From Clostridia bacterium (GTDB lineage Bacteria > Bacillota > Clostridia > Oscillospirales > CAG-272), in the NCBI GenBank assembly GCA_017533565.1, contig JAFXHU010000018.1:1-63387 (forward strand): a stretch of 63,387 nucleotides of DNA. Direction: 5' to 3'. The position numbers were made by a program, and so were the translations under genes. The notes under the pieces are model-generated. The model made no database searches. It was not told where the DNA came from and saw only the letters and a program-made list of their open reading frames with translations. Positions within the stretch are counted from its first letter, which is position 1, and each line of letters starts with the position of its first letter. This document shows positions 1-63,387 of the stretch, piece by piece.

Positions 1-1
1 C

Positions 2-883
2 GTTGCTCCCGGTACAAACGAGAATTCCAACCCCAACGCGCTTCACACTGCAATGAAGGATACCATTTTCACCAACGTTTGCCACAATCTTGATGACAAT
101 ACCGTTTGGTGGGAGGGTCTTGACAACGATCCCCCCAAGAACGCTCTCAACTGGAGAGGCGAGCCTTGGGATTACAAGAAGTACGACAAGGCTGATAAGG
201 TTGGCACCTCGGGCGCTCATCCCAACTCCAGATTTACCGCTATGGCGGCTAACTGCCCCTGCATCTCCGACAAGTTCAATGATCCCGCGGGCGTTCCGAT
301 TTCCGCAATCGTATTCGGCGGCAGACGTGCAAAGACCGCACCCCTCGTTTACCAGTCTATGGGCTGGCAGCACGGTACCTTCGTCGGCTCCATTATGGCT
401 TCCGAGACCACCGCTGCGGCAGCAGGTGCTGTCGGCGTAGTTCGCCGCGATCCTATGGCAATGCGTCCCTTCGTCGGCTACGATATGGGCGACTACTGGG
501 CACACTGGCTCAATATGGGCAAAAAGATTGCAAATCCCCCGAAGATTTTCCACGTCAACTGGTTTAGAACCGATGACGAGGGTCACTTCATCTGGCCCGG
601 CTTCGGCGACAATATGCGCGTCCTTATGTGGATTCTCGCTCGCTGCGAGGGCAAGGTTGACGCCGTTGAAACTCCTATCGGTTACGTTCCCAATCCCGAC
701 GATATCAACGTGGAGGGGCTTGACATCTCCCACGATACCCTCGTCGAGCTTCTCTCGGTTGACAAGGAGCTTTGGCTTGAGGACTGTGCCGCTATCCGTC
801 AGTTCTATGCACAGGTTGGAGAAAGAGTTCCCGCCGAGCTTTACGACGAGCTTGCAGCACTTGAAGCAAGACTTTCAAAGTAA
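2..883 (+). CDS. pckG: Phosphoenolpyruvate carboxykinase (GTP), C-terminal part
   Basis: Partial gene; its 5' end lies outside the window and the reading frame is open from base 2. The product would interconvert oxaloacetate plus GTP with PEP plus CO2 plus GDP in the cytoplasm, linking C4 acids and glycolysis. Visible family signatures are the APGTN nucleotide-binding segment at the very start, a WWEGLD stretch, the HPNSRFTA motif, VPISAIVFGGRR, and the conserved WQHG...DPMAMRPFVGYDMGDYWAHWL and KIFHVNWFR segments of GTP-type PEPCK rather than the ATP-type enzyme. Codon use (GCT, AAG, CTT) is biased as in a highly expressed gene. The small lipoprotein gene begins 38 bp downstream. Assignment is very secure; the N-terminal half cannot be seen. 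Confidence 0.96.
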   Translation, partial: VAPGTNENSNPNALHTAMKDTIFTNVCHNLDDNTVWWEGLDNDPPKNALNWRGEPWDYKKYDKADKVGTSGAHPNSRFTAMAANCPCISDKFNDPAGVPISAIVFGGRRAKTAPLVYQSMGWQHGTFVGSIMASETTAAAAGAVGVVRRDPMAMRPFVGYDMGDYWAHWLNMGKKIANPPKIFHVNWFRTDDEGHFIWPGFGDNMRVLMWILARCEGKVDAVETPIGYVPNPDDINVEGLDISHDTLVELLSVDKELWLEDCAAIRQFYAQVGERVPAELYDELAALEARLSK

Positions 884-921
884 TTAACGCCTTTAAATAA
901 AATAGGAAGGGAATACCGCCT

Positions 922-1158
922 ATGAAAAAAATTATCGCGCTTTTGCTTGTCCTTCTGCTTTCTCTCGCTCTCGTAGCCTGCAGAAATAAGACTCCCGACA
1001 ACGGTGGAAACGGCGAGCAAAACGGAGGCTGTACGGGAAACACCCACCGCGACGACAACTCTAACTTCGTCTGCGACGATTGTGGCATCGACCTTTCCAA
1101 TCGCGTGTGGTTTGACCACAACGGAGTACAGTATTTCCCACTTACGGATATCGAATAA
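922..1158 (+). CDS. Small predicted lipoprotein with a CxxC-type motif
   Basis: A 78-residue protein with a lipoprotein signal: charged MKK start, a leucine/valine-rich core and a lipobox ending at Cys20 (VAC). The mature part has a Gly/Asn-rich linker followed by HRDDNSNFVCDDCGID, which resembles the short cysteine-pair repeats in Clostridia surface lipoproteins, including the larger one at 46341-48407 here. It is probably membrane-anchored and exposed outside. RBS GGAAGGG precedes the ATG. It lies 38 bp after pckG and is closed by a strong terminator, so it may be co-transcribed with pckG. Function unknown; the length and single motif make it look like a remnant or minimal member of a larger family. 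Confidence 0.7.
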   Translation: MKKIIALLLVLLLSLALVACRNKTPDNGGNGEQNGGCTGNTHRDDNSNFVCDDCGIDLSNRVWFDHNGVQYFPLTDIE

Positions 1159-1162
1159 CCAC

Positions 1163-1196
1163 GGGACACCCGCATCTTGCGGGTGTCCTTTTTTTT
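1163..1196 (+). terminator. Intrinsic terminator after pckG and lipoprotein
   Basis: An inverted repeat GGACACCCGC/GCGGGTGTCC with a short loop is followed by eight T residues. It lies 5 bp after the lipoprotein stop. Confidence 0.9.
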
Positions 1197-1209
1197 ACAC
1201 CGCACCCAA

Positions 1210-1246
1210 AAGCCTTCTCTTTTGAGAGAATGGGGACGAGAGTTGC
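1210..1246 (+). repeat. Interspersed repeat, partial copy (family A)
   Basis: The segment beginning AAGCCTTCTC and running through GAATGGGGACGAGAGTTGCG recurs at 23071-23126 and 23131-23190. This copy diverges after GTTGCG. It sits in the gap between the pckG terminator and the 3' end of ylbJ. The rest of the gap to 1358 holds no gene I can support. Confidence 0.75.
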
Positions 1247-1358
1247 GAGGGAAGGGTTGGCAACCCCCAAATCCCTCACGCCCCTCACTGTGAACGCAGT
1301 CGAAGGTCCTGCCTTGAAAGCTGCGTTAAAAGGCGTTCTAACCTCCGTACTCAAAAAA

Positions 1359-2381
1359 CTACACCCCGATTTCAAGCAGCAAAAACAGCGCGGCGGAGAG
1401 CGCGCCCTGCAACAGCTTTACGGGCAAATAACCGCGAAGCCGAAGCCCGTAATCCGAGGCAAACGCCGCCGATTGAAGCATTACCGAAAGACCTCCGAAG
1501 CCGAGCGAAAGGGCGGTAAGCGCACCCGAAGCCGCGGGCGAAAGCTGCGCCTCGTTTATGAAAAAATTAACCCCACCCGCCACCTCTAAAAGCGCGAAAA
1601 GCGCGTAGCGCAACGGCAAAAAGCCGACGTATTTTTTTAAGAAGCCAAGCACCACCGAAAAGCACGAAATAAATGAAACGAGCGTTATACACGCCCCTCC
1701 CGCGCCTCTTACGCTTTGAACGAGATTGTATTTCTGCCGTACTATAACACTCGGAACTGATAAAGATTGCCCCCTTTTGCGAAAAACCGCACCGCAGATT
1801 ACAGCCGACGAAAGCACGCAGAAAAAGAGGCGCACTCCCACCCGAAAATCACCGAGCATACCGCCCACAACCCCAACCGTAAAGGCGGGCGAGGGGTTGG
1901 TGCAAATCGGCAAAAGCCGCTCCGCCTCCTCCCTTGAAATAAGACCCTCGGAGTATGCCTCGCCCGCCTCTCTTGCCCCCATCGGAAAGCCGCAAAGATT
2001 GCCGAGCAAAAACGCCCGAAGCCCCGCGCGGGAAATACCGAAAAGAAGGGAAAAGAGCCTCCCGAAAAACGAAATGCGCTCGGGGTAGCCGACCCGCCTG
2101 TAAAGGTCGCAAACCAGCATCGAAACGAAGGAGGAGGGAATGACGGCAAGCACCGCAAGCCGCATTCCCGAAAGGGCAAATTCCCCCGCCTCCCGCGAAT
2201 AAAAAAGCGCAAAGCACACCACTGCAAAAAGGCATATTAGCGAGCAAGCCTCCGAAAAAAGCCTCCGCACGCAAAAGCTCTCCCCGCCCGCCGCCATACC
2301 AGATATCACGACGTCGTTTCTGCGCCGCGGCACACCGCGCCTTTTCCAAAAACGCCCCGCACGCATACTCTCATCGGTCAT
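1359..2381 (-). CDS. ylbJ: YlbJ-like sporulation integral membrane protein
   Basis: A 340-residue polytopic membrane protein. Family features are the segment GNLCGFPMGA, then AYSEGLISREEAERLLPICTNPSPAF and GVVGGMLG, the characteristic core of YlbJ/nucleoside-recognition-type spore membrane proteins. About eight hydrophobic segments can be counted. YlbJ is needed for spore cortex formation in Bacillus, so a role in spore envelope assembly is inferred. I chose the ATG at 2381 (reverse strand) because GGGGGTGG precedes it at RBS distance; an in-frame GTG lies five codons upstream. The N-terminal 35 residues are basic. It is divergent to the yqfC-yqfD pair, also sporulation genes. Confidence 0.82.
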   Translation of the reverse strand: MTDESMRAGRFWKRRGVPRRRNDVVISGMAAGGESFCVRRLFSEACSLICLFAVVCFALFYSREAGEFALSGMRLAVLAVIPSSFVSMLVCDLYRRVGYPERISFFGRLFSLLFGISRAGLRAFLLGNLCGFPMGAREAGEAYSEGLISREEAERLLPICTNPSPAFTVGVVGGMLGDFRVGVRLFFCVLSSAVICGAVFRKRGQSLSVPSVIVRQKYNLVQSVRGAGGACITLVSFISCFSVVLGFLKKYVGFLPLRYALFALLEVAGGVNFFINEAQLSPAASGALTALSLGFGGLSVMLQSAAFASDYGLRLRGYLPVKLLQGALSAALFLLLEIGV

Positions 2382-2442
2382 ATAAACCACCCCCACGCCA
2401 TATATTCTAACAGTAAACCCTTATGAAATACGGAGCGTAAAA

Positions 2443-2724
2443 ATGACAAAAGCAAAAAGGCGAATGAGCCTTGCCGCCCTTTCCCCGACGCTTGCCGCGG
2501 GGCTTTCGCTTGAGATGAAAAAATCCCGCCTCGGCGCGGTGATGCTCGTTTCGGGCGTAATCTCCGTCACCGAGCTTTCGGGTGAGGAAATAACCCTGCT
2601 TTCGCATTCGGGGCGTCTTTTTATTTTCGGGGAGCGCCTTACCGTGACGGCACTTGAAAGCCGCACGCTTGCCGTTTACGGCAAAATAAAAGGCGTAGAA
2701 ATGTCCTACGGAAGGCGGGAATAA
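2443..2724 (+). CDS. yqfC: YqfC/YabP-family sporulation protein
   Basis: A 93-residue protein of the YabP/YqfC family, which in Bacillus is expressed in the mother cell and needed for efficient sporulation. Visible features are the LSGEEITLLSHSGRLFIFGERLTVTALES pattern (beta-rich, conserved GRL.I.G..L..) and the partner gene yqfD immediately downstream, the usual pairing. RBS GGAG precedes the ATG by seven bases. The stop codon lies inside the first copy of a 27-bp tandem duplication. Short length is normal for the family. Confident from sequence pattern plus context. Confidence 0.85.
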   Translation: MTKAKRRMSLAALSPTLAAGLSLEMKKSRLGAVMLVSGVISVTELSGEEITLLSHSGRLFIFGERLTVTALESRTLAVYGKIKGVEMSYGRRE

Positions 2725-2768
2725 CCGTCACCGAGGTTAATGCGGGAATAACCGTCACCGAGGTTAAT
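2715..2768 (+). repeat. 27-bp perfect tandem duplication after yqfC
   Basis: Two perfect head-to-tail copies (2715-2741 and 2742-2768) of a 27-bp unit beginning GCGGGAATAACCGTCACCG. The first copy includes the yqfC stop codon. A third copy begins (GCGG) and stops. Confidence 0.95.
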
Positions 2769-2858
2769 GCGGTATTCCGCCCGCCCCGTGCAAAAACCAA
2801 AATAACCCCGATGCGGCCTTTCTCATCGGCTCGTTTATATAAATTACGGAGGTAAATT

Positions 2859-4010
2859 TTGCGTCTTGAATATTTTCTTTTCGGCTGTCGAGAGTATTCG
2901 CTCGACTCGCCAAGGGAGCTTATAAATCTCGCATTGTCAAGCTCCCGCACCGCAACCCTGACCCCGCGCGGCACGGTTGTCCTGTCTATCCCCACGGCAA
3001 AGGGGCTTCGGGAGCAAATAAACGCCCTCGGTGCAAGGGAGGTCGCAAAGCCTCGCGGCATAGGCGGGTTGATTATCTCGCTTTCGCGGCATATTCCGAC
3101 GGTTGGGGCGGTTGTGATTTCGCTTTTTCTCTGCATTTTTTCCTCCGACCTCGTCTTTGACGTGCAAATTTCGGGCAACGGACGGGTAAGCGAGGAGCAA
3201 ATTATTGCCGAGCTTGACGCCGCGGGCTTTGGCGTTGGCTCTCGCTGGTCTAAAACCGACGAAAGCGCCGTGGAGCTTTCCGTCCTGCAAGCCTCGGACA
3301 CCCTCTCCTGGATAAGCATTAACCGAAGGGGACGCACCGCCTACGTAAGCGTCCTGGAGCTTGACTCCGTGCCCGTCGCACCGCCCGCCTTTACCGCAGC
3401 GAATATCGTTGCCTCCTGTGATTGCGTCATAGAGGAAATTACCGTCCTGCGCGGCTCTGCCGCCGTGAGCGTGGGCGACACCGTGCGCGAGGGCGAGCTT
3501 CTGATTTCGGGAATTGTAGAGGGGGAGGGCGGCACCGAATACGTAATGGCGGAGGGCATCGTCCGCGGCACGTCCTCCGAGCGTATTACCACCGAAATCT
3601 CCCGAAGGAGCGTCGAATCAGTCACGCGCGAGGGCGCTCTCGCCGCGCTTTCGGTAAAAATTTTTAATTTTAATATAAATATTTTTCAAAGCTATGGAAA
3701 TTTGCCCGAGGGATGTGCTATAATAGAGGAAAAAAGCAATATCACGCTTCTCGGACGGCGGCTTCCCGTGACGGTAGTCCGCGGAAAATACGCATATTCC
3801 GAGCAAAGCGTCCGCACCCTCTCGGATTCGGAGCTGCCTATTGCGGCGGGGAATGCCCATACCGAAAGGCTTAATTCCGCCCTTTTGGGAAGGGATTTGA
3901 TTTCCTTAAAAACCGAGGGCGAGTTTACCGACGGCGGCTACAAAATGCAAAGCCTCGCGGTTTACAGCGCACAGGTCGGGCGCGTGGTTGAAATTAAAAC
4001 GGAGGATTAA
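2859..4010 (+). CDS. yqfD: Sporulation protein YqfD
   Basis: A 383-residue protein with one strong transmembrane helix (about residues 74-98, VGAVVISLFLCIFSSDLVFDV) and a large C-terminal region outside the membrane; the order RGIGGL...GAREVAKPRG then the TM segment fits YqfD. It has a TTG start at 2859 with GGAGG eight bases upstream; no better in-frame start exists. It works with YqfC in the mother cell during sporulation. The phoH GTG start follows by two bases, so yqfD, phoH and ybeY form a tight operon. A short AT-rich stretch around 3655-3700 is odd against GC-rich flanks but stays in frame. Confidence 0.88.
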   Translation: MRLEYFLFGCREYSLDSPRELINLALSSSRTATLTPRGTVVLSIPTAKGLREQINALGAREVAKPRGIGGLIISLSRHIPTVGAVVISLFLCIFSSDLVFDVQISGNGRVSEEQIIAELDAAGFGVGSRWSKTDESAVELSVLQASDTLSWISINRRGRTAYVSVLELDSVPVAPPAFTAANIVASCDCVIEEITVLRGSAAVSVGDTVREGELLISGIVEGEGGTEYVMAEGIVRGTSSERITTEISRRSVESVTREGALAALSVKIFNFNINIFQSYGNLPEGCAIIEEKSNITLLGRRLPVTVVRGKYAYSEQSVRTLSDSELPIAAGNAHTERLNSALLGRDLISLKTEGEFTDGGYKMQSLAVYSAQVGRVVEIKTED

Positions 4011-4012
4011 CG

Positions 4013-5020
4013 GTGGTTGAAAGAATAGTAATGACACGCTCGTCGGAGGCAACGGCTGCCCTTTTCGGAAGCTTTGACATCAACGTCCGAATGATAGAGC
4101 GAGCCTTCGAGGTAAGGATTACCAACCGAAACGACAGCGACGAATACGGCGATGCAATCGTAATAAGCGGTACTGCCGAAAATGCCGACCGCGCGGTGCG
4201 CGTGCTTGAGTACCTAAAGCTTATGGTCGGAAACGGCGAAACCCTATCGGAGCAGAGCGTGGAGTACGTTATCGGTCTTGTGCGCGACGGTCTTGACGAG
4301 CGACCCGAGAGCTTTTCGGGCGACGTTATCTGCATCACCAACCGCGGAAAGCCGATAAAGGCGAAAACCATAGGTCAGAAAAAATATATAAACGCCATAA
4401 AGAAAAATACCGTAGTCCTCGGACTCGGACCTGCGGGAACGGGCAAAACCTTTCTCGCGGTTGCAATGGCGGTGGAGGCTCTGCGCGATAAATCGGTAAA
4501 CCGAATTATCCTTACCCGTCCCGCTGTGGAGGCGGGCGAGAGGCTCGGCTTCCTACCCGGGGATTTGCAGAGCAAAATCGACCCCTATCTTCGCCCGCTT
4601 TACGATGCGCTCTTCGAAATGCTCGGTGCAGAGAACTTTCAACGGTATCTCGAGCGCGGCACTATTGAAATCGCACCGCTCGCTTATATGCGCGGGCGCA
4701 CGCTCGACGACTCCTTTATCATTCTCGACGAGGCGCAGAATACTACCCCCGAGCAAATGAAAATGTTCCTCACCCGCCTCGGCTATAATTCAAAGGCGGT
4801 TGTCACGGGCGACCTCTCGCAAACCGACCTGCCGCGCGGTGTCGGAAGCGGTCTTTCTGTGGCGGCAAAAATCCTCGGCGGCATCGAGGGAATTGAAATC
4901 TTTGAATTTTCCGAAAGGGACGTGGTGCGCCACCACCTCGTAAGAAAAATAATCGCCGCCTACGACGGCTACGAAAAGGAAAAAGCCGCAAAAAAGGCGG
5001 AAAGAAAGGATAAAAGGTAA
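4013..5020 (+). CDS. phoH: PhoH-family ATPase
   Basis: A 335-residue cytoplasmic P-loop NTPase. The Walker A motif GPAGTGKT is at residues 139-146 and Walker B FIILDE at 235-240, followed by AQNTT and the VTGDLSQTDLP sensor segment typical of PhoH/PhoL. The N-terminal 110 residues match the KH-like domain of Firmicutes PhoH. It has a GTG start with GGAGG six bases upstream, overlapping nothing but only two bases after yqfD. Its stop overlaps the ybeY start by one base (TAATG), implying translational coupling. PhoH is thought to act in RNA processing near the ribosome together with YbeY; the exact substrate is unknown. Confidence 0.95.
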   Translation: MVERIVMTRSSEATAALFGSFDINVRMIERAFEVRITNRNDSDEYGDAIVISGTAENADRAVRVLEYLKLMVGNGETLSEQSVEYVIGLVRDGLDERPESFSGDVICITNRGKPIKAKTIGQKKYINAIKKNTVVLGLGPAGTGKTFLAVAMAVEALRDKSVNRIILTRPAVEAGERLGFLPGDLQSKIDPYLRPLYDALFEMLGAENFQRYLERGTIEIAPLAYMRGRTLDDSFIILDEAQNTTPEQMKMFLTRLGYNSKAVVTGDLSQTDLPRGVGSGLSVAAKILGGIEGIEIFEFSERDVVRHHLVRKIIAAYDGYEKEKAAKKAERKDKR

Positions 5021-5475
5021 TGAAGCTTCGTATCTATTTCTCAAAAAGCGACGGCTTTGCCGTTTCATACGAATTAAAAAGCGCGGTAAGGAGCGCAATC
5101 CTCGCCACCCTTAAATACGAGGAGTTTCCCTTTGATGCGGAGGTGTCGGTTACCTTTGCCGATAACGAATATATCCACGGACTAAACAAGGAATACCGCG
5201 GAGTGGACAAGCCGACCGACGTCCTCTCCTTCCCGATGTACGACGGGGAGTTTCCGTACGCGGAGTGCGAGGCGGGCTGCTCTCTCGGTGACATCGTAAT
5301 CTCGCTTGAAAGGGCGCGGGAGCAGGCAGACGAGCTTTCGCATAGCCTCGTGCGCGAGGTTTCATTCCTCACAATTCATTCAACCCTCCACCTTCTCGGC
5401 TACGACCACGAGCGCTCGCCGGAGGACGACGAGGAGCAGTGCAGAAGGCAAAGAGAAATTATTGAAAGCCTGTAA
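5020..5475 (+). CDS. ybeY: Endoribonuclease / rRNA maturation factor YbeY
   Basis: A 151-residue single-domain metalloprotein of UPF0054. The zinc-binding signature is HSTLHLLGYDHE near residues 118-129, with three histidines in H-x3-H-x5-H arrangement. Upstream are the conserved LNKEYRGVDKPTDVLSFPM segment and LGDIVIS. It acts in 16S rRNA 3'-end maturation and ribosome quality control. The start overlaps the phoH stop by one base. Downstream comes a cluster of short hairpin repeats before era, instead of the dgkA/cdd genes found here in many Firmicutes. Confidence 0.96.
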   Translation: MKLRIYFSKSDGFAVSYELKSAVRSAILATLKYEEFPFDAEVSVTFADNEYIHGLNKEYRGVDKPTDVLSFPMYDGEFPYAECEAGCSLGDIVISLERAREQADELSHSLVREVSFLTIHSTLHLLGYDHERSPEDDEEQCRRQREIIESL

Positions 5476-5479
5476 GGAT

Positions 5480-5586
5480 GCAACGCTTTGCGTTGATGAT
5501 ATGCACGGCAAAGCCGTGACGATATACCGCCGATGGCGGATGAGATGCAACGCTTCGCGTTGGTGATATACACGGCGAAGCCGTGA
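5480..5586 (+). repeat. Array of five short hairpins (modular palindromic repeat)
   Basis: Five perfect short inverted repeats lie in a row: CAACGC-TTT-GCGTTG (5481-5495), CACGGC-AAA-GCCGTG (5504-5518), CCGCC-GAT-GGCGG (5527-5539), CAACGC-TTC-GCGTTG (5548-5562) and CACGGC-GAA-GCCGTG (5571-5585). Unit starts are 23, 23, 21 and 23 bp apart, with linkers like ATGATATG or GTGATATA. A solo related hairpin is at 13099-13113. Confidence 0.93.
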
Positions 5587-5615
5587 TTTATGACTTTTTT
5601 ATACGGAGAAAAATT

Positions 5616-6503
5616 ATGCAAAGAACAGCGTTTATCGCACTCGTAGGACGTCCAAACGTCGGAAAATCCACCCTGCTTAACAGCATTGTCGGCGAAAAGG
5701 TCGCGATAGTGTCCAAAAAGCCGCAAACTACCCGCAACCGCATAACGGGAATATACACGAAGGGGGAGGACCAGTACGTTTTCCTCGATACCCCGGGAAT
5801 GCACAAGCCACGCACCCGACTTGGCGACTTTATGGTAAAAACCGCGTCCGAAACCCTCGGCGGAGTTGATTTCGCAATCCTCGTCGTAGAGGCGCGCGAG
5901 GAGGTCGGCGACATAGAGGCACAAATTATCAAAAGATTTGAGCAGGACGCCCTTCACGCCATTCTCGTTATAAACAAGGTGGATACCGTCCGCCCCGCGA
6001 ATATCGCAAAAACCATTGCCGCCTACGATGCCGCGTTCAAGTTCGATGCGGTTATCCCGCTTTGCGCCAAAAACGGAAAGGGCGTGGACACGCTTCTTGC
6101 CGAATGCGAGCAATATCTCACCGAGGGCGAATGGCTCTTTGACGAGGATATGATAACCGACCAGCCCGAGCGAGTAATCGCCGCGGAGATAATCCGCGAA
6201 AAGCTCCTTCGCACGCTTGACGAGGAAATCCCCCACGGCACCGCCGTAACCATCGAGGAATGGAAGGAAAAGGGCGGGGTAGTATCAATCCGCGCGGAAA
6301 TCTACTGTGAAAAGCAGTCGCATAAGGGAATTATAATCGGAAAGCGCGGCGCTACCATCAAAACCATCGGCACGCACGCAAGAGAGGATATAGAAAGAAT
6401 GCTCGACACTCGGGTATTTCTCGACCTTTATGTGCGCGTAAAGGAAAACTGGCGCGACAGCGGATATAGCATAAGCGGCTTCGGCTACCGCGACGACGAA
6501 TGA
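5616..6503 (+). CDS. era: GTPase Era
   Basis: A 295-residue Ras-like GTPase with a C-terminal KH domain. G1 is GRPNVGKS at residues 11-18, G3 DTPGMH from 58, G4 NKVD at 120-123; the KH part includes IIGKRGATIKTIGTHAREDIERML near the C-terminus. It binds 16S rRNA and helps 30S assembly. I chose the ATG at 5616, preceded by GGAG; an in-frame GTG at 5583 lies inside the last hairpin repeat and has no RBS. Its stop overlaps the recO start by four bases (ATGA). Confidence 0.97.
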   Translation: MQRTAFIALVGRPNVGKSTLLNSIVGEKVAIVSKKPQTTRNRITGIYTKGEDQYVFLDTPGMHKPRTRLGDFMVKTASETLGGVDFAILVVEAREEVGDIEAQIIKRFEQDALHAILVINKVDTVRPANIAKTIAAYDAAFKFDAVIPLCAKNGKGVDTLLAECEQYLTEGEWLFDEDMITDQPERVIAAEIIREKLLRTLDEEIPHGTAVTIEEWKEKGGVVSIRAEIYCEKQSHKGIIIGKRGATIKTIGTHAREDIERMLDTRVFLDLYVRVKENWRDSGYSISGFGYRDDE

Positions 6504-7282
6504 AAAAGGATGTAGTGCGCGGGGTAGTGCTTCGCGCGGTTGATGTAAAGAACAGCGACCGTATGCTCACCGTCTATACGCACGAGCGCGGAATTATGAG
6601 CATCTACGCAAGGGGTGCAAAGCGTATGGACGGAAAAAGCGGCACCTCCTCTACCGCCGAATTTGCCTATTCCGAGTTTACGGTTGTGCAAAAGCAGGAC
6701 AAGCTCTGGTCCTCGGAGATAAGCAATATACGCTTTTTCGACTGCGGAATGATGAATTTTGAGGGGTATAGCCTCAATTTCTACGTGTTAGAGCTTTTCG
6801 AGCATATCGCAACGGCAGAGCCTGACGCGGATTTGATGCGCCTGCTTCTTAACACGCTTTACGCCTCCTCCGAAAGAAAAAACGACCACCGACTCATAAA
6901 GGCGGCGTTTGAAATACGCCTGCTCTCGCATATCGGCTATATGCCCGACGTTACGGGCTGCTCGGAGTGCGAAGCGCGCGGGCGCGAGCTTTATTTTGAC
7001 GTTGTCACGGGAAGCCTTAAATGTGCCGAATGCACCGCCCTCGGCGCGGAGGATACGGACACGGAGCCGCACCAAACCTTAATTATTACAGAGGGAGCGC
7101 GTGCCGCGCTTGAATATTCCATCGGCTGTCCGCTTGAAAAGCTGTTTTCCTTTACCCTCGTTGGGGAGGATTTGGATTGCTTCTCCCGCGCGGCGGAAAG
7201 CTACCTCGTGCGACAGCTTGACCGCGATTTTGCGGGTCTTGACTACATTCACAACGTCGTCCTTCCCAAAAAGCCGAAATAA
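6500..7282 (+). CDS. recO: DNA repair protein RecO
   Basis: A 260-residue protein: an N-terminal OB-fold (GVVLRAVDVKNSDRMLTVYTHERGIMSIYARGAK), a helical C-terminal part and a zinc finger formed by Cys154/Cys157 and Cys175/Cys178. RecO helps RecR load RecA on SSB-coated DNA in recombinational repair. ATGA overlap with era indicates coupling, the usual Firmicutes arrangement. The gap to mutS2 (7283-7391) contains only short imperfect repeats around AACGGCTACAAGTCCG/CACGGCTACAAATCCG. Confidence 0.93.
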   Translation: MKKDVVRGVVLRAVDVKNSDRMLTVYTHERGIMSIYARGAKRMDGKSGTSSTAEFAYSEFTVVQKQDKLWSSEISNIRFFDCGMMNFEGYSLNFYVLELFEHIATAEPDADLMRLLLNTLYASSERKNDHRLIKAAFEIRLLSHIGYMPDVTGCSECEARGRELYFDVVTGSLKCAECTALGAEDTDTEPHQTLIITEGARAALEYSIGCPLEKLFSFTLVGEDLDCFSRAAESYLVRQLDRDFAGLDYIHNVVLPKKPK

Positions 7283-7391
7283 CGCCCGAAAAGCCGTTAA
7301 CGGCTACAAGTCCGAAGCACGGCTACAAATCCGATTTTAAATACGTTCCCACCCACCGAGAGGGAGGGCGGGGAAAACCAACGGAGAAAAA

Positions 7392-9794
7392 ATGCAGTTT
7401 ACCGAAAAAACTCTCAAAACGCTTGAGTACGATAAGATAATAGAAATGCTTGCCGAGGTATGTGCCACGGAGGGCGCGCGTGCGCGCGCCTACGCCCTAA
7501 TGCCGAGTGACGATGCCGATACGGTAAGAGAAAGACAGCAGCGCACCGACGACGCAAAGCGGCTTATCGCGGCAAAGGGGTATCCCTCCTTTTTCGCGCC
7601 CGAGTCCGTCGTCCCCGCCGCCGACCGCGCGTATAAGGGCGCAACCCTCTCCCCGCGCGAGCTTTTGGACGTAGCGGCGCTTCTTCGCTGTGCGGCGGGG
7701 CTTTGCGACTACGTTGAAATAAATATTCCGTTTGAAACGGTGTTAGAGCCGATTTTCCGCCGTATGCTCCCAAACCGCGAGCTTGAGCGACGGATTACGC
7801 GCGCAATTTTGTCCGAGGAGCTTATAGCCGACGAGGCAAGCCCCACCCTCGCCGACATTCGCCGTAAAATAAGGAATACGAATAACAAAATAAAGGACAC
7901 CCTCTCGGGCTACGTCGGGGGCGCAAAAATCAAGTATCTGCAGGAAAATATCGTAACTATGCGAAACGGCAGATACGTTATCCCCGTAAAGGCGGAGTAT
8001 CGCTCCGAAATAAAGGGACTCGTCCACGACACCTCCTCGACGGGTGCAACCCTTTTCGTAGAGCCTATGGCTGTCGTGGAGGCTAATAACGAGCTTAAAA
8101 CGCTCGCGGCGGAGGAAACCCACGAAATAGAGCGCATTTTGTCCGCCTTTTCCGCGGAGGTTGCCGAATTTCAGGGCGCGATTGCCGCGAATTATCACAA
8201 TATAACCGACCTCGCCTTTTGCTTTGCGCTGGCAACTCTCGCCACGAATATGCGCGCGAATATGCCGAATATAAAAAGCGAGCAGATAATACAGCTTCGC
8301 CGTGCGCGCCACCCCCTTATCCCGAAGGAAAGGGTTGTCCCCATCGACGTTTCGGTGGGCGGGGAGTACGATACGCTTATTATCACGGGACCGAATACGG
8401 GCGGTAAAACCGTAACGCTCAAAACGCTCGGGCTTTTTGCCCTTATGGCACAGTCGGGAATGCAAATCCCCGTCGCGGAGGGGTCGAGCCTCGGCGTATT
8501 TTCCGAAATTCTCGTCGATATCGGCGACGAGCAGAGCATAGAGGCATCTCTCTCCACCTTCTCCTCGCATATGGTTACGGTGGGCGAGATTTTGAAAAGC
8601 GTCGGACCTCGCTCGCTTGCCCTCTTTGACGAGCTTGGCTCGGGCACCGACCCCGTGGAGGGCGCGGCTCTTGCCATATCTATACTTGAAAAAACGCGAA
8701 GCGCGGGCGCGCTTTGCGCCGCCACGACGCACTATGCGGAGCTGAAAATTTACGCGCTAAATACCCACGGGGTAATGAACGCCTCCTGTGAGTTTGACGT
8801 TGAAACGCTTCGCCCGACCTACCGCCTCGTTGTGGGTACACCGGGTAAATCCAACGCCTTTGCAATATCCGAAAAGCTCGGAATAGACCCCGAGGTAATT
8901 GCCCGCGCGCGCGAGCTTATCGACAAGGACGATAAACGCTTCGAGGACGTGATTGACCGCCTTGAGGGTGATAGAATAGCAATGGAGCGCGCACGCCAAG
9001 AGAGCGAAAAAATCCTCGCCGAGTCCCGACGCGAGGCGGAAAGAAGAGAAGCCGAGCTTAACGCAAAAATAAAGAAAAGCGAGGACGAAATTCAAAAAAT
9101 GCTCCTTAAAGCGAGGCAGATTTTGGACTCCGCCCGCGCCACGAGCGAGTTTATATTCAAGCAGCTCGACGATATAAGACGCCAGGAGAACCGCGAAAAG
9201 CGCGACGAAATGGCACAGCGCGCCCGCGCCGAGGTTGACCGCCGTATGCGAGAGAGCGAAAAGCTCTTCGAGGGGGTTGACGTCCGCGAAATCGCGCTTG
9301 ACGAGGATTACAAGCTCCCACGCCCCCTGAAGGTTGGGGACAGGGTTTATCTCGTCACGGTTGGAAAGGAGGGCGTCGTAACCGCCCTTGCCGACAAAAA
9401 GGGACTCGTGTCCGTAACCGCGGGAATTTTGAAAACGAAGGTTACCGAGGACAAGCTCCGCCTTATCGACGGTGACGTAAAATTCGTCCGCCGCGACGAG
9501 CCGAAGCCGAGGGTCAACGAGGGAAAGGTAAAGCGTACCGTAAACACGAGCTTCAAGCCCGAGCTTGACGTGCGCGGGATGATAGGCGACGACGCCTGGT
9601 TTCTCGTTGATAAATACATCGACGATGCGATACTCGCAGGAATAAAAATCCTTCGCATCATTCACGGAAAGGGCACTGGCGCACTCCGTGCCGCGCTTTG
9701 GAAATACTTCAAAGCCGACAAGCGCATAAAATCCTACCGCCACGGCGAATACGGGGAGGGGGATGCGGGAGTCACCGTCCTTGAGCTTAAGTAA
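7392..9794 (+). CDS. mutS2: Endonuclease MutS2
   Basis: An 800-residue MutS-family ATPase. Order: N-terminal core/lever domains, Walker A GPNTGGKT at residues 333-340, Walker B LFDELGSGTDP, then a coiled coil (about 515-630, rich in Glu/Arg/Lys) and a C-terminal Smr nuclease domain (LDVRG ... IIHGKGTGALR, roughly 720-800). Mismatch-recognition domain I is absent, as usual for MutS2. Family roles include suppression of recombination and rescue of collided ribosomes through Smr. RBS ACGGAGAAAAA precedes the ATG. Full length. Confidence 0.97.
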   Translation: MQFTEKTLKTLEYDKIIEMLAEVCATEGARARAYALMPSDDADTVRERQQRTDDAKRLIAAKGYPSFFAPESVVPAADRAYKGATLSPRELLDVAALLRCAAGLCDYVEINIPFETVLEPIFRRMLPNRELERRITRAILSEELIADEASPTLADIRRKIRNTNNKIKDTLSGYVGGAKIKYLQENIVTMRNGRYVIPVKAEYRSEIKGLVHDTSSTGATLFVEPMAVVEANNELKTLAAEETHEIERILSAFSAEVAEFQGAIAANYHNITDLAFCFALATLATNMRANMPNIKSEQIIQLRRARHPLIPKERVVPIDVSVGGEYDTLIITGPNTGGKTVTLKTLGLFALMAQSGMQIPVAEGSSLGVFSEILVDIGDEQSIEASLSTFSSHMVTVGEILKSVGPRSLALFDELGSGTDPVEGAALAISILEKTRSAGALCAATTHYAELKIYALNTHGVMNASCEFDVETLRPTYRLVVGTPGKSNAFAISEKLGIDPEVIARARELIDKDDKRFEDVIDRLEGDRIAMERARQESEKILAESRREAERREAELNAKIKKSEDEIQKMLLKARQILDSARATSEFIFKQLDDIRRQENREKRDEMAQRARAEVDRRMRESEKLFEGVDVREIALDEDYKLPRPLKVGDRVYLVTVGKEGVVTALADKKGLVSVTAGILKTKVTEDKLRLIDGDVKFVRRDEPKPRVNEGKVKRTVNTSFKPELDVRGMIGDDAWFLVDKYIDDAILAGIKILRIIHGKGTGALRAALWKYFKADKRIKSYRHGEYGEGDAGVTVLELK

Positions 9795-9886
9795 GCCGAA
9801 AAAACGCTTTCCCGACGCGAAAATTTAACACGGGGTACGCAAAGCCCCAAAAAACGCCAATATTTTTTGCCAATGAGGATATAACG

Positions 9887-11032
9887 ATGAATTTTCAGCC
9901 ATTAAGAGATTTTCTTGACTTTTATCTGCCTATGCTCGGTGTGCCCGGAAGCGATACCGTGGTTTATAAGGACCATAAGGAGGTTTTCCGCTACCAGTCG
10001 GGCTTTGACAGCATTCGCTACCGCACTCCCGTGCGGGATAACGCCCTTTACCATATGTATTCGGTGACAAAGGTTTCCACCTGCGTTGCGGCAACACAGC
10101 TTCTCGAGCGCGGCGAAATGCTGCTCTCCGACCCCGTTTACGCCTATTTCCCCGAGTACAAGGACATCACCGTAAAAAGACCCCGACCCGACGGCGGCTT
10201 TGATATTGTTCCCGCGAAGAACGTTATGACGGTAAAGCACCTTTTGACGATGACCGCGGGACTTGACTACGACCTCAAAAAGCCGTCCATTCTCTCTGTA
10301 AGAGAGAAAACCGCGGGAAGATGCCCGACCCTCGACGTCGCGCGTGCGCTTGCCTCCGACCCGCTTGACTTTGAGCCTGGAACGAAATTCCAGTATAGCC
10401 TCTGCCTTGACGTTGTCGGCGCACTCGTGGAGCTTATTTCGGGTATGCCGCTTGGCGAATATATGCGCGAAAACATCTTCGACCCGCTTGGAATGTACCG
10501 CACCTCCTTCGGTATGACCGAGGAGAAAAAGGCAATGATGAATACCCAATACGAATACGATTCGCTTAATAAGAGGGCTGTGGAAATCCCCGTAACCCGT
10601 AACGATTTCAACTTTGGACCCGAATACGAAAGCGGAGGCGCGGGACTTATCTCCTGTGTCGATGACCAGATACTGCTTGCCGACGCGCTCGCACACCTCG
10701 GTATGGGTAAAAACGGCAACCGCATTCTCTCCCGCTACGGTGTGGAGCTTATGCGCGCAAATCACCTTGAGCCGGAGGTGCTTAAAACTATGGTTATGGA
10801 GCAAAATCCGGGCTACGGCTACGGCTTTGGCGTCCGCACGAATATCACGGCATACACCGCGGGCAACCTCGCACCCCTCGGTGAGTTTGGCTGGGACGGC
10901 GCGCGACTTTCCTACCTTTCCGCCGACCCCGAAAATCGCGTAGCCGTTTTCCACGCGGAGCATATGGGTGCGCTTCATAAAATAGTTATTCCGAGACTTC
11001 GTAACGTAATCTACGCCTGCCTTGAGGATTGA
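9887..11032 (+). CDS. Serine hydrolase of the beta-lactamase (class C/esterase) fold
   Basis: A 381-residue protein with the serine beta-lactamase superfamily signature SVTK (S-x-x-K) in YHMYSVTKVSTCVAATQLLERGEMLL, and the next conserved block VKHLLTMTAGLDYDL. No signal peptide is visible, so it is probably cytoplasmic and more likely an esterase or peptidase than an antibiotic-inactivating enzyme. The KTG-like third motif is not obvious; HMGALHK near the C-terminus may take its place. The next small membrane-protein gene starts two bases after the stop, suggesting an operon. Substrate unknown. Confidence 0.85.
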   Translation: MNFQPLRDFLDFYLPMLGVPGSDTVVYKDHKEVFRYQSGFDSIRYRTPVRDNALYHMYSVTKVSTCVAATQLLERGEMLLSDPVYAYFPEYKDITVKRPRPDGGFDIVPAKNVMTVKHLLTMTAGLDYDLKKPSILSVREKTAGRCPTLDVARALASDPLDFEPGTKFQYSLCLDVVGALVELISGMPLGEYMRENIFDPLGMYRTSFGMTEEKKAMMNTQYEYDSLNKRAVEIPVTRNDFNFGPEYESGGAGLISCVDDQILLADALAHLGMGKNGNRILSRYGVELMRANHLEPEVLKTMVMEQNPGYGYGFGVRTNITAYTAGNLAPLGEFGWDGARLSYLSADPENRVAVFHAEHMGALHKIVIPRLRNVIYACLED

Positions 11033-11034
11033 GT

Positions 11035-11499
11035 ATGATTTTCGTAAATAAAAAAACCACCCTCCCAAGGGAGGAGCTTCTCTCGGTGCTAAAGGACTGT
11101 AACCGAGTAAACGAGCGCGTGAAATTCGACGAAAAGCGCGGAAGACCCCAAATGCTCGTAAAGGAGCGCGGGCGTTGGCTTTCTATGACCTGCCGCTTCG
11201 TGGGCGGCGAGAGCAAGGACAACGGCTTTATTGTCGGCACGCTGTTTTTCGGGCGAATTACCGAAAAAAACGGAGTCACCCGCCTTTGCGGAATAATCAC
11301 CACCGCCCCCGCCTTTTACGCGGTAATTCTCGGTCTTCTCATATATTCTGTTATCCGCGGAATTTCGCTCGGAGGCTTTAATCCCGTGGCGCTTATTATC
11401 GCGGTCGCAAGCGTCCTTATGTTCCTCCCCGAATTTAAAAAGCAGGGAATTATTGACCGCTACCTCGCGCGCGCAATCAAATATGGCGAAAGCCGTTAA
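11035..11499 (+). CDS. Small membrane protein of unknown function
   Basis: A 154-residue protein with a soluble N-terminal part (about 1-80, containing VNKKTTLPREELLSVL and RFVGGESKDNGFIVGTLFFGRI) and two adjacent hydrophobic helices (about 88-108 and 114-132), then a short basic tail. I chose ATG 11035, two bases after the upstream stop, with GAGG at RBS distance. I do not recognise the family. It shares an operon with the hydrolase at 9887 and ends before a bidirectional terminator. Confidence 0.7.
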   Translation: MIFVNKKTTLPREELLSVLKDCNRVNERVKFDEKRGRPQMLVKERGRWLSMTCRFVGGESKDNGFIVGTLFFGRITEKNGVTRLCGIITTAPAFYAVILGLLIYSVIRGISLGGFNPVALIIAVASVLMFLPEFKKQGIIDRYLARAIKYGESR

Positions 11500-11511
11500 C
11501 CGCGTAAAAAA

Positions 11512-11602
11512 ACCGCATACGCTCGGTAAACGAAGGTGACGGCGTCTTGGTAAAGCGCATAAAAAAAGAACCGCATACGCCCGATAAGCGGAAGCGACGG
11601 CG
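11512..11602 (+). repeat. Two imperfect 33-bp direct repeats
   Basis: Segments 11512-11544 and 11570-11602 both begin ACCGCATACGC and end GACGGCG, with a few substitutions between. They lie between the membrane-protein gene and its terminator. No gene here. Confidence 0.75.
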
Positions 11603-11622
11603 ACCCGTAAATATTTACCCCG

Positions 11623-11658
11623 AAAAAAAGGACTGCAGTAAGAAATGCAGTCCTTTTT
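11623..11658. terminator. Bidirectional terminator
   Basis: An inverted repeat AAGGACTGCA/TGCAGTCCTT is flanked by an A run on the left and T5 on the right. It can serve both the operon ending at 11499 and the convergent MFS gene. Confidence 0.9.
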
Positions 11659-11666
11659 GCTATTTT

Positions 11667-12926
11667 TTACCGTTTTAAATCGGGCAAGCTGCTCCGCCTT
11701 TTCATAAGCCGCGAGAACAGCACTATTATCACAAGTGCCAAAATGGGGAACACGGTTGCAAGAAGCATACCGATTTTCATACCCGCGCCCGCGGGGTCGC
11801 CGCCGAAAAGGGCAATAAGCCCCTCGTTACCCGCCGCAACAACCGCATCCGACGCCATACCGATAAGGTCGGGACCGAGCGTGCAGCCTACGTCACCCGC
11901 AAGCGCGAGATAGGCAAACATCGCCGTGCCCACGTTTGAAAGCCTTTCCTCCGCGAGAGAAAGCGTCGCGGGCCAAAGTATCGCAACGCCCACACCCGAG
12001 GCGGCACAGGCTATAAGTGAAAGGACGGGAAGGGGAGAAACAGCCGCCCCGACGTAGCACAAAAGCGCAAGAGCAAACGAGCCGAAGAGCCAACGCTCAA
12101 GGCGCACACCTTTTCCGTAAAGCGAGAGCAAAATCCTTCCCGTGCCCATACAAATCGCGAATATGAACGGACCGAAAAGGTCGCCGAGCGCCTTTGAAAT
12201 TCCAAGACCCTGCTGAATGAAAAGCGACGCCCATTGCGCCATACCCTGCTCGGACGCACCACAGCAAATCATAAGCAAAAGAAGCAGCCAGAAGCCGCCC
12301 TCGCAAAACAGCTTTTTTGTGGAGGAATGTGCCTTCACCTCCGAAAGCTCCACAATCGGAACAAAGGTAAAAAGCACAAGGGCGGTTATGGGAACTACAC
12401 ACCAAATAAGCGGGAGGTAGTACCAATTTCCCATACCAAAGGCAAAAATATAAAGCGTTGAAAACAGTATAACAGCCGCGTGTCCCCAACAGTAAAAGGA
12501 GTGCAAAAGACAGATTGCACCGCGCTTTGACTCGCTTGGGAGGGCATCGACAATCGGGCTTGTCACCACCTCTATAATACCGCCGCCGATTGCACATATT
12601 GCCGACGAAATCATCAAACCGAGGTATTTATTTTGAAGCAGAAGCGGAAGCGTACCAAGTGCCGCAATACCCAAAACCGATGCCACCATTCCGATAATTA
12701 CCGAAGCGCGGTAGCCGATTTTGTCAACGTAAAGGGGCGCTGTCAAATCCATAAAAATCTGTATTGTAAAGTTCATTGAAATAAGCAGCGCGATTTTCGT
12801 AAGGCTTATTCCAAATTGCTCGTTAAAAACGACAAAAAACAAAGGCGAAAGGTTAAGCGTTATCGCCTGCGTCACAGAGGTGATACAGCACGCCCCAATA
12901 GTAAGCTTGTAATTCGGTTTCTTCAT
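11667..12926 (-). CDS. Major facilitator superfamily transporter
   Basis: A 419-residue integral membrane protein with about twelve hydrophobic helices in two halves joined by a basic loop (residues about 195-215, VELSEVKAHSSTKK). The loop between helices 2 and 3 (VDKIGYRASVIIG) corresponds to the MFS signature region. The C-terminus is basic (LMKRRSSLPDLKR), expected in the cytoplasm. I chose ATG 12926 because AGGTG sits just upstream; a start at 12959 adds eleven Cys-containing residues without an RBS. Substrate cannot be told; the overall pattern is like sugar or organic-acid permeases. It is a single-gene unit. Confidence 0.88.
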   Translation of the reverse strand: MKKPNYKLTIGACCITSVTQAITLNLSPLFFVVFNEQFGISLTKIALLISMNFTIQIFMDLTAPLYVDKIGYRASVIIGMVASVLGIAALGTLPLLLQNKYLGLMISSAICAIGGGIIEVVTSPIVDALPSESKRGAICLLHSFYCWGHAAVILFSTLYIFAFGMGNWYYLPLIWCVVPITALVLFTFVPIVELSEVKAHSSTKKLFCEGGFWLLLLLMICCGASEQGMAQWASLFIQQGLGISKALGDLFGPFIFAICMGTGRILLSLYGKGVRLERWLFGSFALALLCYVGAAVSPLPVLSLIACAASGVGVAILWPATLSLAEERLSNVGTAMFAYLALAGDVGCTLGPDLIGMASDAVVAAGNEGLIALFGGDPAGAGMKIGMLLATVFPILALVIIVLFSRLMKRRSSLPDLKR

Positions 12927-13098
12927 TTGGCACCTGCAAAAAAACATTCTATTGAGCATTGTAGCCTATCCCACCCAAAATGTCAAGAGTATTTTTAAAT
13001 AAAAGAATGTGTGAAATTAATCTACTCCGTCGGGGTCTGAACCAAGAATTGCGGCAAGCTCTCAATCTACCACGGCTTCGGTACACCGCAATTCAATC

Positions 13099-13113
13099 CA
13101 ACGCTATGCGTTG
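13099..13113. repeat. Solo hairpin related to the 5480 array
   Basis: CAACGC-TAT-GCGTTG, the same stem as units 1 and 4 of the array at 5480-5586. It lies in the stretch 12927-13147, where I see no gene and no complete tRNA. Confidence 0.7.
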
Positions 13114-13147
13114 AACGGTTCGACCCCCAAGCCAAACAGCGAAACAA

Positions 13148-13177
13148 AAAACGGAGAACGCAAGGCTCTCCGTTTTT
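13148..13177 (-). terminator. Terminator of tRNA-Leu
   Basis: On the reverse strand ACGGAGAG...CTCCGT forms a stem followed by a T run, starting five bases after the tRNA 3' end. Confidence 0.85.
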
Positions 13178-13181
13178 CGTT

Positions 13182-13268
13182 TGGTGCCGGTAGTCGGGGT
13201 CGAACCGACACGGTATTGCTACCTTCGGATTTTGAGTCCGACGCGTCTGCCAATTCCACCATACCGGC
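13182..13268 (-). tRNA. tRNA-Leu (CAA)
   Basis: An 87-nt class II tRNA on the reverse strand. The acceptor GCCGGTA pairs with TACCGGC, the CCA end is encoded, the anticodon loop is CTCAAAA with anticodon CAA (reads UUG), and a long variable arm and GGTTCGACCCC T-arm are present. Confidence 0.96.
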
Positions 13269-13292
13269 GTGGCGGTTTTGAAACCGTGTGTT

Positions 13293-13321
13293 ATTATATC
13301 ACACATATTTCCAAAAATCAA
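13293..13321 (-). promoter_or_regulatory. Promoter of tRNA-Leu
   Basis: Reverse strand TTGATT, 17-bp spacer ending TGA, TATAAT; about 24 bp before the tRNA 5' end. Confidence 0.8.
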
Positions 13322-13362
13322 GGGGAGAAAACGAAAAAATTTATCAACTTCAAAAAATCTTA

Positions 13363-13391
13363 TTGCCTTTTTCATTTTTTTATTATATAAT
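13363..13391 (+). promoter_or_regulatory. Promoter of the 13448 gene
   Basis: TTGCCT, 17-bp T-rich spacer, TATAAT, about 50 bp upstream of the start codon. No TG at the extended -10 position. Confidence 0.75.
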
Positions 13392-13447
13392 ATATGCGTG
13401 TACGTGGGCTTGCGCGTAAATTTTCACGGATTTGGGAGGGATTTGCT

Positions 13448-14395
13448 ATGCAAAACGCCTTTTTTGCGGCTGAAAACACAATAAAAAATCTTTCCCGCAT
13501 TTCCGAAAGGACGGCAACGCTTACCGAGCTTCGTATCCTGGAGCTTCACGATATGGCAAGCGCGCTCGTCACCTATGCGCGCGCACTCGCGTCCGACGGT
13601 CTTTTTGGCTACGAAATTCTTTCCGCGGTCCGCACCGACGAAAAAATCACCGCCACCCCATCGACCGAAGGCACTCCCGCCGAATTGAAATCGCCGCTTA
13701 ACCGCTCGCTTTCTCTTTTGTCGGGAATTGACCGCGCCGTGCTTTCCGACCTTTTCGTTGCGGGAGCGAGAGAATGCCGCCTGCCCGTTTTGGAGGCGGA
13801 CCTGCTTTCCGAGGGGGAGGGGGAGGAAACCTTCATCTACCTTCGCAATTCGCTCTCCGACGAGGCTTACGACGTCTTTTCCTCCGAGCTTGACGCCCCC
13901 CGCGTTAAATACGCCGCCACGCTTAACGAATGTGCGCGCGCTACGGAGGCGGGCGAGGTGCGCTTTTGCCTTCTGCCGCTTGAGGAAAGGGGAGGCTCGC
14001 GGCTTCCCACGGTTTCCGAACTTATTTATCGGTTTGACCTTAAAATCAACGCCGTAACCCCCGTTTTCGGCTTCGACGGCACCGCCGACCTAAAGTATGC
14101 AATGCTCTCTCGCGACTTCGTAATCCCCGAATGCGGGGACGGCGACGACCGATATATGGAGCTTCGCATAAGCGCGGACGACCCCGTAATAGGCGAGCTT
14201 TTCACCGCGGTTTCCTACTTCGGACACACGCTTTACCGCACCGATACGGTAAGCTTTGATACGGAGGGGGAGCGCGACCGCTTCTTCTCGCTCGTTATAC
14301 GAGACGGCGGGGAGGGCTTTGCCCCCTTGCTCGTTTACCTCTCGCTCTTTGCGGAGGATTTTACCCCCGTGGGAATTTACAAAAATCTGGAATAA
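13448..14395 (+). CDS. Prephenate-dehydratase-like protein of unknown role
   Basis: A 315-residue soluble protein. I chose ATG 13448 because GGGAGGG stands eight bases upstream; the earlier in-frame ATG at 13394 overlaps the promoter. The middle part (VKYAATLNECARATEAGEVRFCLLPLEE...LPTVSELIYRFDLKINAVTPVFG) has the layout of a prephenate dehydratase lobe (AV..G..dygvlPiE....G.v....dLl....l.i), but the catalytic Thr-Arg region and ENS triplet are not intact. The C-terminal third could be an ACT-like sensor. A regulatory, non-catalytic relative is an inference; it may be something else entirely. The next gene starts 21 bp downstream. Confidence 0.5.
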   Translation: MQNAFFAAENTIKNLSRISERTATLTELRILELHDMASALVTYARALASDGLFGYEILSAVRTDEKITATPSTEGTPAELKSPLNRSLSLLSGIDRAVLSDLFVAGARECRLPVLEADLLSEGEGEETFIYLRNSLSDEAYDVFSSELDAPRVKYAATLNECARATEAGEVRFCLLPLEERGGSRLPTVSELIYRFDLKINAVTPVFGFDGTADLKYAMLSRDFVIPECGDGDDRYMELRISADDPVIGELFTAVSYFGHTLYRTDTVSFDTEGERDRFFSLVIRDGGEGFAPLLVYLSLFAEDFTPVGIYKNLE

Positions 14396-14416
14396 ACGAA
14401 AAAACGGAGATATAAA

Positions 14417-14680
14417 ATGAAAAAGCATATCGAATACAATACGAAGGGAACCTGCTCCCGCAAAATTCACCTTGAAATTGAAAACGGAGTTATATCCGCC
14501 TGCCGCTTCGAGGGTGGCTGCTCGGGTAATACGCAGGGGGTTTCCGCGCTCGTTATCGGAATGACGCCCGAGGAGGCAATCAAAAGATTAAAGGGAATAA
14601 GGTGCGGTATGCGCCCCACCTCCTGTCCCGACCAGCTCGCCCGCGCTCTCGAGGGCGCACTCATCGAGCCGCTTGCCTGA
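14417..14680 (+). CDS. TSCPD domain protein (TIGR03905-like)
   Basis: An 87-residue protein with the hallmark TSCPDQLARAL near the C-terminus and conserved cysteines in TCSRKI, CRFEGGCSGN, RCGMRP and TSCPD. The domain also occurs at the C-terminus of some B12-dependent ribonucleotide reductases, where it may bind metal; the role of the stand-alone form is unknown. RBS GGAG precedes the ATG. It is probably co-transcribed with the 13448 gene. Confidence 0.9.
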   Translation: MKKHIEYNTKGTCSRKIHLEIENGVISACRFEGGCSGNTQGVSALVIGMTPEEAIKRLKGIRCGMRPTSCPDQLARALEGALIEPLA

Positions 14681-14686
14681 CCGCTA

Positions 14687-14717
14687 CGCACCCATATAAT
14701 GGGTGAGGCATTTTTAA
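14687..14717 (+). terminator. Weak terminator
   Basis: CACCCAT/ATGGGTG hairpin followed, after a few bases, by T5. Weaker than the others in the window. Confidence 0.5.
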
Positions 14718-14777
14718 CGCGCCGCACACACGGCAAAAAACTACGCTTATAATAAAAAATATATATGGAGGGTCTTT

Positions 14778-16508
14778 ATGAAAAATTATCAAATCGAATT
14801 TGACAAATGGCTTAATTCCCCCGTCCTCACCACCGAGGAAAAAAACGAGCTTCTCGCCATTCAAAACGACGAGGAGGCAAAGGAGCTTCGCTTTTCTTCA
14901 CCGATGAGCTTCGGTACTGCGGGGCTTCGCTCCACGATGTCGCTTGGCATTGGCTGTATGAATATCTACACGGTAATGCACACCACTCGCGGTCTTGCAT
15001 CTCTCGTATTGCGTGAGGGCGGACAAAATCGCGGAGTTGCCATTGCCTACGACTCGCGTAACAACTCTCGCGAGTTTGCAATTTGCTCCGCGCGCGTGCT
15101 TGCGGGTGCGGGTATAAAGGTCTATATCTTCGACGACCTTCGCCCGACTCCCGAGCTTTCATTTGCCGTGCGCGAAACGGGCGCACTCGCGGGCATCAAC
15201 ATCACCGCCTCCCACAATCCGAAGGAGTATAACGGATATAAGGCGTATTGGGAGGACGGAGCGCAGCTCGCACCCGAGCAGGCAAGCGTTGTCGCAAACG
15301 CCCGCCTTGACTTTGACGTTCTCGACGTTTCGGGCATTGCCGACTTCGACGAGGCGGTAAACTGCGGTCTTATCACCGTTCTCGGTGCGGAGTTTGACGA
15401 AAAATACCTTAACGCCGTTCTCGCAACCGCAATCAACCCCAACGCCGTGCGTGAGGTTGCCGACGAGCTTGCCGTCGTATATACCCCCCTCCACGGTGCG
15501 GGACGCATTCTCGTACCCGAGGTTTTCCGCCGCATCGGTCTTAAAAAGCTCTATACCGTTGACAGCCAGATGAAGGCGGACGGTAATTTCCCCACGGTTA
15601 AAAAGCCGAATCCCGAGTATGCGGACGTATTCTGCGAGGGTATCGAGATTGCAAACCGCGTCGGAAGCGACCTCGTAATCGCAACCGACCCCGACTCCGA
15701 CCGTGTCGGCGTTATGTCGCGCACCGCGGACGGCGGCTTTGCAACTATTTCGGGCAACCAGATGGGCGCGCTTCTTCTCGACTACGCTATTACACAGCGC
15801 CGCGCCCTCGGAAAGCTTCTCCCCTACGCATACTGCGTAAAGAGCATCGTTTCTACCGATATGGCGTACAAAATCGCACAGGATAACGGTGTAAGGCTTC
15901 ACGACGTCCTCACGGGCTTCAAGTTTATCGGAGAGGTCGTAAAGAATTACGAGAGCGAGGGAAAGGAGAACGGCTTCGTCATTGGCTTTGAGGAAAGCTA
16001 CGGCTACCTTCTCGGCTCTTACGCCCGCGACAAGGACGCGGTAGAGGCGTCTATGATGATTCTCGAGATGACCGCCTTCTATAAGAAGCAGAATAAAACG
16101 CTCTCCGACGCTCTCGACTCGCTTTACGAGAGATACGGCTTCTACGGCGAGCGCGTTATAGACATCTATATGGAGGGGCTTGACGGCATCGAAAAGAGAA
16201 AGAGAGTAATGCAGTCGCTCCGCGATAACACCCCGAAGCAGTTTGGCGGCGTATCGGTAAGGCTTGCGGGAGATTATGCCGACGGCTGCTTCCGTAACGT
16301 CGAAACGGGTGAAAGGACCCCGACGGGGCAGCCCGCCTCCGACGTCCTCTACTACACGCTTGAAAACGAGGACAAAATCATCGTCCGTCCCTCGGGCACG
16401 GAGCCTAAAATCAAAATTTACGTGCTTGCTCACGCCGACAGCAGGGCAAGCCTTGACGAAAAGTGCGCGGCATACGTTGCCGATGCAGAAAAAATTGCAG
16501 AGGTTTAA
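14778..16508 (+). CDS. pgcA: Phospho-sugar mutase (phosphoglucomutase/phosphomannomutase family)
   Basis: A 576-residue alpha-D-phosphohexomutase interconverting sugar 1- and 6-phosphates in the cytoplasm. The active-site serine loop is ITASHNPKEYNGYK, the metal-binding loop ATDPDSDRVGV, the sugar-binding loop GFEESYGYLLG and the phosphate-binding loop RPSGTEPKIKIYV. Length and the N-terminal FGTAGLR motif match the long PgcA/PGM2 type of Firmicutes. RBS GGAGGG precedes the ATG. A TATAAT at 14748-14753 suggests a nearby promoter, but I see no clear -35. lepA follows eight bases after the stop. Confidence 0.94.
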   Translation: MKNYQIEFDKWLNSPVLTTEEKNELLAIQNDEEAKELRFSSPMSFGTAGLRSTMSLGIGCMNIYTVMHTTRGLASLVLREGGQNRGVAIAYDSRNNSREFAICSARVLAGAGIKVYIFDDLRPTPELSFAVRETGALAGINITASHNPKEYNGYKAYWEDGAQLAPEQASVVANARLDFDVLDVSGIADFDEAVNCGLITVLGAEFDEKYLNAVLATAINPNAVREVADELAVVYTPLHGAGRILVPEVFRRIGLKKLYTVDSQMKADGNFPTVKKPNPEYADVFCEGIEIANRVGSDLVIATDPDSDRVGVMSRTADGGFATISGNQMGALLLDYAITQRRALGKLLPYAYCVKSIVSTDMAYKIAQDNGVRLHDVLTGFKFIGEVVKNYESEGKENGFVIGFEESYGYLLGSYARDKDAVEASMMILEMTAFYKKQNKTLSDALDSLYERYGFYGERVIDIYMEGLDGIEKRKRVMQSLRDNTPKQFGGVSVRLAGDYADGCFRNVETGERTPTGQPASDVLYYTLENEDKIIVRPSGTEPKIKIYVLAHADSRASLDEKCAAYVADAEKIAEV

Positions 16509-16516
16509 TACTTTAA

Positions 16517-18331
16517 GTGACTAATAAACAGGAAAAAATACGAAACTTTTCGATTATCGCCCACATCGACCACGGAAAATCCACGCTCGCCGACCGTATT
16601 CTTGAGAAAACGCTTGCCGTCGCCTCCCGCGATATGGAGGAGCAGCTGCTTGACAATATGGACCTTGAGCGCGAGCGCGGAATTACCATAAAGGCGCGGG
16701 CGGTGCGACTTAACTACAAGGCAAAAAACGGAGAGGAATACTACTTTAACCTTATCGATACGCCCGGTCACGTTGACTTCGGCTACGAGGTTTCCCGCTC
16801 GCTGCAGGCGTGCGAGGGTGCGCTTCTCGTCGTTGACGCTACGCAGGGGGTGGAGGCTCAAACCCTCGCAAACGCCTACCTTGCGATTGACAACGACCTT
16901 GAAATTTTGCCCGTAATCAATAAAATCGACCTTGCCTCCGCCGACGTGGAGGGGGCAAGACGGGAAATAGAGGATATTATCGGCATTCCCGCGGAGGACT
17001 GTCCCGCCGTTTCTGCGAAGGTCGGACTTAACATCGAGGACGTGCTTGAAAAGATAGTAACCGATATTCCCGCACCGAAGGGTGACCCTAACGCCTCCCT
17101 GAAGGCGCTTATCTTCGACTCGCACTACGACTCCTACCTCGGCGTAGTCGTTTACGTGCGCGTCGTAGAGGGCACGCTCCGCGCGGGCGAGCGCATCCGC
17201 CTTATGGCAAAGGGAACGGAGTTTGAGGTTATCGAGGTCGGCACTATGGAGGCGTTCGGTCTTAATAAGACCGACTCTCTCTCCGCGGGCGAGGTCGGAT
17301 ATATCACCGCCTCTATTAAAACCGTGGGAGATACCCGCGTCGGCGATACGGTTACAACCGCTGAAAACGGTGCGGACGAGCCTTTGCCCGGCTTCCGTGA
17401 GGTTCACCCGATGGTTTATTCGGGAATTTACCCCGCCGACGGCGCAAGATACGGCGATTTACGCGAGGCGCTTGAAAAGCTGCAGCTTAACGACGCCTCC
17501 CTCGTCTTTGAGCCTGAAACCTCGGTTGCCCTCGGCTTTGGCTTCCGTTGCGGCTTCCTCGGGCTTTTGCATATGGAGATTATCGAGGAAAGGCTGGAGA
17601 GGGAATTTAACCTCGACCTTATAACCACCGCACCCTCGGTTATTTATAAGGTAAAGCTTCGCAGCGGGGAAACGGTAATGATTGACAACCCCTCCGCCTT
17701 CCCGTCACCCGACGAGATTGACACCTCCTACGAGCCTGTTATGAAGGCTACGGTAATAACCCCCACCGAATACGTTGGCGGAATTATGGATTTGTGTCAG
17801 GAGAGGCGCGTCGTTTTCGTCGATATGAAATACCTCGATACCACGAGAGTGGAGCTTCATTACGAGCTTCCCCTAAACGAAATTATATACGATTTCTTCG
17901 ATGCGCTTAAAAGCAGGTCGAAGGGCTACGCCTCGCTTGACTACGAGCTGAAGGATTACCGCCCCTCCCGCCTTGTAAAGCTTGACTTTATGCTCAACGG
18001 CGAGGTTGTCGATGCGCTTTCCTTTATTGTTTTTGAGGACAGGGCGTACACCCGAGCGAGGAAAATTGCCGAAAAGCTGAAGGAAAATATCCCGCGCCAG
18101 CTCTTTGAAATCCCGATACAGGCGGCGATAGGCTCTAAAATAATCGCCCGCGAAACTGTAAAGGCAATGCGAAAGGACGTCCTTGCAAAATGCTACGGCG
18201 GCGACATTACCCGAAAGAAAAAGCTTCTTGAAAAGCAAAAGGAGGGTAAAAAGAAGATGCGTAAGCTCGGTAGCGTAGAGGTAACGCCCGAGGCGTTTAT
18301 GGCTGTTTTGAGGCTTGACGATGATAACTGA
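16517..18331 (+). CDS. lepA: Elongation factor 4 (LepA)
   Basis: A 604-residue translational GTPase. G1 is AHIDHGKST at residues 15-23, G3 DTPGHVDF, G4 NKID; downstream are EF-G-like domains and the LepA-specific C-terminal domain ([22 protein letters not shown]). It acts on stalled or misassembled ribosomes. It has a GTG start eight bases after the mutase stop; the RBS (AGAGG overlapping the end of the mutase gene) is rather far away. The gene overlaps hemW by 11 bp, the usual lepA-hemW pairing. Confidence 0.97.
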
Positions 18332-19496
18332 CCCCACGCCGCGGACCTCCCTTGGGGAGGGGAAAAGCAGTCGCAAAAATTCCGCGACAGAGGCAAGAGG
18401 CGGCGGCAACCCAATCGGACTGTACCTGCATATCCCCTTTTGCGTAAGGAAGTGCAACTACTGTGATTTTTGCTCAAAGCCACCGAGCGAAAATGACTTT
18501 GACAAATATTTCGAAAGACTGAAAAGCGAATTTTCGGACTATAAACGAAGCCCTAAAATAAAAATTAACAGTCTGTTTATCGGCGGCGGAACGCCCTCGC
18601 TTTTGCCGCTTGGATACTTTACGCGGCTTTTCGATTTTATTAGCGATACCTTTGATTTTTGCGAGGACTGTGAAATTACCGCCGAAATAAATCCAGGAAC
18701 GCTAACCGAGGAAAAGGCAAAGGAATACCGCGCCCTCGGAATTAACCGAATTAGCATAGGATTACAGTCAATACACGAAAACGAGCTGAAAATGCTTGGC
18801 AGAATACACAGCTTTGAGGACTTCCTCTGCTCGTACAGCCTGTTACAGTCCCTTGGCTTTGACAATATTTCGGTTGATTTGATGTACGGAATACCCGAGC
18901 AAACGGCAAAAAGCCTAAAGGAAACGCTTGAAAAAATCATCGCCCTGAATCCGCAGCATATCTCGCTTTACGGACTAATTATCGAGGAGGGCACTCGGTT
19001 TGCAAATCGGCTTTCCGAGCTTAATCTGCCGAGCGAGGACGAGGAATGCGATATGTACTATCTTGCCTCGGAGCTACTTCGGCGGGCGGGGTACTCGCAC
19101 TATGAAATTTCCAACTACGCGCGTGAGGGCTACGAGTGCCGCCACAACCTCAAATACTGGAATACCGACGAATATATCGGCATCGGCGCGGCGGCGCACA
19201 GCTTCTTTTTGGGGCAAAGATACGGCAATACGCGCGACCTGTTTTCCGTTGTGCGCGACCCCCTTGCAAACGGAGAAACCGACGCGGACGAGTACGTTAT
19301 GATGCGCCTTCGCCTCTCGGACGGTCTTTCGCTTGACGAATACCGAAAAAGGTACGGCACCGATTTTTGCCACGGAAGGGAAAAGCTGCTCTTTAGGCTA
19401 AAGGACTTGGGACTTTTAACCCTTGACGGCGGCAAAATCCGCCTTACCGAGCGCGGCTTTTACGTAAGCAATTCAATACTTACCGAGCTTTTGTAA
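18321..19496 (+). CDS. hemW: HemW-like radical SAM heme chaperone
   Basis: A 391-residue radical SAM protein with the cluster motif C-x3-C-x2-C at Cys41, Cys45 and Cys48 ([13 protein letters not shown]), then the GGGTPS motif and [12 protein letters not shown], ending in the C-terminal HemN-like domain. HemW delivers heme in the cytoplasm; older databases call it coproporphyrinogen oxidase. Start ATG 18321 lies inside lepA; a TTG at 18315 is also possible. Residues 4-31 ([18 protein letters not shown]) are unlike the family and seem to be translated from a palindromic intergenic repeat, so a start without a normal AUG closer to IGLYLHIPF cannot be excluded. Confidence 0.92.
18341..18420 (+). 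repeat. Repeat-like palindromic segment at the 5' end of hemW
   Basis: CTCCCTTGGGGAG is a palindrome, and the following GCGACAGAGGCAAGAGGCGG has the look of dispersed noncoding repeats common in gut Clostridia. It is translated here as the first 30 residues of HemW. No second copy is in this window, so this rests on appearance only. Confidence 0.4.
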
Positions 19497-19587
19497 ACGG
19501 TTATTTACATTTTGCTTTTTGTCCCCAACTCCTCACGGGATTTGGTATAAACTGCAGGAAAAATCATAAAATAAGAAAGGCAAATAT

Positions 19588-19887
19588 ATGTCTAAAAAAG
19601 AAAAGGATTTCATCGACGACGAGTCAGAGGGCTACTTTATGACCCTCGTTGACGAAAAGGGAAAGGAAAGGGAATTCGAGCTTTACGCGAAATGCATCCT
19701 CAACGGAAAGGATTACTTTGCCCTCGCGCCCGTTGACGGCGAGGAGGGGGAATACGTGCTTCTTCGCGGTAATAAGGTTGGAGAGGAAATTTTCTTTGAA
19801 ACCATCGACGACGACGATGAATTTGAAAGGGTAGAGGATTATATGGGCGACCTCCTTTTCGGCGAGGTTGACTACGACGAAAATTAA
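19588..19887 (+). CDS. DUF1292 family protein
   Basis: A 99-residue strongly acidic protein of the DUF1292 (YrzB-like) family: FMTLVDEKGKEREFELYAKCILNGKDYFALAPVDGEEGEYVLLRG...GEEIFFETIDDDDEFERVEDYMGDLL. This beta-rich pattern ending in a DDEEF-type acidic stretch is typical. Function unknown; members often lie near ruvX and mreB in Firmicutes, but here it stands alone between hemW and 6S RNA. RBS AGAAAGG lies upstream of the ATG. Confidence 0.88.
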   Translation: MSKKEKDFIDDESEGYFMTLVDEKGKEREFELYAKCILNGKDYFALAPVDGEEGEYVLLRGNKVGEEIFFETIDDDDEFERVEDYMGDLLFGEVDYDEN

Positions 19888-19912
19888 CGCCGTTTTATAC
19901 CCTTATATCCAA

Positions 19913-19993
19913 AATTCGGTGTGACAAGCGCACCGAAAACGGTGACAATCCTACCTAAAACGGTAACAAACGCACCGAATACGGTAACAAACG
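19913..19993 (+). repeat. Degenerate 21-bp tandem repeat
   Basis: About four diverged units of the type CACCGAAAACGGTGACAATC / TACCTAAAACGGTAACAAACG / CACCGAATACGGTAACAAACG. Each unit contains a small hairpin CACCG-AAAA-CGGTG or its variant. Confidence 0.8.
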
Positions 19994-20061
19994 CGAAAAA
20001 GCACAGCGACAAACACGCTGACCAAGCGGCTGTTAAATTTATTCACCCGATTTTTTAAAAA

Positions 20062-20245
20062 ATACCTCCTGCGGTGTTCGTGATACGGTATATTTGGGCC
20101 GACACACACTGAAAGGGAGCTTGGACTTCCCGTATCGGGATGCAGGCCTCCTGCCGCGGACTGTCTTCGTACCTCCGCCAAGCAGACGTTGGAAGCGCAA
20201 TGAACGGGAGAGGGCACCCACCTGGCATAGCTGGGTCAATTTTTG
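20062..20245 (+). ncRNA. ssrS: 6S RNA
   Basis: The intergenic stretch has the conserved flanks of Firmicutes 6S RNA: CTCCTGCGGTGTTCGTG near the 5' side and GGGCACCCACCTGGCAT near the 3' side, with a long interrupted stem between them (for example GGGAGCTTGGACTTCCC and GGCCTCCTGCCG). 6S RNA mimics an open promoter and binds sigma-A RNA polymerase. Ends are approximate (20 bases either way). An open reading frame crosses the region but has no coding character. Confidence 0.75.
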
Positions 20246-20274
20246 CCGTACACGGCACTCGCGGGTTTTATTGT

Positions 20275-20307
20275 GGGCGGGGAGCTTTGCTCCCTCGCCC
20301 CTTTTTC
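20275..20307 (+). terminator. Terminator downstream of 6S RNA
   Basis: GGGCGGGGAGC-TTT-GCTCCCTCGCCC stem followed by a T-rich tract. Confidence 0.85.
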
Positions 20308-20505
20308 TTTCCCTCTAATATCCGCCTACCAAACGGCTATTTAATTAACGCCTCGCACCTCTTTTTCCACTCCTTCGCTTTGACCCGCAAAAAGGGAGTT
20401 TTTTTAATAAAACCCCCCACCCGTGTTAAATTTTCCGCCTTTTTTCATTTTTCCGTCGGCAAAAGCATATATTCCTATATAACAAAAATCAAAGGAAATG
20501 CGGCT

Positions 20506-23067
20506 ATGAAGGAAAAAATCAAAGGACTCACAAGCGAGGCGGCACAGCTCTCTCGCGAAAAGCACGGCTCAAACTCGCTCGAAAGGCTGCGCGGGCGCGG
20601 CATTGTAAGAAGCTTTTTTGACAATCTCTGTGACCCGATTATACGGATACTCATTATTGCCCTCGTCCTCGAGGTGGTGTTGACGCTCGGGAAATGCAAC
20701 CTCGTGGAGGTATTTGGCATTATCTTTGCCATACTCGTCGCAACGGTTGTTTCGACCCTCTCCGAATACGGGTCGGAGCGCGCGTTTTTAAAGCTTGAAA
20801 AGGAGGCGGGCGGCGGCACCGTCCGTGTTTTGCGCGACGGGCGCACCGTTGAAATACATCCCGACGAAGTCGTTGTCGGTGACGTAGTTTTCCTCTCTGC
20901 GGGGGAGCGTATTCACGCCGACGGCATACTCCTCGATGGTGAAATCACGGTTGACCAGTCGGCACTCACGGGCGAAAACGTCGAAGCGCACAAGTCGGTT
21001 GGCAATCCCCTCGGCTGGGAGCTTTCGGAGCAGCACCGCGTCTTTCGCGGCTCGGTGATAAGCTCTGGGGAGGGTATTATGCGCGTGGAGCGCGTCGGCG
21101 GCGCAACCTACTTTGGACAGGTTGCGCGGGATATACAGTCAGAAACCCGCGAAAGCCCCCTGAAGCTCCGCCTGTCCCGCCTTGCAAAAACGATAAGCCG
21201 TATCGGCTACGTCTGTGCCGCACTTGTCGGCGCGACCTACCTCGTTATTGCCTTCTTCGTTGATAAAACCGTCAATACCGCCGACGCCGTGTCAATTTTT
21301 ACCACTCTCGTCCACGCCCTTACGCTTATGATAACCGTCATTGTCGTTGCCGTGCCGGAGGGACTTCCGATGATGATTTCGGTGGTGCTTTCCGCAAATA
21401 TCCGCCGAATGCTTCGCGATAATCTTCTCGTAAAAAAGCCTGTCGGTATAGAAACCGCAGGCTCGCTGAATATCCTTTTTACCGATAAAACGGGCACGCT
21501 CACAACGGGAAAGCTCTCGGTTGAGCGCATCATAACCTACAACGATACCGTCCGCCGTATAAGCGTGCTTCGCCGTATGCCGTATATGTACGATGCGCTT
21601 TTGCTTTCCGCAGTATATAACACCGATACCTACCGCGAGGGCGGAAAAATCCACGGCGGTAACGCCACCGACCGCGCAGTTGCCGAATTTTTCGTGGGCG
21701 AAAGCCTCCCAAGCGCGACGGTTATCTCCCGCACCCCCTTCTCAAGCGAGCGCAAATATTCCTCCGTAACCCTCGCAGACGGCGTGACCTACCTAAAGGG
21801 TGCTGCCGAAATTATCCTCTCCCGTGCCTCCTTTGCGCTCAACGAGCGAGGTGAGGCAGTCGCCTTTAACAAGCAATACGCCACCGACGCACTTGCCACG
21901 GCACTCGGGGCGGGAGAGCGAGTAATTGCGGTTGCAAGGTCGGAGCGGGGAAGCGAGGCGCTCACCCTTATCGCGCTTATCGTCTTAAAGGACAAAATCC
22001 GTCCGCGAGTGCGCGACGCCGTAGCAAGCATAGAGGGCGCGGGCATACAAATCGTAATGCTTACGGGGGATAACCGCGACACCGCGATAAGCATCGCACG
22101 CGAATGCGGATTTTTCAACGAAACCCGCGGCAACGTTGCCCTGACCCCCGCGGAGCTTGACCGTATGACCGACGGGGAGCTGAAGGCTGTGCTTCCGAAT
22201 TTGCGCGTTGTCGCGCGCGCCCGCCCCTCTGATAAAATAAGGCTCGTAAGACTGTCACAGGAGCTTGACCTCGTTACGGGAATGACGGGCGACGGAATAA
22301 ACGACGCCCCCGCTTTAAAGCTTGCCGACGTCGGCTTCGCAATGGGAAGCGGCACGGATATTGCAAAATCCGCGGGGGACGTGGTAATCCTCGACGACAG
22401 CATTTTTTCAATCTCCAAAACCGTCCTCTACGGGCGCACAATCTTTAAATCAATACGCAAATTCATAACCTTCCAGCTGATAATGAATCTTGCCGCCTGC
22501 GGAATTACGCTTATCGGGCAAATTCTCGGAATAGATAACCCGATTACGATAATCCAAATGCTCTGGGTCAATATAATTATGGACACCCTTGGAGGGCTTG
22601 CCTTCGCGGGCGAGCCGCCGCTTGACTACTATATGAAGGAAAAGCCGAAAAAGCGCACCGAGCCGATACTTACCCGCGAAACCGTCGCACACGTTTTGTT
22701 AAACGGAGGCTTCACGCTTGCCCTTCTTATCGCATTTCTTACGTTAAATTACTTTAAGGACGGCTATCTGACCCCCGCGCACCACCTTACCGCCTTTTAC
22801 GCAGTCTTTATCTTCGCGGGCATCTTTAACTCGGTTTCGGCAAGGTGCGACCGCTTCTTTATCCTCTCGCACATCACGAAAAACAAGCCGTTTTTGCTGA
22901 TAATGCTGTTTATTTCGGTAATACAGGTTCTTATCGTCTATTACGGCGGAAGCCTCTTTCGGTCTATCCCCCTCTCCGCCTCGGAGCTTTTCTTTGCGAT
23001 AGCCACCGCCGCCCTCGTCCTCCTTTTCGATAGCCTCCGCCGAATTTTCAAAAAGCTTTCGAAATAG
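20506..23067 (+). CDS. P-type ATPase, calcium-transporting type
   Basis: An 853-residue P2-type ATPase. The phosphorylation motif is DKTGTLT at Asp327, the ion-site motif PEGLP begins at Pro284 (typical of Ca2+ pumps) and the hinge is MTGDGINDAPALK at about Asp596. The actuator loop reads LTGEN at residues 154-158 where most family members have TGES; Glu, the catalytic residue, is kept. It has an N-terminal cation ATPase domain and about ten membrane helices. I chose ATG 20506 with AAAGGA upstream; the frame is open far upstream through the 6S RNA but that part is not coding. It likely exports Ca2+ from the cytoplasm. Confidence 0.92.
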   Translation: MKEKIKGLTSEAAQLSREKHGSNSLERLRGRGIVRSFFDNLCDPIIRILIIALVLEVVLTLGKCNLVEVFGIIFAILVATVVSTLSEYGSERAFLKLEKEAGGGTVRVLRDGRTVEIHPDEVVVGDVVFLSAGERIHADGILLDGEITVDQSALTGENVEAHKSVGNPLGWELSEQHRVFRGSVISSGEGIMRVERVGGATYFGQVARDIQSETRESPLKLRLSRLAKTISRIGYVCAALVGATYLVIAFFVDKTVNTADAVSIFTTLVHALTLMITVIVVAVPEGLPMMISVVLSANIRRMLRDNLLVKKPVGIETAGSLNILFTDKTGTLTTGKLSVERIITYNDTVRRISVLRRMPYMYDALLLSAVYNTDTYREGGKIHGGNATDRAVAEFFVGESLPSATVISRTPFSSERKYSSVTLADGVTYLKGAAEIILSRASFALNERGEAVAFNKQYATDALATALGAGERVIAVARSERGSEALTLIALIVLKDKIRPRVRDAVASIEGAGIQIVMLTGDNRDTAISIARECGFFNETRGNVALTPAELDRMTDGELKAVLPNLRVVARARPSDKIRLVRLSQELDLVTGMTGDGINDAPALKLADVGFAMGSGTDIAKSAGDVVILDDSIFSISKTVLYGRTIFKSIRKFITFQLIMNLAACGITLIGQILGIDNPITIIQMLWVNIIMDTLGGLAFAGEPPLDYYMKEKPKKRTEPILTRETVAHVLLNGGFTLALLIAFLTLNYFKDGYLTPAHHLTAFYAVFIFAGIFNSVSARCDRFFILSHITKNKPFLLIMLFISVIQVLIVYYGGSLFRSIPLSASELFFAIATAALVLLFDSLRRIFKKLSK

Positions 23068-23070
23068 AAA

Positions 23071-23190
23071 AAGCCTTCTCCCCCGAGAAGGGGGACGAGA
23101 GTTGCGGGGCAACTCGGTGGATGAGGTTCTTTGCCTTCTCTTGTGAGAGAATGGGGACGAGAGTTGCGGGGCAACTCGATGGATGAGTAG
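23071..23190 (+). repeat. Two tandem copies of interspersed repeat family A
   Basis: Copies 23071-23126 and 23131-23190 share GGGGACGAGAGTTGCGGGGC and the following AACTCG, and each carries GTTGC-GG-GGCAAC and TTCTC/GAGAA palindromes. A partial third copy is at 1210-1246. The ATPase stop codon lies four bases upstream. Confidence 0.88.
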
Positions 23191-23618
23191 TACCCGCCTT
23201 GGCACATAAGAGCCTTGTAGCGTTTTGCCTTCCCCCACCGGGGAAGGCTTACAGTTCACACACCACCTACGCGTGTCACCCTGAGCGAAGTCGAAATTTT
23301 GCTCCCTCGCGAGCAAAATCAAGGAGCGAGCATTCGCTCCGCAGGGGTCTTGCAATGGACGATGTATTAAAAGACAGTCTAACGTCCAATAGCAACGAAA
23401 AGAAAAAAGTTCACGACAGCAACGGTAATTTCGCAAAGCGAATATTTTACGCCTTGCCGCTTATAAGCAAGCTTGTTCTCGCTGCGGCTCGGTCCCAACT
23501 CGGCTCTGACAGTCGTTTAGACTGTCATTCACTACCTCGTTGCCGCTTCGCTACGCTCTGCGGCGAAAATGCGAACCCGCCTTTGCTCCGTTGTCGCAAA
23601 ACGGGTTCTTCCGACCAA
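23191..23618. other. Noncoding stretch with dispersed-repeat character
   Basis: No gene is supported here. It contains CCTTCCCC/GGGGAAGG (about 23230-23250), a TCACCCTGAGCGAAGTCGAA segment typical of dispersed repeats in gut bacteria, AGCGAGCATTCGCTC, and ACAGTC-GTTTA-GACTGT hairpins. The 3' part (CAAAACGGGTTCTTCCGACC) recalls tRNA-adjacent repeats, but no cloverleaf forms. Confidence 0.5.
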
Positions 23619-23660
23619 CTCCAAATAAAAAACGCCCCGTGGGGCGTTTTTTATTTGGAG
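23619..23660. terminator. 42-bp perfect palindrome: tRNA-Gly terminator overlapping the tRNA 3' end
   Basis: A 20-bp stem with a 2-base centre (GT). The stem starts with the tRNA 3'-terminal bases CTCCA and holds GGGGCG plus T6 on either strand, so it works as a terminator in both directions. Confidence 0.9.
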
Positions 23661-23729
23661 CAGGCAACGGGAATCGAACCCGCACAGTCAGCTTGGGAAG
23701 CTGAAATTCTACCACTAAACTATGCCTGC
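23656..23729 (-). tRNA. tRNA-Gly (CCC)
   Basis: A 74-nt tRNA on the reverse strand. GCAGGCA pairs with TGCCTGC, the CCA end is encoded, the anticodon loop is TTCCCAA with anticodon CCC, and the T-arm is GGGTTCGATTCCC. Confidence 0.95.
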
Positions 23730-23743
23730 GGTGCTGTGCTTCT

Positions 23744-23772
23744 ATTTTAGCAAAAGCTTGTGCAAAAGTCAA
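23744..23772 (-). promoter_or_regulatory. Promoter of tRNA-Gly
   Basis: Reverse strand TTGACT, 17-bp spacer ending TGC, TAAAAT. Confidence 0.85.
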
Positions 23773-23821
23773 GCGAAAAACGTCGAAAAGCTTTTCTTGT
23801 TCAAAAAAAATTCCTTTTTCC

Positions 23822-23850
23822 TTGCAAAGCATAAATTGCTGTGCTATAAT
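23822..23850 (+). promoter_or_regulatory. Promoter of the twin unknown genes
   Basis: TTGCAA, 17-bp spacer ending TGC, TATAAT; 27 bp before the ATG at 23878. Confidence 0.85.
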
Positions 23851-23877
23851 AAAATAAAAGACCGTTAAGGAGTATAT

Positions 23878-24273
23878 ATGAGAGCTAAATTCGTTACTAT
23901 TATCGGCAATGCTATGGTTGCCGATTACACAATGTTTAATAAGCATTTTAAGTATCTTGACCTCACACCCGAAGAAGAGCAGGCGCTGATTGCCGAGGCG
24001 GAGAAGTGGGCGGTCCTGCGCGAGATTGAAACCGATGTATCATACGACGAATTCGGCGATTACAGCTTTGATACAAAGAAGGATATTACGCGCCTCACCG
24101 ACAGCTACGGCGACGTTATCGTAAGGGATGGAAAAATTTGGGGCGTGGTAGTCAACAACCACGGCATTGTCAAAAAGGGTGGAAAGCTTGTCGATAAGTG
24201 GGATAGATGGGAGTCCCGCGCGGTTTACTACTACACCCACACCTACTCGCTTATTCGTGTGGATAAAGAATAA
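23878..24273 (+). CDS. Unknown small protein, first of a paralogous pair
   Basis: A 131-residue protein I do not recognise. It begins MRAKFVTIIGNAMVADYTMFNKHFKYLDLTPEEEQ, closely matching the start of the next gene (MKARFVKIVENEAEAS...MHFKYLDLTPEQEA). It has no signal peptide or membrane segment; it is acidic and rich in Asp, Tyr and Lys, with a strand-rich VIVRDGKIWGVVVNN segment. RBS AAGGAG. It shares a promoter with its twin 26 bp downstream, so the two probably arose by tandem duplication and are expressed together. Function unknown. Confidence 0.75.
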   Translation: MRAKFVTIIGNAMVADYTMFNKHFKYLDLTPEEEQALIAEAEKWAVLREIETDVSYDEFGDYSFDTKKDITRLTDSYGDVIVRDGKIWGVVVNNHGIVKKGGKLVDKWDRWESRAVYYYTHTYSLIRVDKE

Positions 24274-24299
24274 CCGTAAATTTATAAAGGAACAAAGGA

Positions 24300-24749
24300 A
24301 TGAAAGCAAGATTTGTCAAAATTGTAGAAAACGAGGCGGAGGCATCCTATTCAAGGCATAATATGCACTTCAAATACCTCGACCTCACCCCCGAACAGGA
24401 GGCGACACTTATCGAGCAGGCAAAGCAGTATAGCATAATCCGTTACAGCAGCACCGAATACGACCACGAGGAATACGGAAGCTATACCGATACAAATCCG
24501 CCGAAACTTATCCCCCTTACCGAGCTTAACGATTTTGTCTTAATTAACGGAGAATATTATTACGTAGAGGCGGGAACCGTAATCGTCGAGGACGGAAAAA
24601 TTATCGGCGTTGCAATGACCGGTGGTGTAATTTATGCCGATGACAACGGTTCGGATTCCTGCAAATCAAGAAGCGTTCACGAGTCGGGTCGTCAAACCGA
24701 GCGCGAGAGCAGCAGCTATAAGCTCGTAAGAAACGAAAGCATAGAGTAA
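24300..24749 (+). CDS. Unknown small protein, second of a paralogous pair
   Basis: A 149-residue paralogue of the preceding product. Similarity covers the first 45 residues (HFKYLDLTPEQEATLIEQAKQY) and a later segment VIVEDGKIIGVAMTGGVI matching VIVRDGKIWGVVVNNHGI. The C-terminal 30 residues are polar (SCKSRSVHESGRQTERESSSYKL) where the first copy has YYYTHTYSLIR. No export signal. RBS AAAGGA. It ends at a bidirectional terminator shared with ksgA. Confidence 0.75.
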   Translation: MKARFVKIVENEAEASYSRHNMHFKYLDLTPEQEATLIEQAKQYSIIRYSSTEYDHEEYGSYTDTNPPKLIPLTELNDFVLINGEYYYVEAGTVIVEDGKIIGVAMTGGVIYADDNGSDSCKSRSVHESGRQTERESSSYKLVRNESIE

Positions 24750-24761
24750 AACAGACCTAAC

Positions 24762-24791
24762 AAAAAACGGCGGAATTTCCGCCGTTTTTTT
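24762..24791. terminator. Bidirectional terminator
   Basis: AAAAAACGGCGGA/TCCGCCGTTTTTT hairpin between convergent genes; the right end reaches the ksgA stop codon. Confidence 0.9.
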
Positions 24792-25647
24792 ACTTATTCT
24801 CGGTAAGATAATCCGCGAGTCTTACGTAATCCTCGGTGGAAAGCCTTTCGCCGCGGACGTTTTCGTCCTGACCTATTGCCTTGAGTGCGGCACATAAAAG
24901 CTCCTTGGAGAAGGGAAGCTTCGCCGAAACCGCATTAACAAGCGTCTTTCTCCGCATCTCAAACGCCGCACGGATAAGCGCGCGGAACAAAGCCTCGTCC
25001 TTTGGAACGTACGGCTTTTCGGAATAAAGGTCAATCCTTACCACCGCGCTGTCAACCTTCGGCGCGGGAACGAAGCAACCCGCCGAAACCTTGAAAAGCC
25101 TTTTCGCCCGCCCGTAGTAGCCAAGCACCGCGGTAATCGCACCGTAATCCGAGCTGCCCGCCTTTGCCACAAGCCTTGCCGCGACCTCGTTTTGAATCAT
25201 AACCGTTACGGTGTCGAATTTCACTCCGCTTTCGAGAAGATACATCAAAATCGGCGTCGTGATATAGTAGGGAAGGTTGGCGCATACCGAAATCGGCATA
25301 CCGTCCGCATATTTTTCAATAAGGGCGGGGAGGTCCACCTTCATAATATCCTCGTTGATAACCGTAACGTTATCGTATTCCGCCATCGTCTTTTCAAGTA
25401 TGGGAATAAGTCCGCGGTCTATCTCAACGGCAACAACCCTTTTATACCGAAGCGCAAGCTCCTGTGTAAGACAGCCGATGCCCGGACCGATTTCAAGCAC
25501 GAGCCTCTCTGCCGTGTCCGCACAGTTATCGGCAATATCCTCGGGAATCATCCGATTGGTAAGAAAGTTTTGTCCAAACTCCTTGCGAAAGGTTATGCCC
25601 GCCTCCGTCATAAGGCGTTTGATAACCGATAAATTACATAAATCCAT
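24790..25647 (-). CDS. rsmA: 16S rRNA dimethyladenosine transferase RsmA/KsgA
   Basis: A 285-residue class I methyltransferase that dimethylates two adjacent adenosines near the 16S rRNA 3' end. Motif I is LEIGPGIGCLTQEL after KEFGQNFL, and the catalytic motif IV is NLPYYITTP. The C-terminal helical domain (FRALIRAAFEMRRKTLVNA) is complete. I chose ATG 25647 with GGAGTAAAT before it; the longer frame runs into the opposite-strand tRNA-Thr gene and is not coding there. Confidence 0.96.
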   Translation of the reverse strand: MDLCNLSVIKRLMTEAGITFRKEFGQNFLTNRMIPEDIADNCADTAERLVLEIGPGIGCLTQELALRYKRVVAVEIDRGLIPILEKTMAEYDNVTVINEDIMKVDLPALIEKYADGMPISVCANLPYYITTPILMYLLESGVKFDTVTVMIQNEVAARLVAKAGSSDYGAITAVLGYYGRAKRLFKVSAGCFVPAPKVDSAVVRIDLYSEKPYVPKDEALFRALIRAAFEMRRKTLVNAVSAKLPFSKELLCAALKAIGQDENVRGERLSTEDYVRLADYLTENK

Positions 25648-25675
25648 ATTTACTCCAAAAAATATCGTAAAGCTA

Positions 25676-25704
25676 TTGACAAAAGCAATTGTTCGTGCTA
25701 AAAT
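25676..25704 (+). promoter_or_regulatory. Promoter of tRNA-Thr
   Basis: TTGACA, 17-bp spacer ending TGC, TAAAAT; 15 bp before the tRNA. Confidence 0.88.
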
Positions 25705-25719
25705 ATACGAGTACGAAAT

Positions 25720-25794
25720 GCTGGAGTGGCGCAGTGGTAGCGCAATTGATTCGTAATCAATAGGCCGTGGGTTCAAATCCCATCTCCAGCTCCA
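25720..25794 (+). tRNA. tRNA-Thr (CGT)
   Basis: A 75-nt tRNA. GCTGGAG pairs with CTCCAGC, CCA is encoded, the anticodon loop is TTCGTAA with anticodon CGT, and the T-arm is GGGTTCAAATCCC. Confidence 0.96.
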
Positions 25795-25826
25795 GAAAAC
25801 GACGGGTTAACGCTCGTCGTTTTTTG
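25795..25826 (+). terminator. Terminator of tRNA-Thr
   Basis: AAAACGACG/CGTCGTTTT stem with a 10-base loop and a T tract directly after the tRNA. Confidence 0.88.
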
Positions 25827-25924
25827 TTTTAAAAAGCACAGGCTTATTGTACCACAACAGCAAAGAAAAATCAATAGAAAAGACGAAGGACGGATATATC
25901 TATTCGGCTTGCGTTATAAGCCGA

Positions 25925-26605
25925 TTATTTAGCAATAGCCTTCCTTACGATAACTATAATCACGAGTATGGCTGCTATCGGAAAAGCAATTATACAGGCT
26001 AACGGAAGGGCGGAAGAAATCTTTCCAAAAAAATCCGCTTCGTAAAGGACAACCTGCTTTCCGTTTGTATTTGTGCGGATAAGCTTTGTATACTCCTTTA
26101 ACACACCGCTTGCGTTATAAGTATTTTCGCCAACCGATTGCTTTTTGTCTTGGAATTTATACCAATAATCGTTGCTTTGGTCTGTGTCGAGAATGCTTTT
26201 GACCGAAATAACCTCACCCGAAAGGTCCACCGTGATTGCATTTGCCCCTCTGACGGTATATACCGTCAGATATTCGTTATTCAGCTCAATATAAAAGCTT
26301 CCGTATTGCTTGAACGAAAATCCGTTTATAAAGCTTCCGTCGCTGTCGAAAACAAGAACCTGCCCGCGCGAGTCTTTTTTGTACCCGATAGCATAACAAC
26401 CGCTTTCGCTTGCCGAAAAAGAAGTGAACTTTCCCTTGTAATTGGGATTTTGTATTTCGTTAAATTCTATGTTTTCAATAATTTTATAGGCTTCGTCGCT
26501 TGTTAAATCCGCGTAATCAAACGATGCTTCCGCATTGCAGTAAAAGCTTACCGTAAAAGCAACCATCAGCAAGAGAATAAGAGATACTTTTGTTTTTTTG
26601 CTCAT
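25925..26605 (-). CDS. Membrane-anchored partner of the RHS protein, unknown family
   Basis: A 226-residue protein with an N-terminal signal (MSKKTKVSLILLLMVAFTVSFYCNAEA; Cys23 could be a lipid site but the box is weak) and a C-terminal membrane helix (about residues 196-220, ALPLACIIAFPIAAILVIIVIV) with a basic end. The region between is beta-strand-rich and polar, so most of the protein should face outside. Its ATG overlaps the RHS stop by four bases, so the two are translationally coupled. A gene placed directly after an RHS tip is often an immunity or accessory factor; that role is inferred from position only. It is AT-rich relative to core genes. Confidence 0.65.
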   Translation of the reverse strand: MSKKTKVSLILLLMVAFTVSFYCNAEASFDYADLTSDEAYKIIENIEFNEIQNPNYKGKFTSFSASESGCYAIGYKKDSRGQVLVFDSDGSFINGFSFKQYGSFYIELNNEYLTVYTVRGANAITVDLSGEVISVKSILDTDQSNDYWYKFQDKKQSVGENTYNASGVLKEYTKLIRTNTNGKQVVLYEADFFGKISSALPLACIIAFPIAAILVIIVIVRKAIAK

Positions 26606-29600
26606 CTTCTAATCTCCTTAAAGAGGTTAATTATATTGAATTGAAAGGCGGTTGAAGTATAACTCATTCCCCCATGAACATCTCCACCTGGAGATGCTGC
26701 TATTCCACCAAAAACAGAATAACCAAAATACGTTTTTCCGTTATTTGAATCTGGTATAAAATAAAGATCCACAGACCCGCCGATAGGCAGTTTATCTACC
26801 GGAACAAACAATGATGCACCTATCACCCCGGCTTCTCCGTTCAAATTGGATACGTTTGGTGCATTGGTTATCATTCTTGTTTTTCCTATACATGCTCCAA
26901 AACCTGCACTTGATGTAATTCCCCACGAAAGGGTATTCTGAAACGCCACGTTGCCATTTGAATCTATAGAAAGAGTTGGCGAAAAGTTTGCAGCAATTGG
27001 TCCAAACATTACACCGATAGATGGTCCAAATGAATATGTAAAATTAACTTCACCCACCGTTTTTACAATATTATTTACGGTAGATGTACACCATTGAGCA
27101 ATATTAACAGTAGATTCTGTTACCCATCCCCACGCATCCTCAACCCATTTGGGCCAATTACCTTGGCTATCGGTCATATTTATGGGATTATTGAAGCAAT
27201 AGACGTAGAGGTTAAGTCCGTGAAGGCTTCCGTTTGCGCCCGACATAAGTGTATCCGGGCTAATAAACCTATACGTATTCGGGTCATAGTATCTGCTCTG
27301 AAGATAATAAAGCCCGAGGTCGGTATCGTAGTAGTAGCTACGGTAACGAAGATTGTTTTTCGTCGCGCTTGTGCTTGCCCCGCCGTTGTAATAGCTTGCA
27401 GTGCATTTGCCCCACGCGTCGTATTTGTATGAAATCAACTGTACACCGTTATTATCGTAAATTGCCACAACGTCGCCGTGTAAATTAAGGTCAAACCAAT
27501 ATATATCCCATTGGTATTGCGTATAAGTGCTTTCGCGGTATGCCATTCCTATCGGTCTGCCGCTTGCGTCGTAGTTGTATATAATCAAATAATACGGTGA
27601 CTTTTCCGCGGCAAGCAAATTTCCGTTCCAATAATACTCCGTTGTAACGCCGTTTACCGTTTTAGACGTACGAAGCCCGTTATCGTTGTAAGTAAAGGAC
27701 ATTGTATTCGTTCCCTTTACCGCGCCTACAAGCTGTCTTCCTTGCCAAGTAAAGGTCGTGCCGTCGTAATAGGTTAACGGATTTCCAAGAGTGTCGTAGG
27801 TTATGGTGCTTCCGTTGAACGACGTAAGCAAATCGCCCCATTCGGAATTTGTGTAGCCGTAGGTCTTTAACGTTTCGTAGCGCGGTGGGATACCACGCTC
27901 TATCATATCTCCGCCGCCTCCGCCATCTAACAGCGGTAATTTCTTTTTAAGTGCGGTGATATTGCCGGAATTGTCATAAACGTACACGTAGGTATTTGTA
28001 CCGTCGTAAACCTGTATCAATTGTCCGAGGTCGTCATAGGTGTAAGTATATTCCTTGCCCGCTATGTATTCGGTTAGGATATAACCCCGTTTATCATAGG
28101 TGTATATATAGGTTTTCTTTACTCCGTTTATCGACGACTCGTATCTTGAAACAAGTCCGTCGGTTTCGTTATCGCCGTAGGTGCGATAGGTGTAATTTTC
28201 ATCACGTTCAAACGTACCCGTTTGTGCATTTTGGTAATCCGCGGAAATCGAGGATATTCGGTCAAACTCGTCGTAGGTATAATATATGTTACCCGTTGTT
28301 CGCGGAAAGTTAATGGAATTTCGATTCAGCGTTTCGTCGGGATTATAATAGTAAACGAGTCCGCTGCTTACCTGGTGAGGTGCGTCACCCACGCGGTAAT
28401 TCAAATAAACGTCTTTAGAGTATATAAGTCCGCTTTGACCGTAATACTCGATTGCGTTAGAAAAATCGATTTCCATATCGCTCTCGGAATACTGCACTGC
28501 CGTGAGAAGCTTGCCGTTAGCGTCGTAATCGTAAATAGTGGCGTCACCGCTTATTTTGTCGGTTACGCTTTGAATTGAGCCGTCCGCGTTGTATTCGTAA
28601 GAATACGCAAGCTCTTTAACCCCGTTTACAGTATAATATATTTCCGAAAGAAAGTCAACATCATTATACTCATATTCCGCTATTAGTCCGTTAGCATATA
28701 CAATTTTTTTAAGCTTTCCGTTATAAGCGTTGTATTCGTAGGAAACAATCTCGTTTTCTCCGATTGATACGGACGTGCGATTATCAAAGCTGTCGTATTC
28801 AAAGCTATACACCGTTGAATCGGTTTCAATGGAGGAAAGTCTATGTATTACGTCGTAGGAATACGTTACGCTCTCGGCATTTGTAACGGTCGTATAGGTT
28901 TGGTCAGAAGCAGAATAGGTTGCGGGATATACGTTAACGAGCCTGTCATATTCGTCATATTCGTTGACGGTACCGTTACCCATCGCCGCATTTACGGTAG
29001 CGAGAAGCTTTCCGTCGCTTTGGTCGTAAAAATATCTTGTGCTGTAAACCTCGTCGCGCGACTCCGTTTCAAGTGCGCCGAAAATGCGCGAGGGGTTGTC
29101 GTCAGCTCCGTATATATACGTGTAATCCGCCGAAAGCTTTTTCGTCCCGGCGGTAGTGTAATAGCCGGACGTGCCAATTGCGGTCACGATGCTTTCGGGC
29201 GCGCTTCCGTCGGTGATATTGCTGTAAACCGTAACGGAGGTTTGAAGACCGTATTCGTCGTAAACGTATTCGGTAATGCTCTTTGGCGTTTTGCTGATTA
29301 AACTGTCAATTTGATTCGTATCATCGAGGAGGCGCACTATCGGAAAATGCTTTGATCCGTCATCTACGGCAATATAATCGGAGGTTATTTCAAATTCCAA
29401 TATACCCGAGGAATCGTATTTGTACTCCGTCATTTCTCCGCGGCTGTTTGCAAAAATCATAATGCGGTTGTTTTTATCGTAGAGGTAATATTCGTAGTAA
29501 TCGTAGCATCTATGCATTACGATCTTGCTAAGCTGATGATGCGTTGTAGAATAATAATCATATTCGTCGGTTGTTTTTCCTTCATCGAGCAAAACCGATA

Positions 29601-31950
29601 TGTTATCAAAATACGCAACGGCTCCGGCGGGTCCGCTAAATTCGCAAACGATATCTACGTACATCAGCTCGCTATAGCTTACGCCGTCTATATTATCCTT
29701 ACCCGCGTTAAATTTTTCCGAAAAAAACTGCCAACCGTCAACTCCTTGCAAAAATTCAAAGTAGAAGCTTTTTACAACAGCTTCGTAGCTTCCGGACGCC
29801 TTGCGATAATAGGCATCAATGCGAATTTTTGGATTTACTGCTTCCGTTATTCCGCCGTTTACCTTTACAAAGCCCGATACGATATAATTATTGTTATGCG
29901 TGCTATTGTTAGAACCAAGCGGAGGGTCTTCTATAATCCTTTGCTTTGCATAGGCGGCTTGTTCGCCTCCGCCCGAAAGAACGAGCGCATTACCAAATCC
30001 GTCGGGTACGTTAGCAAGGGAATAATATCCCTCCCAAAAATCGTCAACCGAGTAGTAATAGGAGCTTTCTTCAAAGCCTCCGAAGGTTACGAGGCTGTAT
30101 TCGGACGCCGCGTCACCGGGCTCCAAAATTACGTCGTAAATAGTAACGCCTCCCTCGTAAACTATATGCTCGTCAAGCTTTTCGAGCCGAACCTCCACAA
30201 CGTAATAATCGGCAAGTGGAGCGGTAACGGTAAAACCTGTTGAAAATTTATAGAGTCCGCCCGTATTTAGGGTTACGTTTCTCGGTATATCCGCTTCGTG
30301 TATGCAATCGTCACTGCTTGCGGCATATATCCGCAAGGTTCCGTAAATTTGCTCCATTGCGTGAGCATTGACGTAAAAGGATAGTGTATAATCCCCTTCG
30401 GATAATACAACGCTTTGACGAAAGCCCGCGGGTTCTCCTATTTCCGGGCACAAATTCGTGGTATAGGTTTCGTTAGCGGAAAGAGCGGAAGCCTCGTTAC
30501 TGCGTACAACGTCGCCGTATTCATTCCAATCGTCAAGCCAATACGCGCTACTATTTAACGTATAGGGTTCATATCCGCCACTACACAGTAGATTTATCGA
30601 GGCACCGCTAAGCGTCGTTGCGGTTTTTATTTTATTTTTGGCTACCGAATCGTCCGTTTGATATTCCGCAAGAGTTGCTCCGTAAATTTCCTTACCGTCT
30701 ATGGAGGCAGAATAAACGGTTTTAGCTCTACCCTTTGAATCAAAGACGTAGCGAGTTATTATATCATCACCGTTGCCAAGCTCATCGTCCTCGCCCGACG
30801 TTCTCACGTCGGTATGACCTGTTTTAAAGGTGACGTCGGTCATTTGTCCAACAACTCCCGCCGACTCGGAAATGCGAAGCGTATTTTCGCTTTGGTAAAC
30901 GTAAGATACCGTCTTTCCGCTTAGCTCGTCACATACGGCTCTTATCTCGTTGTTTGAATCGTATGTAAAGGAAGCCTCTGCAATCTTTAAAATTTTATTA
31001 TTTAAAACCTTATTTGCACGGTATTGCTCAAGGTCGGAATAATTCGCTCCCTCCGTACACTTAACGTATTCAAGAGCTTCAAGCTTCATTCCCGTGCCGT
31101 AACGGAGTATAACTGCATCAAGCGTTACGGGATTATATACCATTGAAAGTTTTTCGTTAACGTAAAAAAGCTTTAACATTTCAATAGCAGTGCCACCGTT
31201 GGGAATTAAATAAACCGTTTCGGGACGATCGTGCCCCATAAATGTAAATTTTACGGAGTTTCCGTATTTATCGGTAATTTGCTCCAGCTTGTATTTTCCG
31301 CTTCCCAATGAAGTAAAAAGCTTTTGAGTTCCGTTCGTATCGGTAATCGTAGCATTTTGTGTCCCGCTATAGCTAAACGTAAGCTCTAATCCGTCGATGT
31401 CGGTGAATTTCCCTTGTCCGTTCATCGCAAAAACGTGAGCAGTACCGTCGGCATCCTCGTAAACGTAATACCTATCTCTTTCTTCATCTATAAGCTCTAC
31501 AATTGTTTCGCATATATTAAGCTTCATTCCGATAGGCGTATAGCTTTGGTCATATTGGTTTAACGAGGAAGAATTATCGTGCGTGCTTCCTTTCAAAACC
31601 GAATTATAAACCAAACTGACAGTTAAAGGCAAAAGATTGTCCGTAGTTGAAATAAGCGGCATTACGTAGGTAAGCTCGCCGCTGTACAAATTAAGATAAC
31701 CCGTATGTCCTGCAACCGCAGAATGCGATATAAGAGGAAAATAAGATTCAATTCCTGCCACGGAAAATATATCGTATTTTTGTTGATTTGAAAGAATTGC
31801 TCTGGTGTTTTGGTTATTTGCTTGCCCGCTTTCCGTGTTTTCATCCCATTCTATTTGGTTCGCAAATACGAGAAGCGGCAGAGAGGCGCAAAGAACCGCA
31901 AACGTCAAAATAAATGAAAAAATTTTTATAAATATCTTTTGCTTATTCAT
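26602..31950 (-). CDS. Large secreted RHS/YD-repeat protein with variable C-terminal tip
   Basis: A 1782-residue protein. Residues 1-30 form a signal peptide. Then come a domain with LYSGELTYVMPLISTTDNLLPLTVSLVYNS (start of an RHS shell), jelly-roll-like carbohydrate-binding segments around 500-850, many YD repeats (YEYN..., YDANGKLL, YTYDDLGQLIQVYDG) and the RHS core near residues 1500-1580 (YYYDTDLGLYYLQSRYYDPNTYRFISPD). After the core is a Gly-rich, strand-rich tail of about 200 residues (FGPSIGVMFGPI...GGSVDLYF...YFGYSVFGGI) that I cannot assign; it would be the polymorphic effector part. GGAGG precedes the ATG. Compared with neighbours the gene is AT-richer and its codons differ, suggesting transfer. 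No PAAR/VgrG domain; export by Sec is expected. Confidence 0.9.
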   Translation of the reverse strand: MNKQKIFIKIFSFILTFAVLCASLPLLVFANQIEWDENTESGQANNQNTRAILSNQQKYDIFSVAGIESYFPLISHSAVAGHTGYLNLYSGELTYVMPLISTTDNLLPLTVSLVYNSVLKGSTHDNSSSLNQYDQSYTPIGMKLNICETIVELIDEERDRYYVYEDADGTAHVFAMNGQGKFTDIDGLELTFSYSGTQNATITDTNGTQKLFTSLGSGKYKLEQITDKYGNSVKFTFMGHDRPETVYLIPNGGTAIEMLKLFYVNEKLSMVYNPVTLDAVILRYGTGMKLEALEYVKCTEGANYSDLEQYRANKVLNNKILKIAEASFTYDSNNEIRAVCDELSGKTVSYVYQSENTLRISESAGVVGQMTDVTFKTGHTDVRTSGEDDELGNGDDIITRYVFDSKGRAKTVYSASIDGKEIYGATLAEYQTDDSVAKNKIKTATTLSGASINLLCSGGYEPYTLNSSAYWLDDWNEYGDVVRSNEASALSANETYTTNLCPEIGEPAGFRQSVVLSEGDYTLSFYVNAHAMEQIYGTLRIYAASSDDCIHEADIPRNVTLNTGGLYKFSTGFTVTAPLADYYVVEVRLEKLDEHIVYEGGVTIYDVILEPGDAASEYSLVTFGGFEESSYYYSVDDFWEGYYSLANVPDGFGNALVLSGGGEQAAYAKQRIIEDPPLGSNNSTHNNNYIVSGFVKVNGGITEAVNPKIRIDAYYRKASGSYEAVVKSFYFEFLQGVDGWQFFSEKFNAGKDNIDGVSYSELMYVDIVCEFSGPAGAVAYFDNISVLLDEGKTTDEYDYYSTTHHQLSKIVMHRCYDYYEYYLYDKNNRIMIFANSRGEMTEYKYDSSGILEFEITSDYIAVDDGSKHFPIVRLLDDTNQIDSLISKTPKSITEYVYDEYGLQTSVTVYSNITDGSAPESIVTAIGTSGYYTTAGTKKLSADYTYIYGADDNPSRIFGALETESRDEVYSTRYFYDQSDGKLLATVNAAMGNGTVNEYDEYDRLVNVYPATYSASDQTYTTVTNAESVTYSYDVIHRLSSIETDSTVYSFEYDSFDNRTSVSIGENEIVSYEYNAYNGKLKKIVYANGLIAEYEYNDVDFLSEIYYTVNGVKELAYSYEYNADGSIQSVTDKISGDATIYDYDANGKLLTAVQYSESDMEIDFSNAIEYYGQSGLIYSKDVYLNYRVGDAPHQVSSGLVYYYNPDETLNRNSINFPRTTGNIYYTYDEFDRISSISADYQNAQTGTFERDENYTYRTYGDNETDGLVSRYESSINGVKKTYIYTYDKRGYILTEYIAGKEYTYTYDDLGQLIQVYDGTNTYVYVYDNSGNITALKKKLPLLDGGGGGDMIERGIPPRYETLKTYGYTNSEWGDLLTSFNGSTITYDTLGNPLTYYDGTTFTWQGRQLVGAVKGTNTMSFTYNDNGLRTSKTVNGVTTEYYWNGNLLAAEKSPYYLIIYNYDASGRPIGMAYRESTYTQYQWDIYWFDLNLHGDVVAIYDNNGVQLISYKYDAWGKCTASYYNGGASTSATKNNLRYRSYYYDTDLGLYYLQSRYYDPNTYRFISPDTLMSGANGSLHGLNLYVYCFNNPINMTDSQGNWPKWVEDAWGWVTESTVNIAQWCTSTVNNIVKTVGEVNFTYSFGPSIGVMFGPIAANFSPTLSIDSNGNVAFQNTLSWGITSSAGFGACIGKTRMITNAPNVSNLNGEAGVIGASLFVPVDKLPIGGSVDLYFIPDSNNGKTYFGYSVFGGIAASPGGDVHGGMSYTSTAFQFNIINLFKEIRR

Positions 31951-31974
31951 AAAGTCCTCCTTAAGTCAACTTTC

Positions 31975-32012
31975 CTATAAAAACGCAAAGCGACCCCATA
32001 AGAGGTCGCTTT
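31975..32012 (-). terminator. Terminator-like hairpin in the RHS leader
   Basis: Reverse strand AAAGCGACC/GGTCGCTTT stem with an 8-base loop, then GCGTTTTTATAG. It lies after the leader ORF and before the RHS RBS, the place of an attenuator. Confidence 0.7.
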
Positions 32013-32014
32013 AT

Positions 32015-32059
32015 CTAATAGAAGGTATATTTTTCCTGTCGGTTACGGTTTCTTTTCAT
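32015..32059 (-). CDS. Putative 14-residue leader peptide before the RHS gene
   Basis: A short frame MKRNRNRQEKYTFY with a strong RBS (GAGGAGG, six bases before the ATG), located between the RHS promoter and a terminator-like hairpin whose stem begins three bases after the stop. The layout of promoter, small ORF, hairpin, structural gene is that of leader-peptide attenuation. The peptide is basic and has no run of one amino acid, so translation-speed sensing of a single amino acid is not evident. Whether it is translated is not known. Confidence 0.5.
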   Translation of the reverse strand: MKRNRNRQEKYTFY

Positions 32060-32090
32060 ATTTTTCCTCCTCAGAGGGTTTTACACTTAT

Positions 32091-32119
32091 AATATAGCAT
32101 ATATAATGAATTTTGTCAA
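32091..32119 (-). promoter_or_regulatory. Promoter of the leader ORF and RHS gene
   Basis: Reverse strand TTGACA, 17-bp spacer ending TGC, TATATT. Predicted transcript start is about 25 bases before the leader ATG and about 135 bases before the RHS start. Confidence 0.85.
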
Positions 32120-32253
32120 GTGTTCAAAGTTTTTTCTGTTTTTCGGGCGTGGTTTATACAAATACTTAATTTCTACTCACTTTTACGCTATGTTAATTTG
32201 TACAATTGCTTTGAATTTTGCCTTGCTATTATAATTTCGGTTCTCGATACAAT

Positions 32254-32284
32254 AAAAAAATCCTCGGAAAAACCGAGGATTTTT
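32254..32284 (-). terminator. Terminator of the ylxM-ffh-rpsP-khpA operon
   Basis: Reverse strand AAATCCTCGG/CCGAGGATTT stem with a T-rich tail, five bases after the khpA stop. The stretch 32120-32253 shows no further feature. Confidence 0.9.
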
Positions 32285-32288
32285 AACG

Positions 32289-32522
32289 TTACTGAATTTC
32301 AACGGTAACGTGCTTGCCGCAAGTATTAGCCGCCGCCTTCATAACCTGGCGTATAGCCTTTGCGATTCTGCCGTGACGACCGATGACCATACCCGTATCG
32401 CCCTCCGCAACCGTGAGCACAAGCTCCACGTTGTCGCCGTTGACGGTTTCGGTTACCTTAACCTCGTCGGGGTTGTCCACGATGGCACGCGCAATGTTTG
32501 TGAGTACCTGTGAAAGCTCCAT
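32289..32522 (-). CDS. khpA: KH-domain RNA-binding protein KhpA
   Basis: A 77-residue single KH-domain protein: GDTGMVIGRHGRIAKAIRQVMKAAA contains the GxxG loop (GRHG). KhpA works with KhpB/EloR and binds many small RNAs in Gram-positives. Position right after rpsP is canonical. I chose ATG 32522; a TTG two codons earlier is the alternative. In many Firmicutes rimM, trmD and rplS follow; here the operon terminates and the RHS locus follows instead. Confidence 0.92.
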   Translation of the reverse strand: MELSQVLTNIARAIVDNPDEVKVTETVNGDNVELVLTVAEGDTGMVIGRHGRIAKAIRQVMKAAANTCGKHVTVEIQ

Positions 32523-32545
32523 TATCAAATATCCCTTCGTACGGA

Positions 32546-32791
32546 TTACTTGATGATGTCGGCCTTCTTAAGAAGAGCTCTAACGGTGTCGGTAGGCTGT
32601 GCGCCCTTTGCAATCCAAGCGGTTGCCTTCTCTGCGTCGATCTTAATCTCTGCGGGGTCGGTAAGGGGGTTGTAGTAACCGAGCTGGTCGATGAACTTAC
32701 CGTCGCGGGGAGATCTCTCGTCTGCAACTACTACACGGTAGAAGGGTGCCTTCTTTGCACCGAGTCTTTTGAGTCTGATTTTTACTGCCAT
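32546..32791 (-). CDS. rpsP: 30S ribosomal protein S16
   Basis: An 81-residue ribosomal protein S16: [46 protein letters not shown] is the family core. GGAGG lies at RBS distance from ATG 32791. Normal length. It sits between ffh and khpA as in most Firmicutes. Confidence 0.98.
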
Positions 32792-32847
32792 TTTTGTTTC
32801 CTCCAAATGATTGAATGTTTTTTATTTTTGTTTTTGAATAACCTTAA

Positions 32848-34167
32848 TTAAAAGGGAAAACGCATTTTCCCGCGACGCTTACCGCCCGAGGTAAGCTGCT
32901 TCATCATCTTTTTCATCTGCTCGAATTGCTTAAGAAGCTTGTTAACGTCCTCAACGCTCGTGCCCGAGCCGTTTGCGATACGCTTACGGCGGGAGCCGTT
33001 GATTATTTCGGGGTAGGTACGCTCCTTTTTCGTCATCGAAAGGATGATTGCCTCAATTCTCACCATCTGTTTTTCGTCAACCTGCACGTCCTTGAGCGAG
33101 CCTGCACCGGGAATCATCGAGATAAGCTGGTCAAGGTTGCCCATTTTCTTCAGCTGGTGAAGCTGCTCGAGAAAGTCCTCGAGCGTAAAGGTCTGCTCGC
33201 GCATCTTTCGCTCAAGCTCCTCGGCGTTTTTCCTGTCGTACGCCTCCTCCGCCTTTTCAATAAGCGAAAGCACGTCGCCCATACCGAGTATTCTCGATGC
33301 CATTCTGTCGGGGTGGAAAAGCTCGAGAGCGTCAAGCTTTTCGCCCGTGCCGACGAACTTAATCGGCTTTCCGGTGATATACTTAATCGAAAGTGCCGCA
33401 CCGCCGCGCGTGTCGCCGTCCATTTTGGTAAGCACCACGCCCGTAATGTCGAGAAGGTCGTTGAACGTCTTTGCAACGTTGACCGCATCCTGACCAAGCA
33501 TTGCGTCAACCGTGAGCAAAATCTCCATCGGGCTTGTGGCTTCCTTTATATTGACAAGCTCCGCCATAAGCTCCTCGTCGATATGAAGTCTGCCCGCCGT
33601 GTCGATGAACACCATATCAAAGCCGTTCTTTTTCGCATGCTCAACGCCCGCCCGTGCAATCTCGACGGGGGAAAGCTTCGTGCCCATTGAGAAAACGGGA
33701 ACGCCGACTGCCTCACCGACGATTTTAAGCTGATCGACGGCGGCGGGACGGTAAACGTCACACGCAACGAGAAGGGGATTTTTACCCTTTTTCTTGTAGT
33801 AAGCGGCAAGCTTTGCGGAGTGGGTGGTTTTACCCGCACCCTGAAGACCGACCATCATAATAACCGTCGGCGGCTTTGGACTGATATTGATTTTCGGAGC
33901 CTCCCCGCCCATAAGCTTGATAAGCTCCTCGTTGACAATCTTTACAATCTGTTGAGCGGGTAAAAGGCTCTCGAGAACCTCCGCGCCGACCGCCCTTTCG
34001 GTAACCGCTTTAACAAAGTCCTTTACGACCTTGAAATTTACGTCAGCTTCAAGCAAGGCAAGCTTGACCTCTCTCATACCCTCGCGTACGTCCGCCTCGG
34101 TAAGCTTTCCCTTGTTTCTGAATTTCTTGAAGGCATTCGTAAGCTTTTCGGTAAGTCCTCCGAACAT
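32848..34167 (-). CDS. ffh: Signal recognition particle protein Ffh
   Basis: A 439-residue SRP54 GTPase that binds signal peptides of nascent membrane proteins. It has the N domain, then G domain with GLQGAGKTT, DTAGRLHID and TKMDGDTRGGA, and a methionine-rich M domain with the SRP RNA-binding helix (GSRRKRIANGSGTSVEDVN). The C-terminus is GKRRGKMRFPF. I chose ATG 34167 preceded by TTGGAGG. ylxM lies 22 bp upstream. Confidence 0.98.
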   Translation of the reverse strand: MFGGLTEKLTNAFKKFRNKGKLTEADVREGMREVKLALLEADVNFKVVKDFVKAVTERAVGAEVLESLLPAQQIVKIVNEELIKLMGGEAPKINISPKPPTVIMMVGLQGAGKTTHSAKLAAYYKKKGKNPLLVACDVYRPAAVDQLKIVGEAVGVPVFSMGTKLSPVEIARAGVEHAKKNGFDMVFIDTAGRLHIDEELMAELVNIKEATSPMEILLTVDAMLGQDAVNVAKTFNDLLDITGVVLTKMDGDTRGGAALSIKYITGKPIKFVGTGEKLDALELFHPDRMASRILGMGDVLSLIEKAEEAYDRKNAEELERKMREQTFTLEDFLEQLHQLKKMGNLDQLISMIPGAGSLKDVQVDEKQMVRIEAIILSMTKKERTYPEIINGSRRKRIANGSGTSVEDVNKLLKQFEQMKKMMKQLTSGGKRRGKMRFPF

Positions 34168-34189
34168 AAAACCTCCAATCGGGTGACGG

Positions 34190-34543
34190 CTATTTTGCCT
34201 CGCGCAAGATATCCCGCACCGCTTCAATCTCTGTCACCGCCCGTCCCGTGTCGGCGTCCTCGGAGCGTAAAAGCCCGATAACTCCGTCAAGCCTCTCGGC
34301 TATACCCGAAAGGGTAGTGTGATATGCGGCAAGTCCGAGCTTTTCCTCAAGAAAGGTTAACTGCTCCTCGCCCTTTTTAATAATATGCCGTACACCCTGC
34401 CTTGAAATACCGACGAGCGACGCCACCTCCGAAAGCGAAAGGTCGTCGTCATAGTAGGCGGTCATAACCTCGTGTGTATGCCCGTCAAGCACCTCTCCGT
34501 AAAAGTCAAGCAGATAGGAAATGCCCATATTTTTCTCAAACAT
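34190..34543 (-). CDS. ylxM: YlxM-like helix-turn-helix protein
   Basis: A 117-residue DNA-binding protein of the UPF0122/YlxM family, normally encoded right before ffh and reported to modulate SRP. The HTH is visible in LSLSEVASLVGISRQGVRHIIKKGEEQL (residues about 36-63), followed by a helical C-terminal part. GGGAGGG precedes the ATG. Its promoter carries an inverted repeat just downstream of the -10 element. Confidence 0.93.
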   Translation of the reverse strand: MFEKNMGISYLLDFYGEVLDGHTHEVMTAYYDDDLSLSEVASLVGISRQGVRHIIKKGEEQLTFLEEKLGLAAYHTTLSGIAERLDGVIGLLRSEDADTGRAVTEIEAVRDILREAK

Positions 34544-34560
34544 AGTCCCTCCCGCACGCT

Positions 34561-34609
34561 GTAAAGCAAATTACTTTACAAGTATAGCAGAAGATTTGTT
34601 AAAAGTCAA
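34561..34609 (-). promoter_or_regulatory. Promoter of ylxM operon with inverted repeat at the start site
   Basis: Reverse strand TTGACT (34604-34609), 17-bp spacer ending TGC, TATACT (34581-34586). Directly downstream GTAAAG-7-CTTTAC (34561-34579) forms a perfect inverted repeat covering the expected start point, so an operator or a 5' mRNA hairpin. Confidence 0.8.
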
Positions 34610-34692
34610 TAGTATTTTTAAAATTTTTTTGTCGGTATGACGTATTTATCAAAAAAACCTTCAAAAAATTGTGAAATTTTTTTCAAAAGCAC

Positions 34693-34721
34693 TTGATTTT
34701 TTACGTCAAAGGTGATATAAT
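34693..34721 (+). promoter_or_regulatory. Promoter of rpsT
   Basis: TTGATT, 17-bp spacer ending TGA, TATAAT; a leader of about 100 bases precedes the gene. Confidence 0.85.
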
Positions 34722-34831
34722 CTTATCCGTATGAAAAAAGATAGCGCGAAAGCACCGCATCGGCGCAGACCCTCTCAGCTGCATTTCCGAATGAACGGAC
34801 TTTGGCTATGTAAATTTAAAAGGAGAAAAAA

Positions 34832-35095
34832 ATGGCTAACATTAAGTCCGCAAAGAAGCGTATTCTCGTAAACCGTAGCAAGGCTTTCAGAAACCAGATG
34901 CAGAAGAGCCAGCTTAAGACCACCATCAAGAAGTTCAACGCTGCCGTTGAATCCGGTGACAAGGCTCTCGCTACCGAGCTTTATAGACTTGCTGTTAAGA
35001 AGGTTGACCAGGCAGTTGCTCACGGCATCCTTCACAAGAACAACGCGGCTCACAAGAAGTCCGAGTTTGCTCTCAAGCTTAACAAAATGGCATAA
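34832..35095 (+). CDS. rpsT: 30S ribosomal protein S20
   Basis: An 87-residue basic helical protein matching S20: MANIKSAKKRILVNRSKAFRNQ...SQLKTTIKKF, then a second helix pair ending HKNNAAHKKSEFALKLNKMA. AGGAG precedes the ATG. Codon use is strongly biased to GCT, AAG, CTC/CTT as in highly expressed genes. Single-gene unit with its own promoter and terminator. The roughly 100-base leader may hold autoregulation, but I see no known motif. Confidence 0.98.
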   Translation: MANIKSAKKRILVNRSKAFRNQMQKSQLKTTIKKFNAAVESGDKALATELYRLAVKKVDQAVAHGILHKNNAAHKKSEFALKLNKMA

Positions 35096-35108
35096 TTAAA
35101 AGAGATAA

Positions 35109-35140
35109 AGGGACCCGCTTAACCCACGGGTCTTTTTTTC
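35109..35140 (+). terminator. Terminator of rpsT
   Basis: GGACCCG/CGGGTC stem followed by seven T residues. Confidence 0.88.
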
Positions 35141-35216
35141 TTTTTTCGGCGGCTATCGACACGGGGCGGATTTCTTCATTTATATAAATCGCACGCATAA
35201 TTATTTTATCACTATC

Positions 35217-35245
35217 TTGACAATATTATATAGGTATGCTATAAT
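35217..35245 (+). promoter_or_regulatory. Promoter of the HD nucleotidase gene
   Basis: TTGACA, 17-bp spacer ending TGC, TATAAT. Consensus-like. Confidence 0.9.
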
Positions 35246-35287
35246 TTTTATAGAATAATTCTAAAATAGTTCATAAAAGGAGAAATT

Positions 35288-36505
35288 ATGGCAAAAAATT
35301 ACGAAAAGCTATCTCCCGAGCTATCCGAGCGAATAAGGGAGGATATAAGAAATAACACCCGTCCGAGCTTTGCCGCAAAGGGAAGCGACGCCCTCCGCCG
35401 CGACCCCACCGCCGACAAGGAAACCGTATGGCGCGGAGCCTACGCCCGTGACGTCGATAAAATAATGTATAGCCCCTTTTACAACCGCTATACCGATAAA
35501 ACACAGGTTTTTTCCTTCTATAAAAACGACGATATTACGAGGCGCGCCCTCCACGTGCAGCTTGTGTCGCGTATCGCGCGCTCAATCGGCTCTGCACTTA
35601 ATCTCAATCTTGATTTGATAGAGGCGATTGCCCTCGGTCACGATATCGGACACACACCCTTCGGTCACGCGGGCGAAAAGTTCATTTCGGAGGTTTATCA
35701 CGCCGAAACGGGAAGATACTTTAACCACAACGTCCATTCCGTGCGAGTGCTTGACGGAATGTTTGACCACAACCTCGCGCTTGATACGCTTAACGGCATT
35801 ATCACCCATAACGGCGAGTTTGAAATGCACCACTACGAGCCAAAGCCGATGAAAACCTTTGCCGAATACGACGCAATGGTTGAAAGCTGCTACGTCCACG
35901 AGGCAAATATCCTCACCACGCTGCCAAGCACCCTGGAGGGCTGCGTCGTCCGCATCTGCGACATCATCGCCTACCTTGGAAAGGATAGACAGGATGCCGA
36001 GTTTGCAAAGCTTATTGAAAACGACTCCGACCTCGGTGACGAGGGAATAGGCACGATAAATTCCGAGATTATCAATAATCTTGAGGTTAATATTATCGAA
36101 AACTCCTATGCAAAGCCGTATATTTGTATGGACGAGGAGCATTTCCTTGGTATGCAGGCGGCAAAGCGCACCAACTACGATATGATTTATAAGGTTGATA
36201 AGGTGCAGCGCGTCCTCGACGTGCAGGTAAGACCGCTTATGCAGAAAATGTATTACAAGCTGCTCTCCGACCTTAAAAACGGAGTGACCTCCTCGCCTAT
36301 CTTCAAGCATCACGTCGATTTTATCGCAAATCACCATTATAAGGCGAAAAAGCCGTATTTCGAGTCCACCGAGCCTAACCAAATTGTCGTTGACTATATG
36401 GCGTCGATGACCGACGATTATTGCATCGAGCTTTATCATTTCCTTTTCCCGAACGATAACGTTGACTTTAAATACCACGGCTACTTCGAGGATTTGTATC
36501 AATAA
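35288..36505 (+). CDS. HD-domain deoxynucleoside triphosphohydrolase (dGTPase-like)
   Basis: A 405-residue HD-superfamily phosphohydrolase. The first histidine is in RRALHVQLVSRIAR (His89), the HD pair is His118-Asp119 in IALGHDIGHTPFGHAGE, and the closing Asp is in RICDIIAYLGKD. This is the layout of dGTPases, which cut dNTPs to deoxynucleosides plus triphosphate; whether dGTP is the substrate is not readable. AAGGAG precedes the ATG. Single gene with its own promoter and terminator. Such enzymes also act in phage defence in some bacteria, but the context gives no support for that here. Confidence 0.88.
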   Translation: MAKNYEKLSPELSERIREDIRNNTRPSFAAKGSDALRRDPTADKETVWRGAYARDVDKIMYSPFYNRYTDKTQVFSFYKNDDITRRALHVQLVSRIARSIGSALNLNLDLIEAIALGHDIGHTPFGHAGEKFISEVYHAETGRYFNHNVHSVRVLDGMFDHNLALDTLNGIITHNGEFEMHHYEPKPMKTFAEYDAMVESCYVHEANILTTLPSTLEGCVVRICDIIAYLGKDRQDAEFAKLIENDSDLGDEGIGTINSEIINNLEVNIIENSYAKPYICMDEEHFLGMQAAKRTNYDMIYKVDKVQRVLDVQVRPLMQKMYYKLLSDLKNGVTSSPIFKHHVDFIANHHYKAKKPYFESTEPNQIVVDYMASMTDDYCIELYHFLFPNDNVDFKYHGYFEDLYQ

Positions 36506-36506
36506 C

Positions 36507-36535
36507 GAAAAAGGGTGGATTTCCACCCTTTTTTC
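36507..36535 (+). terminator. Terminator of the HD nucleotidase gene
   Basis: GGGTGG-ATTT-CCACCC stem flanked by A and T runs. Confidence 0.9.
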
Positions 36536-36563
36536 GCGCGCATACGTGAGTAATATATAATGA

Positions 36564-36593
36564 AGAAAAAGCCCGTCGTTCGCGACGGGCTTT
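36564..36593 (-). terminator. Terminator of the NIF3-like gene
   Basis: Reverse strand AAAGCCCGTCG/CGACGGGCTTT stem followed by T-rich sequence. Confidence 0.9.
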
Positions 36594-36595
36594 GT

Positions 36596-37360
36596 TTATA
36601 TTCGGTTGTAAACCTCTCCGCATTCAATGTATTCAATCTGACGCTCGGGATGCTTTTCCGAAAGAAGCTTGGCAAGGTATCGCATACCCGCGCGCTCCGA
36701 GCCTTCGTGACCAAGAACGACGATTGCCTTATCAATGCCAAGCTCCGCCGCATCTCGCGCGTACTCGCATTGACGCCATTCGCACGCCTCACCAACGAGG
36801 ACGATATCGGTTCTCTCGTCGCGGATTATCTCGTAAACCCCGCCGGGCATACCAAGGCAGGCACCGACCGTCCGCCCCTTGAAATCCGGGTTGCCCGCAA
36901 TGCGGATATGCCTTACGCCGAGTTTTTCGCGAAACAGCTCGGCAATCTCGTTTGCGCTCATCGGCTCGTCAAGCGTGAGAATGGAGGAGCCGAAATACCC
37001 CGTCGGAGTAAGCTCTCCCGTCAGCCCCAAAAAGTACATAGCACCGCTTGGAATCATATCGGGGTCAAAAAGGTGCATCGTTGTGTGATAGCGGTAAATA
37101 ACCGCGCCGCTTTCTTCTATAAGCCGAAGCTTTGCACGGTCAACGGGATTGTCCTTCGGCTCGTCGTTGTCGTCGTAAAAGGTTGGCTCGTGCGTTATTA
37201 TCAAATTTGCTCCAAGCTCGACCGCGCGGCGAATAACGCTCGGCGTTGCCCACATCGTAACGGCAACTCCCGTAAGCGGCTGGCTTGGGTCGCCGAATTT
37301 CACCGTGTCACAGGGGTTGGGATTTACGTCAAGCTCCGAAATCAATTCCCGAATAAGCAT
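36596..37360 (-). CDS. NIF3-like (DUF34) dinuclear metal centre protein
   Basis: A 254-residue protein of the NIF3/GTP cyclohydrolase I type 2 family. Metal-ligand motifs are LIITHEPTFY (residues about 55-64) and VLGHEGSERAGM near the C-terminus; the VAVTMWATPSVIRRAVELGANL segment is also family-typical, though the usual first-histidine H-HH pattern is only partly kept. The biochemical role is unsettled. Length matches the short form. AAGGAG precedes the ATG. Convergent to the HD nucleotidase, with its own promoter. Confidence 0.85.
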   Translation of the reverse strand: MLIRELISELDVNPNPCDTVKFGDPSQPLTGVAVTMWATPSVIRRAVELGANLIITHEPTFYDDNDEPKDNPVDRAKLRLIEESGAVIYRYHTTMHLFDPDMIPSGAMYFLGLTGELTPTGYFGSSILTLDEPMSANEIAELFREKLGVRHIRIAGNPDFKGRTVGACLGMPGGVYEIIRDERTDIVLVGEACEWRQCEYARDAAELGIDKAIVVLGHEGSERAGMRYLAKLLSEKHPERQIEYIECGEVYNRI

Positions 37361-37389
37361 TGTAAGCTCCTTTTTGCTTTTTTATAGCA

Positions 37390-37418
37390 ATTATATCATA
37401 AACGGCATAGACTTTCAA
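37390..37418 (-). promoter_or_regulatory. Promoter of the NIF3-like gene
   Basis: Reverse strand TTGAAA, 17-bp spacer ending TGA, TATAAT, about 30 bp before the ATG. Confidence 0.88.
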
Positions 37419-37431
37419 GCCGTTTCAAGCA

Positions 37432-37463
37432 AAAATCCCGTCGCATCTGCGACGGGATTTCTT
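37432..37463. terminator. Hairpin terminator of uncertain direction
   Basis: AAATCCCGTCGC-ATCT-GCGACGGGATTT. It has T-rich sequence on the right and A-rich on the left, so it works in both directions. No gene ends next to it, which suggests that something upstream on the right was lost. Confidence 0.8.
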
Positions 37464-37465
37464 TA

Positions 37466-37730
37466 TCCTGTAGTCGAACAAGCCACGTCGTCCTGAAAAG
37501 TACAAAAGTTTTCGACCTGGCGGCAGGGGCACGGGGGGAGAAAGGGATAGTCGAGGAAAGCCTAGGTCGTCGGCTTCGGGAGAGCAGGGACGAGGGCTTG
37601 AGGGAGAAAGATTTCAGTGCTCGTGGATAAGGGTATTAGAGAGCTAGTACTAAATATTTATATATATTTTAGGACAGAGGGCGAGGGAAGAAGAGAGTTA
37701 GGCTATATATTGGTCGTAGGAAAAAGAAAA
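37466..37730. other. Purine-rich noncoding stretch of unknown origin
   Basis: No gene supported. The + strand is strongly G/A-rich between about 37510 and 37640 (for example GGCGGCAGGGGCACGGGGGG and GGGAGAGCAGGGACGAGGGC), unlike any other part of the window, then AT-rich to 37670, then purine-rich again to 37730. No frame looks coding on either strand. Confidence 0.6.
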
Positions 37731-37854
37731 AAGCACTTTGCTGTTTAGGCAGAGTGCTTTAATGCTTTTAAATTGTTTTTTAGTTGCTAAAGACAATAAA
37801 TATTAGGTCGAAAGCTTTTGTCGTTTTCGTTTAAATTGATATTGTCTTATAACA
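37731..37854 (+). repeat. Direct repeat, left copy: duplicated rpsR 3' UTR and terminator
   Basis: A 124-bp segment nearly identical to 38605-38726 (122 bp). It opens with a terminator hairpin AGCACTTTGC/GCAGAGTGCT and continues through AATGCTTTTAAATTG, TTGCTAAAGACAATA and TTAGGTCGAAAGCTTTTGTC. Apart from the hairpin loop I count only about six differences. Confidence 0.95.
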
Positions 37855-37900
37855 TAGTACAGCTCTGCAACATATATTTATTGCTTTCATAATAAATTTC

Positions 37901-37929
37901 TTGCAATATAATGAGTTTAATGTTATACT
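37901..37929 (+). promoter_or_regulatory. Promoter of the SGNH hydrolase gene
   Basis: TTGCAA, 17-bp spacer ending TGT, TATACT, 66 bp before the ATG at 37996. Confidence 0.78.
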
Positions 37930-37995
37930 AAAGAAAAGATATAGCTAAATGTGAGCTATAATCTTATATATAATCATAAAGAAAGGAATAATATT

Positions 37996-38559
37996 ATGAA
38001 AAAAACAAAGGTTGTGCTTCTTGGGGATTCGATAAGACTTTTCGGTTATGGAATAAAGGTGCCGGAGCTTCTCGGTGAGGAGTATGAGGTGTTCCAGCCG
38101 ACTGATAACTGTAGATTTTCAAAGTATCTTTTGCATACGCTTCTCGATTATAAAAAGGAGATCGATGATGCAGATATAATTCACTTCAATGCCGGTGAAT
38201 GGGACGTTTCACGCGAATTTAGTACAGACGGCAGACCCTTTACCTCTCTCGAGGAGTATATTGACAATATGACTAGGATTGTAAAATATCTCAAAGATAA
38301 GAACAAAAAGCTGATTTTTGCAACGACAACGCCCGTGCTTGCTCACCATTATTGCAACAGTAACGAGGATATAATCAAATACAACAAAGCAATAGTTCCG
38401 GTACTTATGGAAATGGGAGTTGAGATAAACGATCTTTTCTCGCTCGTAAGCGAATCACCCTGTGATTACATAAGAGAAGATGATGCTATTCATCTTTCGG
38501 ACAAAGGAATAGAGGTAACTGCAAAGCAGGTAGCCGAGCATATAAGAGCATTGAGTTGA
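37996..38559 (+). CDS. SGNH/GDSL-type hydrolase
   Basis: A 187-residue protein with the SGNH order: block I LLGDSIR (nucleophile Ser12), block III HFNAGEWD (Asn65; the usual G-x-N-D is altered to N-A-G-E), and block V DAIHLSDKG (Asp163, His166). No signal peptide, so a cytoplasmic esterase or deacetylase is likely; substrate unknown. I chose ATG 37996 with AAAGGAAT upstream. Codon use is clearly more AT-rich than neighbouring core genes, and the gene with its promoter lies between two copies of a 122-124 bp direct repeat, pointing to acquisition. Confidence 0.85.
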   Translation: MKKTKVVLLGDSIRLFGYGIKVPELLGEEYEVFQPTDNCRFSKYLLHTLLDYKKEIDDADIIHFNAGEWDVSREFSTDGRPFTSLEEYIDNMTRIVKYLKDKNKKLIFATTTPVLAHHYCNSNEDIIKYNKAIVPVLMEMGVEINDLFSLVSESPCDYIREDDAIHLSDKGIEVTAKQVAEHIRALS

Positions 38560-38604
38560 AAATTAGCCCCTTTATCATTAAAACCCTTTATCATTAAAAT
38601 AAGA

Positions 38605-38726
38605 AAGCACTCTGCGAAATGCAGAGTGCTTTAATGCTTTTAAATTGTTTTTTCGTTGCTAAAGACAATATATATTAGGTCGAAAGCTTTTGTCGTTTTC
38701 GTTTAAAATGATATTGCCTTATAACA
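38605..38726 (-). repeat. Direct repeat, right copy: native rpsR 3' UTR and terminator
   Basis: It ends nine bases from the rpsR stop codon and contains the operon terminator, AGCACTCTGC-GAAAT-GCAGAGTGCT, at its left end. Same orientation as the copy at 37731-37854. Confidence 0.95.
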
Positions 38727-38735
38727 AATACCCTA

Positions 38736-38981
38736 TTAGTTGGATACGTAGGGAAGGAGTGCCATCTCACGTGCTCTCTTGATAGCAACGGTAAGCTCTC
38801 TCTGGTGAAGTGCACAGTTACCGGTAACACGTCTGGGGAGAATCTTTGCTCTCTCGGGAGAGATGAACTTTCTGAGCTTAGCAACGTCCTTGTAATCGAT
38901 ACCGTTTACCTTGTCCTGGCAGAAGATGCAAACCTTCTTTCTTCTGTGGGGGGTACGGAAATTACGAGAAGTATTATCCAT
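38736..38981 (-). CDS. rpsR: 30S ribosomal protein S18
   Basis: An 81-residue S18: [66 protein letters not shown]. The cysteine-containing version (CxxC plus a later Cys-x2-His) suggests zinc binding. Last gene of rpsF-ssb-rpsR. AAAGG precedes the ATG. Its 3' UTR is the sequence duplicated around the SGNH gene. Confidence 0.98.
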
Positions 38982-39063
38982 CGTTTTTTACCTTTCTAAC
39001 TCACGTTTTCTGTAATTCGTCCGTTACAGTGAGCCTTATAACGGACGGACGCTTTGCCTTCGA

Positions 39064-39522
39064 TTAAAAGGGAAGGCTGTCGTCGTTGGGAATTTCCTCG
39101 AATGTGGACTCACCCGCGTTGGTGTAAGAGGGAGCACCGTAAGCATCGGGAGTATAACCCGCACCGCTTGCGGCGGGAGCTGCGCCCTGACCTGCGTTGG
39201 ATGCAAACGTAACCTCGTCGGCAACGACCTCTACTGCGTAACGCTTTTGTCCCTGGTTGTCGGTCCACGCTCTTTTCTGAAGCTGACCGCAAACGAGAAT
39301 GGGATTGCCCTTCTTAAAATAGCGGCTGACAAATTCGGCACTCTGTCTCCATGCAACGATATCAATAAAATCAACCGTAGGCTGTCCGTTTTCGGTGTTC
39401 TTCGCACCGCGACGGTTTACAGCGATGGTAAAGCTACAAACCGAGATACCGCTCGTTGTCTGCTTAAGCTCGGGGTCAGCCGTCATGTTACCCATAAGGA
39501 TAACCTTGTTGAAACTTGCCAT
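39064..39522 (-). CDS. ssb: Single-stranded DNA-binding protein
   Basis: A 152-residue SSB: N-terminal OB fold (MASFNKVILMGNMTADPELKQTTSGISVCSFTIAVNRR...VDFIDIVAWRQSAEFVSRYFKKG), Ala/Gly-rich flexible linker, and the acidic tip DDSLPF used to recruit repair and replication partners. GGAGGCGG precedes the ATG. Canonical position between rpsF and rpsR. Confidence 0.98.
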   Translation of the reverse strand: MASFNKVILMGNMTADPELKQTTSGISVCSFTIAVNRRGAKNTENGQPTVDFIDIVAWRQSAEFVSRYFKKGNPILVCGQLQKRAWTDNQGQKRYAVEVVADEVTFASNAGQGAAPAASGAGYTPDAYGAPSYTNAGESTFEEIPNDDSLPF

Positions 39523-39549
39523 AGTTCCGCCTCCAATTCAAAATTTTGA

Positions 39550-39927
39550 TTATTCCTCGGTTGCTTCTTCAACCTCGGTGGTCTCCTCTGCGGCTTCAAC
39601 TACCTCTTCGGCAGCAGCTGCGGGAGCAGCCTTCTCCTCAACTGCGAGCGTCATGTGGCGAATAACGCCTTCGGTGATACCGAACACACGGTTAAGCTCG
39701 TGAGGGAAGGTAGGTTCGCTCTTAAAGGTAATGAGAACGTAGTAGCCCTCGGTTACGTAGTTAATAGCGTAAGCGAGCTTTCTCTTACCCCACTCGTTAA
39801 CATTAACATCGGTAGCGTTTTCGTTAACGAGGTTTACGAACTTCTCGCAAAGAGCCTTGTAATCCTCCTCGGAGTAATTACCGCTGATTGCAAAGAGGGT
39901 TTCGTAAGAACAAATCTTCTTTTCCAT
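39550..39927 (-). CDS. rpsF: 30S ribosomal protein S6
   Basis: A 125-residue S6 with the conserved start MEKKICSYETLFAISGNYSEEDYKALCEKF and WGKRKLAYAINYVTEGYYVLITF; the last 30 residues are Glu/Ala-rich (EEVVEAAEETTEVEEATEE), longer than the usual S6 tail. AAGGAGG precedes the ATG. First gene of the operon. Confidence 0.97.
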   Translation of the reverse strand: MEKKICSYETLFAISGNYSEEDYKALCEKFVNLVNENATDVNVNEWGKRKLAYAINYVTEGYYVLITFKSEPTFPHELNRVFGITEGVIRHMTLAVEEKAAPAAAAEEVVEAAEETTEVEEATEE

Positions 39928-40000
39928 CTTTTTTTACCTCCTTATGGTCTTTGTGGCAGTCCCTGTTGACTGCAAGGAGTCGGGCACTTGCCCGAACTAC
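39928..40000 (-). promoter_or_regulatory. Structured leader of the rpsF operon
   Basis: Two small hairpins lie in the 5' UTR on the reverse strand: CGGGCA-AGTGCCCG and GCAGTC-AACAGG-GACTGC. Many Firmicutes rpsF leaders bind S6:S18 for autoregulation; I cannot confirm the required CCG-bulge motif by eye. Confidence 0.45.
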
Positions 40001-40006
40001 CAAGGC

Positions 40007-40035
40007 ATTATAACATTTTTACCAAGGCTTGTCAA
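40007..40035 (-). promoter_or_regulatory. Promoter of rpsF-ssb-rpsR
   Basis: Reverse strand TTGACA, 17-bp spacer ending TGT, TATAAT: full consensus. Confidence 0.92.
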
Positions 40036-40284
40036 GTCCTTTTGCACATTTTTTATAAAAATCTTGAAGCGCGCTAATATATACGGCTTCATAACCGAAG
40101 CCAAAGCTCCGTGCCAAGCCTCGCGCCGTTCTCCGCGCGGCAGAAAATAACCCCCGTACCCGTGCGAAAATGCCGTCGGTATGCCTCCCGTCGCAAAGCG
40201 AAAGAATGTCCGCGCCTTCTCAACCGCCCGCCGCCACGGTCCGTAAAAAATTGCAAATACCGCAAAAGCGTAAGCCTTACCCCC

Positions 40285-40313
40285 TTGAAAAGTCGCGCCG
40301 TATGTGCTACAAT
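40285..40313 (+). promoter_or_regulatory. Promoter of the ROK-SIS-ispE genes
   Basis: TTGAAA, 17-bp spacer ending TGC, TACAAT, 26 bp before the TTG start. The stretch 40036-40284 holds no gene I can support. Confidence 0.82.
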
Positions 40314-40338
40314 AAAGAAAAAACGCGGAGGTAAAGCC

Positions 40339-41274
40339 TTGGCATACGTTGGAATTGATATCGGCGGCACGAAATGTGCCGTGGTAAAGGGTGACCTTAA
40401 CGGAATAACCGAAAAAATCCGCTTTGATACCGTCGGGCTTGACGAAACCCTGACAAAAATCTTCGACGCCGTCGGTCGGCTTCTTCCCGCCGATGCAATC
40501 GGAGTTTCCTGCGGCGGACCGCTTGACGAAAGAAGCGGCGTTATTATGTCCCCGCCAAACCTTCACGGCTGGGATAATATACCGATTACCGATATGCTTA
40601 CGGAGCGCTTCGGCATACCCGCATACCTTTGTAACGATGCAAACGCCTCTGCCCTTGCGGAGTGGAAATTCGTTGCGGGGCGGGGAGTAAGCAATATGAT
40701 TTTTCTCACCTTCGGCACGGGTCTTGGCGCGGGTCTTATCCTCGGCGGAAGGCTCTACTCGGGCACGTCGGGAATGGCGGGGGAGGTCGGACACGTCCGC
40801 CTCTCGGAGGGTGACGGACCCGTCGGATTTGGAAAGCGCGGCTCCTTCGAGGGCTATTGCTCGGGCGGCGGAATTAAGCAGCTTGCACAGATTTTCGCAA
40901 CCCGACGGCTTGAGGACGGAGAGCCTATCCCGTGGGCGGATAACGAGGGTAAAATATCCAAATTAACTACAAAATATGTGGCAGAGCTTGCAAAGGGCGG
41001 CGACCCCTTCGCCCTTGAAATATTTGAAGAAAGCGCAAAAAGGCTCGGCGAGGGGCTTTCGATTTTGATTGATATTCTCAATCCCGAGCGTATCGTTATC
41101 GGAAGCGTGTACGCAAGATGCGTGGAGCTTTTTTATCCGAAAATGATGGAGGTAATACGGCGCGAGGCGCTCGCAAAATCGGTTGCGGAGTGTGAAATTC
41201 TCCCCGCCGAGCTTGGCGAGCAAATCGGTGACTACGCCGCGCTTACCGTCGCGATGAAAGGAAACGAGGAATGA
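40339..41274 (+). CDS. ROK-family sugar kinase (glucokinase-like)
   Basis: A 311-residue ROK protein: AYVGIDIGGTKCAVVKG (phosphate-1 motif), CNDANASALAEW with the catalytic Asp, and FGTGLGAGLILGGRLYSGTSGMAGEVGHVRL. The zinc-binding CxCGxxGC signature normally following is absent (GFGKRGSFEGYCSGGG instead), so substrate specificity may differ from classical glucokinase. No HTH, thus an enzyme and not a repressor. TTG start at 40339 with GGAGG seven bases upstream; no ATG fits. It overlaps the SIS gene by four bases (ATGA). Confidence 0.9.
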   Translation: MAYVGIDIGGTKCAVVKGDLNGITEKIRFDTVGLDETLTKIFDAVGRLLPADAIGVSCGGPLDERSGVIMSPPNLHGWDNIPITDMLTERFGIPAYLCNDANASALAEWKFVAGRGVSNMIFLTFGTGLGAGLILGGRLYSGTSGMAGEVGHVRLSEGDGPVGFGKRGSFEGYCSGGGIKQLAQIFATRRLEDGEPIPWADNEGKISKLTTKYVAELAKGGDPFALEIFEESAKRLGEGLSILIDILNPERIVIGSVYARCVELFYPKMMEVIRREALAKSVAECEILPAELGEQIGDYAALTVAMKGNEE

Positions 41275-41888
41275 ATTATCTTGAATTGCTGATTGAACGC
41301 TATCCCGAGCTTTCGGGGCTTTACGACTCGCTTGAGTCCTTCGTGGGCGCGGTGCTTTTTACGCACTCCTACGGCGGAAAAATCCTCCTTGCGGGAAACG
41401 GCGGAAGCGCCGCCGACTGCGAGCATATTTCGGGCGAGCTTTTGAAGGGCTTTATCGAATGCCGCTTCGCCGACGGTGAGGATTACGAGGCGCTTTATTC
41501 CGAGCTTGGCGAGGATGCCAAAAAGCTCCAGCGCGGAATTTGCACCGTACCGCTTCCGTCGCTGTCCTCGCTTATCACCGCCTACTCCAACGACGTTGAC
41601 GCAAGCCTCGTCTTTGCACAGCTTGTTTATTCGCTCGGCAGGCGCGGGGATTTGCTCGTCCTCCTATCTACCTCGGGAAATTCGGAAAACATTGTAAAGG
41701 CGGCACGCGCGGCACGCGCCCTCGGTATCACCGTCGCTTCGCTTACGGGCGAGGGCGGAGGAAGGCTTCGGGAGCTTTCGGATATTCTCATCACCGCGCC
41801 CGCATCCGAAACCTACCGCGTCCAGGAATATCACCTGCCAATCTACCACGCGCTTTGTGCGGAGGTGGAAAGACGGCTTTTTAAGTGA
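41271..41888 (+). CDS. SIS-domain phosphosugar isomerase (GmhA-like)
   Basis: A 205-residue protein with GKILLAGNGGSAADCEHISGELLKGF, the signature of sedoheptulose-7-phosphate isomerase-like SIS proteins, then LLVLLSTSGNSENIVKAARAARALGITVASLTG and a histidine/glutamate-containing C-terminal helix (VQEYHLPIYHALCAEVE). It acts on phosphosugars in the cytoplasm. Coupling with the upstream ROK kinase by ATGA suggests a shared pathway of sugar phosphorylation and isomerisation. The exact substrate is not determined by sequence. Confidence 0.87.
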   Translation: MNYLELLIERYPELSGLYDSLESFVGAVLFTHSYGGKILLAGNGGSAADCEHISGELLKGFIECRFADGEDYEALYSELGEDAKKLQRGICTVPLPSLSSLITAYSNDVDASLVFAQLVYSLGRRGDLLVLLSTSGNSENIVKAARAARALGITVASLTGEGGGRLRELSDILITAPASETYRVQEYHLPIYHALCAEVERRLFK

Positions 41889-41894
41889 GGTAAT

Positions 41895-42782
41895 ATGCGC
41901 TCGGTAAAGGAATTTGCAAACGCGAAAATAAACCTATATCTCTCGGTAAGCTCAAAAAGAGAGGACGGCTTTCACGGTATTGACACCGTAATGCACACCG
42001 TCTCGCTTTGTGACGAAGTCACAATTACCCTCGCGGGTACGGGAAAAAGAACGGTAAGGCTTTCGCTCGACGGCGGAAAATGGCTTCCGACCGACGGAAA
42101 AAACATCGCCTACGCCGCGGCTATGCTCTTTATGGAGCGTGCGGAGCTTAACGCGGAAATACATATTAGGCTCGTAAAGCGCATTCCCGTTGCCGCGGGT
42201 CTTGCGGGCGGGTCTGCCGACGCCGCCGCCGTGCTTCGCGGAATGAATAGGCTCTTTAACCGCCCCTTTACCGAAAGGGTGCTGCTCGGCCTTGCCGCCG
42301 AGCTTGGGAGCGACGTGCCGTATTGCCTTCTCGGCGGTACTGCGCTCTGTACGGGAAGGGGAGAGAAAATCACCCGCCTCCCCGACAGTCTTTCGCTCAA
42401 TACCGTGATTGCCGTCGCGGGCGAGTACGTGTCAACCCCCGCCGCATACTCCGCGCTCGATGCGCTTTATTCCGACTTTGACGGAAGCGTCCCCGTGAAT
42501 TGCGGAAACTCGCTCGACGAGCTGCTTGCCTCTGTAAAATCGGGAAGCCTTAAGGTCAGCCGACTTTATAACATCTTTGAGGCTGCCGTCCTCCCGACCT
42601 GTCCGGGTGCGGCAATGATAAAGGATAGGCTTTCGGCTCTCGGCGCGCGCTACGTTATGATGAGTGGCAGTGGACCGAGTGTTTTCGGCATCTTTGATAC
42701 CGCCGCCTCCGCCGAAGCCGCGGCAAAGGCTCTCGCGGGCGAGGGAATTACCGCACACGCGGCATACAGCGTTAAAAAATAA
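41895..42782 (+). CDS. ispE: 4-diphosphocytidyl-2-C-methyl-D-erythritol kinase
   Basis: A 295-residue GHMP kinase of the MEP isoprenoid pathway. The start AKINLYLSVSSKREDGFHGIDTVMHTVSL is diagnostic; the ATP loop is PVAAGLAGGSADAAAVLRGMNRLF, and the C-terminal GHMP motif is MMSGSGPSVFGIF. RBS GAGG lies just upstream, six bases after the SIS stop, so it is the last gene of the ROK-SIS-ispE unit. The organism thus uses the MEP and not the mevalonate route. Confidence 0.97.
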   Translation: MRSVKEFANAKINLYLSVSSKREDGFHGIDTVMHTVSLCDEVTITLAGTGKRTVRLSLDGGKWLPTDGKNIAYAAAMLFMERAELNAEIHIRLVKRIPVAAGLAGGSADAAAVLRGMNRLFNRPFTERVLLGLAAELGSDVPYCLLGGTALCTGRGEKITRLPDSLSLNTVIAVAGEYVSTPAAYSALDALYSDFDGSVPVNCGNSLDELLASVKSGSLKVSRLYNIFEAAVLPTCPGAAMIKDRLSALGARYVMMSGSGPSVFGIFDTAASAEAAAKALAGEGITAHAAYSVKK

Positions 42783-42798
42783 AGCCTACGCTCAATGA

Positions 42799-42838
42799 TA
42801 AAAGCATCACCCAATCCTGCGGGTGATGCTTTTTGCTT
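42799..42838. terminator. Bidirectional terminator
   Basis: AAAGCATCACCC/GGGTGATGCTTT stem with flanking A and T runs, between convergent ispE and the glycosidase-like gene. Confidence 0.9.
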
Positions 42839-42842
42839 TTAA

Positions 42843-44936
42843 TCAATTATTCGGTGTCATTTTATCAAAAACACCGATTATTGTGTGGCAGTTTATGATT
42901 TTTTCGGCAAGCTGCCCCTTTGAAAAATAGTAATGATTTGCCGCCTCGTAGCCGATTGCGGAGTTTTCGTTCATAAGCGAAAGCATTTCCTTTGCTATAC
43001 CAATTTCGTTTTTCGCCTCCGCTATCGCGGCTTCAAAACGGTTGTCGTTTCGTGCGCGGATAAAGCGTATCTGATTAAGCGAGGACTTAAATAAGCAGTA
43101 GGTCGCACGCGCCATCACCTGCGCCTCTCGGTCGCAATCGGTCGGAAGCATCTTAAGACCTATCTCCCATTCCTCGCAAAGACGTGCGAATTGAGCCTCA
43201 AATACGTCTATTGGATAGATACCGCGCCAGCTTTCCAAATCGTCGTAGGCAAAGCAGGTCATGCTCGCAGTATAGCCTGTCGGCTTTTCAAAAAGCAAGC
43301 TTGACGGCCCCGCGTTTTGCGGACCGTTGTATAGAACGTCAAGATGAAATGGAAACTCGCGAAACGCCCTTACGAATTGCTTTTCCGCCTCGTAAAGTGC
43401 GGGATTAGATGCTTCTGTGACGGCATTTTCGTAAAAATGCTTTGCCGCCGTGGCAATGTTGCGCCCGGGATAGCCTCCGAGCGTCCAGCTTAACAGAAGA
43501 TGACGAACTCCCTCGCCGTGCAAGCCGCGAATATGCTCGTCTATCGAGGGGGAAACGGGAATTGCGGGGACGGTTGAAGCCTCCCATGTCGTGTTGATTT
43601 GCACCTTCGCCCCTATTTCAAGTCCTCGCTCTCTTGCCAATTTCCATTCTCTCCTTGCAAGAGTGCCCGGACCTATTATGCTCATTGAGTAATCAAGAAC
43701 GTTTCCGCGCACTCCGCCAATCTCAAACGGAATGTCAAGCTCGCTTTGCGAGAGCAAAATAATTCCGCGCGGAAGGCGGTTAATTATCGCTTCGCTTTCC
43801 TCGTCCCAGCGCCAGCTCCACGCGAAAACACGTATATCCTCGCTTACGCGGCGCGCTCCCTCCAAAAAGCAGCCCAGAACCTCGGAAATTACCTCGGCGG
43901 CACTTCTGTCCTTGCACCGCGGGCAATTACACGGGGCATCGGGAGTACCCGAATGTGAAAAGCAGTTGGTTAAATTTTCGGAGCGCGTTATGCCAAAAAA
44001 GCCTCCAAGCTTCGGTACGGCTCGGCAAACCTCCTCCACCGCATCGCGCAAATAGTCCTTTACCGCATCGACAGAGGTGCAAAGCGAGGCAAAATCCCCG
44101 CGAACGTGTCCCATCAATTCGGGCTTTCCGTCAAAAAAGCCGATAGGCATACCGCGCGGCTCGTTCAAATACAGGTACAGCCTTATACCGAATTTGTCAA
44201 GCCTCTCGGTAAGCGCCCGCATTCTCTCGAGCCTTTTCTCATACCCCGCGGAAAGCGCAGGGTCGAACGGGAAGTGCGAAATTTGCGAAAGAATGCCCTG
44301 CGTCCATATTCCGTTGATACCAAGGCTTTGATATGCCTTAAGCTGCTCGTCGGGAAGATATTCCTCGCTATCTATGTCAAAGGCGTGCTGATACATTCCC
44401 GAAAAGGCGTAAATCATTCGGGTGGAAAACCTCTCCTTGCCCTTGAATTTTATAGACGGCACGCTGTATTTGAATTCAAACGGAGCCCTTCCCGAAAAAT
44501 CAAGCTCCCGCATTATCTGCTTGATTTTTTTCGTTTGCTCTCTTTCCTTGTCGGAAAGCTCCCTCCAAAGGACGGGCTTGCAGCGCGGCTTTTTTTCAAG
44601 CTTTACGTCGAGAAAATCCTCCTCGCGCAAAAGCCTTGCAAACGCTTCTTTATCTGTATCCAAAAGCTCGAAAAGCTGCTCGTACGGCAAAATATGCCAC
44701 ATTCTGCGGATAATTGTAATATACCCGCGCTTAAGCCATTTGTTTTCGGGATTAAAGTGTGGAATACCCATATCCTCCGCGGCGCGTTGAACGTTTTCTG
44801 CGGTTGTCCTTAAAACGCTTGCGATTTTTTCTGCGGGAACGTATTCGCTCGCCCTGAAAATAAATGCTTGATGCCTTGTCGGAAAATGGGATAACGGAAT
44901 TGGCTCCTTGTCAATCGGCGGTAGAGTAAAAAGCAC
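42843..44936 (-). CDS. Glycoside-hydrolase-like (TIM-barrel) protein of unknown specificity
   Basis: A 697-residue soluble protein without signal peptide. The central part (about 230-560) reads as a TIM barrel: GINGIWTQGILSQISHFPFD, GIRLYLYLNEPRGMP, GGFFGITRSENLTNCFSHSG, CNCPRCKDR, VFAWSWRWDEE. The CPRC segment and ITRSE are reminiscent of GH20/DUF4838-type proteins; no family can be fixed. I chose the GTG at 44936, with AGGAGG eight bases upstream, because the longer frame's ATG region (45007-45035) contains the promoter itself. It could act on host or mucin glycans taken up into the cell, which is inference. Confidence 0.7.
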   Translation of the reverse strand: MLFTLPPIDKEPIPLSHFPTRHQAFIFRASEYVPAEKIASVLRTTAENVQRAAEDMGIPHFNPENKWLKRGYITIIRRMWHILPYEQLFELLDTDKEAFARLLREEDFLDVKLEKKPRCKPVLWRELSDKEREQTKKIKQIMRELDFSGRAPFEFKYSVPSIKFKGKERFSTRMIYAFSGMYQHAFDIDSEEYLPDEQLKAYQSLGINGIWTQGILSQISHFPFDPALSAGYEKRLERMRALTERLDKFGIRLYLYLNEPRGMPIGFFDGKPELMGHVRGDFASLCTSVDAVKDYLRDAVEEVCRAVPKLGGFFGITRSENLTNCFSHSGTPDAPCNCPRCKDRSAAEVISEVLGCFLEGARRVSEDIRVFAWSWRWDEESEAIINRLPRGIILLSQSELDIPFEIGGVRGNVLDYSMSIIGPGTLARREWKLARERGLEIGAKVQINTTWEASTVPAIPVSPSIDEHIRGLHGEGVRHLLLSWTLGGYPGRNIATAAKHFYENAVTEASNPALYEAEKQFVRAFREFPFHLDVLYNGPQNAGPSSLLFEKPTGYTASMTCFAYDDLESWRGIYPIDVFEAQFARLCEEWEIGLKMLPTDCDREAQVMARATYCLFKSSLNQIRFIRARNDNRFEAAIAEAKNEIGIAKEMLSLMNENSAIGYEAANHYYFSKGQLAEKIINCHTIIGVFDKMTPNN

Positions 44937-45006
44937 CGTATTTGCCTCCTTTTCGGAAAATTCGTCCACAATTCTAAAGAACGGGCGGCTTGGTTTTTTT
45001 AAAACA

Positions 45007-45035
45007 AATATATCATAACCTCTCGCTCTTTTCAA
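45007..45035 (-). promoter_or_regulatory. Promoter of the glycosidase-like gene
   Basis: Reverse strand TTGAAA, 17-bp spacer ending TGA, TATATT. It overlaps the N-terminal codons of the longest frame and so argues for the GTG start. Confidence 0.8.
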
Positions 45036-45106
45036 GGCTTTTTAAGCAAAAATAAATTATTATTTTAAGCGAAATAAATACAAAAATAAAATATTCATTT
45101 TCCGTA

Positions 45107-45135
45107 TTGACAAAACCGTCCTTTCGTTATATAAT
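45107..45135 (+). promoter_or_regulatory. Promoter of the DMT transporter gene
   Basis: TTGACA, 17-bp spacer, TATAAT; no TG at the extended position. Confidence 0.87.
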
Positions 45136-45171
45136 GTTCGGGTATGCAAAAAAACAGACAAGGAATTGACT

Positions 45172-46230
45172 ATGAAATCAAACAAAATTTTTACAAATCC
45201 CGTGTTCGTAACCCTTGCGGCTATATTCTGCTGCGCCCTTTGGGGAAGCGCGACACCCTTTATAAAAACGGGGTACAGGCTTATGTTTCCCGCGGGAGGA
45301 CCCGACCTTCCGTCCACTATACTTTTCGCGGGCATTCGCTTTGCACTCGCGGGGCTTTTGACCGTTGTAATCTACTCGGTTGCCCGCCGCAGGCTGCTTT
45401 TGCCAAAGCGCGAAAGCCTCGGCATTATCGGACTTATTTCGGTGTTTCAAACCATTATACAGTATTTCTTCTTCTACGTCGGTCTTGCGAATACCACGGG
45501 GGCAAAGGGTACCATCCTTTCCGGCTCCTCCTCCTTTTTCGCAATCATTATTTCCTGTATATTTTTTAAGCAGGAAAGGCTCACCGTAAAGAAAATTATA
45601 GCCTGCATCGTCGGCTTTGCCGGAATTATCGCGGTAAATCTTAACGGACTTGATTTCAGTATGAACCTCCTCGGAGATGCCTTCGTCCTCTTTTCGGGCG
45701 TTTCTCTCGGCATTTCCTCGGTGCTTATGAAGAAATTTTCGGGACGGGAGGACCCCGTCGTTATCTCGGGCTACCAGTTTATGCTCGGCGGTGCGGTAAT
45801 GGCTGTTGTCGGCTTTGCCTTCGGCGGCAGGGTTGACCTCTCAAGCCCCGTCGGAGTGCTTGTCCTCGTATATCTCTCCGCGCTTTCCGCCGTCGCGTAT
45901 GCGCTTTGGGGCGTGCTTTTAAAGCACAATCCCGTGTCAAAGGTTACGATTTTCTCCTTTACCACCCCCGTTTTCGGCGTTATCCTCACAAAGCTTATGC
46001 TCCCCGACGAAAGCCAAATTCACATATTAAATCTCCTTATCTCGCTGCTTCTCGTCGCACTTGGCGTGTTTATGCTTAACTACGTGCCAAGGCAAAAAAA
46101 GACCGCCTCGGATATACAGCCCGAAGCCAACGGCAGCGCCTCGGATGCATCTTTGACAGTCAAGGAAGCCGACGGCAGCGCCTCCGCCACACCCCCGAAT
46201 GCGGAGGAAAAGCCCGAAAACGACGAATAG
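45172..46230 (+). CDS. EamA-family (DMT) transporter
   Basis: A 352-residue membrane protein with ten hydrophobic helices arranged as two EamA repeats (VTLAAIFCCALWGSATPFIK ... LSAVAYALWGVLLKHNPVSKVTIFSFTTPVFGVI). The hydrophilic C-terminal tail of about 50 residues holds two imperfect repeats (EANGSASDASLTVKEADGSASATPP). ATG 45172 has AAGGA upstream; a TTG at 45166 is the alternative. Substrate unknown; the family exports amino acids, nucleosides or other metabolites. Confidence 0.92.
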   Translation: MKSNKIFTNPVFVTLAAIFCCALWGSATPFIKTGYRLMFPAGGPDLPSTILFAGIRFALAGLLTVVIYSVARRRLLLPKRESLGIIGLISVFQTIIQYFFFYVGLANTTGAKGTILSGSSSFFAIIISCIFFKQERLTVKKIIACIVGFAGIIAVNLNGLDFSMNLLGDAFVLFSGVSLGISSVLMKKFSGREDPVVISGYQFMLGGAVMAVVGFAFGGRVDLSSPVGVLVLVYLSALSAVAYALWGVLLKHNPVSKVTIFSFTTPVFGVILTKLMLPDESQIHILNLLISLLLVALGVFMLNYVPRQKKTASDIQPEANGSASDASLTVKEADGSASATPPNAEEKPENDE

Positions 46231-46238
46231 CACCTTAA

Positions 46239-46275
46239 ATCGGTGCGGCGATATGCCGTGCCGATTTTTATTTTT
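46239..46275 (+). terminator. Terminator of the DMT gene
   Basis: AATCGG...CCGATT outer stem with GCGGC/GCCGT inside, then a T-rich tail. Confidence 0.82.
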
Positions 46276-46277
46276 TA

Positions 46278-46306
46278 TTGACATACGGATTTTTGGGGTA
46301 TATAAT
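46278..46306 (+). promoter_or_regulatory. Promoter of the BspA-like lipoprotein gene
   Basis: TTGACA, 17-bp spacer, TATAAT, directly after the previous terminator. Confidence 0.9.
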
Positions 46307-46340
46307 ATTTGCGTAAATATTTTCGTACGAGGATTATGCT

Positions 46341-48407
46341 ATGAAACGCATTTTAACCGCGCTTTTTGCGCTTACCGCTTTGACGCTGCTATTGCTTTGT
46401 CTTACCGCCTGCGGCGGAAGAAGCCATACGCACAGCTATGGGGAGTGGCGGGTATTGACCCCCGCAACCTGTACCGCCGACGGAGAGGAAATACGCACCT
46501 GCGAATGCTCCGCGGGTGAAACGAGAAAAATTCCCGCCCTCGGTCACACCGAAATTACGGTGAAGGGCAGTGCCCCCACCTGTACGGAGGACGGACTCAC
46601 CGACGGGCTTACCTGCGACAGATGCGGAGTGTCGATGCTTGAGCAAGCGGCTATACCCGCAACGGGACACACCTACTACACGCACACCTGCCGCGACTGC
46701 GACAGCGTGATTACCGTAAGCGTGGGGCTTTCCTTTACCTCAAACGGTGACGGCACCTGCTACGTTTCGGGCATCGGCGAATGCACCTCGCTTCATATTC
46801 TTATCCCCGAAAGCTACGGGGGAATGAGGGTCACGGGCATCGGCGCGGGCGCGTTTTCGGGCTGCGAGGGCTTGCTTGCCGTAATCCTTCCCGATACCGT
46901 AGGCTCGGTTGGCGCGGGTGCGTTTTCCGGCTGTACCTCTCTTAAAACCGTATCTCTTTCGGGAGTCGGCACAATCGGCAAAAATTGCTTTGACGGCTGC
47001 TCCTCGCTTTCAAACGTTTCGCTCTCCGACACACTCGTCGCAATAGAGGAGGGGGCGTTTGCGAATTGCGGCTCGCTTAAATCCCTGTTTCTTCCGTCCA
47101 CCGTTATCACGGTTAACAAGGATGCCTTCTCGGGAACGCTCGGCATTGAAATACACACCGACGCAACGACCGTTCCGAGCGGCTGGACATTTATGAATAT
47201 CAACGTTGTCATCGTCATAGCCCATACGCACAGCTACGGCGAATGGATAACCACCCGCGAGCCTACCTGCTCGGCAAACGGTTTTAAGGTACAAATCTGC
47301 GAATGCGGATGTAAAAACACGGCAGAAATAGACACTATCCCCCACACGGAGGAAACCGTAAGCGGCACGCCCGCAACCTGTACCGCAACGGGACTTACCG
47401 ACGGCAAGCAATGCACGGTCTGCGGCACGGTCACGGTTGAGCAGAGCGTTATAGAAAAGCTCCCGCACGAGGAAGAAACGGTAAACGGCACGCCCGCAAC
47501 CTGCACCGCAACGGGACTTACCGACGGCAAGCAATGCACGGTCTGCGGCACCGTCACCCTTGAACAGGAAACAATCCCAACCAACCCGCACACCGAGGAA
47601 ACGGTAGAGGGCAAAGCACCGAGCTGTACCGCGACGGGCTTGACCGACGGAAAATACTGCACCGTCTGCGGCACCGTTACGGTTGAGCAGGAGGAAATCC
47701 CCACCGTTCCACACTCCGAGGAAACGGTTGCTGGCAAACCCGCCACCTGCACCGAAATGGGCTTAACCGACGGTAAATACTGTACTGTGTGCGGTACTGT
47801 AACTCTTGAACAAATTGAAATTTCCACCTCCGAGCACGATTATGTTGACGGAATTTGTACGGTTTGCGGAGCGCGCAAAACAAGCGAGGGACTTCGTTTT
47901 ACCAAAAATTCGGACGAAAGCTCCTATACCGTTGCGGGCATCGGCTCTTGCAAGGATACCGCTATCGTTATCCCGCCATATTTAAACGGACTTCCCGTAA
48001 CCGCAATCGCGGAGGATGCTTTCCGCGGTGCAAAAATAACCTCGGTTTTCGTTCCCGAAACGGTTACGAATATCGGACGCTCCGCATTTGCCGAATCCAC
48101 GGTAGAAGAGGTTACTCTTTCCGTCGGTATGAATGGTATAGAGGAAATGGCGTTTTACTACTGCGCCTCGCTTGAAAGCATCAATCTCCCCGAGGGGCTT
48201 CGCTACGTGAGATACTCTGCCTTTGAGGGCTGTACCTCGCTGAAATCTCTTTACATTCCCGCATCCGTTACCTATATGGGATACGATTCCTTCATAGGAT
48301 GCAAGGATTTGACCGTTTACTGTGCGGCTGCTGCTCGCCCAACCTATTGGGAAAAGGACTGGGCGGACGGCGCGAGCAAGGTTGTTTGGGGACATATTCC
48401 GCAATAA
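46341..48407 (+). CDS. Surface lipoprotein with BspA-type leucine-rich repeats and Cys-pair repeats
   Basis: A 688-residue lipoprotein: signal peptide with lipobox LTAC at Cys24. Two blocks of LRR_5/BspA repeats (about 130-260, GAFSGCTSLKTVSLSG... and 565-670, AFRGAKITSVFVPETV...) flank a region of short Cys-containing repeats. Four near-identical units of about 41 residues (about 333-500) each contain PHTEETV.G..ATCTATGLTDGK.CTVCGTVT.EQ; three looser units lie near the N-terminus. BspA repeats occur in adhesins of oral and gut anaerobes, so surface binding is likely. Cys pairs could bind metal or form disulfides. Own promoter and terminator. Confidence 0.9.
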   Translation: MKRILTALFALTALTLLLLCLTACGGRSHTHSYGEWRVLTPATCTADGEEIRTCECSAGETRKIPALGHTEITVKGSAPTCTEDGLTDGLTCDRCGVSMLEQAAIPATGHTYYTHTCRDCDSVITVSVGLSFTSNGDGTCYVSGIGECTSLHILIPESYGGMRVTGIGAGAFSGCEGLLAVILPDTVGSVGAGAFSGCTSLKTVSLSGVGTIGKNCFDGCSSLSNVSLSDTLVAIEEGAFANCGSLKSLFLPSTVITVNKDAFSGTLGIEIHTDATTVPSGWTFMNINVVIVIAHTHSYGEWITTREPTCSANGFKVQICECGCKNTAEIDTIPHTEETVSGTPATCTATGLTDGKQCTVCGTVTVEQSVIEKLPHEEETVNGTPATCTATGLTDGKQCTVCGTVTLEQETIPTNPHTEETVEGKAPSCTATGLTDGKYCTVCGTVTVEQEEIPTVPHSEETVAGKPATCTEMGLTDGKYCTVCGTVTLEQIEISTSEHDYVDGICTVCGARKTSEGLRFTKNSDESSYTVAGIGSCKDTAIVIPPYLNGLPVTAIAEDAFRGAKITSVFVPETVTNIGRSAFAESTVEEVTLSVGMNGIEEMAFYYCASLESINLPEGLRYVRYSAFEGCTSLKSLYIPASVTYMGYDSFIGCKDLTVYCAAAARPTYWEKDWADGASKVVWGHIPQ
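47336..47830 (+). repeat. Coding tandem repeat of about 123 bp units
   Basis: Four units encoding the PHTEETV...CTVCGT module; units 1 and 2 are almost identical at the DNA level (ACGGGACTTACCGACGGCAA shared), units 3 and 4 more diverged. Confidence 0.88.
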
Positions 48408-48424
48408 TCAAATTTATATCTTTT

Positions 48425-48456
48425 GACGGGTACAGAGCTTGTGCCCGTCTTTTTCC
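48425..48456 (+). terminator. Terminator of the lipoprotein gene
   Basis: GACGGGTACA...TGTGCCCGTC stem followed by T5. Confidence 0.85.
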
Positions 48457-48510
48457 TTTTCTCGTTAAAAAGCGTGCGAAAAATGCCTGCGAAAAATGCC
48501 GCCAAATCGG

Positions 48511-48539
48511 TTGACAAGTTACGGCAAATATGTTAAAAT
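48511..48539 (+). promoter_or_regulatory. Promoter of the TerB/BrxD/helicase operon
   Basis: TTGACA, 17-bp spacer ending TGT, TAAAAT. It leads into a 106-bp leader before the ATG at 48646. It is the only clear promoter up to 55952. Confidence 0.87.
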
Positions 48540-48645
48540 ATCTATTTAGAAACGGCTCGCACACGCGCTATGCCCACGCGCCACGCGTAACCTAACACGG
48601 CGGGCTAAAAAAACCGTGCGGATTTGCTCGGGGAAAGGGGGAAGT

Positions 48646-50577
48646 ATGGCTTTCGGTAAAAACGAAAAGGACGATTTTTGGGATATAGACAAGCTCGTGC
48701 CGAAAAAGCGCGCCACGCTCTTTTCCTATGCCTCCGCCGACCCCACGCGCGACGTTGAAATCCCCAAGGGGGTAAAGCCGACGAAGGAGGAAAACGGTAA
48801 GCCAAGCGCCGCGGACTCCGAAAAAAGCAGGGTGGAGAACAGCTCCCCGCGCCCCGAAAGCGAGCGCAGCCTCGGCAATACCGCGGGCACACACGCCACC
48901 GAAAGGGTGATTTCCTACGTCCCCTCCGCCGACGGGCTTATACGGGAGGTAAAAATACACCGCTTCGTGGATAAGTACGACTTTTACGATAATTTCCGTA
49001 AATCCGCGCTTATTTATTACGATTACCGCCCGACCGCAAGGGCGGAGTTTGCACAGTTTTACTCCTATATGCCCCAGTATTCACAGCTTAATCCCGCACA
49101 AAAGGCATACTATTTCTTCTGGCGCACCGAAATGCAGCGCGGAAGATTTCTTAAAACCGATTACTCCTACGTCTATCTTTACGTTTACGAGATTTTGAAT
49201 TTACCCGATAAAATTCCGCCCGAGGAGGGGGTAAAGCTCCTTTGCCGCGTGTGGCGCGAGTACAGAAGGGCGCTCCCGCGCCTCGACCTTTATTTCGCAA
49301 TCTGGGTACAGGATTATTGCCTCGTGCATCGGCTTGACTGCCCCACCGCGGAGATAGAGGATTTTATCTTCGACGTTATTTCCGCCTCTACCTTCAAGGA
49401 ATTTTATATCTCCGACGTAGGGCGCTACGGCGGAAGCGGGACGGCGGCACTGCTTGCCTATCTTTCCGACTACGATTGGAGGCGCGGCAAATACGCCGCG
49501 GGCGACCCCGAGCTTGACGCGGAGGAAAGGAAAAAGCAGGCAACCCTCTACCGCACTCATATGGAGGGCGCAATGTCGCTCCTTTTCCGCGACCTTTGGG
49601 GAGAGTGCCTCGCCACCGCGAAAGGCGGTAAGGCTCAAACCGTAAAGCGCGACGCCTTTCCAAACTCGCTTTGCACGCACAGCGTAAAGTGCAAGCTTGA
49701 GGTGGAGTTTTACCCGATTGCCTCCGCAACGGGGCTTCGCACGGGAGTTACCGCCGCGGTAAGATACACCGAAAACAAAATACGCGCGCTCCTTGGAATA
49801 CGGAGCCGCCTTGCGATAAAGGACCTTCCAAACGATTACCGCCGCGTTATAGACTATTATTTCGGCGTTATAGAGGAGGGCGAAAGAAAGAAGAAAGAGA
49901 GGGCGTCCGCCCCCGAGTATATGCGCCTTTACGACGCACCAAGGTCGGAAATGTCGATGCAGGGTGCCGACGAAATCGAGCGCGCCTCCTGGCACACCAC
50001 CGCCCGCCTCGTCGAGGGTATGGAGGAAAACGAGTCGGTAACCGCCACGCCCGCCGCGAAAAACGGCTGTGACAACCCCAAAGCCGACCGCGACGGGTCT
50101 GCACACGCCACCGCCGCATCGCATACCGAAGCACCCGCTTCTGCACGGGAAGCATCACCCACAGCGCATACGGAAAAAGCTACCACCGCACCCGCTGCTA
50201 TGTCCACCGCACCCGCTGCTATGTCCACCGCACCCGCGGCGGAAACTACGCACGCAACGCACGCCGCCGAAGCCTCCGAAACACCGAATTTGACCGCGGA
50301 TTACCCACCCGACAAGGCGGACGGCTGTGCCGATACCTACGGACTTTCCGACGGGGAAATCGCCTATATTGCCCACCTTTGCTTTGGCGGTGAATACATC
50401 TCCGCTATACCCGAGGACACCATCGCGGAGCGAATTAACGAGGCGTTTGCCGACGGCTTTGGCGACGTAATTTTGGAGATGACGGAGGACGGATACGCTC
50501 TTATCGAGGATTACAGAGAGGATATTACCGAATGGCTATACAAAATAACGATTAAAAATACCGAAGCGAATACTTAA
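48646..50577 (+). CDS. TerB_N/TerB_C domain protein
   Basis: A 643-residue soluble protein. The N-terminal third has the TerB_N pattern (YDNFRKSALIYYDY...FYSYMPQYSQLNPAQKAYYFFWRTEMQRGRFLKTDYSYVYLYVYEILNL). A helical middle is followed by an Ala/Thr/Ser/His-rich linker (about 465-570) and a TerB_C-like end (GFGDVILEMTEDGYALIEDYREDITEW). Such proteins are predicted adaptors of nucleic-acid-associated stress or defence systems; no enzymatic residues are visible. I chose ATG 48646 with AAAGGGGG upstream. First gene of an operon with a BrxD-like ATPase and an Lhr-like helicase. Confidence 0.85.
   Translation: MAFGKNEKDDFWDIDKLVPKKRATLFSYASADPTRDVEIPKGVKPTKEENGKPSAADSEKSRVENSSPRPESERSLGNTAGTHATERVISYVPSADGLIREVKIHRFVDKYDFYDNFRKSALIYYDYRPTARAEFAQFYSYMPQYSQLNPAQKAYYFFWRTEMQRGRFLKTDYSYVYLYVYEILNLPDKIPPEEGVKLLCRVWREYRRALPRLDLYFAIWVQDYCLVHRLDCPTAEIEDFIFDVISASTFKEFYISDVGRYGGSGTAALLAYLSDYDWRRGKYAAGDPELDAEERKKQATLYRTHMEGAMSLLFRDLWGECLATAKGGKAQTVKRDAFPNSLCTHSVKCKLEVEFYPIASATGLRTGVTAAVRYTENKIRALLGIRSRLAIKDLPNDYRRVIDYYFGVIEEGERKKKERASAPEYMRLYDAPRSEMSMQGADEIERASWHTTARLVEGMEENESVTATPAAKNGCDNPKADRDGSAHATAASHTEAPASAREASPTAHTEKATTAPAAMSTAPAAMSTAPAAETTHATHAAEASETPNLTADYPPDKADGCADTYGLSDGEIAYIAHLCFGGEYISAIPEDTIAERINEAFADGFGDVILEMTEDGYALIEDYREDITEWLYKITIKNTEANT
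50187..50240 (+). repeat. 21-bp tandem repeat in the TerB linker
   Basis: About two and a half in-frame copies of CACCCGCTGCTATGTCCACC plus one base, encoding APAAMST repeats. Confidence 0.9.
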
Positions 50578-50608
50578 CACGCTTTTAACCTCGCTCACCG
50601 CGGGAGTC

Positions 50609-51970
50609 GTGCCGAGAAGCGGCGCGCCCTATATCGCAATCGGACGGGCGGAGGAAATCAACTCGCTTCTCGACAATCTTGACGAGGTTGCCGAGGGGGG
50701 CGCAGCCTGCCGCTTTCTTATCGGAAGATACGGAAGCGGAAAAAGCTTTCTTATCCAGCTTATACGCGGCTACGCGCTTGAGCGCGGCTTTGTCTGCGCA
50801 GATGCCGACCTCTCGCCCGAAAGACGGCTTACGGGAGGAAACGGTGCGGGGCTTGCCACCTATCGAGAGCTGATAATCAACCTCGCAGTAAAGGCTTCGC
50901 CCGAGGGAGGCGCACTCCCGACCGTGCTTTCGCGCTACTATACGGGACTTCGCACGGCACTCGTTTCGGAGGGGCTTGACCCCGATTCGCCCGAATTTGC
51001 CGCCGAGCTTAAAAGGCGCGTGTATCTCACGCTTGCCGAGCTTGAGGGGGACGTAGGAGGCTTTGACTTCGCGCGCGTCCTCGGCGAATACTACACCGCC
51101 GCGGGAGAGGGAAATAACGAAAGAAAAACCGCCTGCCTCCGTTGGCTTCGCGGCGAGTTTTCAACCAAAACCGAGGCAAAGGCAGCCCTCGGCTTTCCCG
51201 TAAGCACGGTTATTGACGACGATAACTGGTACAATTATATAAAGCTTATCTCCGCGCTTTCGGTGCGCCTCGGCTACAAGGGGCTCGTCGTGTTTATCGA
51301 CGAGTGCGTAAACCTCTACAAAATCCCCAACCGCATCTCGCGCGAGGCGAATTACGAAAAAATTCTCGCTATCTTTAACGATACGCTCCAGGGGAAGGCG
51401 AATAACCTTGCCGTAATCTTTGGCGGCACACCGCAGTTTCTTGAGGATACGCGCCGCGGACTTTTCAGCTACGACGCCCTTCGCTCAAGGCTTGCCGACT
51501 CCCGCTACACCGAGCTTGGCTACCGCAATTTGTCAAGCCCCGTGATACGCCTTCGCCGCCTTTCGGATAACGAGCTTTTGGCTCTGGTAAAAAGACTTAC
51601 CCGCCTTTGGACGGAGAGGGAGGGACTTTCCGCCCCGCCGCTTACCGATGCCGAAACCGAGCGCTTTATGGCGCACGCTCTCTCCCGTGCGGGTGCGGAG
51701 GAGCTTATAACTCCGCGTGAAATTATCCGCGACTACCTGACGCTCTTAAACGTGCTTCGCGATAACCCGGGCGCAACTCTCGATTCGCTTCTCTCGGGCA
51801 TAAGCTTCGCACCGAGTCCCGACGTGGAAGGCTCCGCCGACGGCTCAACCGATGCCTCCCCCGCAAGAACCGCGACGGCAAAGCCCGTGGCGGAAAGCTC
51901 CGCGCCCGTAAACCCCGCGGATGGTATGACACTCCCAAAAAAGATAGGTTTATTTGATATTGATATTTAA
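50609..51970 (+). CDS. BrxD-like (DUF2791) P-loop ATPase
   Basis: At least 453 residues. Walker A is GRYGSGKS at residues 39-46 after the family segment PYIAIGRAEEINSLLDNL; ADADLSPERRLTG is highly typical, and Walker B is GLVVFIDECVNLYKI at about 228. It belongs with the ATPases called BrxD in BREX type 2 loci. The GTG start used here is minimal and has no good RBS; the same frame is open back to 50549, and the residues just upstream (RILNTLLTSLTAG before VVPRSG) fit the family, so the true start is probably earlier or reached by a frameshift from the TerB gene. The helicase gene follows after 14 bp. Confidence 0.85.
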   Translation: MPRSGAPYIAIGRAEEINSLLDNLDEVAEGGAACRFLIGRYGSGKSFLIQLIRGYALERGFVCADADLSPERRLTGGNGAGLATYRELIINLAVKASPEGGALPTVLSRYYTGLRTALVSEGLDPDSPEFAAELKRRVYLTLAELEGDVGGFDFARVLGEYYTAAGEGNNERKTACLRWLRGEFSTKTEAKAALGFPVSTVIDDDNWYNYIKLISALSVRLGYKGLVVFIDECVNLYKIPNRISREANYEKILAIFNDTLQGKANNLAVIFGGTPQFLEDTRRGLFSYDALRSRLADSRYTELGYRNLSSPVIRLRRLSDNELLALVKRLTRLWTEREGLSAPPLTDAETERFMAHALSRAGAEELITPREIIRDYLTLLNVLRDNPGATLDSLLSGISFAPSPDVEGSADGSTDASPARTATAKPVAESSAPVNPADGMTLPKKIGLFDIDI

Positions 51971-51984
51971 TTTTGAGGCAGAAT

Positions 51985-54228
51985 ATGAACGAAGCAGAGA
52001 GAGTTTTCTCACGATTTCCCGATTTTATAAAGGAATATATCTATAACCACGGTTGGAGCGAGCTTCGTGATATCCAGCTTGACGCCGCGCGTGTTATATT
52101 TGAAACCGATGCGAATTTACTGCTTTCCTCGTCAACCGCATCGGGAAAAACCGAGGCGGCGTTCTTCCCGATTTTAACCGATATTCTCGATTCGCCCGAT
52201 TATCACACCTCGGTTTCGGTGCTTTATATCGCGCCGCTGAAATCGCTCATAAACGACCAGTTTTACCGCCTTGACGAGCTACTCGATATGACGGGCGTGC
52301 GCGTCACGCACTGGCACGGCGACGTCGGCGTGTCGCATAAGTCGAAGCTTTTGAAGCAGCCCGAGGGCATACTCCAGATAACCCCCGAATCGCTTGAATC
52401 TATGGTTATCAACCGCGCAAACGATATTCCGCGCCTTTTCGGCGGCTTAAAATACGTCGTCATCGACGAAATACACGCCCTAATCGGACAGGACAGGGGC
52501 AACCAGGTTATCTGCCTTCTGTCGCGAATTGCGCGCCTTATCGGTCACTCTCCGCGCCGCGTCGGTCTTTCGGCAACCTGCGGAGATTTGAAAATCGCCT
52601 CTGACTGGCTCGGTGCGGGAAGCGGAAGGGAAACGGTTGCCCCCGTCCCGCCGCGCACTCCTCTTAAATGGAGGCTCGGTCTTGAGCATTTTTATATACA
52701 AAACCCAAACGAAATCCAAACCGACGATGCAAGCCTCTCCACCGCCGACTCCTCAAAAAAGGGCGGGTATGCAAGGCTTGACCCCGGCTTTGAGTTTCTT
52801 TACGATAACCTCTACGGCAAAAAGGCACTCGTCTTTTCAAATTCGCGCGAGGAAACCGAATACGTGACCGCAACCCTGCGCCAGATTTCGCGTGCAAGAG
52901 GGGACGAGGACGTTTTCTACATTCACCACGGCAATCTTTCCGCCTCGCTTCGCGAGGATGCGGAGCGCACGATGAAGGACGAGGCCGTTACCCGTGCCGT
53001 AACCTGCGCCACCGTCACGCTGGAGCTTGGTATCGACATCGGACGGCTTGACCGCGTGGCACAAATCGGCTCTCCTACCACGGTTTCGGGCTTTTTGCAA
53101 AGGCTCGGCAGGTCGGGACGCCGCGGCGCACCCCCCGAAATGCTTATGCTTTACCGCGAGGAAACGCCACTTCCGAACGCACCGCTGCCCGATATAATTC
53201 CGTGGGAGCTTTTGCGCGGCATCGGTATTGTGGAGCTTTATTCCTCCGAAAGGTTTATAGAGCCTCCCCGCGTAAAGAAAATGCCGCTTTCTCTTGCCTT
53301 TCACCAAACGCTCTCGACGGTTGCCTCTCTCGGGGAGCTTACGCCAAGGCAGCTTGCCGACCGAGTTTTGTCGCTCCCCCCGTTTGCCGAGCTTTCGCGC
53401 GAAAGCTACCGCGCGCTTCTCGTTTCAATGATAAACGACGAGTATCTCGAGCTTACCGAAACGAAGGGGCTTATCATCGGCTTAAAGGGGGAGAGAATAA
53501 TCAACTCCTTTAAATTCTACGCGGTCTTTAAGGACAGCGAGGACTATACCGTAAGATGCGACAGCGAGGAGATAGGCACGATTACCACTCCGCCGCCCGT
53601 GGGTGACCGCTTTGCCCTCGCGGGCAGGGTTTGGGAGGTAAAGGAGGTCGATATACCCCGCCGCCTCATCTTCGTAAAGGGCGTGGAGGGAAAAATGGAG
53701 GTTTCCTGGCCCGGTGACAGCGGCGAAATCCACACGAAGCTCCTGATTGCAATGCGCGACGTCCTCTTTAACCGAAAGGATTACGCCTTCCTCGGTGACA
53801 ACGCCCGCGCAAGGCTTGAAAACGCTCGCAGAGTCGCGAAAAACGCAAAAATGGACGAAAGAATGCTGGTCCACCTCGGCGGTCAAAGCTACGTCCTTTT
53901 CCCCTGGCTTGGTACTCGCGCCTTTCGTACTATGCGCCGACTTTTGCAAAAAAACGCAACCCGACTCGGTATATCGGATATACAAAGCGAGGGCTGCTGC
54001 TATATAACCTTCAAGGCAAGGGCGGAGGCAGGCGAGCATCTTATGCAAAATCTTTGCGATATTATTTCGACGGAGGGGCTTGACGTCCTTTCTCTCGTTA
54101 ACGGCGGGGAGTGTCCCGTATTCGATAAATTCGACGAATACATTCCCGCGGAGCTGTTGCGGGAGGCTTATGCCGCCGACCGACTTGACGGTGCGGAGGT
54201 AATTGAAAGAATTACGGAGGGAATATGA
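51985..54228 (+). CDS. Lhr/BrxHI-like superfamily 2 helicase
   Basis: A 747-residue DEAD/DEAH-type helicase. Motif I is STASGKTE at residues 50-57, motif II DEIH at 161-164, motif III LSATCGD, and the second RecA domain carries VTLELGIDIGRLDRVAQIGSP and GRSGRRG (motif VI). The C-terminal 300 residues are the longer Lhr-type extension. It would unwind nucleic acid using ATP. ATG 51985 has GAGG upstream. Same operon as the TerB and BrxD-like proteins, the BrxD-BrxHI partnership of BREX type 2; its stop overlaps the methyltransferase start by four bases. Confidence 0.9.
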   Translation: MNEAERVFSRFPDFIKEYIYNHGWSELRDIQLDAARVIFETDANLLLSSSTASGKTEAAFFPILTDILDSPDYHTSVSVLYIAPLKSLINDQFYRLDELLDMTGVRVTHWHGDVGVSHKSKLLKQPEGILQITPESLESMVINRANDIPRLFGGLKYVVIDEIHALIGQDRGNQVICLLSRIARLIGHSPRRVGLSATCGDLKIASDWLGAGSGRETVAPVPPRTPLKWRLGLEHFYIQNPNEIQTDDASLSTADSSKKGGYARLDPGFEFLYDNLYGKKALVFSNSREETEYVTATLRQISRARGDEDVFYIHHGNLSASLREDAERTMKDEAVTRAVTCATVTLELGIDIGRLDRVAQIGSPTTVSGFLQRLGRSGRRGAPPEMLMLYREETPLPNAPLPDIIPWELLRGIGIVELYSSERFIEPPRVKKMPLSLAFHQTLSTVASLGELTPRQLADRVLSLPPFAELSRESYRALLVSMINDEYLELTETKGLIIGLKGERIINSFKFYAVFKDSEDYTVRCDSEEIGTITTPPPVGDRFALAGRVWEVKEVDIPRRLIFVKGVEGKMEVSWPGDSGEIHTKLLIAMRDVLFNRKDYAFLGDNARARLENARRVAKNAKMDERMLVHLGGQSYVLFPWLGTRAFRTMRRLLQKNATRLGISDIQSEGCCYITFKARAEAGEHLMQNLCDIISTEGLDVLSLVNGGECPVFDKFDEYIPAELLREAYAADRLDGAEVIERITEGI

Positions 54229-54977
54229 TTTACGACCTTATTGCACCCATATACGATGCCGTAAACGGCGAAATCGACTACGCACGCTGGGCGGATTTTA
54301 TCCTTGAGTGCCAGGCTCGGCATTCGGATATAAAGGCGGAGCTTGTGCTTGACCTCGGCTGCGGGACGGGTAAAATGACCGCGGAGCTTGCACGCCGCGG
54401 CTACGATATGACGGGCGTTGACTACTCCCCCGAAATGCTTGATTTGGCAAGACGGCGCGCACAGGAGGAGGGGCTTGACGGCATTCTCTGGCTTTGCCAG
54501 AGCTTTACCGAGCTTGACCTCTACGGCACTGTTGACCTCGCGGTTTCCTGCCTTGACTGTATAAACCATCTGACCTCTGCCGCCGAATTAAAGGCCGCCC
54601 TCGCCCTCGTGCATAACTTTCTTGTCCCCGACGGACTTTTCGTTTTTGATATAAACGGAAGGGCAAAGTTTGAGCGCGTTTACTCCGACCGCGCCTACGT
54701 TTTCGAGGGGGAGGACGGAATTTGCATCTGGCAAAACGATTACAGCCCCAAAACCCGCATTTGCGATTTTTATATCACGATGCTAACCGAGGACGGGGAG
54801 GGGAAATACGAAAGATGCGACGAGGTGCAAAGCGAGAGAATGTACACGCTACGCTCAATGTATTCCGCGTTAAGGGCGGTCGGCTTTGAGCCGCTTGGCG
54901 CGTATTCGGATTTTGACTTTACCCCCGCAACCGATGACGACGAGCGCATATATATCGTCGCAAAATGTAAGAAATGA
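54225..54977 (+). CDS. Class I SAM-dependent methyltransferase
   Basis: A 250-residue Rossmann-fold methyltransferase. Motif I is VLDLGCGTGKMT at residues 41-52, the acidic end of strand 2 is GVDYSPEML, and AVSCLDCINHL marks motif IV. It lacks an NPPY-type motif, so a small molecule or protein is a likelier target than DNA adenine. ATGA overlaps link it to both the helicase upstream and hslO downstream. In other Clostridia a methyltransferase next to hslO is not rare, so it may belong to that pair and not to the helicase system. Confidence 0.87.
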   Translation: MIYDLIAPIYDAVNGEIDYARWADFILECQARHSDIKAELVLDLGCGTGKMTAELARRGYDMTGVDYSPEMLDLARRRAQEEGLDGILWLCQSFTELDLYGTVDLAVSCLDCINHLTSAAELKAALALVHNFLVPDGLFVFDINGRAKFERVYSDRAYVFEGEDGICIWQNDYSPKTRICDFYITMLTEDGEGKYERCDEVQSERMYTLRSMYSALRAVGFEPLGAYSDFDFTPATDDDERIYIVAKCKK

Positions 54978-54988
54978 AAGGGAAGACT

Positions 54989-55885
54989 ATGGAAAACAAA
55001 AATAAAAAATCAACGATGCTTCGCGCAATGACCCGCGACGGCTCGGCGCGTCTTATAGTAATAAACTCGCGTGAAATGGTAAACGGTATGCGCGCCGCGC
55101 ACACCACCTCTCCGACGGCTACTGCCGCACTCGGGCGCACTCTGACCGCCGCCTCGATGATTGGCACGATGCTCCCCGAGGAGGGCGACACCGTTACGAT
55201 AACCTTTTCGGGCGACGGAGAGGCGGGCAAAATCATCGCGGTGGGCGACTACTTCGGTAACGTAAAGGGCTATATCCAAAACCCCCTTGCAAATCCCCCG
55301 AAGAAGCCAAACGGAAAGCTTGACGTCGGCGCGGCTGTCGGTGCGGGCACGCTCTCCTTTGTAAAGGCTGTCGGTGACGGCGACCTCCAAACTGGAATGA
55401 CCGAAATCGTCACGGGCGAAATTGCGGAGGACATCGCAACGTATTTTGCTCTTTCAGAGCAAATTCCCACCGTCCTCTCTCTTGGAGTGCGGGTTGACAA
55501 GGATTATTCCTGCCTTGCCGCGGGCGGCGTGCTTATACAGCTTTTGCCCTTTCCCGACGAAAATACCGTTAATCTCATAGAGAGAAATGCACAAAGCCTT
55601 GCCAACATTTCTCAATACTTTGAACTCGGTATGACCAACGAGCAGATTGCGGATATTGCAATGACCGATATTCCGTATGACGTTTTTGATAACCTCGAGG
55701 TGGAGTATAAATGCGATTGCTCGCGCGATAGAATGAGAAAGAAAATTCTCTCGCTCGGCTCTGCCGAAATTGCGAAAATGCTCGACGAGCAGCAGGCGGA
55801 GGGCAAGCCGCGCGAGCTTACCGCGGTATGCCGCTTCTGCAATACAGAATATACCTATACCGAGGCGGAGCTGCTCGGTAAATAA
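54989..55885 (+). CDS. hslO: Hsp33 redox-regulated chaperone
   Basis: A 298-residue Hsp33. It starts with TMLRAMTRDGSARLIVINSREMVNGMRAAHTTSPTATAALGRTLTAASMIGTML, the family core, and has the redox zinc site C242-x-C244 and C281-x2-C284 (YKCDCSRDRM ... AVCRFCNTEY). Oxidation releases zinc and activates holdase function. ATG 54989 has AAAGGGA upstream; an in-frame ATG at 54974 overlaps the methyltransferase stop and would add five residues. It is the last gene of the operon beginning at 48646. Confidence 0.96.
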   Translation: MENKNKKSTMLRAMTRDGSARLIVINSREMVNGMRAAHTTSPTATAALGRTLTAASMIGTMLPEEGDTVTITFSGDGEAGKIIAVGDYFGNVKGYIQNPLANPPKKPNGKLDVGAAVGAGTLSFVKAVGDGDLQTGMTEIVTGEIAEDIATYFALSEQIPTVLSLGVRVDKDYSCLAAGGVLIQLLPFPDENTVNLIERNAQSLANISQYFELGMTNEQIADIAMTDIPYDVFDNLEVEYKCDCSRDRMRKKILSLGSAEIAKMLDEQQAEGKPRELTAVCRFCNTEYTYTEAELLGK

Positions 55886-55951
55886 CCCTTAAAGGACCTT
55901 TCTCAAAAGGGCGAAATTCTTGGCAATTATTGAAAAAGCAAAACGGCAAAT

Positions 55952-55989
55952 ACAATCTCCTCGCATATAATGTAGGGGAGATTTTTTCT
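55952..55989 (+). terminator. Terminator of the TerB-to-hslO operon
   Basis: AATCTCC/GGAGATT stem with a large loop and T6. The loop contains TATAAT without a matching -35. Confidence 0.7.
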
Positions 55990-56004
55990 TTTCGGAGGAT
56001 TAAA

Positions 56005-56568
56005 ATGAACGAACAAGGCGAACGAATTTTCCCCCAAAAAAGCGACCCTATGACCCTGTTTTTATCCGAGGAAGCAATCCTCCGTCACAGGGAATACGCG
56101 CGCAACCTTCGGCTTAAATATTCAATTCTGCAAAAGAGCGAAATCGTATTAAATTCTTTAAATATAAGCGAAATACAGTGGCAGAAGCTAAAGCCCGACC
56201 TTTCAGGCGAGGCGTTTTCGCTGCTCTCTGAACTGTCACTTCACGAGTGCTTTTTCGCTTCGTTTAGCGAAAAGGAGCTTTTGCCGCTGCCGCCATCGGT
56301 GCGCGAATACGAGTCTGCCGCCGAGCTTTTAAATCACCTGTACCGCCTCGCTTATACCGGCAACGACGGCGGCTTTCTTGTCGTTTATAAATCACGCGGA
56401 AAAACCGTGGTGGGTCGTATTTTCCCACCCTACCGCGAATTGCTTACCTTTACCCCGTTGCTTGCCATTGACCTTTATGAGCACACCTATTTTTCCGACT
56501 ACGGCTTTGAGCGCGGTGGTTATCTTGTTGCCGCACTCTCGCACCTTAATCTCGATTTACTTGCCTAA
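56005..56568 (+). CDS. Fe/Mn superoxide-dismutase-like protein
   Basis: A 187-residue protein of SOD-like length. The C-terminal segment PLLAIDLYEHTYFSDYGFERGGYLVAALSHLNLDLL matches the SOD end (DxWEHAY..DY), and four candidate metal ligands are present in order: His28 (LRHREYAR), His80 (SLHECFF), Asp156 and His160 (AIDLYEH). The usual N-terminal LHHxxHH cluster and active-site Gln/Trp pattern are not recognisable, so activity is uncertain. I chose ATG 56005 with CGGAGG upstream. It is divergent from typical SODs but not obviously broken. Confidence 0.75.
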   Translation: MNEQGERIFPQKSDPMTLFLSEEAILRHREYARNLRLKYSILQKSEIVLNSLNISEIQWQKLKPDLSGEAFSLLSELSLHECFFASFSEKELLPLPPSVREYESAAELLNHLYRLAYTGNDGGFLVVYKSRGKTVVGRIFPPYRELLTFTPLLAIDLYEHTYFSDYGFERGGYLVAALSHLNLDLLA

Positions 56569-56582
56569 ATTTTAAAAAGCGG

Positions 56583-56611
56583 TTGAAAAAAAGCTCCCCG
56601 TGTGGTAAAAT
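56583..56611 (+). promoter_or_regulatory. Promoter of the phosphofructokinase gene
   Basis: TTGAAA, 17-bp spacer ending TGG, TAAAAT, 25 bp before the ATG. Confidence 0.83.
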
Positions 56612-56636
56612 AAAGAAAAAACTCTGGGAGGGCATT

Positions 56637-57881
56637 ATGTCACTTCTTTACGGAAATGCCGTCGTCGGACAGTCGGGCGGCCCAACCTCCGCAATAAACG
56701 CAACGCTTTCGGGTGTTATCCGCGGCGCATACGAGGCGCACGGGGCGGGTATCATTGAAAAGCTTTACGGTATGAAAAACGGTATCGAGGGATTTCTTCG
56801 CGAGGATTTTGTAAGCCTCTTTGAAATCTTCGACACACCCGAAAAGCTTCAAACCCTTGAAACCACACCTGCCGCCGCCCTCGGCTCCTGCAGAAGAAAG
56901 CTGAAGGACCACGAAAAGGATGCCGATACCTTTGCCGAGATACTTCGTATCTTCAAAAAATACGACATTCGCTATTTCTTCTACATCGGCGGTAACGATT
57001 CAATGGATACCGTGTTAAAGCTTTCTCGCTATGCCGCCGACCACGACTTTGAAATGCGTGTTGTCGGTATTCCGAAAACCATCGATAACGACCTTATGGC
57101 GACCGACCACACACCCGGCTTTGGCTCTGCGGCGAAATTCGTCGCCACCACTGTAAAGGAAATCTTGCGCGACGTTTCGGTTTACACAATGAATGCCGTC
57201 ACTATCGTCGAGATTATGGGACGCGACGCGGGCTGGCTTACCGCCTCCGCAGCCTTGCCTCTGCTTTCGGGCGGAATGGCTCCCGACCTTATTTACCTGC
57301 CCGAAAAGGTATTTGACCCCGAAAAATTCATCGCCGACGTAAGGGCTGCGCTTGAAAAGCACCCCGCAATCCTCGTCGCCGCATCCGAGGGTATTAAGCT
57401 CGCAAACGGCCATTACGTCGGAGAGGGCACCGACTCCCGAAAGGTTGACGCCTTCGGTCACACCGCGCTTTCGGGTACGGGAAGGGTGCTGGAGGAGCTT
57501 GTAAAGGACGAAATCGGTTGCAAGGTGCGCTCTATTGAATTATCCCTTCCGCAAAGATGCGCGGCGCATATCGCATCTCTTACCGATCTTCGCGAATCGG
57601 TGGAGGTTGGCCGCGGCGGAGTCCTTTCCGCGATTGCGGGCGCAACGGGCGTTATGATGACCATCGTGCGCGATAACGAGGGTGGGGAATATTCCTTCCA
57701 CGTCGGCACTGCGGATATTTCAAAAATCGCCAACGAAATTCGCAGAGTACCCGACGAATACATCAATGCCGAGGGCAACGGAATTACGGCGGCGGGGCTT
57801 GACTACCTCGCACCGCTTATCGTCGGAGAGCCGTATATTGAATACGAAAACGGTTTACCGAAGCATTTTGTAATCGAATAA
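56637..57881 (+). CDS. pfp: 6-phosphofructokinase, PPi-type
   Basis: A 414-residue phosphofructokinase. GGND at residues 118-121 has Asp where ATP-dependent enzymes have Gly, and PKTIDND at 146-152 carries the Lys of pyrophosphate-dependent enzymes; both point to PPi as phosphoryl donor. The MGRDAGW and QRCAAHIASLTDLRE segments are also family-typical. It catalyses reversible fructose-6-phosphate phosphorylation in glycolysis. GGGAGGG precedes ATG 56637. Confidence 0.92.
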   Translation: MSLLYGNAVVGQSGGPTSAINATLSGVIRGAYEAHGAGIIEKLYGMKNGIEGFLREDFVSLFEIFDTPEKLQTLETTPAAALGSCRRKLKDHEKDADTFAEILRIFKKYDIRYFFYIGGNDSMDTVLKLSRYAADHDFEMRVVGIPKTIDNDLMATDHTPGFGSAAKFVATTVKEILRDVSVYTMNAVTIVEIMGRDAGWLTASAALPLLSGGMAPDLIYLPEKVFDPEKFIADVRAALEKHPAILVAASEGIKLANGHYVGEGTDSRKVDAFGHTALSGTGRVLEELVKDEIGCKVRSIELSLPQRCAAHIASLTDLRESVEVGRGGVLSAIAGATGVMMTIVRDNEGGEYSFHVGTADISKIANEIRRVPDEYINAEGNGITAAGLDYLAPLIVGEPYIEYENGLPKHFVIE

Positions 57882-57886
57882 CCGCA

Positions 57887-57923
57887 CAAAAGGAGCGCAA
57901 ATCGCGCTCCTTTTAATTTTTTT
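57887..57923 (+). terminator. Terminator of the phosphofructokinase gene
   Basis: AAAAGGAGCGC/GCGCTCCTTTT stem followed by T-rich sequence. Confidence 0.9.
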
Positions 57924-57942
57924 AATATATTCTAAAAACGTA

Positions 57943-57972
57943 TTGACAAAATCCGCGCTTCTGTGCTATAAT
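57943..57972 (+). promoter_or_regulatory. Promoter of metK
   Basis: TTGACA, 18-bp spacer ending TGC, TATAAT, about 22 bp before the riboswitch aptamer. Confidence 0.9.
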
Positions 57973-57992
57973 AATCCCGCTAAAAAAATATA

Positions 57993-58122
57993 TGCTTATC
58001 AAGAGAGGCGGAGGGACTGGCCCTATGAAGCCCGGCAACCTGTTAATTCAAGGTGCCAATTCCTGACAGATGAGGTTTTTCGGTCGGGAGTTGCCGCAGC
58101 TTGGCAATTTCCGTTTTTCTTT
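57993..58122 (+). promoter_or_regulatory. SAM-I (S-box) riboswitch with terminator
   Basis: The aptamer (about 57993-58076) has the S-box core: CTTATCAAGAGAGGCGGAGG, then GGCCCTATGAAGCCCGGCAAC, AAGGTGCCAATTCC and GACAGATGAG, whose last bases pair with the first. The expression platform is the terminator GGGAGTTGCC/GGCAATTTCC with T5 (58086-58122). When S-adenosylmethionine binds, the terminator forms and metK is switched off, a direct product feedback. Confidence 0.97.
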
Positions 58123-58141
58123 TGATAAAGAAGGAGTAATT

Positions 58142-59326
58142 ATGAAAAAAGTTTTATTCACCTCCGAATCGGTTACCGAGGGGCATCCCGATAAAATCTG
58201 CGACAAAATCTCGGATGCGATTCTTGACGAAATCTTGGCACAGGACCCCGAAAGCCGCGTTGCCTGCGAAACCTTTGCAACCACGGGTATTATCACCGTA
58301 AGGGGCGAAATCACCACGAAGGCAAAATTCGACGTACAGAAAATAGTTCGCGACACCGTTTGCGAAATCGGCTACGACAGGGCAAAGTACGGCTTTGACG
58401 GAAGAACCTGCGCCGTTATGTCCTCTATTCACGAGCAGTCGGAGGATATCGCCCTTGGCGTTGATAAATGCCTCGAGGCAAAGGAGGGCACCTCAACCAA
58501 CAGCCTTGATACGGGTGCGGGTGACCAGGGGCTTATGTTCGGCTACGCCTGCGACGAAACCCCCGAGCTTATGCCGCTTCCCATCTCGCTCGCGCACAAG
58601 CTTGCAATGCGCCTTACCGAGGTGAGAAAGAACGGAAGGCTTAACTACCTCCGTCCCGACGGAAAAACGCAGGTTACCGTTGAATATATTGACGGCGTGC
58701 CCGCCCGTGTCGATACAATCGTCGTTTCCTCACAGCATTCCGCTGAAATCGATAACGCCACGATAAGAAAGGATATTATCGAGCAGGTTATCCTCCCCGT
58801 CGTGCCCTCCGCGCTTCTTGACGGAAAGGTAAATATCTACGTCAATCCCACGGGACGCTTCGTTATCGGCGGACCGCAGGGCGATACGGGACTTACGGGA
58901 AGGAAAATTATCGTCGATACGTACGGCGGCTACTCCAGACACGGAGGCGGCGCATTTTCGGGTAAAGACCCGACGAAGGTTGACCGCAGTGCCTCCTACG
59001 CCGCAAGATACGTTGCGAAAAACGTCGTAAAGGCGGGACTCGCTACGAAATGCGAGGTACAGCTTGCCTACGCCATCGGTATTGCAAAGCCCGTTTCGGT
59101 TATGATTGACACCTTTGGTACTGCGGTATGCGACGAGGCAAAAATTGCCGACGCGGTTAATCAGCTCGTTGACCTTCGCCCCGCGGCAATTATCGAAAAG
59201 CTTGAGCTTCGTAAGCCCATTTACAAGAACCTCGCCGCATACGGACATATGGGACGCGAGGACCTCGGCGTAAAGTGGGAGGAGTGCGATATCGCGGACA
59301 AGCTTCGCACCCTCTGCCTCGGCTAA
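58142..59326 (+). CDS. metK: S-adenosylmethionine synthetase
   Basis: A 394-residue MetK, making SAM from methionine and ATP. Motifs: [21 protein letters not shown] at the start, [12 protein letters not shown] (residues about 119-130), [42 protein letters not shown]. Full length. AAGGAG precedes ATG 58142. Controlled by the SAM-I riboswitch upstream. Its terminator is duplicated 1.8 kb downstream, past the RHS fragment. Confidence 0.98.
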
Positions 59327-59339
59327 TTCCGTTTAAATA

Positions 59340-59376
59340 CCCCCGCGACCCCGAAAAATCGGGGTCGCTTTTATTT
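59340..59376 (+). terminator. metK terminator; left copy of a 37-bp direct repeat
   Basis: GCGACCCCG/CGGGGTCGC stem with an AAAAAT loop and TTTTATTT. The same 37 bases recur at 61183-61219. Confidence 0.95.
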
Positions 59377-59451
59377 CTCCCCGCCGCAAAGCGGTGAAAT
59401 CCCGCCCGAAAAAAGAAAAAACACCTAAAAAACGAAATCCCGCCCCAAAAG

Positions 59452-59480
59452 TTGACAAAATCGCCACGGTATGCTAAAAT
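59452..59480 (+). promoter_or_regulatory. Promoter upstream of the displaced RHS tip
   Basis: TTGACA, 17-bp spacer ending TGC, TAAAAT. The RHS frame opens right after it (59483), so the promoter abuts the truncation point. The stretch 59377-59451 has no other feature. Confidence 0.85.
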
Positions 59481-59566
59481 AAGAGCGTAAAGGCGCGGTA
59501 AAGGCACAATCCAAAGCAAAATATTTCAAAAGCGACGTAGTATCGGTATATGACAATTCGGGAATT

Positions 59567-60325
59567 ATGCGGTTGTCCTATTCGTACGATGCGTGGGGAC
59601 AGTGTGAAATCGAATACGTTAACGGCGGAGAATTTTGCACCGCAAGGAAAAACCGTTTAGCCTACCGCGGCTACTATTACGACACCGACCTCGGGCTTTA
59701 CTATCTGCAAAGCAGGTATTACGATGCGAATACTTGTAGATTTATAAACGCCGACAGCTATATCTCCACCGGTCAGGGAATCCTCGGCTATAATATGTAC
59801 GCTTATTGCGGAAATAATCCGGTGAATCGTGTTGACCCTACGGGAGAGGCTTTGTGGTATTGGCTTTGCTATGCGGTTTCTCCTGTGGTTACAACCGTTC
59901 TCGCTACTGCAAATGATATATATCAAATTGCTTCGGGGGCGGTAAAGCCTTTAGAAAACGATGAACAAGATAGTGTGCAAATTCAAAATTCAAATAAAAT
60001 TTTAACACCTTTTGCACAAACAGCTATAGCAATTTATACTGATTACATAAAACCAGAAACAAAAGATTTGATTAATGGTTCAGTATATGGTGTTGTTTTT
60101 GAATGGACATTACATAATATTGCATACGATGCTTTAACGTTTTTGGGTGTTAAAGGAAATTTGGTAGAAAGTGCTGCTCACGTTGATGTAGGAAGTACAA
60201 TCTATTCTGATAACACTCATAAAAATGCAAGTAAGGCAATGCATATATTTTACACCGCAAGTTTCATTTTTAATCCAAAATCTGTAATGTTTGACATCGT
60301 TACACACGTTTTTAGGAGAAAGTGA
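59567..60325 (+). CDS. 5'-truncated RHS core plus C-terminal tip (orphan cassette)
   Basis: 252 residues from the only ATG; RHS homology continues upstream without a start codon to about 59522 (YFKSDVVSVYDNSG). It holds the end of the RHS core (YDAWG..., YRGYYYDTDLGLYYLQSRYYDANTCRFINADSY, NPVNRVDPTG), closely matching the large RHS protein, and then a tip of about 160 residues unrelated to the other tip (EWTLHNIAYDALTFLG...ASKAMHIFYTASFIF). No signal peptide or shell, so it cannot be exported by itself: a displaced orphan tip or remnant. The tip DNA is much AT-richer than the flanking core genes. ATG lacks a good RBS. Confidence 0.8.
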   Translation: MRLSYSYDAWGQCEIEYVNGGEFCTARKNRLAYRGYYYDTDLGLYYLQSRYYDANTCRFINADSYISTGQGILGYNMYAYCGNNPVNRVDPTGEALWYWLCYAVSPVVTTVLATANDIYQIASGAVKPLENDEQDSVQIQNSNKILTPFAQTAIAIYTDYIKPETKDLINGSVYGVVFEWTLHNIAYDALTFLGVKGNLVESAAHVDVGSTIYSDNTHKNASKAMHIFYTASFIFNPKSVMFDIVTHVFRRK

Positions 60326-60326
60326 T

Positions 60327-61181
60327 ATGTTTAAAAAACTGATTACTGCACTCATAATAATTTCCGTTTTGTTAAGCTGTACATCTTGTATAAACCGTGA
60401 TCCCCACCCCGACATAGTACGAGAAAAATTTTCTACTCTCACTCCAAAAAACCAAGTATGTATTTCCACATACGATTCATTTTATACGGGAAACCAAGTT
60501 TTTTCACATGATGCATTGATTTCTTGATTGAAAGAAACGGAGGATGTGTCGGTTGTTGTGTGTACACTTTACGATTCAAAAATATACACTCTGGCAGAGG
60601 CACCACTTGATAAAAATTCTCTTCATATTTATGTTGTTGAGTTTGATGTCGCAAGCAATAGCTCTACTCTTGTTTTTGATTCTGATATTATTTGTTCTTG
60701 GGTGTATGCGTATAGAGGCTCAAATGGAATTCTTGGTATTTATAGTACAGCCGGAAACAAAGAATATTACTATTCTTACGTGATAGAAACGGGTGAATTT
60801 ATCAAGGATAAGGTTGACGATAAACAATTTGATATAGATATTTATAATGACTCGCTTTTCAATGCTCAAAAAGGTGGATTTACAATTGTCAATAGAGAAA
60901 CGGGCGTTAAAAAAATGGTGAACGCAGATACTGTTTCCGCATCGGAATACGCTAATTGCTTTTCGGATTTATTTTATTACCCCGGCACCTATGCTCAATG
61001 TGGTGATACTATTGTATTGGCTTATATCATAGATTCTTGCGCAAATAAAGGCTTTGATTTTACTGTTGGATATTTCTACGCTTGTTTTACTTACGATTTT
61101 GAAACCGAAGCTCTGGAGTTTGATTCATTGCTTTATACAAACGAAGGAGAAGGCGTAAATTTATCGTATAATACACAGTAA
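60327..61181 (+). pseudogene. Lipoprotein gene interrupted by an in-frame TGA
   Basis: Begins MFKKLITALIIISVLLSCTSC, a clear lipoprotein signal, with AGGAG nine bases upstream, one base after the RHS-tip stop. After 66 codons the frame meets TGA (60525-60527) and then continues open for 217 more codons in the same frame (LKETEDVSVVVCTLYDSKIYTL...). The second part is strand-rich (FDVASNSSTLVFDSD, YAYRGSNGILGIYST). No new RBS or ATG follows the TGA, so a nonsense mutation in a gene of about 283 codons is most likely. By position it would be the partner or immunity-like gene of the tip. AT-rich. Confidence 0.8.
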
Positions 61182-61182
61182 C

Positions 61183-61222
61183 CCCCCGCGACCCCGAAAA
61201 ATCGGGGTCGCTTTTATTTTTT
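61183..61222 (+). terminator. Terminator; right copy of the 37-bp direct repeat
   Basis: Identical to the metK terminator over 61183-61219, then more T residues. It follows the broken lipoprotein gene directly. Confidence 0.95.
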
Positions 61223-61241
61223 GAAAAATTCGTTTTCCCGC

Positions 61242-61270
61242 TTGAAAAGCAGAGCGAAAAATGGTATAAT
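61242..61270 (+). promoter_or_regulatory. Promoter of recD2
   Basis: TTGAAA, 17-bp spacer ending TGG, TATAAT, 30 bp before the ATG. Confidence 0.85.
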
Positions 61271-61300
61271 TTACTGTGAGTAAAAAAACGGAGGTGAGCA

Positions 61301-63387
61301 ATGGACGCCGTAGCAAAAATGGATACGATACAGGGCACCGTTGAAAATATCGTTTATCACAACGACGTGAACGATTATACCGTGCTGGAGCTTAACTGCG
61401 ACGACCTTTTAGTTGTGGCGGTTGGCGAGATTGCGGGCGTTACGGAGGGCGAAATTCTCGTCCTGCGCGGCAGCTGGACACGGCACAAGGATTTCGGTAA
61501 GCAGTTTTCCTTCACCTCCTACGAACGGTTTTTGCCCACCGAGATAGAGGGTATCATACAGTATCTTTCAAGCCGCACGATAAAGGGCGTCGGACCGGTT
61601 ACCGCGCTAAAAATCGTAAACCGTTTCGGCACGGATACCTTCGACGTTATGGAAAACCACCCCGAATGGCTCGCAGATATTCCGGGAATTACAATGAAGA
61701 AGGCGGCGGCTATCTCCGAGTCCTTCCGCGAGCAGGGCGAATTTCGCCGCGTAATGATGTTTTTCGGCAACAAGGTAGAGCCAACCAAGGTCACCCGCAT
61801 TTACAAAAAGCTTGGCAGCGAGTCGGTTGGAATTATACAGCAAAACCCATACGTCCTTTGCGGAGTTGATTATGGGCTTCGCTTTGAAACGGTGGACAGC
61901 CTCGCGGCGTCCTTCGGCTTTTCTCCTCTTGCTCCCGAGCGAATTTTCGCGGGCATAGAATACGCGCTTGATTTTAACGCGCACACAAACGGGCACACCT
62001 GCCTGCCAAAGGAAAAGCTTATCCCCGCGGCGGCGGAAATCCTCTCGGTGGAGCCTTACGTCGTTTCGGGAATGCTCGAGGAGTTTATTGCGGAGGACAA
62101 AATCCACCAATACTCCGACGGAGCAAACGTTTACGTTATGACAAACGACGTGCGCGAGGACGAGGAGCTTATAGTAAGGCGCATTCGCGAAATGGGGCGG
62201 GAGCTTGTTACCGTGTCCCGCCGCGACGTTGACAGTATGATAGAGTCGATGGAAAACCTCGCGGGCATAAGATACGCAAATCTTCAAAGAAAGGCGCTTC
62301 ACCTTGCAATGTGCTCGCCCGTCACGGTAATTACGGGAGGACCCGGCACGGGCAAAACCACCGTAGTTCGTGCGCTTTTATCTATGTTTGGACAGCTTGG
62401 ACTTAAAACCGTGCTTGCCGCCCCGACGGGCAGAGCCGCGAAAAGGTTAAGCGAAACCACCTCCGAGGAGGCAAAAACGATTCACCGCCTTCTTGAAATG
62501 GAGCGTACCGAAACCGAGAATTTCCACTTTAACCGAAATTCCCGCAACCCCCTTGAGGAAAACGCGGTTATAATCGACGAGGCGTCGATGGTGGATCTCT
62601 CGCTTATGGCTTCGCTTATGCGCGCCCTTCGCCGCGGCACGAGGCTCGTGCTTATCGGCGACTCCGACCAGCTTCCGAGCGTGGGTGCGGGCAACGTGCT
62701 TGCCGACGTAATTGCCTCGGGCGCGGTTGAAACCGTCTGCCTTACCGAAATATTCAGACAGGCACAGGACAGCCTTATCGTCACCAACGCACACAATATA
62801 AATGCGGGAGTGCCTCCCGTCCTCAATGTCACCGACAACGATTTCTTTTTCGTAAGGCGAGAGGAGGCGAGCATTGCCGCTACGGTTGCGGAGCTTATAA
62901 TGACGAGATTGCCGCGCGCCTACGGCGAGTATATAAGAGATGGCATACAGGTTATCACCCCCTCGAAAAAGGGTGCGGGAGGCGTAGAGGTGCTTAACAA
63001 GGAGCTGCAGGCTAAAATAAATCCCCCCGCCGATGGCAAAAAGGAAAAGTCCGCCCACGGCAGCATCTTCCGCGAGGGGGACAGGGTTATGCAAATCACG
63101 AATAATTACGAGCTTGAATGGGAGAAAAACGGTATAACAGGCTACGGAGTCTTTAACGGCGACGTCGGGCAAATCCTTGCGATAAATCACAGAGAGGGAA
63201 GTATGACTGTCCGCTTTGACGACCGATTGCTCGAATATCCCTTCGACAATCTTGACGAAATGGAGCTTGCCTACGCGATTACCGTCCATAAAAGTCAGGG
63301 AAGCGAATACCCCGTGGTTATCATACCGATGTATTACTGTGCGCCGATGCTTATGACGCGAAATCTTCTCTATACCGCCGTCACGAG
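61301..63387 (+). CDS. recD2: RecD2-type SF1B DNA helicase, 3' end outside the window
   Basis: Partial; 695 residues are visible of a protein usually about 740 long. The N-terminal part (MDTIQGTVENIVYHNDVNDYTVLEL...VGEIAGVTEGE) and helix-hairpin-helix-like segments (IKGVGPVTALKIVNRFG, LADIPGITMKKAAAI) are RecD2-specific. Motif I is GGPGTGKTT, motif II IIDEASMVD, motif III LIGDSDQLPSVGAG, and motif V/VI YAITVHKSQGSEYP and TRNLLYTAVT. It acts in DNA repair and replication without RecBC. GGAGGTGA precedes the ATG. Confidence 0.96.
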   Translation, partial: MDAVAKMDTIQGTVENIVYHNDVNDYTVLELNCDDLLVVAVGEIAGVTEGEILVLRGSWTRHKDFGKQFSFTSYERFLPTEIEGIIQYLSSRTIKGVGPVTALKIVNRFGTDTFDVMENHPEWLADIPGITMKKAAAISESFREQGEFRRVMMFFGNKVEPTKVTRIYKKLGSESVGIIQQNPYVLCGVDYGLRFETVDSLAASFGFSPLAPERIFAGIEYALDFNAHTNGHTCLPKEKLIPAAAEILSVEPYVVSGMLEEFIAEDKIHQYSDGANVYVMTNDVREDEELIVRRIREMGRELVTVSRRDVDSMIESMENLAGIRYANLQRKALHLAMCSPVTVITGGPGTGKTTVVRALLSMFGQLGLKTVLAAPTGRAAKRLSETTSEEAKTIHRLLEMERTETENFHFNRNSRNPLEENAVIIDEASMVDLSLMASLMRALRRGTRLVLIGDSDQLPSVGAGNVLADVIASGAVETVCLTEIFRQAQDSLIVTNAHNINAGVPPVLNVTDNDFFFVRREEASIAATVAELIMTRLPRAYGEYIRDGIQVITPSKKGAGGVEVLNKELQAKINPPADGKKEKSAHGSIFREGDRVMQITNNYELEWEKNGITGYGVFNGDVGQILAINHREGSMTVRFDDRLLEYPFDNLDEMELAYAITVHKSQGSEYPVVIIPMYYCAPMLMTRNLLYTAVT

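What the first reader, a model, noticed from the sequence alone, without database searches (positions are those of the whole stretch)
59340..61219. RHS-tip island bounded by a 37-bp exact duplication of the metK terminator
The metK terminator (59340-59376) is repeated base for base at 61183-61219, exactly after the RHS tip and broken lipoprotein gene and before the recD2 promoter. The DNA between is AT-rich and accessory. Removing one copy plus the cargo restores a plain metK-terminator-recD2 order. This looks like insertion by homologous recombination or template switching between terminator copies, with no recombinase needed.
Basis: partly seen in the sequence, partly recalled or inferred. 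Interest (0 to 1): 0.72.

Follow-up and report, generated by a model that had tools for sequence, protein, structure and literature searches.

The report
Toxin-tip relic between duplicated metK terminators
A worn-down fragment of a bacterial toxin locus sits between two identical copies of a neighbouring gene's transcription stop signal, and some related bacteria show the same pattern at other toxin fragments, which hints at how such fragments are copied into new places.

Summary
A 37-bp intrinsic terminator stands 13 nt after metK (59340-59376) and again, base for base, before the recD2 promoter (61183-61219). Between lies an AT-rich Rhs orphan unit: promoter, leader remnant, Rhs core tip with variable C-terminus, and an immunity-like lipoprotein gene broken by an in-frame TGA. 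The hairpin has three copies in the held genome; the third ends another Rhs-tip array. It was not found in 68 other genomes of the genus. metK lies directly before recD2 in 27 of 29 relatives examined, without Rhs tip or this hairpin. The pattern recurs with other hairpins: repeated terminators occur in 9 of 69 Rhs loci against 0 of 46 control stretches, and in two other genomes runs of Rhs tips are flanked by duplicated host gene borders (92 and 417 bp). Variable repeat lengths and no recombinase in the insert favour duplication by homology or template switching; this is inferred, not shown. The window holds a second, non-Rhs gene flanked by a duplicated rpsR terminator region.

The parts
58142..59326 (+). 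metK, preceded by a SAM riboswitch at 57993-58076
   Evidence: Pfam S-AdoMet_synt N/M/C; Rfam SAM
59340..59376 (+). T-left: metK intrinsic terminator, first copy of the 37-bp repeat
59377..59451 (+). spacer; 59409-59482 resembles the region before another Rhs promoter on contig C1 (73% over 74 nt)
59452..59480 (+). cassette promoter, TTGACA-17-TAAAAT with TG before the -10; no ribosome site or start codon seen close behind it
   Evidence: (11 of 12 consensus bases)
59481..59537 (+). Rhs leader remnant ending in the 5' arm of an attenuator-like hairpin (AAGCGAC), fused within GCGAC to the Rhs core GDVV motif: read as a deletion junction that removed the delivery core
   Evidence: 79% match of 59451-59536 to a C1 leader; sequence comparison
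59567..60325 (+). Rhs tip ORF; Rhs_assc_core at about 59585-59845, variable C-terminal region after NPVNRVDPTG
60327..61181 (+). immunity-like lipoprotein gene with a ribosome site by eye, broken by an in-frame TGA at 60525-60527; distant homologue in the C1 array (pieces compared apart, 34% and 28%)
61183..61219 (+). T-right: second copy of the 37-bp terminator
61242..61270 (+). recD2 promoter, TTGAAA-17-TATAAT
61301..63385 (+). recD2 (runs off the window)
   Evidence: Pfam HHH_RecD2 and helicase domains

Best explanation
The island is the relic of an Rhs toxin-immunity transcription unit (promoter to immunity gene) that was inserted into the metK-recD2 gap. The insertion duplicated the metK terminator, so the unit now lies between two direct copies. 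I think the join was made by general recombination or replication template switching at the terminator, without a dedicated recombinase. Shown: exact repeat, rarity, Rhs linkage, an Rhs-free metK-recD2 order in relatives, promoter and leader homology to other Rhs loci of the same genome, and a like architecture with other hairpins and other repeat lengths elsewhere. Inferred: that metK's copy is the older one; that the delivery core was lost later by a deletion at a GCGAC microhomology between the leader hairpin arm and the core; that the promoter now serves only the downstream immunity-like gene, which is itself broken; and that the third hairpin copy at the end of the C1 array came from exchange between the two Rhs loci, which also share 104 identical bases of core tip.
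For: 37/37 identity with unrelated flanks. Hairpin found at 3 places in the genome, all Rhs-linked; 6 of 7 GCGACC..GGTCGC hairpins in the genome lie at Rhs loci; 0 of 68 other genus genomes hold it at up to 2 mismatches, and there is no exact match in the genome-contig collection, from which the window's own genome or one very near may be left out. metK directly upstream of recD2 in 27 of 29 relatives. Among 209 terminator sites in 527 kb of this genome, three sets repeat: this one, a tandem pair 190 bp apart, and a pair near two contig ends. In G007, 82 sites in 193 kb (its Rhs contigs included) give one repeated set of four: two bound an Rhs cassette, one precedes a long Rhs gene, one is not at an Rhs locus. 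Repeated terminators in 9 of 69 Rhs loci against 0 of 46 controls, Fisher p 0.008. Runs of Rhs tips flanked by duplicated host borders in G146 (92 bp, 94.6%) and G305 (417 bp, 94.7%). 104 identical bases shared with a C1 tip.
Against: No relative with one copy of this terminator was found. 60 of 69 Rhs loci and 21 of 28 genus genomes do not show a repeated terminator; many loci are cut by contig ends. The full-length Rhs locus of the same window does not end in this hairpin and the C1 array does not begin with it. 37 bp is short for efficient homologous recombination: PMC9484751 (passages read) cites 40-70 nt for other bacteria. In G002, G007, G061, G133 and G178 the terminator also stands between or at the end of tandem cassettes, which fits a terminator carried by the cassette as well. 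The G146 empty site could not be seen in 5 relatives of its genus. Controls for the count come from two genomes only, and the count falls to 6 of 68 (p 0.041) without the window island and two repeats that have the spacing of core paralogy.
Confidence: 0.55

Rival explanations
1. The terminator belongs to the Rhs cassette, not to metK. The moving unit is promoter-tip-immunity-terminator; tandem duplication and recombination between terminator copies and between cores make arrays and exchange tips, and the copy after metK was brought in or converted by the cassette.
For: In G007, G002, G061, G133 and G178 the same terminator stands between or at the end of tandem cassettes. Both fetched Rhs loci of G011, three of seven of G063 and the C1 array here have their genome's repeated hairpin after the last cassette genes. 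On C1 the hairpin follows an ORF that runs through it without a stop.
Against: The left copy sits where a metK terminator is expected and the scan shows no other + strand terminator there. In G146 and G305 the duplicated piece is host gene border (promoter and start region of the next gene; 3' end of a rodA-like gene), not cassette.
Confidence: 0.27
2. Site-specific integration: the hairpin is an attachment site used by a recombinase acting from elsewhere, giving attL and attR.
For: Direct repeats at both ends; the hairpin is palindromic; three copies at island ends.
Against: No recombinase-like ORF seen in the insert. Repeat length varies from 32 to 417 bp and the sequence differs between genomes. 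No Y1 transposase in 5 of 7 genomes with the pattern, this one among the five. Tyrosine and serine recombinases were not searched.
Confidence: 0.1
3. Coincidence, gene conversion between two unrelated terminators, or an assembly fault.
For: This is a draft assembly of 39 contigs; 37 bp is short.
Against: Exact identity over 37 bp including both borders; one 144-kb contig; recurrence in other assemblies; only two other repeated sets among 209 sites in 527 kb of this genome.
Confidence: 0.05

Closest known systems
Orphan rhs-CT/rhsI and cdiA-CT/cdiI modules (PMC3150448, passages read; PMC3967940, passages read)
   Same: Truncated toxin tips without start codon, each followed by an immunity gene, often in arrays; exchange through the conserved upstream part; tandem duplication proposed as a step
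   Different: 'terminator' does not occur in the main text of either paper. Here a repeated terminator marks cassette borders, and the window unit stands alone between housekeeping genes
Effector-immunity displacement in Vibrio cholerae T6SS clusters (PMC5361080, passages read)
   Same: New modules inserted and old immunity genes kept; homologous or homology-facilitated illegitimate recombination proposed
   Different: No terminator repeat described ('terminator' not in the main text)
Neisseria DUS inverted-repeat terminators beside effector-immunity clusters (PMC10210955, passages read)
   Same: A repeated terminator-forming sequence next to toxin-immunity genes
   Different: DUS are, as I recall, present in very high copy number and linked to DNA uptake; this hairpin has three copies
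tpsC cassettes of meningococci (PMC3848433, passages read)
   Same: Arrays of truncated toxin-gene cassettes with immunity ORFs; transformation experiments show recombination
   Different: Recombination lies within tpsA-related sequence; 'terminator' not in the main text

Membership tests
Rhs/YD orphan toxin-immunity module | Rhs-associated core domain followed by a variable C-terminus | tested here: met
   TIGR03696 at E 4.7e-20, DPTG then sequence without a Pfam or NCBIfam match
Rhs/YD orphan toxin-immunity module | N-terminal delivery part absent | tested here: met
   ORF of 252 aa against 1782 aa at 26602-31950
Rhs/YD orphan toxin-immunity module | cognate immunity gene downstream | tested here: inconclusive
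   lipoprotein-like gene in the right place, broken, no Pfam or NCBIfam family above cut-off
Integrated mobile element with att sites | integrase or recombinase within or beside the element | tested here: not met
   no such ORF seen between the repeats; the rest of the genome was not searched for integrases
IS200/IS605-type element | Y1 transposase available in the genome | tested here: not met
   PF01797 not found in G000 (77% complete); absent in 5 of 7 genomes tested, G000 among them
Transposon with target-site duplication | duplication of fixed length | tested here: not met
   37, 92 and 417 bp around Rhs tips and 133 bp around a GDSL-like gene
Uptake-signal terminators (DUS type) | high copy number in the genome | tested here: not met
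   3 copies
Integron cassette array | IntI integrase and attC sites | not tested
   considered only as a likeness of layout

The most novel reading that the evidence does not exclude
In this bacterial order intrinsic terminators serve as the movable borders of Rhs toxin-immunity cassettes. Insertion at a terminator duplicates it, and the copies then act as the downstream homology arm, with the Rhs core as the upstream arm, so that new tips can be added while old immunity genes are kept. The result is a recombinase-free cassette array with terminators in the place of recombination sites. It may extend to other small cargo, as the GDSL-like gene in the same window suggests.
Probability: 0.22. 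Interest if true: 0.75.

Novelty: new variant of a known kind. Interest (0 to 1): 0.5.

Why it matters
How displaced toxin tips get their downstream junction is not settled; PMC5361080 (passages read) says '(perhaps)' homology-facilitated illegitimate recombination. A repeated terminator at cassette borders gives a concrete, testable second homology arm, and a sequence mark by which orphan cassettes and their insertion sites can be found in genomes. If it is only the footprint of tandem duplication, it still helps to order the events.

Tried and rejected
Common-terminator reading: rejected, 3 copies and 0 in 68 other genus genomes. IS200/605 hairpin-end reading: not supported. Attenuator origin of the hairpin: the leader hairpins GCGACCTCTTATGGGGTCGC and GCGACCTTTCGGGGTCGC share the GGGGTCGCTTT arm with the terminator; I could not decide whether one derives from the other. 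Empty site for G146: upstream genes differ in 5 relatives, nothing to compare. G214 repeats (TCTGACAGGGGACGGTTCTCTGTCAGA, four copies near tips) were dropped as a different kind of palindrome. L184 and L187 count among the 9 of 69 but their repeats have the spacing of core paralogy; they were left out in the strict count. L128 (G061), L182 (G305) and L188 (G146) were missed by the detector and are not in the 9. Pfam gave nothing above its cut-offs for the tip ORF or the lipoprotein pieces. A T-box before thrS on C1, suspected by eye, was not found by Rfam. PMC11278526 and PMC4432121 (passages read) gave no matching case. Papers listed and not named elsewhere were seen only as listings. After those four searches of an open-licence library I know of no print description of terminator-bounded Rhs cassettes; most subscription papers are not in it.

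Full report
Observation. The bases 59340-59376 and 61183-61219 are identical (37 of 37) and the sequences beyond both borders are unrelated. Both fold into a 10-bp stem of -21.2 kcal/mol with a T-rich tail, and the scan calls them on the + strand only. The first stands 13 nt after the metK stop; the second begins one base after the stop codon of the lipoprotein-like gene and ends 22 nt before the -35 box of recD2. Between them the DNA has 37.6% GC, against 54% for metK and 53% for recD2.

What lies between. From left to right there is a spacer, a strong sigma-70-type promoter at 59452-59480, a leader remnant, an Rhs tip and an immunity-like lipoprotein gene. The spacer and leader match two other Rhs leaders of the same genome, on contig C1 (73% over 74 nt and 79% over 86 nt). 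The tip ORF carries the Rhs_assc_core domain. The leader ends in AAGCGAC, the 5' arm of an attenuator-like hairpin that is whole before the full-length gene and at both C1 leaders. It runs on as GACGTAGTATCGG, the counterpart of the GDVV motif in the full-length Rhs gene, where the DNA reads GGCGACGTTGTGG. I read this as a deletion at the shared GCGAC that removed the delivery core and the hairpin's other arm. The lipoprotein gene has an in-frame TGA at 60525-60527. So the unit looks like a whole Rhs locus that lost its core and is decaying. The order of events is inferred.

Rarity. The 24-nt hairpin occurs three times in the 1.71-Mb assembly at up to 3 mismatches: twice here and once at C1:24779. 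The broader pattern GCGACC-N(4-18)-GGTCGC has seven places, six of them at Rhs loci. No other genome among 69 of the genus has the hairpin at up to 2 mismatches (22 of the 69 are at least 90% complete), and an exact scan of the genome-contig collection found none, though the window's own genome or one very near may be left out there. On C1 the hairpin ends an array of Rhs tips between thrS and a TraG/VirD4-like gene, and the last ORF there runs through it. The window tip and a C1 tip share 104 identical bases. The full-length Rhs gene of the window (26602-31950, minus strand) does not end in this hairpin.

Empty site. RecD2 matches were found in 54 of 59 genomes; the best 30 came as loci (own plus 29 relatives of the genus). 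In 27 of these 29 metK lies directly upstream; in L024 and L025 it does not. Gaps run from 33 to 1076 nt; by eye many show one hairpin terminator, of differing sequence. None of the 29 loci has the GCGACC hairpin, and no Rhs core match lies on their contigs. The closest relative is only 61% identical over the first 299 residues of RecD2, so the terminator before insertion cannot be read from relatives.

Recurrence in the genus. Rhs core matches occur in 29 of 69 genomes. I fetched Rhs loci of 28 of them (G089 left out). A terminator-like hairpin is repeated at Rhs loci in seven: G000, G002, G007, G011, G031, G063 and, seen by eye, G061. The hairpin differs in each. In G007 the last cassette of an array lies between identical 32-mers, then an amino-acid-kinase-family gene, pyrH by eye, follows. 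Genome-wide that hairpin has three exact and two near copies, four of the five at Rhs loci, one of these between a transketolase gene and a long Rhs gene. In G061 two cassettes lie between three copies. In G011 both fetched loci have the same hairpin after the cassette genes, and in G063 three of seven do. The other 21 genomes showed none by this test; many of their loci are cut by contig ends.

Recurrence in the order. Rhs core matches occur in 70 of 247 genomes. I fetched 20 arrays from 19 genomes, chosen for tandem tips. Repeated terminators at cassette borders are seen in G133, G178, G190 and G299. In two further loci runs of tips are flanked by duplicated host DNA. In G146 (two tips) a 92-bp repeat (94.6%) holds a terminator plus the -10, ribosome site and start region of the next gene, an AMP-binding enzyme. 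In G305 (three tips) a 417-bp repeat (94.7%) holds the 3' end and terminator of a rodA-like gene; its left copy runs straight into Rhs core, and the ORFs further left are of unknown nature.

Control. With one detector (shared exact stretch of at least 20 bp around two terminators 0.4-8 kb apart), 9 of 69 Rhs loci are positive, the window island among them, and 0 of 46 control stretches (608,670 bp, 445 hairpins, from G000 and G007 only); Fisher p 0.008. Leaving out the window and two repeats with the spacing of core paralogy gives 6 of 68, p 0.041. In 527 kb of this genome 209 terminator sites hold three repeated sets: this one, a tandem pair 190 bp apart and a pair near two contig ends.

Mechanism. 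Repeat lengths of 32 to 417 bp and genome-specific sequences speak against a transposase or a fixed attachment site. No recombinase ORF was seen in the insert and no Y1 transposase was found in this assembly. A duplication made by recombination or template switching at the terminator fits best (0.55). The main rival is a cassette that carries its own terminator and spreads by terminator-terminator and core-core recombination (0.27). Both may be true in sequence: insertion duplicates the host terminator, and later exchange spreads it, as the C1 copy suggests. Only close strains or an experiment can decide. 37 bp is short for RecA-type exchange by the 40-70 nt cited in PMC9484751 (passages read).

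Comparison with print. Orphan Rhs and CDI modules, their arrays and their exchange through the conserved part are known (PMC3150448, PMC3967940, PMC5361080, PMC3848433; passages read in each), and tandem duplication has been proposed. The word terminator does not occur in those four main texts. Neisseria DUS terminators beside effector-immunity clusters (PMC10210955, passages read) are the nearest likeness.

A second case in the window. A GDSL-like ORF at 37996-38559 (36% GC insert; Pfam match below cut-off) lies between direct repeats of 133 bp at 90%, one of which holds the terminator downstream of rpsR. No relative of the gene was found downstream of rpsR in the 25 of 29 relatives' loci with at least 600 bases in hand. 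So terminator-duplicating insertion may not be limited to Rhs.

Noticed in passing
37722-38726: A GDSL-like ORF (37996-38559) lies between 133-bp direct repeats (90% identical) that hold the terminator region downstream of rpsR; not found there in 25 relatives with enough sequence. It looks like a second terminator-duplicating insertion, without Rhs.
   Followed up: partly
31983-32115 (minus strand): Before the full-length Rhs gene a promoter is followed by a 14-codon leader ORF (MKRNRNRQEKYTFY, 32015-32059), then an attenuator-like hairpin and the gene. An 87-bp stretch of it is identical on C1, where it is fused to a tip without core. Possibly attenuation of toxin expression.
   Followed up: partly
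L011:7095-12803 (G000:C1:19094-24802): Array of decayed Rhs tips and lipoprotein-like genes between thrS and a TraG/VirD4-like gene, ending in the same hairpin as the window island.
   Followed up: yes
L131:176 and L150:1202 (G000 C2 and C22, near contig ends): Another repeated terminator (AAACGACAGGTTTCGACCTGTCGTTT) near the ends of two contigs, one beside an ORF that by eye resembles a phage integrase (not tested).
   Followed up: no
Rhs loci of the genus: Many contigs of these assemblies end inside an Rhs core or tip, so arrays are often cut and the counts here may be low.
   Followed up: no
L189 (G214:C26) 6104, 6834, 7872, 7928: Palindromic repeat TCTGACAGGGGACGGTTCTCTGTCAGA in four copies around Rhs tips; a similar motif is in L188. 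It looks like a different repeat family.
   Followed up: no
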